Origin: an uncultured Flavobacteriales bacterium
Lineage (GTDB): Bacteria > Bacteroidota > Bacteroidia > Flavobacteriales_D > Sanyastnellaceae
Direction of reading: 5' to 3'
Length of the DNA: 36,564 bases
NCBI GenBank assembly: GCA_937881575.1
Contig: CALGEI010000085.1
Coordinates: forward strand, 1-36,564
The notes beneath the pieces were generated by a model that was given only the letters and a program-made list of their open reading frames with translations, searched no databases and was not told where the DNA came from. Each line of letters opens with the position of its first letter. The first letter of the stretch is position 1. The position numbers were made by a program, and so were the translations under genes. Below are positions 1 through 36,564 of this stretch, piece after piece.

Positions 1-511
1 ATGCGATGGACGCGACAGCAGAATGTGACGGCGCTGGCAACGGCGAGGAACTGACGGCTTGGTTGTCCAACAACGGCGGCGCTTCGGCGACGGATGCTTG
101 TGGCGGCGTCAGCTGGTCACATGACTTCGACGCTTTGAGCGAGGCATGCGGCGCAACGGGTGCAGCCAGTGTGACCTTCACGGCGACGGACGACTGCGGC
201 AATGCGACGAGCACGACGGCGACGTTCACGATCGAAGACACGACGTCTCCGGAGGTGACCGATGCGATGGACGCGACAGCAGAATGTGACGGCGCTGGCA
301 ACGGCGAGGAACTGACGGCTTGGTTGTCCAACAACGGCGGCGCTTCGGCGACGGATGCTTGTGGCGGCGTCAGCTGGTCACATGACTTCGACGCTTTGAG
401 CGAGGCATGCGGCGCAACGGGTGCAGCCAGTGTGACCTTCACGGCGACGGACGACTGCGGCAACGCGACGAGCACGACGGCGACGTTCACGATCGAAGAC
501 ACGACGTCTCC
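1..511 (+). repeat. Near-perfect 261-bp tandem repeat inside the adhesin gene
   Basis: Bases 1-250 and 262-511 are identical except for one silent T/C difference (203 versus 464). The unit is 261 bp, or 87 codons, so copy-number change keeps the frame. The other five copies of this module in the gene keep the 261-bp spacing but are clearly diverged, so this pair is a recent duplication or a recently homogenised one. The first copy is cut by the window edge, so more identical units may lie upstream. Confidence 0.93.
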
Positions 512-3500
512 AGCCTTTACTTCCGTGCCTGTTGACTATACCTTGTCTTGCGATGAGGAACTCATCTTAGATGAGGCTTTTGCAACGGACAATTGCAGCG
601 AAGTCATGATTTCGGTGAACGAAGAGGTTATATTGGATGTCTTCTGTCCAGCAGCCTATACGATCATTCGCACATTCAGGGCTGATGATGCTTGCGGTAA
701 TTTCGCCAATGCGGTTCAAACCATTTCCATTGTCGACACTTCAGCACCTGTCTTCGAAGCAGAGAGTTCCATTGAAATCAGCTGTGATAGCTGGCCAGAC
801 GGAAACTTGTACGCTACGGCAACAGACAATTGCGGGAATATCTTCATGTCCTATTCAGACGTGGAGGGTTCCGAAGGCTGTGTCACCCCTGTGGGTTCTT
901 ACATTCGAACCTATACGGCGGTGGATGACTGTGGCAATCAAAGCGACTTTGTACAAACCATTGTGCTCGTAGATGACGTGGCACCTGTTTTGACTTTGAC
1001 TTGCCCTCAGGACGCTAGTCTTCTCGCAGACGAAGCATGCGGAGTCGACACTTCAGTTGAGGCGTTAGGAACGGCTACGATCGAGGCTTCGGACAATTGC
1101 GATGCGAATTTGGCTCCACAGCTGAGCATCACAGATGGTCCAATCTCATCTATTTGTGTGGGGACTTACAGTTTCGTTCGAACATTCTCAGCAACGGTGA
1201 CGGACCAATGTGGCAACAATACAGAGGTCTCATGCGAGCAGTCCATTGTTGTTGAAGACATAGCCGGACCTTCATTGAACGAGGCCATGGACGCAACAGT
1301 GGAATGCGATGGCGCTGGCAACAGCTCAGATCTTCAGGCTTGGTTGGCGAACCAGGGTGGAGCATCGGCATTCGATGGCTGCAGCGATGTCACCTGGACC
1401 AATGACTTCGATGCCTTGAGCAATGATTGCGGTGCAACGGGCACAGCGACGGTTACATTCACGGCGATGGATGACTGCAGCAATGCGGCCAGTACAGTGG
1501 CGACCTTCACCATTGAAGACACCACAGCCCCTTCTATGGAAGAAGCAGTGACCGTCACTGTTGAATGCGATGGTGCAGGAAATGCCGCGGAACTAGAAGC
1601 TTGGCTCGCCAGCAATGGAGGCGCTTTTGCGAATGAACTCTGTGGCGCGATTTCTTGGTCAAATGACTTCGTCGCGTTGAGCGACGATTGCGGTGCTTCA
1701 GCTGCTGCGACAGTGGTCTTCACAGCGACAGATGAGTGTGGCAATGCGACGAGCACAACGGCTTCGTTCTTGATCGAAGACACGCAGGCTCCCATCATTG
1801 AAGCTTCCATTGAAATTTATTTAGCATGCGATGTTTACAGCCCAGACTCCATTTACGAAGCCACCTTTATGGATGCTTGTGCGGATGATGTGGATGTGAG
1901 CATGATCGATCAACCCTTCACGGGTGGTTGCTTGAATGTGAATCAGAGCTGGTTTATTCGCACGTATACGGCAACGGATGCTTGTGGAAATGCAAGCACG
2001 TACGAACAGATTATTTACCTGTTTGACGATGTAGCGCCGGTGGTCAGTATCGACTTCTGCCCAGCGGATGTGTCCGTAACGCTTGACGAGACCTGTTCAG
2101 GAGATACTTCGATTGAAGCTTTGGGCATGGCGCTGGCGTCTGTTACCGACAATTGTGACATCCCAGATTTGACCGTGACGTATGAAGACAGTGCGCCTGT
2201 AGCAGTGTGTGGTGCGTCCTATTCATTCATCCGAACCTTCTACGCTACCAGTGTGGATGGCTGCGGCAACGTGTCGGAAATGGTCACATGTTCTCAGACC
2301 ATTGACGTGGTCGATACCCAGGCTCCAGTCGTTCAGGCAGCATCAGACATGATCCTGGAATGCGATGGCTTAGGCAACGTTTCGAACCTCGCGTCTTGGC
2401 TTGCTGATCACGGTGGTGCTTCTGCAACGGATGCATGTGGTGCGGTGACCTGGTCAAATGATTTCGATGGATTGAGCGTTGACTGCAGTGCGACAGGTTC
2501 AGCAACGGTGACCTTCACCGCGACTGATGCTTGTGGCAATGCGTCGAGCACCATGGCGACGTTTACCGTTGAAGACACGACTGCTCCGGCGGTAGTGGAT
2601 GCGATGGATTCAACAGTCGAATGCGACGGTTCGGGCAACACATCTGCATTGGAATCGTGGCTTGCGAGCAATGGGGGTGCTTCGGCAACGGATGCATGCA
2701 GCTCCTTGACTTGGACCAATGACTTCGATGCCTTGAGTGACGACTGCGGTGCAACGGGCACGGCAACGGTCACCTTCACGGCGACGGACGACTGCGGCAA
2801 TGCAACGAGCACACAGGCTACATTCACAGTTGAAGATACCAATGCCCCTGCGGTCGCAGATGCGATGGACATGACGGTCGAATGCGATGCGTTGGGCAAC
2901 GGTGAGGAGTTGAATGCATGGCTGATGAACAACGGTGGTGCTACCGCGACGGATGCATGCGGAGGCGTGACCTGGACAAATGACTACGAAGCGCTTAGCG
3001 ATGACTGCGGTGCGACGGGTACAACAACAGTGGCTTTCACAGCAACGGACGATTGTGGCAATGCAACGAGCACTTCGGCTTCATTTACAACCGAAGACAC
3101 GATGGCTCCAACATTCACGGAATCTCCGATGGATCAAACGAATCAATGTGAGGAAACAGCCTATGCCGTTTCTGCCACGGATGCTTGCAGCTCCGTTGTT
3201 ATTTCAGAAAACCGCACCGTGATCAGTGATGATGGATGCGGCAATTACGAGCACGAAGTGACCTTGACTGCCGAAGATGCTTGTGGCAATGCGGCATCGC
3301 ATCAATTCACCATCGTTGTGATGGATACTGAAGCGCCTAGCATTGCGGATGCCGAGGGCATGGAGAACGGCGGAATCCTGCCGGTGTGCGTCGAGGATAT
3401 CTGGGGTACATTGAATGTCCCAGACCCCGTATCAATAGAAGGTTTCGACAATTGTGATGCGGACTTCACATTGGACTACTTGGAAACGGTTGTTGGTCCG

Positions 3501-4535
3501 TATGCGCCAACAGAATCCATCCGCAATTTCTTCATACCAATGTCTCCTGAAGCTGATGAAGATGGATTGACTTGTGATGATTTTGAAGTGCATGTAGCCC
3601 GTCTGTTCAACTTTGTAGGCGATGAGTTCTACACGGCCATGGGAGGTTTGATGACCAACTATGAAGACGGTTCGCGCCATTTGACTTTGGATGTCGTTTC
3701 AACGGAAAACCCCAATGCGGGCTGGACCTTTGAAATTGATTTAGACATGGGCATGAACTGGGTGGATTGGGAAGGTCAACCGGGTTCACAGAGTTATAAA
3801 TCCGACTGTGGATTGGGTGATTACACCGAGTGGATGTACCACATGATGCAGGCTTCTAGCACGGCATCAGGTTGGGGTGATTACGAAGACTCTGAGTTGT
3901 CGTTGACCCATCAGCCGGCCAACGGTTACTTTGGATTCCAGATGGGTGTTGGAGCGAACAACAAAAATGCCAACCAAGGCTTTAGTGGCTGGTTCTTCTA
4001 CACTGGAACGTTCCAAGGAGTTGATGTGATGGGATCGGGGGATGTATTCGGTGATTTGGACTTTGATCTCCCTTGGATGATCGAACGGACATACACCCTC
4101 ACTGATTGCAGCGGCAATGCATCGGAGTTCAATTACACAGTGGATGTCAATGGAGCGACTTGCGAGCCATTTGCGCCGACGTTGGATGGCAACATCGCAG
4201 ACAATTCGGACTCGGACAATGATGCAGATCCATTTGGAAATGTTTCAGAGGAAGAAGCCGATACCAAAGATCCGATCAAGATATTGGCTTTGACTCCGAA
4301 CCCCTCTTCAGAAATAGCCTTGTTGACCTTCATGGCCAGTGATGACGATTACATCGTAGTCTACCTCTACAATGGTTCCGGTGTGTTGGTGTCAAATCTC
4401 TACCAAGGACAGATTGCAGGAGGTGTGACCATGACCCTAGAAATTCCTGCCAATGAATTGGACAATGGCCTGTATCAAATACAGATCATATCCAGCTCAG
4501 GAGTGGTCACTCAGAAGTTGTTGGTCACCTCTTAA
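3..4535 (+). CDS. Giant secreted repeat protein with T9SS sorting tail (5' end outside window)
   Basis: This is the 3' part of a very large secreted or surface protein; the reading frame is open at the left edge, so the true start is missing and about 1,510 residues are visible. It is built of HYR/Ig-like beta-sandwich modules. Seven copies of one 87-residue module are recognisable by an ECDGxGN motif, an AWL motif, GGASATDACG and TATDDCGNATS; they begin near bases 3, 264, 1285, 1546, 2340, 2601 and 2862. Each carries about four conserved Cys, which fits an oxidising extracellular setting. Other HYR-like modules lie between them. Bases about 3340-4180 encode a non-repeated domain rich in aromatic residues. 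The last ~85 residues (TPNPSSEIALLTF, then NGLYQIQI) match the type A sorting domain that directs cargo through the type IX secretion system. A terminator follows. Adhesion or matrix function is inference from architecture. Confidence 0.9.
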   Translation, partial: AMDATAECDGAGNGEELTAWLSNNGGASATDACGGVSWSHDFDALSEACGATGAASVTFTATDDCGNATSTTATFTIEDTTSPEVTDAMDATAECDGAGNGEELTAWLSNNGGASATDACGGVSWSHDFDALSEACGATGAASVTFTATDDCGNATSTTATFTIEDTTSPAFTSVPVDYTLSCDEELILDEAFATDNCSEVMISVNEEVILDVFCPAAYTIIRTFRADDACGNFANAVQTISIVDTSAPVFEAESSIEISCDSWPDGNLYATATDNCGNIFMSYSDVEGSEGCVTPVGSYIRTYTAVDDCGNQSDFVQTIVLVDDVAPVLTLTCPQDASLLADEACGVDTSVEALGTATIEASDNCDANLAPQLSITDGPISSICVGTYSFVRTFSATVTDQCGNNTEVSCEQSIVVEDIAGPSLNEAMDATVECDGAGNSSDLQAWLANQGGASAFDGCSDVTWTNDFDALSNDCGATGTATVTFTAMDDCSNAASTVATFTIEDTTAPSMEEAVTVTVECDGAGNAAELEAWLASNGGAFANELCGAISWSNDFVALSDDCGASAAATVVFTATDECGNATSTTASFLIEDTQAPIIEASIEIYLACDVYSPDSIYEATFMDACADDVDVSMIDQPFTGGCLNVNQSWFIRTYTATDACGNASTYEQIIYLFDDVAPVVSIDFCPADVSVTLDETCSGDTSIEALGMALASVTDNCDIPDLTVTYEDSAPVAVCGASYSFIRTFYATSVDGCGNVSEMVTCSQTIDVVDTQAPVVQAASDMILECDGLGNVSNLASWLADHGGASATDACGAVTWSNDFDGLSVDCSATGSATVTFTATDACGNASSTMATFTVEDTTAPAVVDAMDSTVECDGSGNTSALESWLASNGGASATDACSSLTWTNDFDALSDDCGATGTATVTFTATDDCGNATSTQATFTVEDTNAPAVADAMDMTVECDALGNGEELNAWLMNNGGATATDACGGVTWTNDYEALSDDCGATGTTTVAFTATDDCGNATSTSASFTTEDTMAPTFTESPMDQTNQCEETAYAVSATDACSSVVISENRTVISDDGCGNYEHEVTLTAEDACGNAASHQFTIVVMDTEAPSIADAEGMENGGILPVCVEDIWGTLNVPDPVSIEGFDNCDADFTLDYLETVVGPYAPTESIRNFFIPMSPEADEDGLTCDDFEVHVARLFNFVGDEFYTAMGGLMTNYEDGSRHLTLDVVSTENPNAGWTFEIDLDMGMNWVDWEGQPGSQSYKSDCGLGDYTEWMYHMMQASSTASGWGDYEDSELSLTHQPANGYFGFQMGVGANNKNANQGFSGWFFYTGTFQGVDVMGSGDVFGDLDFDLPWMIERTYTLTDCSGNASEFNYTVDVNGATCEPFAPTLDGNIADNSDSDNDADPFGNVSEEEADTKDPIKILALTPNPSSEIALLTFMASDDDYIVVYLYNGSGVLVSNLYQGQIAGGVTMTLEIPANELDNGLYQIQIISSSGVVTQKLLVTS

Positions 4536-4558
4536 GAAGAGGCAAATCGATTCAAAAG

Positions 4559-4592
4559 AAAAGCCCTTCCAGCAATGGAGGGGCTTTTTTCT
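4559..4592. terminator. Rho-independent terminator, probably bidirectional
   Basis: A hairpin with AAAGCCCTTCCA on the left arm and TGGAGGGGCTTT on the right arm (one G-T pair, AGCAA loop) is followed by a T-run. It lies between the adhesin stop and the convergent 3' end of the membrane protein gene, and the left arm is preceded by an A-run, so it could serve both. Confidence 0.85.
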
Positions 4593-4619
4593 TTCGTGGC
4601 TTGAGGATATGGTGGCGCG

Positions 4620-5153
4620 TTAGCGCTCTCGGATGCGCTTGTACAACTTGGTAGCGAGGGTGATGAGAACGGCCACACCAAGTACGCCGCAGACGCCCCA
4701 GATCCAGGAAACGTTGTCTTTCAATACCACGAGAAAGACAACCGCTATGAGGATGATGGTCGGCACTTCATTGAGCAAACGGTAAGTAAGGGATGACCAG
4801 CGCGGAGTGCCACTTTGCAATTCCTTATAGATGCGTTGCCCCAGGCCTTGGTACATGAGCAAAAGCCAAACGAATCCCAACTTGACCCACATCCACGGCA
4901 TAGCGAGCAAGGCTGGATTCAGCCAAATCATAGCGCTTCCGAAGGAAACCGTCAAGACGGCCGAAGGCCAGGTGATGGCCAACCACAGTCGACGCTCCAT
5001 GATGCGATATTGTTCAATCAGGATCTCTCGCTTGGGAGAGGCCGCGTTCAAGGCCTCGCGGTGGTACACAAAAAGCCGAAAAATGTAAAATAAACCGGCA
5101 AACCAGGTCACTACGAAAATGACGTGTAGGGCTTTGAAGATATCGTATGACAT
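4620..5153 (-). CDS. CopD/HemJ-family membrane protein, possible protoporphyrinogen IX oxidase
   Basis: A 177-residue integral membrane protein with about four hydrophobic helices (roughly residues 8-30, 58-78, 84-104, 125-165). It resembles the UPF0093/HemJ group, which oxidises protoporphyrinogen IX in heme synthesis. Family-type motifs are KALHVIFVVTWFAG near the start, ERRLW in the first loop and MWVKLGFVW; His10 and Lys91 correspond to residues conserved in HemJ. The start at 5153 gives MSYDIFKALH, which begins just before the first helix as in relatives; an in-frame upstream ATG at 5195 would add 14 atypical residues and run into the divergent thioesterase gene. The start codons of the two divergent genes are only about 20 bp apart, so they share a promoter region. 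The family is firm; the exact enzymatic role is inferred. Confidence 0.8.
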   Translation of the reverse strand: MSYDIFKALHVIFVVTWFAGLFYIFRLFVYHREALNAASPKREILIEQYRIMERRLWLAITWPSAVLTVSFGSAMIWLNPALLAMPWMWVKLGFVWLLLMYQGLGQRIYKELQSGTPRWSSLTYRLLNEVPTIILIAVVFLVVLKDNVSWIWGVCGVLGVAVLITLATKLYKRIRER

Positions 5154-5173
5154 TTGCGCAAAACTACTCTGCC

Positions 5174-5686
5174 ATGGTGACTCAACGCACTCCAAAAGAA
5201 ACTTATGCCTCCAGCGCCCGCATTGTCATGCCCAACGACACGAATACATTGGGCAATCTGATGGGGGGTAACTTGCTGAATTGGATGGACATAACAGCGG
5301 CAATAAGCGCTCATCGATGCTCCCGCCGCATCTGTGTAACCGCCGCGGTCAACAACGTTTCCTTCAAACAGCCCATTCGATTGGGTGACATTGTGACGAT
5401 CCATGGCCAAGTGTCGCGGTCATTTAGCAGTTCGATGGAAGTGTTTTTGCAAGTGTTCGTGGAAGATCATCTCACCGGAGAACAAAGTCTCTGCAACGAA
5501 GCGATGTACACCTTTGTGGCAGTCGATCAATTGGGCGCTCCCATCGCAGTCCCCAATGTGTTGCCGGAAACAGACGAAGAGCAGGAACGCTTCGAAGGCG
5601 CGTTGCGAAGGCGCCAATTGCGGTTGGTGCTTGCAGGGAAAATGAAGCCTTCGGACGCCACAGAATTGAAGGCGCTGTTTGACTGA
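5174..5686 (+). CDS. Acyl-CoA thioesterase (hotdog fold, YciA/BACH-like)
   Basis: A 170-residue single-hotdog protein of the acyl-CoA hydrolase family, which cleaves acyl-CoA to free acid and CoA in the cytoplasm. The segment NTLGNLMGGNLLNWMD holds the Asn and the WMD aspartate used by YciA/ACOT-type hotdog enzymes, followed by HRCSRR and the CoA-contacting VNNVSFKQPIRLGD segment. The C-terminal RRRQLRL is charged, as in relatives. I chose the ATG at 5174 (MVTQRTPKET); the in-frame ATG at 5147 would overlap the start codon of the divergent HemJ-like gene. The gene ends 17 bp before the convergent GT9 gene. Preferred acyl chain length cannot be read from the sequence. Confidence 0.87.
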   Translation: MVTQRTPKETYASSARIVMPNDTNTLGNLMGGNLLNWMDITAAISAHRCSRRICVTAAVNNVSFKQPIRLGDIVTIHGQVSRSFSSSMEVFLQVFVEDHLTGEQSLCNEAMYTFVAVDQLGAPIAVPNVLPETDEEQERFEGALRRRQLRLVLAGKMKPSDATELKALFD

Positions 5687-5703
5687 TTGAGCGGACCATT
5701 AGT

Positions 5704-6678
5704 TCAGTCGAGAGCGGCGCGCAGCGCCGCAATGACCCGCTCGGAAGGCACGTGGTGCGTGCACCAATCGCCCGATCGATGGCCACCGTGGCGGCACCGG
5801 TCTCCCAATTTGGAACAAGGCCGCTGGCCCCGCCCTTCGGGCTCGATGTTCGCGGATCCTTTCGCAGGTCGCCAAGCGGACATGCCGAGACCCGGACGAG
5901 TGCAGCCCCAGACGGCAACCACCGGCGTGCGCATGGCTGCTGCGATGTGCATCATGCCGGTATCACCTGACAAGACCGCGCGGGATCGGCCAACAATCTG
6001 AGCTGATTCCTCCAAGCTACACTGGTTGACCTGGTTGATCACGTGCCCGTGTTCTCGCGCAATGGTCTCCGCTTCGGCGGTCTCAGTCGCTCCACCGATC
6101 AGGGTGATGGGCTGAAGGGGAAATGCGACAATGATTTCATGCAAGAGCTTTTGAGGCATGCGTTTTCCTCCGTGGGTGGCACCGATGGCGATGCACAATC
6201 CGCTACGCTGCTCGGGAGTGCTTGCCCAAATCGGCGGCCATGCGGACGCCAACTCAGCACCAAATGCCGCCAATGTCTCCGCATACCGTGAAACGATATG
6301 AGGCACAGCTTCCTTTCGCCAGCCTCGCACGAGCATCCATTTGGCGGTATTCCATTTATCCACAGTGAAGGCTAGCACCTTGAGTGCACTTTTGACCCTT
6401 CGTGATCTTAAATTGTTGTGCAGGTCGATGATGTAGTCAAACTCCAATGCCTCCAAGTCATCCGTGACCTCTCGGGTACTTCGTTCAATGGTGTGGACGC
6501 GATCAAGGGCGCCCCCCATGCCTTCTACCACGCTGGCATAAGGTTTTTTCGTGAGGTAATGCAACTCACAAGGACCGTCAATTGCATCGCGCAATGCGGC
6601 AACCGCGGGGGCTGTCAGTACGATGTCTCCAATGGAAGAAAACCGAATAATCAGAATTCGAACGACTTGTTGCGACAT
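5704..6678 (-). CDS. Glycosyltransferase family 9 (heptosyltransferase-like)
   Basis: A 324-residue GT-B enzyme of family 9, which adds heptose or related sugars to the LPS core at the inner face of the cytoplasmic membrane. The N-terminus ILIIRFSSIGDIVLTAPA is the usual GT9 opening with the catalytic-region Asp. SGDTGMMHIAAAMRTPVVAVWG near residues 240-262 is the nucleotide-sugar binding motif. The region ENLRDIL-type acceptor loop is represented by DYIIDLHNNLRSRR. Two Cys near the C-terminus (CSK..DRC) are common in Bacteroidota members. It stands alone rather than in an LPS operon and is divergent from the TatD gene, with 30 bp between starts. Donor and acceptor are unknown. Confidence 0.88.
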   Translation of the reverse strand: MSQQVVRILIIRFSSIGDIVLTAPAVAALRDAIDGPCELHYLTKKPYASVVEGMGGALDRVHTIERSTREVTDDLEALEFDYIIDLHNNLRSRRVKSALKVLAFTVDKWNTAKWMLVRGWRKEAVPHIVSRYAETLAAFGAELASAWPPIWASTPEQRSGLCIAIGATHGGKRMPQKLLHEIIVAFPLQPITLIGGATETAEAETIAREHGHVINQVNQCSLEESAQIVGRSRAVLSGDTGMMHIAAAMRTPVVAVWGCTRPGLGMSAWRPAKGSANIEPEGRGQRPCSKLGDRCRHGGHRSGDWCTHHVPSERVIAALRAALD

Positions 6679-6708
6679 GAAGCAAAGCTACCGCATTAAC
6701 TTCGTAGC

Positions 6709-7494
6709 GTGCGCATCATAGACACCCATACCCATCTCTACCAGCCGGCGTTTGATCAGGACCGCGATGCGGCCATGCAACGATGCGCCGATGCTGGAGT
6801 GGAAACCCTGTTGCTTCCCAACATTGATTCAGAGTCCATTTCACGTGTCCACGACATGATGGATCGTTGGCCCGACCGGTGTTTTGGCATGATGGGATTG
6901 CATCCTTGCCATGTAAAACCCGACTCGTGGGAATCGGAGTTGACCGCGATCAAAGAGCAAATTGACCATTCGGGAAGACGCTATGTGGCCATTGGCGAAA
7001 TTGGATTCGATTTGCATTGGGATCAAACGACACTGGACATCCAGCATGCGGCATTTCGGGAGCAAGTCAAGTGGGCGAAAGCATTGCAATTGCCCATTGT
7101 GATTCACGTTCGTGAAGCTTTTGATGCGTTGTTTGAAGCCCTCGACGAAGTCCATGATGAGCAGCTTACGGGAGTCGTCCATTGTTTCACAGGCAATTTG
7201 GAACAGGCCCAGCGTGTCTTGAATTATGATCGATTTTACTTGGGTATTGGAGGCGTTGCGACCTACAAAAATGGAGGGTTGGACGCGGTGTTGCCCCATG
7301 TTCAAAAGGAGCGTGTGATTCTCGAGACGGACAGCCCCTATTTGTCGCCTGTTCCGCATCGAGGCAAGCGCAACGAATCATCGTATACGGCGATTGTCGC
7401 GCAGCGACTTGCTGACTTCTGGGAAATGCCATTATCGGAGGTGGCGGCCATCACGACGGCCAACGCGGAACGCTTGTTTGATCTTCCAACCTGA
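6709..7494 (+). CDS. TatD-family metal-dependent hydrolase
   Basis: A 261-residue TIM-barrel hydrolase of the TatD/YcfH family; characterised members are Mg-dependent DNases or D-aminoacyl-tRNA deacylase-type enzymes acting in the cytoplasm. Metal ligands are visible: DTHTHLY at residues 5-11, the Glu of GEIGFD near 97, HVREAF, VHCFTG and the ETDSPYLSP motif near residue 207. Length is normal. The start is GTG at 6709, directly before RIIDTHTH; no ATG lies close enough to give a usual N-terminus. It is followed after 16 bp by the asparaginase gene on the same strand, so the two are probably co-transcribed. Confidence 0.9.
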   Translation: MRIIDTHTHLYQPAFDQDRDAAMQRCADAGVETLLLPNIDSESISRVHDMMDRWPDRCFGMMGLHPCHVKPDSWESELTAIKEQIDHSGRRYVAIGEIGFDLHWDQTTLDIQHAAFREQVKWAKALQLPIVIHVREAFDALFEALDEVHDEQLTGVVHCFTGNLEQAQRVLNYDRFYLGIGGVATYKNGGLDAVLPHVQKERVILETDSPYLSPVPHRGKRNESSYTAIVAQRLADFWEMPLSEVAAITTANAERLFDLPT

Positions 7495-7510
7495 CCCAAT
7501 CTGGATTGCC

Positions 7511-8560
7511 ATGGACGAAAAAGACAGTCGAATTTTACTGGTTTATACGGGCGGTACCATCGGTAGCGTGAAGGATGTGGAGGCAGGGGGATTGGTGCCC
7601 ATTGATTTTTCTGAAATTCACCGGCATGTTCCGGAACTGGAGCAGCCTGGTCGTTCGATTGAATCGGCGTCTTTTGAACCGCCGATCGATTCCTCCAACA
7701 TGGGTCCGGAACATTGGCGGCTCCTCGCTCAAATTATTCGGGATCACTATGAAGACTTTGATGGGTTCGTCGTGCTGCATGGAACGGACACGTTGGCCTA
7801 CACCGCTTCGGCGTTGAGTTTCATGCTCGAGGGATTGAGAAAACCCATCATTCTGACTGGAAGTCAATTGCCGATAGGTTTGCCGCGAACGGATGGTCGG
7901 GAAAACTTGCTCGCGGCAGTAGAAATCGCCGCTGCGTCTCGATTTGGTGAGCCCATCGTGCAAGAAGTGGCCGTGTATTTTGGGTCATCGTTGTTTCGAG
8001 GCAACCGCACGCACAAGGCCAGTGCCGAGTCCATGCAGGCCATCATTAGCCCTAATTTTCAGTCGCTGGCGGAAGCAGGTGTTGATATTATTTACAACGA
8101 CGCGCAGATGTTCCGTGACACGACTGAAGAGTTTGGATTGTTTGATACGCTCGATTCCGATGTCGCATGGTTGCCTTTGTTTCCCGGTCAACCGGCCAAT
8201 TTGATTCGACGCATAACCGAATGGCCCGAACTGAAAGGATTGGTATTGTCCACCTTTGGCTCAGGCAATGCACCTTCCAATTCAGCATTGAAAGCCGCTT
8301 TGTCCGAAGCTCATGACCGTGGCGTCGTGATGGTCAATGTGAGTCAATGCGGTCACGGTTCCGTGCATCCTGAACGGTATGCTACAGCGCATTTGTTACG
8401 AGATTGTGGGGTCATACCGGGGGGTGACATGACCACAGAGGCCGCCCTCACCAAATTGATGGTCTCCTTGGGAAAGGGGTGGAGAGGAGAAGCAATGCGC
8501 GCGGCGATGCTGGGAAATATGCGCGGCGAATTGACTCGTTTCAGCAGTCTTGTATCCTAA
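7511..8560 (+). CDS. ansA: Type I (cytoplasmic) L-asparaginase
   Basis: A 349-residue asparaginase that hydrolyses asparagine to aspartate and ammonia. The first catalytic Thr lies in YTGGTIGS near residues 12-19; the second triad region is HGTDTLAYTASALSFML near residues 90-106; SQLPIG..RTDGRENL follows as in cytosolic AnsA. There is no signal peptide, which separates it from the periplasmic type II enzymes. The start at 7511 (MDEKDSRILLVYTGG) is the family-like one; the frame is open further upstream into the TatD gene but that stretch is not homologous. It ends 4 bp from the convergent small secreted protein gene. Confidence 0.93.
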   Translation: MDEKDSRILLVYTGGTIGSVKDVEAGGLVPIDFSEIHRHVPELEQPGRSIESASFEPPIDSSNMGPEHWRLLAQIIRDHYEDFDGFVVLHGTDTLAYTASALSFMLEGLRKPIILTGSQLPIGLPRTDGRENLLAAVEIAAASRFGEPIVQEVAVYFGSSLFRGNRTHKASAESMQAIISPNFQSLAEAGVDIIYNDAQMFRDTTEEFGLFDTLDSDVAWLPLFPGQPANLIRRITEWPELKGLVLSTFGSGNAPSNSALKAALSEAHDRGVVMVNVSQCGHGSVHPERYATAHLLRDCGVIPGGDMTTEAALTKLMVSLGKGWRGEAMRAAMLGNMRGELTRFSSLVS

Positions 8561-8564
8561 GACT

Positions 8565-8963
8565 TCAATCTGCTTTACACGTTTCTCCTGAGATGGTGTG
8601 CACCCGCGTGACGGCAATGCGCGCACGCGAGGCCCCTTTAATTTTTGGCGGAGTCCGCACAAATCGTTTGGATTTTCCGGGTTGGATCGGTGGAAGCAGG
8701 TCAGTGGAGTTGAAAATACCGGTGGTGTGTTCGAGCACTCTGCCAGAATTGTCTTCAAAGTCAACACTCCAAATGAGGTGGTCAACGGTTTGTTGCTTGG
8801 TGTTATGAAATTTCACCGTATACCCAACAAGGTGGCCGAATGCCGTGGATGCCTTGACTTCTAGCACCTCCACTCCGCAGAGGCTGCCGTCTTGCGCTTG
8901 CAAGGTGCCTCCAAGCATGCTAGCGAGGATCAGGATGAGGGTTGAAAGAAGGTTGGGCATCAT
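8565..8963 (-). CDS. Small secreted protein of unknown function
   Basis: A 132-residue protein with a clear signal peptide (two Met, then LLSTLILILASMLGGTLQAQ) and likely cleavage after residue 22-23. The mature part is about 110 residues with alternating hydrophobic strands (VGYTVKFHN, HLIWSVDFEDNSG, RARIAVTRVHTI), which suggests a small Ig-like beta-sandwich, and two Cys (near residue 29 and near the C-terminus) that could form a disulfide. I do not recognise a family. It is convergent with ansA and divergent from tRNA-Ser. Confidence 0.75.
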   Translation of the reverse strand: MMPNLLSTLILILASMLGGTLQAQDGSLCGVEVLEVKASTAFGHLVGYTVKFHNTKQQTVDHLIWSVDFEDNSGRVLEHTTGIFNSTDLLPPIQPGKSKRFVRTPPKIKGASRARIAVTRVHTISGETCKAD

Positions 8964-9045
8964 GGGGCGAGGGGGGCAATCGTAAGTGGAAGCAGCAAGT
9001 TAAATAACAATTGCGCAAAGGATTGTTGAGCCTTGTTAAATCGTC

Positions 9046-9077
9046 TTGGTTTCGAACGTTGGTTTATGGTATTTTTG
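9046..9077 (+). promoter_or_regulatory. Probable promoter of tRNA-Ser
   Basis: TATTTTTG at 9070-9077 fits the Bacteroidota -7 element TAnnTTTG. TTGG at 9046-9049 is a candidate -33 element, with about 21 bp between. Transcription would start a few bases after 9080, some 25 bp before the tRNA. Confidence 0.6.
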
Positions 9078-9108
9078 CACCCCCAACGCGGCAGACGCCG
9101 TTTGGAAT

Positions 9109-9195
9109 GGAGAGGTGGCCGAGTGGCTTAAGGCGCACGCTTGGAAAGCGTGTTTACTCGAGAGGGTAACCCGGGTTCGAATCCCGGTCTCTCCA
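9109..9195 (+). tRNA. tRNA-Ser (anticodon GGA)
   Basis: An 87-nt class II tRNA. The acceptor stem GGAGAGG pairs with TCTCTCC at 9188-9194. The anticodon stem CACGC/GCGTG encloses the loop TTGGAAA, anticodon GGA. A long variable arm (TACTCGAGAGGGTA region) and the T-arm GGGTTCGAATCCC follow. The CCA end is not encoded. Confidence 0.96.
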
Positions 9196-9198
9196 CAG

Positions 9199-9243
9199 AA
9201 ACGGAGTCGAACTCATGGCGAGTTTGGACTCCGTTTTTTTTTA
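9199..9243 (+). terminator. Rho-independent terminator after tRNA-Ser
   Basis: A long hairpin starts right after the tRNA: AAACGGAGTC pairs with GGACTCCGTTT and the inner GAACTC with GAGTTT, followed by a run of nine or more T. Confidence 0.9.
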
Positions 9244-9281
9244 TGTGCAGAGGAGGTTACCTTGTGAAGAAATCTTGAACC

Positions 9282-9764
9282 ATGCAGGGATTGAGCTCAA
9301 AAATTGGAACATGGATCGGAATGGCCTCGGCTGTCATGATCATGATAGGCTGTTGTTTCAAGGCCTTCCATCTACAAGGAGCCGCCTTTGTCTTCGTGGC
9401 AGGCATGGCGCTTTTTTGTTTCGGCTTCATACCGGTATTGGCTGTGGGTCTTTTCAAGAATGGGCGAGGTGTTTTGGCGTTGGGTAGCGTCTTCTCCAGC
9501 GCCCTAATCCTGGGAGCGCTCTTCAAAGTGATGCATTGGCCTTATGCCAATTTTCTGATCTCATGGAGTGTAAGCCTCATCTTGTTTGGGGTCTTACCGC
9601 TCCATTTTATCAAAACATTCAGAACGCCGCCTCGTGATGCTTACGCCGAGGAAGTCAAACAGAGAGATGTTTTCTTGGGCATTCTCCTTGTGGCTTTTTT
9701 TGCTACGTGGTATTTGCTTCTCGATTTGTCAAGGACCCCAAGCCCTTACAGTTTGCCTCTGTGA
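9282..9764 (+). CDS. GldL-like four-helix membrane protein with repeated FKxxH motifs
   Basis: A 160-residue protein with four hydrophobic helices in two similar halves. The motifs CCFKAFHLQGA (near residue 24) and ALFKVMHWPYAN (near residue 79) both follow the FKxxHxxxA pattern that is found in the membrane part of GldL, the T9SS/gliding motor subunit, and in other small Bacteroidota membrane proteins. It is much shorter than GldL and has no periplasmic or cytoplasmic coiled tail; instead there is a short charged linker and one or two more hydrophobic stretches. No other gld gene is nearby, so it is not the canonical gldL. Function is unknown. Confidence 0.78.
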   Translation: MQGLSSKIGTWIGMASAVMIMIGCCFKAFHLQGAAFVFVAGMALFCFGFIPVLAVGLFKNGRGVLALGSVFSSALILGALFKVMHWPYANFLISWSVSLILFGVLPLHFIKTFRTPPRDAYAEEVKQRDVFLGILLVAFFATWYLLLDLSRTPSPYSLPL

Positions 9765-9786
9765 TGGTGCATTCAACGTGGACAAA

Positions 9787-10575
9787 TCAATTCAGTTGGA
9801 TGGTCCCGTGAAGATAGGTCACTGCTTCACCGATCAGGTGAACCCGGTCCCCTTCCAAACGGCAATGCAACGTCCCTCCCCGAGCAGAGAGTTGCTGGGC
9901 TGTCATATCTGTTTTCCCCAACCTCTCCGACCAAAAGGGAGCCAAAGAGCAATGGGCCGATCCCGTCACCGGATCTTCTAAAATGGTGGCTTGAGGCGTG
10001 AAGAATCTCGAAACGAAATCACACGATTCGCCCGGTGCAGTGACAATGACTCCGCCTGTTCCCAAGTTGATCTGGTCGAACACCGGCTGATCGATGTGCA
10101 AGTTCCGCACGGCATGCTCGTCCTGATAGACTAAAACGTAGTCGCGTGCTTTCAAGATCTTCAAAGGCTGGTGGCTCAATGCGTTTTCAATTGCTTGGGG
10201 CAACGAAACCTCAGCGGGAGGGCGATTGGGAAGATCCATTCTATAGCCGGCGCCTTCCTGAACAACAAGTAGCGGCCCACTCAATGTGTCGAAATACACT
10301 TCATTCCAATCGGGGTGCAAGTGATGCAACACGGCATGACCCGCCGCGAGGGTCGCATGACCGCAGAGATCCATTTCCAAGTCCGGCGTGAACCAGCGCA
10401 GATGAAAGCGCCCACGATCTTCAACGATGAAAGCGGTTTCGGCGACGGCATTTTCAGCCGCGATTGCCAGCATCATGTCATCAGATAACCAAGAATCAAC
10501 CGGCACAACACAGGCTGGATTGCCTCCAAACAATTGAGTGGTGAAAGCGTCAATTTGAAAAAGAGCGAATTTCAT
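9787..10575 (-). CDS. PhzF-family isomerase/epimerase-like protein
   Basis: A 262-residue member of the PhzF / diaminopimelate-epimerase fold. The start MKFALFQIDAFTTQLFGGNP is typical, the presumed general acid/base is Glu46 in ENAVAETAF, LCGHATLAAGH lies near residue 71, and DPVTGSAHC near residue 200 is the second substrate loop. Length is slightly short of the usual 260-300 range but complete. Most members outside phenazine clusters have unknown substrates, and there are no phenazine genes here, so no pathway is assigned. It is convergent with the GldL-like gene. Confidence 0.88.
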   Translation of the reverse strand: MKFALFQIDAFTTQLFGGNPACVVPVDSWLSDDMMLAIAAENAVAETAFIVEDRGRFHLRWFTPDLEMDLCGHATLAAGHAVLHHLHPDWNEVYFDTLSGPLLVVQEGAGYRMDLPNRPPAEVSLPQAIENALSHQPLKILKARDYVLVYQDEHAVRNLHIDQPVFDQINLGTGGVIVTAPGESCDFVSRFFTPQATILEDPVTGSAHCSLAPFWSERLGKTDMTAQQLSARGGTLHCRLEGDRVHLIGEAVTYLHGTIQLN

Positions 10576-10666
10576 GGGTGAAAATTACAGGTAAATTAGA
10601 TGGTCCCTCCGCGTGGAGTGTGCTTTGTTAAGGTTGTTTGGAGTAGTTTCGCTGAAATTATTGATC

Positions 10667-11428
10667 ATGAAATTTTATCATTTTATCCTTGCAGGGGCTT
10701 TTTTAGCGAGCTGCTCTTCTGGTGGGAATCATGCAGATTATGCCACCAACTTGGCGTGGGTGCAATCGGCTTTCGCTGCCCATGAAAACGAAGACATTGA
10801 GACTTGGGCTGCCCACTTTGCCGACAACTTGGAGCATGAATCACCTGTTTATGGTGGAGGAATCATTGACTTGACGGAACAAAAGGAGCAAATCAGGATA
10901 TACCATGAGACATTTGATGACATCACATTCACCGAGGGCGTCTGGTTGCCCGGCGTAGATCCTGAAACAGGACTTCCCGACGGAAGTGTCCGTTGTTATG
11001 GAAAGTGGACATCAACATTTGTTCCCTCAGGAAAGACGGCTATCTTAAATGCTTACCACTACTTCAGCTTTACGGACGGGAAGATCAGCCAATCCGGCGA
11101 TTTCTTTGATTTCGGGGGCCTCATGGATGCGGTCGCGCCGGATGTGACCACTTTCGTCGCAGCCCATGATGTCCAAGATGCGAGCGCATGGATGGCTTCA
11201 TGGATGCCTGGCGCAGCGGATTATGAAACGTTTAAAGCAATGGGTGTCTCGGCACGCTTGTTTCAATCGGCAGACCCGTCGAATTCGAACGGTACGGCAG
11301 TGCTTTTCGATGTGACGGATGTAGCCGCTTTCGGAGCGTACACAAGCAGTCCTGAGGGAGCCGCTAGTGCCGAGAAAGCAGGTGTCAAGATGAATACATT
11401 GGAATTCTACAAAGAGCAAACTCCGTAA
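10667..11428 (+). CDS. Lipoprotein with SnoaL/NTF2-like domain and a second small domain
   Basis: A 253-residue predicted lipoprotein: MKFYHFILAGAFLASCSSGG holds a lipobox (LASC), so it is probably anchored in the outer membrane or periplasmic face. Residues about 25-155 look like a SnoaL/NTF2 fold (WVQSAFAAHENEDIETWAAHF, then YGKWTST and YHYFSFTDGKISQSGDFFDFGG). Residues about 165-250 form a second alpha/beta domain (VQDASAWMASW, VSARLFQSADP, VLFDVTDVAAFGAY), reminiscent of small dimeric ferredoxin-like domains. The start at 10667 is chosen because it gives the signal peptide directly; an in-frame ATG lies at 10613. A terminator follows. Function unknown. Confidence 0.8.
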   Translation: MKFYHFILAGAFLASCSSGGNHADYATNLAWVQSAFAAHENEDIETWAAHFADNLEHESPVYGGGIIDLTEQKEQIRIYHETFDDITFTEGVWLPGVDPETGLPDGSVRCYGKWTSTFVPSGKTAILNAYHYFSFTDGKISQSGDFFDFGGLMDAVAPDVTTFVAAHDVQDASAWMASWMPGAADYETFKAMGVSARLFQSADPSNSNGTAVLFDVTDVAAFGAYTSSPEGAASAEKAGVKMNTLEFYKEQTP

Positions 11429-11450
11429 ATCGGGGTGGAATTATTGCGTG

Positions 11451-11480
11451 AAAAGGGGCTGCAGCAATGCGGCCCTTTTT
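11451..11480 (+). terminator. Rho-independent terminator
   Basis: AAAAGGGGCTGC pairs with GCGGCCCTTTTT (two G-T pairs) around a six-base loop and ends in a T-run, 22 bp after the lipoprotein stop codon. Confidence 0.85.
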
Positions 11481-11534
11481 GTTGTCATCTCAACTTCCAT
11501 TTTGAACATATGGAATGGAAATCAGAGCTTATTA

Positions 11535-11548
11535 GTTTGTAAACAAAC
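11535..11548. promoter_or_regulatory. Inverted repeat, possible operator
   Basis: GTTTGT-AA-ACAAAC is a perfect 6-bp inverted repeat in the otherwise gene-free leader of the ExbB operon, about 50 bp upstream of its proposed -33 element. Whether any regulator binds it is unknown. Confidence 0.3.
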
Positions 11549-11594
11549 CATTTAAGGTGTTGTGTTGGGTGGTTTTGAACCTTTTCTTTTTTGC

Positions 11595-11625
11595 TTGTTC
11601 AAAGCGAGTGTACTACCTACATTTG
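11595..11625 (+). promoter_or_regulatory. Probable promoter of the ExbB operon
   Basis: TACATTTG at 11618-11625 matches the Bacteroidota -7 consensus TAnnTTTG exactly. TTG at 11595-11597 is a -33 element at a 20-bp spacing. This would leave a leader of roughly 60 nt before the exbB start codon. Confidence 0.65.
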
Positions 11626-11694
11626 CAATCGACTCAAGTGCGAAGTGCATGGAGGTCGAGACCTTTGAGTAAATTTCACCAACCTGATTCACAC

Positions 11695-12561
11695 ATGAAG
11701 AAGTTGTTTGCCCTCCTCGCTATTGCAGGGCTGATTCTCGTAAATGTTCCCATGACTGCGTGGTCCCAAGAGGCCGCATCGGAACTTGCTGTAGACACAT
11801 CCGCTACTGAAGCGAACATGGACTCCACCGCTGTCGGAGAGGCCATGATGGATTCCACCGCTGTTGGAGAAGTGCCAGAAACAGAGGCTGTCGCCGAAGT
11901 CATGGAAGAGACCCGAGAGGTGTTGAGCTTTCACCAAACGGTGAAGCGCTACTTCATCGAGGGTGGAGCGACTTTTATGGCCTTCGTATTGATTTGTTTG
12001 ATTCTTGGTTTGGCTTTGAGCATCGAGCGGATCATTTACTTGAACATGGCCACGACCAATTCAGGAAAACTGGTTGAGCAAATTGAAGAAGCGCTGGGCA
12101 AAGGCGGTGTTGATGGAGCGAAAGAGGTGTGCCGCAATACGCGTGGACCTGTGGCGACCATCTTTTATCAAGGATTGGATCGATCTGCCGGTAGCTACGA
12201 GGAAGTGGCCAAAGCCATTGAAGACTATGGTAGCGTAGAAATGTCCAAGCTAGAGCGCGGTTTGAGCTGGATTAGCCTGTTCATTGCTTTGGCTCCGATG
12301 TTGGGCTTTATGGGAACAGTCATTGGGATGATTTCTGCCTTCGATAAGATTGCTGAGGCCAACACAATCAATGCGTCCATTGTTGCCGGCGGTATTAAAG
12401 TAGCCTTGATTACGACCGTATCCGGTCTGATTGTTGCCATCATTTTGCAGATCTTTTACAATTACATCTTGTCGAAGATTGATAGCATCGTTCTGGACAT
12501 GGAGGAGTCCTCTATGGACTTAGTAGACTTGCTCTACAAGCGTAAACTTCAAGGCAAATAA
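11695..12561 (+). CDS. exbB: ExbB/TolQ/MotA-family proton channel protein
   Basis: A 288-residue inner-membrane protein of the ExbB/TolQ family, which forms the proton-conducting pentamer that powers TonB-type transport or related systems. It starts with a signal-peptide-like segment (MKKLFALLAIAGLILVN ... WSQ), then a low-complexity acidic linker with a short duplicated MDSTAVGE motif, then the channel domain: a first helix near residues 95-117, a cytoplasmic loop, and two helices in the second half with the family-type sequence FIALAPMLGFMGTVIGMI and IKVALITTVSGLIVAI. The start at 11695 is set by the signal segment. It is first in a four-gene operon with a 4-TM protein and two ExbD proteins. 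Confidence 0.92.
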   Translation: MKKLFALLAIAGLILVNVPMTAWSQEAASELAVDTSATEANMDSTAVGEAMMDSTAVGEVPETEAVAEVMEETREVLSFHQTVKRYFIEGGATFMAFVLICLILGLALSIERIIYLNMATTNSGKLVEQIEEALGKGGVDGAKEVCRNTRGPVATIFYQGLDRSAGSYEEVAKAIEDYGSVEMSKLERGLSWISLFIALAPMLGFMGTVIGMISAFDKIAEANTINASIVAGGIKVALITTVSGLIVAIILQIFYNYILSKIDSIVLDMEESSMDLVDLLYKRKLQGK

Positions 12562-12572
12562 TCTGAGCAATC

Positions 12573-13040
12573 ATGGGAGATAAAGGACTACGTTTAGGCT
12601 TGTCCGGCATCCGGATTGCTGTTATTGTAGCGGGCATTTTGCTGAGCTACATGATCACATCCCGAAGCGGATCGGACGAGACCTTCGTTGAAGGCCAAGA
12701 GCGCTATGGCGCCTTGTTGGATGGATTGTTCTACATCATCTACTTTGTTGGCATCGCCTGCGCTGCGGCGGCCATCATCTTTGGATTGATCTTTTTTGTA
12801 GCAAACATCAAAGCCAAACTGGGGACGTTGCTGGGCGTTGTGGGATTTTTGATCGTGGGATTGGTCAGCTTTTATGTGCTGGCAGATGACACGGTCATGA
12901 AGGCTTACGAGGCAAGTGGAATCAAGGTGACCGCTGGTGAAAGCATGTTTGCTGGAGGAGGGTTGTATTTCGTGTACCTCTTAGGAGGGCTTTCCATTCT
13001 GACCATCGTTGCTGCAGAAGTGCGCAGCGCGTTGAAATAA
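12573..13040 (+). CDS. Four-helix membrane protein of the ExbB-ExbD operon
   Basis: A 155-residue integral membrane protein with hydrophobic stretches near residues 10-28, 48-72, 82-102 and 128-150. It lies 11 bp after exbB and 6 bp before the first exbD, so co-transcription is near certain. Proteins of this kind between exbB and exbD are seen in Bacteroidota operons. I see no catalytic motif. A role as an accessory subunit of the ExbB-ExbD motor is inference from position only. Confidence 0.85.
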   Translation: MGDKGLRLGLSGIRIAVIVAGILLSYMITSRSGSDETFVEGQERYGALLDGLFYIIYFVGIACAAAAIIFGLIFFVANIKAKLGTLLGVVGFLIVGLVSFYVLADDTVMKAYEASGIKVTAGESMFAGGGLYFVYLLGGLSILTIVAAEVRSALK

Positions 13041-13046
13041 CTGACA

Positions 13047-13871
13047 ATGGCTCGTCGAGAATTAGCAGAAATAAACGCAGGCTCGATGGCGGACATCGCG
13101 TTCCTGCTTCTCATCTTTTGGTTGGTCACGACCACCATTGATTCGGATGAAGGGATCAAGCGACAGCTGCCGCCTCCGGTTCCGCCAGACATTGACGTGC
13201 CGCAAGCGAAGGAGCAGAACGTATTCAATGTCAAGGTCAATTTCTTGGATCTGTTGCTGGTGGAGGGCGAGCCTTTGGACATTGAAGATTTAAAGGAAAA
13301 GGCCAAAGACTTCTTAATCGCAACAGGCGATGGTGTCATGTCACATCCTTTGGGACGAGAAGTGATTGGTCGCAATCGTGAGGTGGTTCTGATAACAGGA
13401 TCCAACGGCAAAACCAATGCTGCATTTCCTGAGCGTGTCTGGGTGCGAAGAGCAGATGTGCGTCAACGCATCGCGGAGTATGAGATGTTTGTCTCAACTG
13501 CAACGGATGAGAATCGTCGAAAGAACTACACCAAAGTGCTTGAGAATTGGCGTGAAAAACTGGCCACAATTGAACTGCTGGGAGGAGATTATAAGGAATT
13601 GCCGTCGTCTGCTCTGATTTCAATGCAAAACGATAACAACACCACTTACAATACATACTTGCAGGTTCAAAATGAACTTCAGTCTGCGGTGAATGAATTG
13701 CGCGATGAGTTAGCTGTTGCGAAGTTCGGTCGGACATACAGAGAACTTGAAGACTTGTATGACCGGAATGCAGATGACAAGGAATTGCTAAGTAAAATCG
13801 TGGCAGTGCGTTCGGTGTATCCTCAGAGGATTTCGGAGGCTGAACCGCGCGAAGGATCAACTTACTACTGA
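13047..13871 (+). CDS. exbD: ExbD/TolR-family protein, long form
   Basis: A 274-residue ExbD-type protein with one N-terminal transmembrane helix (SMADIAFLLLIFWLVTTTI) carrying the essential proton-relay Asp at residue 16, then the periplasmic part opening with KRQLPPPVP. It is almost twice the usual ExbD length: residues about 150-270 add a region with predicted long helices (TYLQVQNELQSAVNELRDELAV) after the normal ExbD fold. The neighbouring second ExbD has normal length, so the motor may use a heteromeric ExbD pair. It ends 1 bp before the next exbD. Confidence 0.92.
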   Translation: MARRELAEINAGSMADIAFLLLIFWLVTTTIDSDEGIKRQLPPPVPPDIDVPQAKEQNVFNVKVNFLDLLLVEGEPLDIEDLKEKAKDFLIATGDGVMSHPLGREVIGRNREVVLITGSNGKTNAAFPERVWVRRADVRQRIAEYEMFVSTATDENRRKNYTKVLENWREKLATIELLGGDYKELPSSALISMQNDNNTTYNTYLQVQNELQSAVNELRDELAVAKFGRTYRELEDLYDRNADDKELLSKIVAVRSVYPQRISEAEPREGSTYY

Positions 13872-13872
13872 T

Positions 13873-14349
13873 ATGAGCAAGTTTCGGAAAGGATCGAAAA
13901 GGGGCATGGCCACCATCTCGACGGCGTCACTTCCTGACATCGTTTTCATGCTGTTGTTCTTTTTCATGGTCGCAACAGTCTTGAGGACCGAGGATGAGAA
14001 GGTTCGTTTGGTACGACCTGAGGCTTCTGAGCTTTATAAAATCGAGAAGAAGCACTTGATTCGGTATGTGAATATCGGAGTGCCCATGGATAAGCGATAC
14101 GGTACAGAGCCGATCATGCAACTCAATGATGCTTTTTCATCGCCTGAGATGATCCAAGATTGGGTGTTAACGGAACGCTTGACCCTTGCCGAATCGGAGC
14201 AGAGTAAAATGTGGGTTTCTTTGAAGGTCGATCAAGACACGAAGATGGGCATTGTTACAGATGTGAAACAAGAATTGAGAAAGGCCTCGGCTTTGAAAGT
14301 ATTGTATTCTGCATCAAGCCGTGACCGAACAGGCACAGAAAGCGAATAG
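13873..14349 (+). CDS. exbD: ExbD/TolR-family protein, short form
   Basis: A 158-residue ExbD with a basic cytoplasmic N-terminus (KFRKGSKRG), a single helix SLPDIVFMLLFFFMVATVL with the conserved Asp22, and a periplasmic domain. The start codon lies 1 bp after the stop of the long ExbD, and a terminator lies 20 bp after its stop, so it closes the operon. The usual periplasmic ExbD pattern near the end (DTKMGIVTDVKQELRKA) is present. Confidence 0.92.
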   Translation: MSKFRKGSKRGMATISTASLPDIVFMLLFFFMVATVLRTEDEKVRLVRPEASELYKIEKKHLIRYVNIGVPMDKRYGTEPIMQLNDAFSSPEMIQDWVLTERLTLAESEQSKMWVSLKVDQDTKMGIVTDVKQELRKASALKVLYSASSRDRTGTESE

Positions 14350-14370
14350 GGTATTCCACACCCCGATAAA

Positions 14371-14404
14371 GAACCTCAACTGATTATTGGTTGAGGTTTT
14401 TTTA
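14371..14404 (+). terminator. Rho-independent terminator of the ExbB operon
   Basis: AACCTCAAC pairs with GTTGAGGTT around a nine-base loop, followed by a T-run. Confidence 0.88.
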
Positions 14405-14448
14405 TGCTCTGTTGGGTGAGAAAATTGGAATGCGTGGGATCGTGCGAA

Positions 14449-15411
14449 TCAATCCTGAGATGCGGACGAAGCATGCCACGCCAAAATTTTATCCGCTAGG
14501 ACTTCACTGAGTTTGAAATAACTCTCGACACTCCAACCAGCAACATGGGGACTGAGCACGACCTGTTGATGCGCGAGTAAACGATCCAACTTGGCAGACC
14601 GATTTGACAATCCTTCGAGGCTATTCCGCTCAAATTCGAGCACGTCCAATGCTGCTCCACGCACGTGTTTTGAATCCAAGGCATCCAACAACTCAGATGT
14701 ATTGACAAGGCCTCCTCGAGCGGTGTTGATCAGTGTGATGGGGCGTTTGAAACGTTCAAGCCAAGTGCGCTGAACAAGTTGGTTGGTTTCTTCGGTAAAG
14801 GGAAGGTGAAGACTCACGACATCGGCTTGGTCCCACACCTGCTCCATCGTCCATTCAAGGACATTTTCATCGCCGCAGAAGCCGCGGACGTATTTATCGT
14901 AAGCCACCACGTTGCAATTCAATCCGAGGAGCTTACGTGCAAAGCTTCGTCCCATGTGTCCAAAGCCAATGATGGCGACCGTCTTGCCGCTCACCTCCAT
15001 ACCGCGATGGCTTTCTCGCTCCCAAAGGTGGTCCCGAACACTTTGGTCCGCTAGGCGCAACTTGTGAAATAACATGAGCAATTGGCCCAACGCGTGCTCT
15101 CCGACAGCGTCTGCGTTGCCCTCAGGTGAATTGAACACGCGAATCCCACGGTTTTTCGCGCCAATGAGATCGATGTTTTCGAGGCCAGCTCCACTGCGGG
15201 CAATAAATTTGAGTGCGGGCATGGAAACCATCAGGTCCTCGTCCAACTGGATCCGTGCTCGAACGACCACCCCAGAATACGAACTCAAAGCGCCTTCAAG
15301 GATTTTTTCTCTGGTGAGGTGTTCCCATTGGTCGCAGCGCCATTCGGCTTGTTCCAACCGTTCTTGAAGTACAGGGTGAACAGCATCCAAAAAGGCCACG
15401 CGTTCTTTCAT
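14449..15411 (-). CDS. D-2-hydroxyacid dehydrogenase (phosphoglycerate-dehydrogenase-like)
   Basis: A 320-residue NAD-dependent D-isomer 2-hydroxyacid dehydrogenase. The N-terminal substrate domain carries the loop ARSGAGLENID; the Rossmann domain has GFGHMGRSFARKL near residue 148; the catalytic Arg lies in INTARGG, the Glu in AALDVLEFE and the His in LSPHVAGWS. It lacks the C-terminal ACT domain of classic SerA, and serB/serC are not next to it, so a role in serine synthesis is possible but not shown. It follows mgtE (stop-to-start distance 7 bp on the minus strand). Confidence 0.88.
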   Translation of the reverse strand: MKERVAFLDAVHPVLQERLEQAEWRCDQWEHLTREKILEGALSSYSGVVVRARIQLDEDLMVSMPALKFIARSGAGLENIDLIGAKNRGIRVFNSPEGNADAVGEHALGQLLMLFHKLRLADQSVRDHLWERESHRGMEVSGKTVAIIGFGHMGRSFARKLLGLNCNVVAYDKYVRGFCGDENVLEWTMEQVWDQADVVSLHLPFTEETNQLVQRTWLERFKRPITLINTARGGLVNTSELLDALDSKHVRGAALDVLEFERNSLEGLSNRSAKLDRLLAHQQVVLSPHVAGWSVESYFKLSEVLADKILAWHASSASQD

Positions 15412-15418
15412 GGTGCGA

Positions 15419-16777
15419 TTAGATCATGCCAACAATGAACGTGCCAACGGCAAAATAAATCATCAGTCCGATGATGTCATTGACCGTCGTGATAAAGGGG
15501 CCTGTGGCCAATGCCGGATCAATTTTGTAACGGTTGAGCATCAGCGGTATAAACGTTCCGAAAAGGGCGGCGAAAATGATGACGCAGATCAGAGAAATGC
15601 TCACCGTGAAGCTCAATGATGTTCCAAAACCCAACAGAAGACTCGCACCCAAAATCAAAAGTCCGCATATCAGACCGTTGATGATGCCTACGCCCAATTC
15701 TTTTGACAAGCGGGTAAACATGTTTTGTGTCCCCAGATTACTGGAAGCCAAACCTTGCACCACGATGGCGGCGGATTGCACGCCTACATTGCCTCCCATC
15801 GCAGCGATGAGCGGAATGAACAGGGCCATTTCTGCATTTTTCTGAATATCGAAAGCCCCAATCACATAAGCGCCACCGATCCCACCGACCAATCCAATGA
15901 GAAGCCATGGGAGACGGGCTCGAGTCAAGGTCCAAACACTATCGCGCGACTCAACGTCTTCCGAGATGCCACTGGCCAATTGATAATCCCTTTCGGCATC
16001 CTCAATCATGGCGTCGACGGCGTCATCAATGGTGATGCGACCGAGGAGCTCATGCTTCTGGTTGACAACGGGCAGTGCCACGAGATCGTAGCGTTCCATG
16101 AGTTTTGTCGCTTTATCCGAAGATTCATGCACTTGGATGGTGATGATGTCTTCAGTCTCTTGGATCTCCTGGATTTTGGTTCGCGTACTTTCTGCGCTCA
16201 GAAGGAGGTGTTTGAGGCTGAGGCGACCGGTCAACTTGCCTTCCGGATCAACGACATACACCGTGTAGACTTGTTCCAACTCTTCGGCTTGTCGGCGGAT
16301 TTCTCGAATAGCGCGATTGACAGTCCATTCCGCTTGCACTTTGACCAACTCTTTGGCCATCATGGCACCCGCGGTCCCCTCTTCATAATTCAATAAATCT
16401 CGAATGTCTGAAGCCTGCTTGTTGTCCTCCAGCATTTGGATGACCTCTTCCGCCTTGGACTCAGGCAATTCAGACATCACATCGGCGGCGTCGTCCGAGT
16501 CGAGATTTTCCAGGACCTCTTCCGCAATTTCGGTGGCTGTCATCCCACTGAGGAGCTCAGCGCGCTGCTCTTCGTCCAAGGCAATCAGGACATCGGCTTT
16601 CAGTTCATTTTCCAGTAGCCGGTAGAGATAGTTGGCATCTTCTATCCGCAGATTCTCGAATATTTCAGCGATATCTGCCGCACGGAATCCCCCCAATTGT
16701 GCCAGCAAGTCACGGTCGAGTCCCGCTCCAATTTGCTCATGCAGTATTTGAAAAAAATGTTTATCCAGATGCGGCAT
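15419..16777 (-). CDS. mgtE: MgtE magnesium transporter
   Basis: A 452-residue magnesium channel/transporter. Order of parts: N-terminal MgtE superhelical domain (residues about 20-125, with LLSGMTATEIAEEVLENL), a pair of CBS domains (about 130-250) that sense Mg2+, a connecting helix, and five membrane helices from residue about 275, including FIPLIAAMGGNVGVQSAAI, the family signature. The start at 16777 (MPHLDKHFFQ) is preferred over an in-frame ATG at 16807 that would add ten unrelated residues. It lies downstream of tadA and upstream of the 2-hydroxyacid dehydrogenase on the same strand. Confidence 0.95.
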   Translation of the reverse strand: MPHLDKHFFQILHEQIGAGLDRDLLAQLGGFRAADIAEIFENLRIEDANYLYRLLENELKADVLIALDEEQRAELLSGMTATEIAEEVLENLDSDDAADVMSELPESKAEEVIQMLEDNKQASDIRDLLNYEEGTAGAMMAKELVKVQAEWTVNRAIREIRRQAEELEQVYTVYVVDPEGKLTGRLSLKHLLLSAESTRTKIQEIQETEDIITIQVHESSDKATKLMERYDLVALPVVNQKHELLGRITIDDAVDAMIEDAERDYQLASGISEDVESRDSVWTLTRARLPWLLIGLVGGIGGAYVIGAFDIQKNAEMALFIPLIAAMGGNVGVQSAAIVVQGLASSNLGTQNMFTRLSKELGVGIINGLICGLLILGASLLLGFGTSLSFTVSISLICVIIFAALFGTFIPLMLNRYKIDPALATGPFITTVNDIIGLMIYFAVGTFIVGMI

Positions 16778-16859
16778 GACCAGTGGGATTGCGCAGCAAT
16801 GCTGCACAAAGGTACGGGTAAGATTCTGTCTGATTGGATGCCGTCACAAACGACCCAAT

Positions 16860-17321
16860 TCAGTTTTTTCTTTTGGATGCGAAAAAGGACTGGATGAGGC
16901 GTCGGCATTCGTCTTGTAAAATTCCGCCGTCTACCGCGGTTTTGGGATGCACGAGGCGTTGTTCAGAATGAGCTTTCCAGCGGTTGAACCCCCTTTTTTC
17001 ATCGGATGCTCCATAGACGATGCGCCCAACCCGCGTCCAAAAAGCGGCTCCAGCGCACATGGGGCAGGGCTCCAAAGTCACATAGAGCGTGCACTGGTCC
17101 AAGTGTTTTCCTCCTAAATACTCTGAGGCTGCCGTGAATGCCTGCATTTCGGCATGTGCCGTGAAATCATGCAGTCGTTCGCATAGATTGTGTCCACGAG
17201 CAATGACTTGATTGCGGGCAACAATGACAGCGCCAACGGGTACTTCATTCTCTTCAAAAGCCTGCTGCGCCTCGGCTAGCGCCAGACGCATGAAATGTTC
17301 GTCGTTCAAAGGTTGTTCCAT
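16860..17321 (-). CDS. tadA: tRNA-specific adenosine deaminase TadA
   Basis: A 153-residue zinc deaminase that converts A34 to inosine in tRNA-Arg(ACG). The zinc/catalytic motifs are HAE at residues 56-58 and PCPMC with Cys86 and Cys89. VPVGAVIV and the C-terminal region with FF are as in TadA; length is normal. It lies 13 bp after the MurG-like glycosyltransferase on the same strand. Confidence 0.92.
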   Translation of the reverse strand: MEQPLNDEHFMRLALAEAQQAFEENEVPVGAVIVARNQVIARGHNLCERLHDFTAHAEMQAFTAASEYLGGKHLDQCTLYVTLEPCPMCAGAAFWTRVGRIVYGASDEKRGFNRWKAHSEQRLVHPKTAVDGGILQDECRRLIQSFFASKRKN

Positions 17322-17334
17322 GGTGAGGTCGTGG

Positions 17335-18408
17335 TCAGGGTGTGGTGAGCCTCACCCAATGATTCAAGGTTTCAATTGCACGTTGATTGGCCTGTGCTTG
17401 AGGGAGAGCTCCTTGTATTGGAGGAATCTTCCCCTGCTCCAATTCCAGTTGTGTGCAGGTGCTGAAGCCAAACGTTTCGCACCAATGTTGGGCGAGATAC
17501 AACTGTTCAGATTGACCAGGCGTCGGGACCAGAATGGCTCGGATTCCCAGTGCGGCCAAATCCAAAAGTGAGGAATATCCAGAACGGCAAATGACAACAT
17601 CAGCTCCTTGAAGGGCGCCCGCCAAATCCTGAGCAGTCGGGTTGGGCCAGGTGGTGACTCCGTTTTTTTTGTGCACGCTGCCAGCAGGATTGCCTGAAAT
17701 GATGAGCCCGCCTTGGCCATCGAAGGTCATCCACTCCCTCAGGGCATTTTCCATCAGGCTGCGATGTGGTTCAGGACCACTGACCATGCCAACACGTTTC
17801 CATGACCCGGCCGGGGCATTCGGAGACAATCGGCTCAATACACCAAACCGCTCCAATCGCTTTGGCATGCCGGATGGCGCACCCAGCTTTCCGCTTAACC
17901 CGGGCTCTTCATGAATGTCTGGCGTCCAAAGCGCATCAAAGTGGCTCGCTTGCTTCCGAACGAATGCGTCAACGGCCCATTGACCCACGGATCGAACAGG
18001 GAGGTGCCATTGATGCGAAATCAATGCACATGGCACGCGTGGCGTGTGCACACCGTAACAGTTGTCACTGACCACGTGGGTGATGTCATTCGCTGCAACG
18101 AATCGCTGAGTCCATTGCTTTTCAGCACGGATGTTGCGCAAAAAACCAGGCATTTGCCAGGCGATTTTGAACCGGTTGCCACGTTTAGCGTACAGAATTT
18201 CAGGGTTGGGTTTCTCGTGAAAGCACACCGAGGCTTGAGTGCATTGGCTGCGCAAAAACTCCAATGCAGTCCCATTGGATGCGACATGAACACCCCATCC
18301 ATTTCGCCTTGCCTCCTCGATCAAAGGGAGGGAACGCGTCGCGTGCCCCATGCCCCAATTGAGGACCGTGAATAAAAGGCGTGGTGATGTGGAATCCATT
18401 TGGCTCAT
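17335..18408 (-). CDS. MurG-like (GT28-type) glycosyltransferase
   Basis: A 357-residue GT-B glycosyltransferase. The N-terminus VLNWGMGHATRSLPLIEEA is the glycine-rich GMGH motif of GT1/GT28 enzymes; the C-terminal half has ADVVICRSGYSSLLDLAALG and VPTPGQSEQLYLA, which match the donor-binding site of MurG-like enzymes. It is not MurG itself: there is no mur/fts neighbourhood and the C-terminus differs. The donor and acceptor are unknown. The start at 18408 faces the trmB start (18441) across about 30 bp; a second possible start is MDSTSPRLLF at 18399. Confidence 0.85.
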   Translation of the reverse strand: MSQMDSTSPRLLFTVLNWGMGHATRSLPLIEEARRNGWGVHVASNGTALEFLRSQCTQASVCFHEKPNPEILYAKRGNRFKIAWQMPGFLRNIRAEKQWTQRFVAANDITHVVSDNCYGVHTPRVPCALISHQWHLPVRSVGQWAVDAFVRKQASHFDALWTPDIHEEPGLSGKLGAPSGMPKRLERFGVLSRLSPNAPAGSWKRVGMVSGPEPHRSLMENALREWMTFDGQGGLIISGNPAGSVHKKNGVTTWPNPTAQDLAGALQGADVVICRSGYSSLLDLAALGIRAILVPTPGQSEQLYLAQHWCETFGFSTCTQLELEQGKIPPIQGALPQAQANQRAIETLNHWVRLTTP

Positions 18409-18440
18409 CGCCGTGTAAGTTCCGTAATTTTGGGCAATCT

Positions 18441-19130
18441 ATGGGCAAAGGAAAATTGGTCAAATGGCAAGAGCTCGCATCCTTCGAAAGGGTCTTTGAG
18501 CCAACGTTGCAGGAAGCTGTCGACGGAACAGATTTTGAGTTGAAAGGCTCTTGGTCGGAAAAGGTTTTTGGGAATGACCACCCCATCGTCCTTGAATTGG
18601 GGTGCGGCAAAGGGGAGTACACCATCGCCCAGGCGCGTCGTGACCCCAGTCGCAACTACATTGGGGTCGACATCAAGGGACAGCGGGTTTGGAGAGGAGC
18701 GAAAACGGCGCATGAGGAGGATCTTTTGCATGTGGCTTTTTTGAGGACTCGAATTGAGTTTGTGGATCGTTATTTCGGAGCCAATGAGGTCAGTGAAATC
18801 TGGCTGACTTTCAGTGATCCTCAGCCGAAAGATGAAAAGGGAACCAAGCGCATTACCTCCTCTGTCTTCATTGAGCAGCGCTATCGGAAGTTTCTCAAGC
18901 CGGGCAGTTTGATTCACGTCAAGAGCGACAGTCCCTTGCTATACCAACTCACCAAAGAAGGGTATGAAGAGGCAGGCTATGAAATCCTCTATGCGAGTGA
19001 AGATGTCTATGGTGAATTGGTTCACCGCGTGCCCGATGATTTGCGAAGCTTGCTGGAAGTGAAGACGTTTTATGAGCAAATGTGGTTGGAAGAGGGACGG
19101 AAGATTCACTACCTCCAAATTCGCCTTTGA
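18441..19130 (+). CDS. trmB: tRNA (guanine-N7)-methyltransferase TrmB
   Basis: A 229-residue SAM-dependent methyltransferase that forms m7G46 in tRNA. The SAM motif VLELGCGKGEYTIAQA lies near residue 50, followed by NYIGVDIKGQRVWRG and the family signature WLTFSDPQPKDEKGTKR. The start at 18441 (MGKGKLVKW) is the family-like one; the frame is open upstream to 18381 but overlaps the divergent glycosyltransferase. The stop codon is immediately followed by the ATG of the MGMT-like gene. Confidence 0.93.
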   Translation: MGKGKLVKWQELASFERVFEPTLQEAVDGTDFELKGSWSEKVFGNDHPIVLELGCGKGEYTIAQARRDPSRNYIGVDIKGQRVWRGAKTAHEEDLLHVAFLRTRIEFVDRYFGANEVSEIWLTFSDPQPKDEKGTKRITSSVFIEQRYRKFLKPGSLIHVKSDSPLLYQLTKEGYEEAGYEILYASEDVYGELVHRVPDDLRSLLEVKTFYEQMWLEEGRKIHYLQIRL

Positions 19131-19481
19131 ATGCCCGATCAGGACGTCAAGGTGGATGTGTTTCAACGGGATGTGTTTGAACTCACACGAGCCATTCCGA
19201 GTGGTCGGGTCACTTCATACGGCGCCATAGCCAAGAGCATTGGATCCGCAGGAGCCTCTCGTCGTGTCGGCTGGGTGCTCAACACCAGTTTTAGTGCAAT
19301 TCCTCCGGTGCCTGCTCATCGTGTGGTCAACCGAAAAGGGATGCTCACAGGGCGCATGCATTTTCCGGAAGAACACGCCATGGAAACGCAGCTGAAGGCT
19401 GAGGGCATTGAAGTGAAAAATGACATGGTCGTGAATTTTGAAGCGGTTTTTTGGGATCCGCAAGTTGAATGGTTGGATTGA
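19131..19481 (+). CDS. Cysteine-less MGMT-like protein (alkyltransferase-like)
   Basis: A 116-residue protein with the DNA-binding domain of O6-alkylguanine-DNA alkyltransferases: IPSGRVTSYGAIA (Tyr30), the Arg-finger region SRRVGWVL (residues 43-50) and the active-site position PAHRVV (residues 61-66). The catalytic Cys of the PCHRV motif is replaced by Ala62, so it cannot accept an alkyl group. This is the pattern of alkyltransferase-like (ATL) proteins, which bind O6-alkylguanine and hand it to nucleotide excision repair; known ATLs mostly have Trp at this place. It lies directly after trmB with no spacer. Confidence 0.88.
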   Translation: MPDQDVKVDVFQRDVFELTRAIPSGRVTSYGAIAKSIGSAGASRRVGWVLNTSFSAIPPVPAHRVVNRKGMLTGRMHFPEEHAMETQLKAEGIEVKNDMVVNFEAVFWDPQVEWLD

Positions 19482-19491
19482 AAGAAAACGG

Positions 19492-20562
19492 ATGAAGAGC
19501 ATAACGAAAGAAGCGGTGTTGGAAGCCTTGCGGCTGGTTATTGACCCGGAATTGGGCAAGGATTTGGTGGCGTTGGATTTTGTCACTGCCATTGACTTGA
19601 CAGACTCCGGTGTCGCGGTGGAGGTGAAATCCTCCAATCCAGCGATGCACGCGCGCACCCGGCTGCAAGAAGCCGTGGAGTTTGCCGTGGAACGTGCCGT
19701 GGGTGCTGAAGTGGAAGTGGAAGTGACCGTATCGACCTTAAAAAAGGACGAGCGTACCAACGAAACGCGCAAAGTCCTTCCGGGTGTTCAACAAATCATC
19801 GCCATTGCTTCTGGCAAAGGAGGTGTTGGGAAAAGCACGGTGGCTTCCAATTTGGCCGTGGGACTGGCTCAACTTGGATACAAGGTAGGATTGTGCGATG
19901 CGGACATCTATGGGCCGAGTGTGCCGACGATGTTTGACGTCACCAAAGAAAAACCGGTGCCAGTCGAAATGGGTGAGCGCACCCTGATCCAACCAATTGA
20001 ACAATATGGAGTCAAGGTGCTCTCCATCGGCTTTTTTGCAGATCCAGACCAAGCCATTGTCTGGCGTGGCCCCATGGCAAGCCGCGCATTGTCACAACTC
20101 TTCACAGACACCCATTGGGGTGAATTGGATTTCATGCTCATTGATTTGCCTCCGGGCACCGGAGACATTCACTTGTCCTTGGTCCAAGAAGTGCCATTGA
20201 CGGGTGCGGTCGTGGTAAGCACGCCGCAGGAAGTGGCGTTGGCCGATGCGCGCAAAGGAGTCGGGATGTTTCGATTGGAAAGCGTGCAAGTGCCTGTCTT
20301 GGGTATCATTGAGAACATGGCGTACTTCTCGCCACCTGATGCCCCAGAGAAACGGTATGATATCTTCGGGACCGATGGAGCCAAGCGGTTATCGGCCTCG
20401 TTGGATGTGCCCTTTTTAGGTGAGCTTCCATTGATGCAAACCATTCGAGAAGCAGGAGATGCCGGTCGACCGGCCATGCTGCAAGGAGATTCGCCGGCAG
20501 CTGCGGCATTCCGTCTCGTCTTGTCTAACTTGCTGAAGCAACTGGGAAAAAACATCGAATGA
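19492..20562 (+). CDS. Mrp/ApbC-family P-loop ATPase, iron-sulfur carrier
   Basis: A 356-residue Mrp-type protein. Residues 1-85 are a MIP18/DUF59 domain (VIDPELGKDLVALDF); residues about 100-350 are the ParA/MinD-like ATPase with the P-loop SGKGGVGKS at 107-115, DADIYGPSVPTMF, and LIDLPPGTGD. Family members carry or deliver Fe-S clusters. The CxxC found near the C-terminus of many members is absent here: ENMAYFSPPDAPEKRYDIFG replaces it, as in other Bacteroidota. I start at 19492 (MKSITKEA); an in-frame start at 19438 lies inside the previous gene. It overlaps the NifU-like gene by 4 bp. Confidence 0.92.
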   Translation: MKSITKEAVLEALRLVIDPELGKDLVALDFVTAIDLTDSGVAVEVKSSNPAMHARTRLQEAVEFAVERAVGAEVEVEVTVSTLKKDERTNETRKVLPGVQQIIAIASGKGGVGKSTVASNLAVGLAQLGYKVGLCDADIYGPSVPTMFDVTKEKPVPVEMGERTLIQPIEQYGVKVLSIGFFADPDQAIVWRGPMASRALSQLFTDTHWGELDFMLIDLPPGTGDIHLSLVQEVPLTGAVVVSTPQEVALADARKGVGMFRLESVQVPVLGIIENMAYFSPPDAPEKRYDIFGTDGAKRLSASLDVPFLGELPLMQTIREAGDAGRPAMLQGDSPAAAAFRLVLSNLLKQLGKNIE

Positions 20563-20825
20563 GCACAGACCGCACGACAATGGAAAATCTAGAAGGCCGC
20601 ATTCAAAGCGCCCTGACGGGTTTACGGCCATACTTGGAGGCGGATGGAGGCGATATCCAGTTGGTGGAAATCACCAAGGATCTCTGCGTTAAGGTGGAGT
20701 TGCACGGAGCTTGCGCGGATTGCCAGATGATCCACATGACCATGAAAGGCGGTGTAGAGCAAGCGATTCGCCAAGCGGCGCCTGAAATACTGAAAGTAGA
20801 AGCCATCAATTGGCCTTCCACTTGA
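20559..20825 (+). CDS. NifU-like C-terminal domain protein (Nfu-type scaffold)
   Basis: An 88-residue Nfu-type protein. LRPYLEADGGDIQLVEI and GACADCQMIHMTMKGGVE show the conserved CxxC (Cys52, Cys55) which holds an Fe-S cluster at a dimer interface for transfer to target proteins. The ATG overlaps the mrp stop codon (ATGA), so translation is probably coupled and the two likely work together in Fe-S delivery. A later Met (20580) is another possible start. Confidence 0.92.
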   Translation: MSTDRTTMENLEGRIQSALTGLRPYLEADGGDIQLVEITKDLCVKVELHGACADCQMIHMTMKGGVEQAIRQAAPEILKVEAINWPST

Positions 20826-20929
20826 CCCGAATTTCAAGAGAACATCCGGTGCATTCCGTCTGTTGCTTTATTACTTTCGCGCTGTCAAAATTCTCACGGA
20901 GGGCGTTTTGAGCGGGTATACACATCGTC

Positions 20930-21937
20930 ATGATCCAAACGGACATTCTCATTATCGGAGCCGGACCTTGCGGCTTGTTCACTGTATTTGAAGCGGGTTT
21001 GCTCAAGCTGCACTGTCATCTCATTGATGCATTGCCGCAAGCAGGGGGACAGTGTTCGGAAATTTACCCGAAAAAACCCATCTACGACATCCCGGCCTAT
21101 CCTTCGATTTTGGCCGGCGACCTGGTCGACAAGTTGATGGAGCAGGCGGCGCCCTTCCAACCGGGATTTACGTTGGGTGAGCGAGCGGAGAGCATTGAAA
21201 AAGACAGCGAAGATCAATTCATCCTAACGACCAATCGGGGCACGAAACACCGCGCCCCCATTATCGCCATCGCTGGCGGCTTGGGTTGCTTCGAGCCCCG
21301 GAAACCGCCGGTTCCTGGGCTGGCGGATTTGGAAGATCACGGTGTGGAATACATCATCAAGGATCCCGAATTCTATCGAGGGAAGCGCGTCGTCATTAGC
21401 GGAGGAGGAGACTCCGCCTTGGACTGGGCTATTTTCTTGGCAGATGGAGTGGCATCGGAAGTGACCTTGATCCACCGTCGGCAAGAATTTCGAGGCCACC
21501 TCGATAGCGTCCAAAAGGCAATGGACATGGCTGCGACAGGAAAGATTCAGTTGTTGACCGATTCTGAAGTCACAGCAGTGCACGGAGAAGGGGCGTTGAA
21601 GTCCTTGGTCGTCAAGCATAAAACCGAAGGCGAACGCACTTTGGAAACGGATCATTGGGTGCCGTTGTTCGGGCTGAGTCCGAAGTTGGGGCCGATTGCT
21701 GATTGGAACTTGAACATCAACAAGAATGCGGTGGAGGTCAACACCTTCGATTACAGCACCAACATCCCGGGCATTTATGCGATCGGTGACATCAACACCT
21801 ATCCGGGCAAATTGAAGCTCATCTTGTGCGGTTTCCATGAGGCGACGCTGATGGTGCAAAGTGCCTTTAAACGCATTTATCCGGATAAGAACTTGGTCTT
21901 GAAATACACCACGGTCAACGGCGTCAACGGTTTTTAA
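20930..21937 (+). CDS. Ferredoxin-NADP(+) reductase, thioredoxin-reductase type
   Basis: A 335-residue flavoprotein with an FAD motif IIGAGPCGLF near residue 8 and an NADPH motif ISGGGDSALDWA near residue 158. The CxxC redox pair of thioredoxin reductase is absent, which places it with YumC-type ferredoxin/flavodoxin-NADP reductases. PAYPSILAGDLVD and IYAIGDINTYPGKLKLI are typical of that group. The ferredoxin gene starts 9 bp downstream on the same strand, so the pair probably forms one electron-transfer unit between NADPH and ferredoxin-dependent enzymes. Confidence 0.92.
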   Translation: MIQTDILIIGAGPCGLFTVFEAGLLKLHCHLIDALPQAGGQCSEIYPKKPIYDIPAYPSILAGDLVDKLMEQAAPFQPGFTLGERAESIEKDSEDQFILTTNRGTKHRAPIIAIAGGLGCFEPRKPPVPGLADLEDHGVEYIIKDPEFYRGKRVVISGGGDSALDWAIFLADGVASEVTLIHRRQEFRGHLDSVQKAMDMAATGKIQLLTDSEVTAVHGEGALKSLVVKHKTEGERTLETDHWVPLFGLSPKLGPIADWNLNINKNAVEVNTFDYSTNIPGIYAIGDINTYPGKLKLILCGFHEATLMVQSAFKRIYPDKNLVLKYTTVNGVNGF

Positions 21938-21946
21938 GCGAACGGA

Positions 21947-22273
21947 ATGGATCACATCATTGAAGTCAATGTCATCGATCGGGATGGCCAACTCCACAAG
22001 CTGGAGGCCCCCACGGACATGGGGATGAACATGATGGAGTTGTGCAAGAGCGCCGAACTTCCCGTAGAAGGAACATGCGGAGGCATGGCCATGTGTGCGA
22101 GTTGCCACATGTATGTGGAAAGCAACCACGAGGTTCCTGAGAAATCGGATGATGAAGAGGACATGCTCGACGAAGCGTTCTTTGTAGAAGACAACAGCCG
22201 GTTGGGTTGCCAAATCCATCTGGCAGACGCCTTAGACGGTCTGACGGTTCGCCTCGCTCCGGTAGGACAGTAA
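21947..22273 (+). CDS. 2Fe-2S ferredoxin, adrenodoxin type
   Basis: A 108-residue ferredoxin. Cluster ligands are Cys44, Cys50 and Cys53 in CGGMAMCASC and Cys88 in RLGCQI, the adrenodoxin/Isc-Fdx spacing. The acidic stretch DDEEDMLDE that contacts partner proteins is present. It directly follows the ferredoxin-NADP reductase gene; the stop lies 4 bp from the convergent phosphatase gene. The role in Fe-S assembly or P450-type electron supply cannot be told apart from sequence. Confidence 0.94.
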   Translation: MDHIIEVNVIDRDGQLHKLEAPTDMGMNMMELCKSAELPVEGTCGGMAMCASCHMYVESNHEVPEKSDDEEDMLDEAFFVEDNSRLGCQIHLADALDGLTVRLAPVGQ

Positions 22274-22277
22274 GTCC

Positions 22278-23093
22278 TTAGAAGTGGTTCGCTTCGAAGT
22301 TGACTTTAGGATTCATGGGCTCACCGCTTTGAAGCCATTGCTGGACCAATGCTGATTTACCGATCGCCTGCAAGCTGTCCATGTGACGTTCAGCATGCGC
22401 ATCGGAGCAAATCATCTTGACCATCCCTTTTTCAATCAGTGCCTTCGCGACTTGGTACGTTTCTGGGCCATACGCCCCGGCTAAAGAAGCTCCGTTGACG
22501 GTGATCCAAACCCCTCGATCTTGGAGACTCTCAAATTCATTGAACTGTCGATGCCAATAAGGATAACGCTCAGCGTGAGCCAAAACCGGAGTGTAACCCG
22601 CCATTTGCAAGTCAAAAAGCACTTGTTGGTGGTTGATCGGCGGCTCATGGAAGCCAAATTCAAACAAGACACATCGAATGGCTCGCCCATTTTCGTCTAG
22701 CGCTGGAAACCACAGCAGATCATTGGCGGCGATACAATCTTGAAAGTGTGAGTCGAGGAAGTATTCGGCAGCGAGGTGGATCCGGAATCCTGGCCAGCGC
22801 TCCGCGACTGCTCCTTGCAACTTTAGAAAAGGAGCGGTTAAGGTATGCTTCGAGTTGGGATAGATGTCGGAGTGAATGTGCGAAGTGAGCACAGCGCGCT
22901 GGTATCCCAAGCCGACAAGGCGCTCGATCATCTTGAGGGATTGTTCCAGATTTTCGGCCCCATCATCGACTCCGGGGACGATGTGGGAATGCACATCGGT
23001 GACGAGGTGCTCGCCCAAACGCATGGCGGGCTGGTTGAACTCCGGTTGGGCCGATTTCCCTGGAGAAGATCGGAAGCGATTCCACCAACTCAT
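22278..23093 (-). CDS. CpsB/CapC-type PHP protein-tyrosine phosphatase
   Basis: A 271-residue PHP-fold protein like CpsB/YwqE phosphatases, which dephosphorylate the tyrosine kinase controlling capsule or exopolysaccharide export. Metal ligands: DVHSHIVPGVDDG (His35, His37), TSHIHSDIYPNS, VLAHAERY and CSDAHA. I start at 23093 (MSWWNRFR) because this ATG shares its A with the rfbB stop (TGATG), as at other junctions in this operon; the frame is open to 23180 inside rfbB. It is the last of seven genes in the nucleotide-sugar operon. No BY-kinase is in the window. Confidence 0.87.
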   Translation of the reverse strand: MSWWNRFRSSPGKSAQPEFNQPAMRLGEHLVTDVHSHIVPGVDDGAENLEQSLKMIERLVGLGYQRAVLTSHIHSDIYPNSKHTLTAPFLKLQGAVAERWPGFRIHLAAEYFLDSHFQDCIAANDLLWFPALDENGRAIRCVLFEFGFHEPPINHQQVLFDLQMAGYTPVLAHAERYPYWHRQFNEFESLQDRGVWITVNGASLAGAYGPETYQVAKALIEKGMVKMICSDAHAERHMDSLQAIGKSALVQQWLQSGEPMNPKVNFEANHF

Positions 23094-24163
23094 CAACGGT
23101 TGCCGTACATGGTTTCGTAGTACTGCTGGTAGTTTCCTGAAGTCACTGAATCCATCCACTCCGCGTTGTCCAAATACCATCGGACCGTTTCCTTCAAACC
23201 GTCCTCAAATTGGATGGACGGTCTCCATCCCAACTCCGACTCGATGCGGGAAGCGTCAATGGCATACCGCATATCGTGTCCAGCACGGTCCGTCACGTAC
23301 GTAATCAGCTCGAGCGAAGTCCCTTCTGGACGTCCCATAGCGGTATCCACTTCGCGGATCAAGGCGTGCACCAAATCGATGTTACGCCATTCATTCAGTC
23401 CGCCAATGTTGTACGTTCGGCCGGACGTCCCATTGTGCAGGATCGTATCAATGGCTGAGGCGTGGTCTTCGACCCACAACCAATCGCGGATGTTCAGGCC
23501 TTCCCCATAAACGGGCAGGGGCCGCTGATCACGAATGTTCCGAATCATCAATGGAATGAGCTTCTCCGGAAATTGGTGGGCCCCATAGTTGTTGGAACAA
23601 TTGGAGATGACGATGGGCAATCCATAGGTGTGATGCCATGCGCGAACCAAGTGATCGCTCGACGCTTTGGAAGAGCTATACGGGCTGCGTGGATCATATG
23701 CCGTTGTTTCAGAAAACAGACCTTCGGCACCCAAAGAACCATACACTTCATCGGTCGAAACGTGGTAAAAACAGCGGTTGCTCGCATCCTTGCCATCGCC
23801 CAACCACGCATTTTTAGCAGCGTGCAACAAGGTCGCCGTGCCGATGATGTTCGTTTCCAGAAAGGCCATGGGGTTTTCAATGCTCCGGTCCACATGGCTT
23901 TCAGCGGCCAAGTGCACGACGGCATCAAAATCGTGCTGAACAAAGAGTTGCGCGATCAAGGTTGCGTCACCAATATCCCCCTTGACAAACGCGTAGCGCT
24001 CGTTGGATTCGATGTCTCTGAGGTTTTCCAAATTCCCGGCATAGGTCAGCAAGTCCAAGTTGACCACGTGCATGTCCGCATGCTCCTTGAGTAGCCTGCG
24101 AATGACGTGGGACCCGATGAAGCCGGCGCCGCCTGTGACCAAGATGTTCTTGAATTGATTCAT
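23093..24163 (-). CDS. rfbB: dTDP-glucose 4,6-dehydratase
   Basis: A 356-residue short-chain dehydrogenase/reductase that converts dTDP-glucose to dTDP-4-keto-6-deoxyglucose. The NAD motif TGGAGFIGSH is near residue 10; STDEVYGSLG and YSSSKASSDHLVRAW hold the catalytic Thr/Asp/Glu and Tyr/Lys; NNYGAHQFPEKLIPL is the RmlB signature. Neither rfbA, rfbC nor rfbD is in the window, so the rest of the dTDP-rhamnose (or another 6-deoxysugar) pathway must be elsewhere. It starts 1 bp after the upstream dehydrogenase gene and overlaps the phosphatase gene. Confidence 0.94.
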   Translation of the reverse strand: MNQFKNILVTGGAGFIGSHVIRRLLKEHADMHVVNLDLLTYAGNLENLRDIESNERYAFVKGDIGDATLIAQLFVQHDFDAVVHLAAESHVDRSIENPMAFLETNIIGTATLLHAAKNAWLGDGKDASNRCFYHVSTDEVYGSLGAEGLFSETTAYDPRSPYSSSKASSDHLVRAWHHTYGLPIVISNCSNNYGAHQFPEKLIPLMIRNIRDQRPLPVYGEGLNIRDWLWVEDHASAIDTILHNGTSGRTYNIGGLNEWRNIDLVHALIREVDTAMGRPEGTSLELITYVTDRAGHDMRYAIDASRIESELGWRPSIQFEDGLKETVRWYLDNAEWMDSVTSGNYQQYYETMYGNR

Positions 24164-24164
24164 G

Positions 24165-25460
24165 TCAGAGGCTCCAGTAAGTGAGACGTTTGATGTCGTT
24201 GCGGAAGAGCCCTTTCAAATCGACGAGTACGCCTTTGTCATCGCTCATCAGCGCTTCGAAATCGGTTTCTTTGAAGGTGCGGTAGGGCGCGTGATTTACG
24301 GCAACGATCACGGCGTCGTAGCCATTGGCTTTTGGTTCGCTCACGAGGTCGAGGTCGTACTCATGCTTCACTTGAGCGGGATCGGCCATCGGGTCGACGA
24401 CATCCACGGTGATGTTGTAGCTCTCCAACTCTCGGATCACATCCACCACCTTGGTGTTGCGGATGTCGGCCACGTCCTCCTTGAAGGTGAGGCCCATGAC
24501 CAGAACACGCGATTCGAGCGGGTTCTTGCCGAGTTCGAGCATGCGTTTGACGGTCTGTTTGCCGACGTGTGCGCCCATAGCGTCATTGACATACCGCCCC
24601 GAATTGATGACCCGTGCGTGGTATCCCAATTTGCTCGACTTCCATGTCAAGTAGTACGGGTCAATGCCAATGCAATGTCCGCCGACCAGGCCAGGCGAGA
24701 ATTTGAGAAAATTCCATTTGGTACCGGCTGCTTCAAGGACTTCGTATGTGTTGATGCCAATCCGATCGAATATGATGCTCAATTCGTTGACCAATGCGAT
24801 GTTGACGTCCCGCTGGGTGTTCTCGATGATCTTAGAGGCCTCGGCCACCTTGATGCTAGACGCGCGGTGGGTACCGGCCTTCACGACGAGATCATACGTT
24901 TTCGCGATGACATCGGTGCTTTCTTCATCTGATCCTGAAACGACCTTGACGATGGTCTCGATGGTGTTGACCTTGTCTCCTGGATTGATGCGCTCGGGAC
25001 TGTATCCGACCTTGAAGTCGCTGCCGAATTTGAGTCCGCTCACCTCTTCCAAAACGGGAACGCAATCTTCTTCGGTGCATCCAGGGTAAACCGTGGATTC
25101 ATAGACGACATAATCACCGGCCTTCAGAGCCTGACCAACCGTCCGGGACGCACCGAGCAACGGGGTGAGATCCGGTTGATTGGACGGGTTGATCGGTGTG
25201 GGCACCGCCACGATGTGGAAGTGCGCCTTTTTGAGGTCTTCTGGATCGGCACTGAAGGTGATGTCACAGCCGTCGAAATCAGCCGCCTCCAATTCTTCCG
25301 AGGGGTCGATCCGTTGTTTCATCATTTCAATGCGCTCGGCATTGATGTCAAATCCAATCACGCGCACGTGTTTGGCAAAAGCCAAGGCGATTGGTAAGCC
25401 GACATAGCCCAATCCGACCACGCTCATCGTGGCCTCTTTATTGATCAATTTCTCATACAT
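24165..25460 (-). CDS. Nucleotide-sugar dehydrogenase, TviB/WbpA type (UDP-HexNAc 6-dehydrogenase)
   Basis: A 431-residue NAD-dependent dehydrogenase that oxidises C6 of a UDP-N-acetylhexosamine to the uronic acid. The NAD motif VVGLGYVGLPIALAF opens the protein; VYESTVYPG, YSPERINPGD and SKIIENTQRDVNIAL are signatures of the TviB/WbpA group rather than of UDP-glucose dehydrogenase; the catalytic Cys is in VGGHCIGIDPYY. With the WbpD-like acetyltransferase next to it and the aminotransferase in the operon, UDP-GlcNAc is the likely substrate. The start at 25460 (MYEKLINKEA) is preferred; ATG at 25466 is also possible. Confidence 0.9.
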   Translation of the reverse strand: MYEKLINKEATMSVVGLGYVGLPIALAFAKHVRVIGFDINAERIEMMKQRIDPSEELEAADFDGCDITFSADPEDLKKAHFHIVAVPTPINPSNQPDLTPLLGASRTVGQALKAGDYVVYESTVYPGCTEEDCVPVLEEVSGLKFGSDFKVGYSPERINPGDKVNTIETIVKVVSGSDEESTDVIAKTYDLVVKAGTHRASSIKVAEASKIIENTQRDVNIALVNELSIIFDRIGINTYEVLEAAGTKWNFLKFSPGLVGGHCIGIDPYYLTWKSSKLGYHARVINSGRYVNDAMGAHVGKQTVKRMLELGKNPLESRVLVMGLTFKEDVADIRNTKVVDVIRELESYNITVDVVDPMADPAQVKHEYDLDLVSEPKANGYDAVIVAVNHAPYRTFKETDFEALMSDDKGVLVDLKGLFRNDIKRLTYWSL

Positions 25461-25468
25461 GGTCATGG

Positions 25469-26071
25469 TCAAATGCTATCAGTGTGTTCAATTTGAACGG
25501 TTTCAACCCCCTCAGGGTCAGTGGTCAATCGGTACGCCTCACCTCCTTCAGGGCAGGTGGCTCGTCCGTCGAGATCAAAAAGCAACCGGTGCCCATGCAC
25601 GGACATCCATCCGGCATGGTGTGCGGGATTGCCAAGGAACAGGGCAAATGGAGGAACGGTTTTGGTCACGACAGCACCAGCGCCAATGAAGGCGTAGGTT
25701 CCGATGTCGTTGCCACACACGATGGTGGCGTTGGCCCCGATGGAAGCCCCTTTCCCGACGTGGGTCCGGGCATAGTGTCCTTTGCGAACGATGGCGCTGC
25801 GGGGATTGATGATGTTGGTGAAGACACAACTTGGGCCAAGAAAAACATCGTCATCGCAGGTCACGCCTTCATAAATGGAGACGTTGTTTTGCACCTTGAC
25901 GTTGTTGCCTAAAATGACACCGGGTGAGACCACCACGTTTTGTCCAATGTTGCAACGCTCGCCCAGCTGGGCTCCCTTCATGATGTGGCTAAAATGCCAC
26001 ACCTTGCAGTCCAGCCCGACATCAGATCCGGGGTCAATGACAGCCGATTTATGTGAGAAATAAGTCGGCAT
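25469..26071 (-). CDS. Left-handed beta-helix N-acetyltransferase, WbpD/WlbB type
   Basis: A 200-residue hexapeptide-repeat acetyltransferase. Repeats run from residue about 10 to 150 (CKVWHFSHIMKGAQLGERC, then IGQNVVVSPGV, FLGPSCVFTN). Relatives acetylate the 3-amino group of UDP-2-acetamido-3-amino-2,3-dideoxy-glucuronate, on the route to di-N-acetylated uronic acids of LPS O-antigens. C-terminal ~40 residues include CPEGGEAYRL, a tail usual for this group. The ATG at 26071 shares its A with the stop of the upstream decarboxylase gene (TGATG). Confidence 0.9.
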   Translation of the reverse strand: MPTYFSHKSAVIDPGSDVGLDCKVWHFSHIMKGAQLGERCNIGQNVVVSPGVILGNNVKVQNNVSIYEGVTCDDDVFLGPSCVFTNIINPRSAIVRKGHYARTHVGKGASIGANATIVCGNDIGTYAFIGAGAVVTKTVPPFALFLGNPAHHAGWMSVHGHRLLFDLDGRATCPEGGEAYRLTTDPEGVETVQIEHTDSI

Positions 26072-27057
26072 CAATTTTTGGAATAGGCTTCGAAATCCTT
26101 GTGTTCCGATTTGTACAATTCCTCCTCGGTGAGCGTCAAGAAATATGCATAGGTTCGCTTGAGTCCTTCGCTACGGTCAACCTGCGGTTCCCAACCGAGG
26201 ACTTCACGTGCTCGTGCAATGTCGGGTTGGCGCTTCTTGGGGTCGTTTTCAGGCAAGTCACGGTACACCACTTTTTGATCCGTGCCGGTGAGCGAGATGA
26301 TCTCTTCAGCAAATTGGCTGATGGTGATTTCATCGGGATTGCCAATGTTCACGGGACGCGTTTCATCAGAAAAATGCAGGCGGAAGATGCCCTCCACCAA
26401 ATCGTCAACGTAACAAAAACTGCGTGTTTGGGAGCCCGTTCCGAAAATGGTCAAGTCTTCTCCACGCAACGCCTGTCCAATGAAGGCCGGCAAGACACGT
26501 CCATCATTCAAGCGCATCCGGGGTCCGTATGTATTGAAAATCCGCACAATCCGTGTTTCCACGCCGTGGTAACGGTGGTAGGCCATGGTCATGGATTCCT
26601 GGAATCGCTTGGCTTCGTCATAGACGCCTCGAGGTCCGATGGTGTTCACGTTGCCGAAGTACTCCTCATGCTGCGGGTGCACCTCTGGATCGCCATAGAT
26701 TTCACTGGTAGAAGCGATGGTGACCCGGGCTCCTTTGTGCTTGGCCAAACCCAGGCAATTGTGGATTCCCAAAGATCCAACTTTCAAGGTCTGGATTGGA
26801 ATCCGGAGGTAGTCAATGGGCGACGCGGGCGACGCGAAATGCAGAATGTGATCGAGCGCGCCTTCCAATTCAATGTGCTCCGAGACATCGTGGTTGTGGA
26901 AGGTAAAGTGCTCGTGATCCATCAAATGGTTGATGTTTTTGAGATCTCCTGTGATGAGGTTGTCCATGGCATCCACCTGAAATCCTTCTCGGATGAAGCG
27001 GTCGCAAAGATGTGACCCGAGGAACCCCGCTGCACCCGTAATGAGAACGCGCTGCAT
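26071..27057 (-). CDS. UDP-glucuronate decarboxylase (UDP-xylose synthase)
   Basis: A 328-residue SDR enzyme. [17 protein letters not shown] is the NAD motif; [13 protein letters not shown] and [14 protein letters not shown] with the YDEAKR catalytic Tyr/Lys are signatures of UDP-xylose synthases; [12 protein letters not shown] and [10 protein letters not shown] follow. It decarboxylates UDP-glucuronate to UDP-xylose. The substrate is made by the ugd product encoded just upstream, and the two genes overlap by one base (TGATG), which supports coupled function. A longer form starting with TTG at 27060 is possible but not needed. Confidence 0.92.
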
Positions 27058-28382
27058 CAATGATTTAATAGAGGGTGAACAGTGGATCGGCCGATGCTCT
27101 TGTAGTGAAAGTTGTGCTTCTGCATGGTGTCCAGGTCGTACAAGTTCCGTCCGTCAAAAATCGCATGACCGGCCAGGGCCTTTTTCATTTGAGCAAAGTC
27201 TGGATTGCGGAATACCTGCCATTCTGTGCAAATGAGCAAAGCATCACATCCTTCTAAGGCACCCATCGGCGAGTCGCTGTATTTGATTTGGTCTCCCGTC
27301 ACCTTCCGCACATTGTCCATGGCTTCAGGATCAAACGCTACAATTTCGGCTCCAGCGGCCGTGAGCTTGTCGATCATGTACAAGGCCGGCGCTTCGCGGA
27401 TGTCATCCGTTTCCGGCTTGAAAGCCAATCCCCATAGGGCAATTTTCTTTCCTTTCAAGTCGCCTTTGAAGTAATCCCGCATTGGATCAAACAACGCCGT
27501 CTTCTGTGATTCATTGACGCGCATGACACTGTCGAGGATGGCGAAATCAAAGCCGTTTTCGGCACCGCTTTTGTAGAGGGCCTGCACATCTTTCGGGAAG
27601 CAGCTTCCTCCGTAGCCAATGCCCGGAAAAAGGAAGCGCGAACCAATTCGGGTGTCTGTGCCCATGCCGCGTCGCACCTTGTCGACGTCGGCGCCGACGA
27701 GCTCACAGAAATTAGCGACTTCATTCATGAAGGTGATCTTCGTCGCTAAGAATGAATTGGCTGCGTATTTGGTCAACTCGGCACTCTTCTCATCCATGAA
27801 CAGGATGGGGTTTCCTTGTCGGACAAAGGGCTTGTACAATTCTTCCATCAACTGCTGAGCCCGTGCACTGGAACATCCAATGACGACCCGGTCGGGCTTC
27901 ATGAAATCTTCTACGGCGAAGCCTTCCCTTAAGAATTCGGGGTTGGAAACCACATCGAAGTCCACGCGGGCATTGGCCGCTACGGCCTCCTGAACGCGTT
28001 CAGCCGTTCCCACCGGTACGGTGCTTTTGTCAATGATGACCTTGTAGTCCTCCATCAGGTGCCCCAACTGCTCGGCTACGCCCAAGACATAGCTTAAGTC
28101 TGCCGACCCATCTTCTCCCGGAGGAGTGGGAAGAGCCAAAAAGATCAACGCAGCGTCTTGGATCGCGCTTTTAAGATCCGTGGTGAACGTCAGTCTTCCT
28201 GCTTTGATGTTCCGCTCGAACAACACATCCAAATGCGGTTCGTAAATCGGAATTTTACCCGCTTGCATGGATTCCACTTTCGCTCGATCGATGTCAACGC
28301 AAATCACTTCATTTCCGGTTTCCGCGAAACACGTTCCGGTCACCAATCCAACATATCCAGTTCCTACAACGGCGATTTTCAT
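27057..28382 (-). CDS. ugd: UDP-glucose 6-dehydrogenase
   Basis: A 441-residue NAD-dependent dehydrogenase that makes UDP-glucuronate from UDP-glucose. [17 protein letters not shown] opens the Rossmann domain; [19 protein letters not shown] and the catalytic Cys in [12 protein letters not shown] are UGDH signatures; the C-terminal domain holds [14 protein letters not shown]. Together with the downstream decarboxylase it gives a UDP-xylose branch; UDP-glucuronate could also be used directly in polymer synthesis. It lies 28 bp after the aminotransferase gene. Confidence 0.95.
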
Positions 28383-28410
28383 GTCAAGAGTTCTTTAATT
28401 CAAGCAGGTT

Positions 28411-29550
28411 TTACTGCAACACAAATTTAATCAAAGCAGCGCATATATTGCTTTGCTGTGATTCAGTAAGTTCGGTGTGCATGGGCAACGAAATGACGCG
28501 GGCAGCGAGGGCGTCCGAAATCGGGTGAGCATCGAGGTTGAAGCTGTAAGAAGCAAAGGCCGCTTGCCGGTGTCCAGGAACAGGATAGTATACGCCCGTT
28601 GGAATCCCGTGTGCCTTCATGTGCTCCACCAAGGCATCCCGTCGAGTGGGATCGACTTGGAGGGTGTATTGATGAAAGACGTGGGAACTGCGCACGTCAC
28701 GCAACGGAATTTGAATCCCGGGAATGTCTTGGAGCAAAGCGTCATATCGCGCGGCCGCCTGCTGACGCGCTGCACAGTAGGCATCGAGGTGCTGGAGTTT
28801 GACCCGCAAGATGGCGGCTTGCAGACCGTCGAGCCGCGAATTCAATCCAACGACATCGTGGTGATAGCGCTTGGACATGCCATGGTTGGCGATTTGCTGG
28901 AGCTTCCGAGCAATGGTTTCATCGTTGGTCATGATGGCGCCACCGTCTCCCATGCAACCCAAGTTTTTCGAAGGAAAGAAACTGGTGGTGCCCATCAAGC
29001 CCAACGTGCCTGATTGAGGCGCGTCTTTTCGCTTGCCCTCCGCGCCATACCAACGTGCCGAGATGGCTTGGGCGTTGTCTTCAATGACCGGAATTCCAGA
29101 CTTATTCGAAAGGGCGAGTAAGGCGTCCATGTCCGCCATTTGACCGAACAAATGCACGGGGACAATGGCCTTGGTTCGTGGCGTGATGGCTGCAGCCACT
29201 TGTTCCGCTTGGATATTGAACGTGTCGGCATGGACATCGACCAGTACCGGAGTCGCTCCTAGCAAAGCCACCACTTCGATGGTGGAGATGAAGGTGAACC
29301 CTGTGGTGATCACTTCGTCGCCCGGACCGATGCCGAGTGCCATTAAGGCAATTTGCAGGGCGTCCGTCCCGTTGCCACATGGAATGACAAATCGCGAACC
29401 GGTATACGCTTGGAGTTCCTCCGAAAAAGCTTGGACCTCAGGTCCCTTGACGAACGCGCCGTTTCTCATCACACGCTGCATGGCGGCATTGAGTTCGTTT
29501 TCGATGGCGGCATGTTGGCCGATCAAATCGACCATGTGAATGGGGTCCAT
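28411..29550 (-). CDS. DegT/DnrJ/EryC1-family sugar aminotransferase (WbpE/WlbC-like)
   Basis: A 379-residue PLP-dependent aminotransferase acting on keto-sugars. ALMALGIGPGDEVITTGFTF and EDNAQAISARW are fold signatures; the PLP-binding Lys lies in FFPSKNLGCMGDGGAI near residue 196. With WbpA- and WbpD-like genes in the operon, amination of a UDP-3-keto-HexNAcA sugar (WbpE role) is the best guess. It is the first gene of the minus-strand operon. Start at 29550 (MDPIHMVDLIG); the second Met at 29535 is equally plausible. Confidence 0.88.
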   Translation of the reverse strand: MDPIHMVDLIGQHAAIENELNAAMQRVMRNGAFVKGPEVQAFSEELQAYTGSRFVIPCGNGTDALQIALMALGIGPGDEVITTGFTFISTIEVVALLGATPVLVDVHADTFNIQAEQVAAAITPRTKAIVPVHLFGQMADMDALLALSNKSGIPVIEDNAQAISARWYGAEGKRKDAPQSGTLGLMGTTSFFPSKNLGCMGDGGAIMTNDETIARKLQQIANHGMSKRYHHDVVGLNSRLDGLQAAILRVKLQHLDAYCAARQQAAARYDALLQDIPGIQIPLRDVRSSHVFHQYTLQVDPTRRDALVEHMKAHGIPTGVYYPVPGHRQAAFASYSFNLDAHPISDALAARVISLPMHTELTESQQSNICAALIKFVLQ

Positions 29551-29704
29551 GGAGAGCAGTCAGAGTGAATGGCGAAGGTACAATGCGGCAATGGAATTGT
29601 CGGGCAATGGCCGCTTTACAAATGCAAGGCGTCCCTTGGTAACTTGCGCCATGCTTCGAATGAAATCATGCCGGGCGACACCACGGGAGGTGGGCGCTGC
29701 GCGA

Positions 29705-30457
29705 ATGCCCGCTCTGTTCAGTTTGCTGGTTTGTTTTTTGGTGCTGCAAAACGCGAGTGCCCAATCCCGGTCGGTGCGCGATAGTGCGTTGTTCTCTCCT
29801 CACTTTCATTTGCACGGCGGCATCGGATCGAGCGCGGGTGATTTGGGCGATCGCTTTGGTCAAGGAGGGCATGTAGGTGTGGGAATTCATGTCAAGTTTC
29901 CCTCTGGATTTTATACGGGCCTGCAGGCTGACTTTGGATTTGGGATGAAGCTCCGGGAACAAGGAGTGTTGTCCAATTTATTGAACCCTGCGGGGCAATT
30001 GATAGACAACGAAGGGCAGGTGGCGTTGCTGTCGCTGTCGGGTCGGAGCGGTCTGGTGACACTGGACGCGGGACGGCTCTTTCCGCTTCGCAGGACCAAC
30101 GCAAACTCTGGCGTGCTCATCAATTTCGGCTTGGGCTCGGTACATCACCGCGTGCATTTTGAAAACACGGAGAATCCCATCACCCAATTGGACGAGCCCT
30201 ATCTATCCGGTTACGATCGCCTCACATGGGGTGTGGCTTTCAAACAATTTATAGGGTACTGGCACATGTCGGACAATGGATTGGTCAACTGGTTTGCTGG
30301 GGTTCAACTTTGGGAGGCGAAAACCTGGCCGCAGCGCCCGGTGAATTTTGATAGCCAAATGACGGACGAGGCGCCGCGACTGGATCTATACGGGGGCATT
30401 CAAGTGGGGTGGGTCTTTCATTTCTACAAGCGCACTGCGGTCGAACATTGGAATTGA
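29705..30457 (+). CDS. Outer-membrane beta-barrel-like protein of unknown function
   Basis: A 250-residue exported protein. MPALFSLLVCFLVLQNASAQ is a signal peptide cleaved near residue 20. The mature part alternates short polar and aromatic-ended strands (FHLHGGIGSSAGDLGDRF, FYTGLQADFGFGMKL, VLINFGLGSVHHRVHF) and ends with IQVGWVFHFY, typical of Bacteroidota outer-membrane barrels. The frame is open to 29540 and contains an ATG at 29651, but the signal peptide fixes 29705. Its stop overlaps the waaA start (TGATG), suggesting coupled expression with an LPS gene. Function unknown. Confidence 0.8.
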   Translation: MPALFSLLVCFLVLQNASAQSRSVRDSALFSPHFHLHGGIGSSAGDLGDRFGQGGHVGVGIHVKFPSGFYTGLQADFGFGMKLREQGVLSNLLNPAGQLIDNEGQVALLSLSGRSGLVTLDAGRLFPLRRTNANSGVLINFGLGSVHHRVHFENTENPITQLDEPYLSGYDRLTWGVAFKQFIGYWHMSDNGLVNWFAGVQLWEAKTWPQRPVNFDSQMTDEAPRLDLYGGIQVGWVFHFYKRTAVEHWN

Positions 30458-31761
30458 TGCAGGCGGTTCACAGCTTTTTCATGACCATCTACGACGGCCT
30501 TTTGTGGCTGGCGTCAAGTTGTGGTCACAAGAAAGCCAAGGGTTGGACGAAGATGCGCAGTCAAGGTTGGTTGCCATTGGCAGAAGCCACCAACGCGCTG
30601 CTTCCAGGAGAACAATGGCACGCGGTTCATTGCGCATCCGTCGGTGAGTTTGAGCAGGCTCGCCCCGTGATGGAGGCCTATCGAAAAGCCAATCCGACAG
30701 CCCGATTTCTTTTGACATTTTTCAGCCCCTCGGGTTGGAATGCATTTGATAAACAGCAACCAGAATGGTGGACGGAGCGAGATTGCGTGGCGCCGTCTCC
30801 TTTGGATCGTCCGAGGTATGTGAGGCAATTCTTGGCCGCTGTGACCGGATCAGGGAAGTCGACTCCAGCGATCGCCTGGCTGGCGCTTGCGAAATATGAG
30901 GTGTGGCCTCTTTGGTTGGCGGCATTGCAAAAAAAGAAAGTGCCTTGTGTCGTTTTTGCTGCCCACGCGGTCGAAGGGCGTTGGCCATTTCGTTTAGGCG
31001 GTGCTTGGTATCGAAAAGCTTGGAGGAAGTTGGATGCGATCTGGGTGCAGCACGAGCAATCGAAAGAAACGCTGAGTCGTTGGGGCATTTCAGGAGCGAA
31101 AGTCATGGGCGACCCACGATTTGACCGCGTTTTGCAAACGGTTCAGGAATCCACTCAGCATCCCGATGAAGAGTTGATTCGGTGGGTTGACTCAAGGACA
31201 TGTGTTGTTGTGGGGAGTGCTTGGAAACCGGAAACGGAATCCATGTTGGCCGTCAATTGGCCTGAAAATACCTGTGTCATCGTGGTTCCCCATGAGTGGT
31301 CTGCGGCTTCTATCATTGCTCAAAAAGAGGCTTGGGAAAAACGAGGACTACTGACCACTGTCTGGAGCGATCACCGATCAATCAATACAGACGCCGCACT
31401 TCCACCTTCACAGGTCTTGATTGTCGATGCGATGGGCTTTCTCACACGCATCTATGCGGTCGCCAACGCGGCCGTCGTCGGGGGGGGGTTCGGGGAGGGA
31501 ATCCACAATACGTTGGAGCCTGCTGCGCATGGTGTGTCCATTTGGGTAGGGCCGAACTGCGGTCGTTTCCTGGAAGCTCAATTGTTGGAGTCTAGCGGAG
31601 GATTGCAGGTCGTGACGTCGGAAACAGCACTGACTGCTGCCGTTCAACGCGCCTTGTTGGATGTGAAGGTTTTGAAAGAGAAAGGACTTCATGCCCAGTC
31701 ATTTGCTAGGGCCAATGCTGGCTCAGCTCAACGCATCGCGTCGGGCTTACTTTCTTTGTAA
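30457..31761 (+). CDS. waaA: Kdo transferase
   Basis: A 434-residue 3-deoxy-D-manno-octulosonic acid transferase (GT30), which adds Kdo to lipid IVA at the inner membrane. The N-terminal hydrophobic helix (near residues 5-20) anchors it; WHAVHCASVGEFEQARPVMEA holds the catalytic Glu; TFFSPSGWNAF, WVQHEQS and the C-terminal donor site VGGGFGEGIHNTLEPAAHGV are family signatures. The start at 30457 shares its A with the stop of the preceding gene. Its presence implies a Kdo-containing LPS. Confidence 0.93.
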   Translation: MQAVHSFFMTIYDGLLWLASSCGHKKAKGWTKMRSQGWLPLAEATNALLPGEQWHAVHCASVGEFEQARPVMEAYRKANPTARFLLTFFSPSGWNAFDKQQPEWWTERDCVAPSPLDRPRYVRQFLAAVTGSGKSTPAIAWLALAKYEVWPLWLAALQKKKVPCVVFAAHAVEGRWPFRLGGAWYRKAWRKLDAIWVQHEQSKETLSRWGISGAKVMGDPRFDRVLQTVQESTQHPDEELIRWVDSRTCVVVGSAWKPETESMLAVNWPENTCVIVVPHEWSAASIIAQKEAWEKRGLLTTVWSDHRSINTDAALPPSQVLIVDAMGFLTRIYAVANAAVVGGGFGEGIHNTLEPAAHGVSIWVGPNCGRFLEAQLLESSGGLQVVTSETALTAAVQRALLDVKVLKEKGLHAQSFARANAGSAQRIASGLLSL

Positions 31762-31806
31762 CCTTTTAAAGAAAAAAAGCGCTTCGACCTTCGCGATTTA
31801 ATGCCG

Positions 31807-31813
31807 TAATTTG
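31807..31813 (+). promoter_or_regulatory. Weak -7-like element before tRNA-Leu
   Basis: TAATTTG is one base shorter than the consensus TAnnTTTG and lies 18 bp upstream of tRNA-Leu. No clear -33 element is seen, so this is only a candidate. Confidence 0.3.
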
Positions 31814-31831
31814 CAGCGTGGTTCGCCACAT

Positions 31832-31918
31832 GCCTGGATGGTGGAATTGGTAGACACGACAGACTTAAAATCTGTTGACCTCAGGGTCGTGCGGGTTCAA
31901 GTCCCGCTCCGGGTACCA
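31832..31918 (+). tRNA. tRNA-Leu (anticodon UAA)
   Basis: A class II tRNA. Acceptor GCCTGGA pairs with TCCGGGT (G-T at the first pair, T-G at the fourth). The anticodon stem ACAGA/TCTGT encloses CTTAAAA, anticodon TAA. A long variable arm (TGACCTCAGGGTCG) and the T-arm GGGTTCAAGTCCC follow. Discriminator A at 31915 and an encoded CCA at 31916-31918. Confidence 0.95.
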
Positions 31919-31920
31919 AG

Positions 31921-31953
31921 CGGGAGATTGCAGCGATGCGGTCTCCCGTTTTT
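31921..31953 (+). terminator. Rho-independent terminator after tRNA-Leu
   Basis: CGGGAGA (31921-31927) pairs with TCTCCCG (31942-31948) and is followed by five T. It shows that the tRNA unit is complete and that the recombinase region begins after it. Confidence 0.85.
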
Positions 31954-31958
31954 GGTTT

Positions 31959-31998
31959 TTCATCTTGTAACTGACTGACTGACTGACTGAAAGATGAA
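31959..31998. repeat. (CTGA)5 tract bracketed by an 8-bp inverted repeat
   Basis: Five perfect CTGA units occupy 31971-31990. TTCATCTT (31959-31966) and AAGATGAA (31991-31998) are a perfect inverted repeat around them. The tract encodes the last residues (SVSQSVTR) of the recombinase on the minus strand; loss or gain of one 4-bp unit would change the frame at the very C-terminus. On the minus strand the hairpin is followed by an A/C-rich stretch, not a T-run, so it is not a standard terminator. Confidence 0.85.
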
Positions 31999-33459
31999 GC
32001 CGAACCCTTCCTTGAAGACTGGGGTTCGATACTTTCCCCCCTTCAACTCCAATTTTTCCGCGAGTATCGAACCCAGTAGTTGATGTTTGGTTTCAACGGA
32101 TGCTTTTTCGAATACCGCTTCGAGGTTGGTGAGCAGCGAAATTCCGAATGGAATGAAGTCTTCGATTCCCGTATCCGTTCCATTGAGGCGATCGATGTGA
32201 GCATTCACTTCATTCATCTTGCCGTCAAGATTGGATATATGGGTCTGATAATCCGCGTTGCTGACGATTCCCTCAAGTAGCTTATCCAGGAGAGCGTCCT
32301 TCTTGTTTTGGAGCGTTTTAAGTGTCTTCTCGGCTTGTTTTAGCTCCGATACGGCTGAGTTGTTTCGGGTGTTGAATTCATCCCTCAGAATCGCTTCAAA
32401 TAGCTGCGCTACACCGTCTTTGGGTCGGATTGATTCCAACAACGTATTGAAGGCCTTATGGTGCTCTTGTCGCCTGCCACGGTAGTCGCATCCGAGACGT
32501 GAATTGCAGTGGTAGTAAAAGTGCTTTATGCCGGATTTACTTTTCGATCCGCTACCGGTCAGATTTCGACTGCACTTTGGACACTTGAGGTGGCCTCTGA
32601 GTGGTAGTTCTGGATTGAATTTTTGTGCTTTTGGGGCTTGCTTCTTGCGGTGGTTTCGTATTTCCTGGACCTTTTGAAAGGTGCCCATTGATACCAGTGA
32701 TTCATGCTGTCCGATAATTGTTGTTTCAACCTCTTCGTCAAAGGCGGGGAGGGTAATTCGGCCGGTATATATTTCGTTCGATAGGATGCGACTGAGGTTG
32801 CTTTTTGTTAGTTTGAGGAGTGAGAATCGTTCGTCTTTGAGGAGTTGGTTTTGGGAAAAACGCCCCGTAGCAAAACACTTGAAGAGGGCAGATATTAGGC
32901 GCGCTTTCACCGGGTCTGGCTGCATCAAAACCTTGCTCGCAGCATCTTTTCCAGGCATATAACCCAAGGGTTGTTTGCCGTTGTACCGTCCTTCTTTGAG
33001 TCCTTGACGCAGGCCTTCTTTGGTTCGGTATGCGCGCATTCTATTGTCGGACTCGGGTAGAGATAAGTTCAGTATGTTTGGTATGAAGTGATTTGGCGAA
33101 TCCCAATTGGTCCAGTTGTGGATGGCATTCACTTCAATTTTACATTCTCTTAATTCGTTGATTTTACCCAACGAAAGCATCAAGTTTCGACTGAAACGGT
33201 CGAATTGTGTGACGAGTAGTAAATCTATTTCGTTCTTTCTCAATTTGACGAAGCGCAACAATTCTTGAAAGACAGGTCGGTTTTCAAAGTCTTTTGCGGA
33301 GTGATCCTCTTGAAATTCCTTGATTATTTCAACTCCGTTGGTAAGACAGAATTGTCTGAGGGAGTCGCGCTGAGCATCGAGGCTGTTGCCGTGAATACGT
33401 TGGTCGGTCGTGCTTACTCTGCGATAGAGAATTGCTCGTTTTCCTCGGAGGTTATTCAT
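31960..33459 (-). CDS. Large serine recombinase
   Basis: A 499-residue site-specific recombinase. Residues about 8-150 are the resolvase catalytic domain: AILYRRVSTTDQ with nucleophile Ser16, NSLDAQRDSLRQF, and LLVTQFDRFSRNL. Residues about 160-280 are the Recombinase (PF07508-type) DNA-binding domain (GLRQGLKEGRYNGKQPLGY, LSRILSNEIYTGRI). A zinc ribbon follows (CPKC then C and C after HFYYH), then a coiled coil near residues 370-430. Such enzymes integrate, excise or invert DNA. The start at 33459 (MNNLRGKRAILYRR) is favoured; its ATGAATAA overlaps the stop of the 59-codon gene upstream. The C-terminus is encoded by a CTGA repeat tract. Confidence 0.93.
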   Translation of the reverse strand: MNNLRGKRAILYRRVSTTDQRIHGNSLDAQRDSLRQFCLTNGVEIIKEFQEDHSAKDFENRPVFQELLRFVKLRKNEIDLLLVTQFDRFSRNLMLSLGKINELRECKIEVNAIHNWTNWDSPNHFIPNILNLSLPESDNRMRAYRTKEGLRQGLKEGRYNGKQPLGYMPGKDAASKVLMQPDPVKARLISALFKCFATGRFSQNQLLKDERFSLLKLTKSNLSRILSNEIYTGRITLPAFDEEVETTIIGQHESLVSMGTFQKVQEIRNHRKKQAPKAQKFNPELPLRGHLKCPKCSRNLTGSGSKSKSGIKHFYYHCNSRLGCDYRGRRQEHHKAFNTLLESIRPKDGVAQLFEAILRDEFNTRNNSAVSELKQAEKTLKTLQNKKDALLDKLLEGIVSNADYQTHISNLDGKMNEVNAHIDRLNGTDTGIEDFIPFGISLLTNLEAVFEKASVETKHQLLGSILAEKLELKGGKYRTPVFKEGFGFIFQSVSQSVTR

Positions 33460-33631
33460 TTCTGTGGTTGACTTCGTTAATAGCGATGTCTGCGAGATTA
33501 TACAGACACTCACGGATGATTCGGGCTTCTTCTTTGGTAAACGAGTTGTTCGATGAATTTAATATTTCATGGCATTTCTCAATGGATAACATGAAAGGTG
33601 ATGAGGTGCAGATCGCTTGGTCGATGACCAT
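33452..33631 (-). CDS. 59-residue protein upstream of and overlapping the recombinase
   Basis: A short reading frame from ATG at 33631 to TAA at 33452-33454. It reads MVIDQAICTSSPFMLSIEKC, continues through FTKEEARIIRECLYNLADIA and ends INEVNHRNE, with an amphipathic helix in the middle and Lys/Glu-rich composition typical of a real small protein. Its last eight bases overlap the recombinase start (ATGAATAA), which points to translational coupling. The frame stays open upstream of the ATG (HPVRKAHIQ), without another standard start, so the N-terminus could be longer. I do not know the family; a helper or regulator of recombination is inference from position. Confidence 0.7.
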   Translation of the reverse strand: MVIDQAICTSSPFMLSIEKCHEILNSSNNSFTKEEARIIRECLYNLADIAINEVNHRNE

Positions 33632-33665
33632 TTGGATGTGCGCTTTTCTGACAGGATGCGATGCA

Positions 33666-33977
33666 TCATTGTTTCTTGATGTGCTTGGAGGCGGTCAGCT
33701 GGAACTTGGATTTTCCGTTGCGGACCGACTCTTCCAAAATGCAGAAGTCATGAAGTTGTTTCGCGGCCAAGGCCGCAGTTCGGTTTTCCATTATCTGAGT
33801 CGATTTAAGAACGTATTTGGTCTCTTTTGACTCTATAGTCACCTCCTTGATTTCTGGGGTGTCCAAGGCGCTTGAAATCGCTCTCTCTATCTCTGATTTA
33901 GATTCTCGCAGGTAGTTGACAGCAGAGCCTAATTTCCCGAGCATTCGATTGATGTCGATGCTGATGAAGTCATCCAT
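33666..33977 (-). CDS. Unknown small protein of the recombinase unit
   Basis: A 103-residue frame starting MDDFISIDINRMLGKLGSAV, predominantly helical, charged, ending KSKFQLTASKHIKKQ. There is no signal peptide or membrane helix. It lies 34 bp upstream of the 59-codon gene and about 200 bp upstream of the recombinase, same strand. The frame is open upstream to a GTG at 34067, but that part overlaps the rluA remnant and its first residues (PGGEALIG) look like displaced RluA sequence, so the natural start is unclear; in-frame residues QEEIDVALQYGFI just before the ATG could belong to it. No recognised family. Confidence 0.6.
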   Translation of the reverse strand: MDDFISIDINRMLGKLGSAVNYLRESKSEIERAISSALDTPEIKEVTIESKETKYVLKSTQIMENRTAALAAKQLHDFCILEESVRNGKSKFQLTASKHIKKQ

Positions 33978-34024
33978 GATAAAGCCGTATTGAAGAGCGA
34001 CGTCAATCTCCTCTTGCGAACCAA

Positions 34025-34243
34025 TTAACGCTTCGCCACCTGGGAATACGAGCAGACGAGCTGGCACAGGGTGGTGTCGCCGCTGGAGTCGCTCTGCACG
34101 ATGTCCGACGAGCGCTTGTTGACGGCAATGATGTGGTTGTCTTCGTAAAGCACGTCGAGGTTATCCACCGTGCTCATGACGATGGGGGCCTTGGGTTGGC
34201 GTGCCCAATGCGACGGGCTAGCGACGTCGGAACGGTCGCTCAT
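34025..34243 (-). pseudogene. Truncated RluA-family pseudouridine synthase
   Basis: A 72-codon frame whose residues 28-66 match the N-terminus of RluA-type pseudouridine synthases of Bacteroidota: LDVLYEDNHIIAVNKR, DIVQSD, GDTTLCQLV. It then stops (SQVAKR, TAA). The usual protein is over 220 residues, and the catalytic HRLDRPxSG motif and everything after it is missing from the whole window. In another frame right after the break, PGGEALIG (about 34020-34043) resembles the KPGEAFLG that precedes the HRLD motif, which suggests a small out-of-frame deletion as well as the loss of the 3' part. It follows panB by 3 bp, the usual gene order in flavobacteria. Confidence 0.8.
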
Positions 34244-34246
34244 GGT

Positions 34247-35011
34247 TCAGTACTGTTCGTCTTCGTTGGGGAAATCGCGTGTGCGGACGTCCTTGACATA
34301 CTGCTGTATGGCCGAATTCATTTGTTCGCCCATGTCGAGGTAGCGTCGCAGGAAACGCGGACTGAATTCTTGGGTGATGCCCAACATGTCGTGCAACACG
34401 AGGACCTGACCGTCGCATCCGCTTCCTGCTCCGATGCCGATGGTGGGGCATTGGATGGAGGCGCTCACCTCTTTGGCCAAACCGGCTGGGATCTTCTCAA
34501 AAACGACTGAAAAGCAGCCAATTTCATCGAGCATTTTTGCATCTGCTCGCAGTTGCTCTGCTTCCATTTCTTCCTTCGCCCGCACGGTGTAAGTGCCAAA
34601 CTTGTAGATGGACTGTGGCGTTAAGCCGAGGTGTCCCATGACGGGAATGCCGGCCGTGAGGATGCGTTCGATGCTCTCGCGGACTTCCCTGCCTCCTTCG
34701 AGTTTCACGGCATGGGCGCCGCTTTCTTTCATAATCCGAATGGCGGAGTTCAAGGCTTCTTTCGAATTGCCTTGATACGTGCCAAAGGGGAGGTCCACCA
34801 CCACCAACGCACGCTTCGCCGCCCGCACCACACTCGACGCGTGGTAAATCATGTGGTCCAACGTGATGGGCAATGTGGTTTCGTGCCCGGCCATGACGTT
34901 GGAGGCGCTGTCCCCGACGAGAATGACGTCTACGCCGGCTTGATCGACGATGGTCGCCATGGAGTAATCATAGGCCGTTAGCATGGCGATCGGTTCGCCA
35001 TTGGCCTTCAT
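34247..35011 (-). CDS. panB: Ketopantoate hydroxymethyltransferase, N-terminally shortened by a stop codon
   Basis: A 254-residue PanB that makes ketopantoate from 2-ketoisovalerate and methylene-THF for pantothenate synthesis. [47 protein letters not shown], the catalytic Glu in VFEKIPAG and [10 protein letters not shown] are all present, and the ending FPNEDEQY is family-like. Directly before MKANGE the same frame continues through TAA to an ATG at 35062 and reads MSVHQSAKRITTQVLA, the ordinary Bacteroidota PanB N-terminus. So codon 17, normally Glu, is TAA. Translation could restart at the adjacent ATG (TAAATG); the TIM barrel would be intact. Otherwise the gene is a pseudogene or the base is a sequencing error. 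Confidence 0.88.
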
Positions 35012-35062
35012 TTACGCAAGCACTTGGGTCGTGATGCGTTTGGCTGATTGATGAACGGACAT
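35012..35062 (-). other. Separated 5' coding end of panB ending in TAA
   Basis: Seventeen codons: ATG at 35062, MSVHQSAKRITTQVLA, then TAA at 35012-35014, directly followed by the ATG of the main panB frame. The KRITT segment and the spacing to MKANGE match full-length PanB proteins of Bacteroidota, where a Glu stands in place of the stop. Confidence 0.85.
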
Positions 35063-35309
35063 GCTAAAAGGAAATTATTCACCTCAAAGTTAACGTACGC
35101 TTTGGGTGCTTCTGTAGGGTAGAAACATTTTTTCGCGTTCTCCGTATCCTAGGTGAAATGGATTTCATGGAACATCTACTTGGCCCTATGACTTATCGGA
35201 CATGTAATACCTCTCAAATGACTTTATTAATTGTTTAATATGATATAACAGTATGTCAGATGATTTTTTTTTTCGTATATTTCCTCTTCTTAATTTTAAA
35301 TCTGTCGTT
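35063..35309. other. AT-rich divergent intergenic region
   Basis: These 247 bp separate panB from the divergent secreted repeat protein. The half next to the repeat protein is A+T-rich with a ten-base T-run (35263-35273). TATATTTC at 35276-35283 is a near match to the -7 element TAnnTTTG about 27 bp before the start codon, but no good -33 element is visible. No RNA gene or ORF is recognised. Confidence 0.5.
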
Positions 35310-36564
35310 ATGCATATTTTCCGTTTATTTTCTGCATTGGCCGTTGTTATCAGCTTTTCTACGGGAAATGTTCAAGCTCAACTCGACGAACAAGTCCCTT
35401 ACCAAGGCGACACCTTGTTGACGAACCCCAATCAGTTCCGGGTCACCTCAGCAGGTGATGTCCTGATGGACTGTGACTGGCCCGCAATGATGGCCATGAT
35501 CCGTGACCTCGAAGAACGCATCGCTGGTGAAACCGAAACCGATACAACCTACGGCGTCTACGTCTCAGGCGGTATCAATGGAAACGACCTCAATATGTGG
35601 TACGATTGCCTGGTGCTGCGCGATTCGATCTTATCGCTTCAGGTGACCTATGATGAGGCGTTGGCACCGAGGGTGACGGTAGATGCTGCGGTAGTGCTCT
35701 CAGACACCAGTGCCGCTCTGAGTGCAAGCTTCAGTGGAAGCGGGGTGGGAGCCTCGGGATTTGCCTGGGCCGAGGATTATACGACGACCCCACAAGTAGG
35801 AGACGATACCGGAACGACCAGTCCCATCGCTGATACGTTGACCGGCCTGGACGCTGGAACGGTCTATTACTTCTCAGCATTTGCGGTCAAGGAGGCTGAG
35901 TACTTTTATGGGGATACCCTCTCCTTCTTGACAATGCCGGGCATCACCACCGACGCAGCGGATGAGCTGACCACAGTGTCCGCCACCCTGAACGCAACGT
36001 TCTCGGCGGATTCGATTACAGCACAAGGCTTCGTGTGGGGATTGGAGGAGGATTTGAGCGATGGTGCGAGCGTGTCTGCTGATACTACCGGTGGCAGCAC
36101 CGCGATTGAGTACGCGGTATCAGGATTGACACCGGGTAAGGTTCGCTACGTCAGTGCGTATGCGACCAATGCTTCAGGCACGACTTATGGAGACACGATT
36201 GCACTGCTCACAAGTCCGGGCATCACCACCGATGCAGCGGATGAGCTCGCCGCCGTGTCTGCCACCTTGAACGCAACGTTCTCGGCGGATTCGATCACCG
36301 CACAAGGCTTCGTGTGGGGATTGCAAGCCGATTTAAGCGACGGAGCGAACGTTTCTGCCGACTCGACCGGTGGCAGCACAGCAATCGAGTACTCGGTATC
36401 GGGATTGACACCGGGGACGATTCATTACGTCAGTGCGTATGCCACCAACGCTTCAGGAACGACCTATGGAGACACGATTGCGCTGCTCACAAGTCCGGGC
36501 ATTACCACCGACGCAGCGGATGAGCTCACCGCAGAATCGGCCACGTTGAATTCCACGTTCTCAG
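35310..36564 (+). CDS. Secreted repeat protein with 93-residue modules (3' end outside window)
   Basis: The frame runs without a stop from ATG at 35310 to the window edge, 418 codons. MHIFRLFSALAVVISFSTG...VQAQ is a signal peptide. Residues about 25-110 are a unique region containing EERIAGETETDTTYGVYVSG, which looks like a lead-in of Bacteroidota secreted proteins. From about residue 125 on there are Fn3/Ig-like modules with the pattern SATLNATFSADSITAQGFVW, then DTTGGSTAIEY and SGLTPGTIHYVSAYATNASG. The module length is 93 residues. A T9SS sorting tail would be expected downstream but cannot be seen. Surface adhesion is inference. Confidence 0.9.
   Translation, partial: MHIFRLFSALAVVISFSTGNVQAQLDEQVPYQGDTLLTNPNQFRVTSAGDVLMDCDWPAMMAMIRDLEERIAGETETDTTYGVYVSGGINGNDLNMWYDCLVLRDSILSLQVTYDEALAPRVTVDAAVVLSDTSAALSASFSGSGVGASGFAWAEDYTTTPQVGDDTGTTSPIADTLTGLDAGTVYYFSAFAVKEAEYFYGDTLSFLTMPGITTDAADELTTVSATLNATFSADSITAQGFVWGLEEDLSDGASVSADTTGGSTAIEYAVSGLTPGKVRYVSAYATNASGTTYGDTIALLTSPGITTDAADELAAVSATLNATFSADSITAQGFVWGLQADLSDGANVSADSTGGSTAIEYSVSGLTPGTIHYVSAYATNASGTTYGDTIALLTSPGITTDAADELTAESATLNSTFS
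35940..36564 (+). repeat. 279-bp tandem repeats in the secreted repeat protein
   Basis: GGCATCACCACCGA-type unit starts fall at 35940, 36219 and 36498, exactly 279 bp (93 codons) apart. The first two full units are highly similar over most of their length with scattered substitutions; the third is cut by the window edge. A more diverged unit precedes them (about 35661-35939). Confidence 0.9.

Follow-up and report, generated by a model that had tools for sequence, protein, structure and literature searches.

A probable genomic island with a tRNA-associated serine integrase and a second, foreign-looking rluA'-panB copy in an uncultured Flavobacteriales bacterium

INTRODUCTION

The enzyme of phiC31 is a large serine integrase, and the large serine integrases A118, TP901-1, and TnpX have Resolvase and Recombinase domains and zinc-ribbon cysteines in common with the recombinase family described here. 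The Ccr recombinases of SCCmec, whose site is the 3' end of rlmH, are also large serine recombinases but differ from this family in their target gene. An attP site inside the integrase gene is known from archaeal SSV-type integrases, which belong to the tyrosine family and have their gene split by integration.

According to passages in PMC8092301, PMC5704250, and PMC6109161, serine integrases use short cores, mostly in coding genes and often disrupting them, and tyrosine integrases typically use tRNA ends. Sections of PMC5704250 and PMC6764341 describe NBU1 and the R. anatipestifer 10K island, i.e., tRNA-end islands with tyrosine integrases, direct repeats, and cargo. In the relevant part of PMC7426155, Islander finds tyrosine-integrase elements at tRNA/tmRNA genes and TIGER finds both integrase types at any site. 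The word "tRNA" is absent from the main text of a serine recombinase survey (PMC10083194), and a table in PMC12884075 counts tRNA sites, there not split by integrase type. Our literature search found no description of a tRNA/tmRNA-targeting serine integrase family, which does not in itself prove novelty; elements of this kind may already be in the TIGER database.

Here we analyze a contig on which a large serine recombinase lies between tRNA-Leu(TAA) and a truncated rluA. The window, i.e., the whole stretch of DNA analyzed, is contig C85 (36,564 bp) of a genome in 213 contigs (estimated 99% complete, with 1.22% contamination). Compared with described serine integrases, members of the window family lie at tRNA/tmRNA 3' ends with their reading frame running through the att core, and a related element (G032) has a 53-bp repeat in place of the usual short core. 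Insertion at or adjacent to a tRNA 3' end is shared with NBU1 and the R. anatipestifer 10K island, but those elements use a tyrosine integrase and the window family a serine integrase. We consider it likely that everything beyond 31.9 kb on the contig belongs to a genomic island inserted in the 3' end of tRNA-Leu(TAA), with a foreign rluA'-panB passenger.

RESULTS

Organization of the locus

The minus strand carries, in order, panB, an RluA-type N-terminal frame, a 133-aa ORF, a 59-aa ORF, and the large serine recombinase gene, followed by the tRNA-Leu(TAA) terminator. The features are listed below by window position.

31832..31918, plus strand: tRNA-Leu(TAA), predicted integration target, downstream of kdtA (ARAGORN)
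31901..31960, no strand: left attachment site, made up of the 3' end of the tRNA and the terminator hairpin; the G032 element has it at both ends
31970..31989, no strand: (ACTG)5 repeat where the recombinase gene ends; G032 has one unit fewer
31960..33513, minus strand: large serine recombinase of the putative tRNA-targeting integrase family, 76% identical to that of G032; probable start at 33459
33452..33631, minus strand: 59-aa ORF, which precedes the recombinase in G032 too
33666..34062, minus strand: C-terminal part of the element's 284-aa gene (133-aa ORF), by alignment to L088:3229-4083
34046..34066, no strand: junction joining the element gene to the rluA fragment, its position uncertain by about 20 bp
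34050..34243, minus strand: rluA 5' fragment, second copy, foreign affinity
34247..35062, minus strand: panB, second copy with foreign affinity; codon 17 (35012-35014) reads TAA, and the next ATG, at 35011, opens the frame 34247-35011
35310..36564, plus strand: first part of a repeat-rich surface-protein gene that runs off the contig; may be island cargo

An earlier note on this DNA had described an RluA-type frame that breaks off behind panB, and it does: the frame runs for about 64 codons, from 34243 down to about 34050, and is then lost. The layout of three minus-strand genes up to tRNA-Leu also stands, except that the 133-aa ORF is merely the C-terminal half of a longer gene. The description of the recombinase unit as having no cargo goes too far, as the contig stops at 36564 inside the surface-protein gene.

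An intact panB-rluA locus in the same genome

On contig C199 of the same genome, panB is followed directly by an intact rluA (259 aa, no stops), and the C199 PanB protein is 91% identical to that of the window. The earlier note had raised, as one option, that an insertion accompanied by a deletion broke the host's rluA, an idea that finds no support in the C199 locus; an intact rluA joined to panB in reads of the same strain, which it had named as evidence against its reading, has a close counterpart here in the assembly rather than in reads. Its suggested search of the genome for an rluA 3' fragment turned up no orphan piece in the assembly. A family search found eight pseudouridine synthases in the genome. 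When the whole C199 RluA was used as query, the matches apart from C199 were the window fragment (81%) and sequences of no more than 29-35% identity. With 213 contigs, absence from the assembly does not equal absence from the cell. A short contig with a pseudouridine synthase, C81, was considered as the missing part and rejected: it carries a complete 202-aa gene of another type.

The gene order exchanger, alkB-like, panB, rluA, trxB (labels assigned by eye) is found at nine genus loci, C199 included. The window retains just panB and the start of rluA, and the DNA that it shares with the genus panB-rluA loci spans only 34046 to 35063, with 85% identity to G006 and 77% to C199 across panB-rluA'. 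In a tree of 18 panB genes, the C199 copy clustered with G012, G008, and G015 (support 91/95) and the window copy fell outside this host clade, its grouping with the G006 side being weakly supported (80/64). The approximately unbiased (AU) test rejected the window panB as sister of C199 (p 1.6e-8) and only borderline rejected its placement with the whole host clade (p 0.058). With this borderline value and the weak support, the donor clade is not fixed. The window KdtA protein is 95% identical to that of G015, 93% to G008, and 86% to G012 (≤50% in other long matches). These genomes form the group that holds the C199 panB, which indicates that the body of the contig is native.

Codon 17 of the window panB is TAA, where 15 other copies (14 relatives plus C199) have GAA or GAG. 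Its dN/dS against G006 (0.03) is the same as between relatives, making long neutral decay unlikely. From these comparisons, the window rluA'-panB looks like a second, foreign copy beside the element, and the host's rluA does not look broken.

A serine recombinase family at tRNA and tmRNA genes

The window recombinase has the large serine integrase architecture, with a Resolvase catalytic domain (PF00239, 76.5 bits against a cutoff of 23.3, 2.9e-21) followed by a Recombinase domain (PF07508, 29.1 bits against 21.1, 1.2e-06). The zinc ribbon model PF13408 scored 21.9 bits, below its cutoff of 25.3; C301, C304, and C332 are conserved across the family alignments. The protein matched the PHROG 95 integrase (1.7e-67), and XisF and CcrB were the best and second-best NCBIfam models. 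The CcrB score was 74.3 against a curated cutoff of 900 bits, so that the protein does not classify as an SCCmec Ccr recombinase. A predicted model of one relative has a long helical C-terminal part, a further trait in common with the large serine integrases known from phages, ICEs, and IMEs. The assignment to large serine integrases is by domains and sequence, and activity is predicted. In the window copy, the (ACTG)5 repeat, one unit longer than in G032, causes a +4 frameshift and a stop ahead of the att core; with this frameshift, the copy may be inactive or variable.

A scan of 60 genomes found relatives of the recombinase at 22 places, window included. Twenty-one of these, again with the window, were examined; the one left out, a 37-residue remnant, also lies beside tRNA-Leu. 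In 15 of the 21, the recombinase and a tRNA/tmRNA gene meet at their 3' ends, and the remaining six either run off the contig (three) or have no RNA there (three). A scan of named genomes gave at least 522 relatives, the best 80 of which were analyzed. A convergent tRNA/tmRNA 3' end lies within 300 bp of the recombinase 3' end in 61 of these best 80, none of which has a same-sense RNA at that end or any RNA at the recombinase 5' end. The other 19 comprise 10 that end in antisense of a T-loop, six with an SN-type tail (see below), and three with neither. Judged by these positions, the family is predicted to target tRNA/tmRNA genes at their 3' end, in the window that of tRNA-Leu(TAA), and not rluA. 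The tRNA/tmRNA-associated family is, as far as the genomes scanned indicate, widespread in Bacteroidota.

Relatives were also present in phage records (147) and plasmid records (683), all below 60% identity to the recombinase, and in viral contigs (two, both with antisense-tRNA-like tails). No free circular form of the element was found in these phage records, plasmid records, or viral contigs. A search for direct repeats of at least 16 nt up to 6 kb upstream of the best 80 loci returned nothing. Of 20 loci for which roughly 20 kb of upstream DNA was covered, only L167 showed a long repeat (50 bp, exact).

Attachment sites and the tRNA-Leu insertion hotspot

G032 carries a related 5.7-kb element on a 5,918-bp contig, ending at the same kind of tRNA-Leu(TAA). 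Perfect 53-bp direct repeats at both contig ends consist of the tRNA 3' end plus terminator and rebuild the tRNA 3' end. The element contains a C5 DNA methyltransferase with HTH and an HNH protein, probably a restriction-modification pair, plus a 284-aa gene, a 59-aa ORF, and the recombinase. In the four other main element proteins, Pfam recognized no relaxase or conjugation genes; the 284-aa protein gave a MerR_1 match under the cutoff (17.5 bits), located in the N-terminal half that is absent from the window. Past the right end, 127 bp of the flank match the tRNA-Leu(CAG) flank on contig C144 of the window genome at 99% identity, so that the G032 contig may join two tRNA-Leu loci.

The left attachment site has further matches in its own genome on C82 (96%), C139 (86%), C34 (98%), and C144 (96%). 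Since C144 carries an intact tRNA-Leu(CAG) with the same terminator, some of these matches are not element ends. The window contig holds the left end only, and candidate right ends lie on C82 and C139; C82 is our guess for the right end of the window element. The element presumably is or was mobile.

tRNA-Leu(TAA) was called after kdtA in eight of 13 genus loci scanned (L041-L053); in the other five no tRNA was called, and several of those loci end there. An empty site is seen in G001:C9: no more than 130 bp after tRNA-Leu, the contig continues into chromosome that lies behind two att copies in G013:C10. Contig C139 of the window genome, which over 2.7 kb matches the DNA downstream of the G012 tRNA-Leu at 89% identity, holds parts of the same chromosome as the G001 empty site, along with an att copy and remnants of older elements that include recombinase tails. 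The tRNA-Leu site is thus an insertion hotspot at which several elements have piled up in the genus. Contigs break no more than 280 bp after a complete kdtA in eight of the 14 genus relatives with a kdtA match, and two others (G004, G007) match only part of the gene; such breaks indicate that the site is hard to assemble.

Relatives of the surface-protein gene at 35310 lie at a distance of 2.2 kb from tRNA-Leu(CAG) on C144 and 4 kb ahead of an att copy on G013:C10, positions that suggest it may be island cargo. Others are on C194 of the same genome, on G005:C64, and in G008; neither att nor tRNA-Leu was found near those at C194 or in the compared 8 kb of G005:C64.

The junction at 34.05 kb and its alternative explanations

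The 133-aa ORF corresponds to the C-terminal half of the 284-aa element protein of G032, the front half being replaced by rluA' at 34046-34066. At the junction, exact words common to the window and either the G032 element or any of five rluA loci do not exceed 10 nt. When 33600-35320 is compared with the assembly, the longest match outside C199 covers 34 positions at 82%, and no match spans the junction in any of 21 other genus genomes. We infer that the junction is real in the cell. In the history that we propose, insertion at an att core formed by tRNA 3' end and terminator would have rebuilt the tRNA, and the 284-aa gene would have lost its front half when an rluA'-panB piece of about 1 kb, from another genus lineage, became joined with little or no homology. 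This mode of capture is presumed.

The main competing explanation, which the earlier note had also listed, is an assembly or binning chimera, in which panB-rluA' reads of another genus member were joined to this strain's tRNA-Leu element end. The number of contigs (213), the estimated contamination (1.22%), the contig breaks after kdtA in eight of 14 relatives at a site hard to assemble, the foreign look of the window panB, and the lack of the junction in any relative would all fit. Chimeras made by k-mer assemblers usually need a longer shared word, however, and the junction offers none above 10 nt with either the G032 element or the five rluA loci; outside C199 the assembly has nothing closer to 33600-35320 than the 34-position match, and the panB stop codon is private to the window copy. 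We therefore regard a chimera as unlikely.

Insertion of the element into rluA was considered and rejected, as the junction falls inside the element's own gene; the earlier note had rightly taken a simple insertion to be a poor fit and a mobile-element recombinase to be involved. A variant in which the element had inserted in the rluA-panB locus of another species, with rluA as target, and a piece was later moved here would account for the recombinase unit directly adjoining rluA'. It is nevertheless very improbable, as the junction cuts the element within its 284-aa gene and not at an att site, and most recombinase relatives examined sit at tRNA/tmRNA genes. Serine recombinases include invertases, and DNA-invertase families match the window protein weakly, which would fit a recombinase-driven inversion that relocated the rluA 3' part, also raised in the earlier note. 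This reading is hardly credible: the protein is of the long integrase type, the host rluA is intact on C199 with no such 3' fragment elsewhere in the assembly, and inverted repeats (≥14 nt, 31800-36564) are short ones only (14-28 nt at 71-93%), not placed as invertible ends. We thus retain a tRNA-Leu island with a captured foreign rluA'-panB piece as the preferred explanation.

Possible exchange of the integrase C-terminal tail

In 60 of the 61 RNA-adjacent loci, no stop interrupts the recombinase frame between the end of the recombinase and the T-loop; the other two frames are open there in three and eight loci. The gene is thus kept readable through the att core, and this count is the strongest evidence here. 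Such a frame suggests that the integrase gene may contain attP and that its C-terminal tail may be exchanged upon integration. We rate the chances as even that the tRNA/tmRNA-targeting serine integrases across Bacteroidota have attP inside the gene and swap their tail upon integration. SSV-type integrase genes are cut by integration, whereas the window family would exchange only a short C-terminal tail.

In G032, the integrated recombinase gene ends in antisense tRNA; joining the circle in silico gives a 578-aa protein with a tail starting QFSNSLFANLDEFRALKESL. The same kind of tail is present at the right ends on C82 and C139 of the window genome and in G010, whose contig starts just at the att core. 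In G013, one right end out of three carries a frameshift, and the other two lose their similarity beyond the first codons. Tail differences fell at third codon positions in 17 of 30 cases (p 0.007) in two of six compared pairs, chosen by the analyst; the C139 pairs with G032 and G010 gave 17/42 and 17/37.

Among the 19 recombinases for which no RNA was called, six had SN-like tails (one of them, L209, in a gene with an internal stop), and the SN motif was present in 0/61 RNA-adjacent tails. Eight tails, including six from the 80-locus set, went into building the motif, so that those six match by construction. Six recombinases (L167, L178, L179, L189, L196, L201) also have SN-like sequences upstream, at a distance of 9 to 33 kb. 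In 33 upstream regions, an att-core similarity score failed to distinguish the true strand from its controls, whether reversed or mismatched. The SN motif itself had nine forward and seven reverse upstream matches against a shuffled mean of 4.1. Limited post hoc to TCGAAC codons it had five forward versus zero reverse, a weak count in which one match, L167, repeats a tail used in motif building. The predicted structure of a relative with its natural tail showed the tail helix at low confidence (pLDDT 42-44, pTM 0.41). Together with the G013 right ends, the L209 stop, and the codon counts of the C139 pairs, these outcomes speak against tail exchange.

Under tail exchange, the circular form would encode a linker plus a conserved SN-helix and the integrated form would end in antisense-tRNA sequence. 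The exchange would then be a built-in switch of integrase state written by recombination, acting, for example, on direction, stability, or partner binding; a role of the tail in direction or stability is presumed. The window copy, out of frame by one extra ACTG unit, may be locked.

DISCUSSION

An apparently broken housekeeping gene is probably explained here as an island's foreign passenger. The analysis also points to widespread serine integrases lying at tRNA/tmRNA ends as tyrosine integrases do. Tools that pair tRNA sites only with tyrosine integrases, such as Islander, would miss this serine family; TIGER need not. The wider result worth following is that of tRNA-targeting serine integrases with a tail perhaps exchanged on integration. 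If integration does rewrite the integrase C terminus, these elements would provide a simple natural test system for the control of serine integrase direction, which matters for the use of these enzymes as tools.

Element traces at the tRNA-Leu(TAA) site and possible traces at other tRNA genes

L109 (contig C139 of the same assembly) 8143-11896, tRNA-Leu(TAA) site with decayed elements
L106 (contig C34, same assembly) 3001-3276, tRNA-Leu-type terminator/att sequence adjoining tRNA-Asn

The decayed elements on C139 retain two 3′ remnants of the recombinase gene and encode a DJ-1/PfpI protein, a zinc-type dehydrogenase, and a cNMP-binding regulator. On C34, the att-type sequence (tRNA 3′ end plus terminator hairpin) lies beside tRNA-Asn, and a related serine recombinase occupies the corresponding tRNA-Asn place in the relative G006, which suggests an element remnant at a second tRNA.

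L107 (contig C144, same assembly) 2991-3130, stretch downstream of tRNA-Leu(CAG)
L088 (G032 element contig) 1-127, the same stretch
L112 (extracted locus) 6452-6578, the same stretch

Sequence comparison showed that the copies of the C144 stretch in the relatives G002 and G032 are 99% identical to it over 127 bp, compared with 80% likeness between the window and G032 in the recombinase region. Read by eye, the C144 stretch resembles the 3′-terminal part of a gene for a FISUMP-type surface protein. In both relatives, the contigs that hold this stretch carry tRNA-Leu(TAA), and the stretch is located beyond att copies there; this may reflect either misassembly or an exchange of sequence between the tRNA-Leu(CAG) and tRNA-Leu(TAA) loci.

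Recombinase variation and tandem copies

31970-31989, 3′-terminal ACTG tetranucleotide repeat in the recombinase gene
L167 and L169 (CAJJBE010000002.1), two recombinase-family copies in tandem

The ACTG repeat, with five units in the window versus four in G032, is a possible contingency locus shifting the reading frame. The L167 and L169 recombinases, about 13 kb apart, are equal at 1421/1422 bases, and a 50-bp exact repeat of the tail region of the first copy, L167, lies 17.7 kb upstream. This pair provides a clean natural case for tandem-element mapping.
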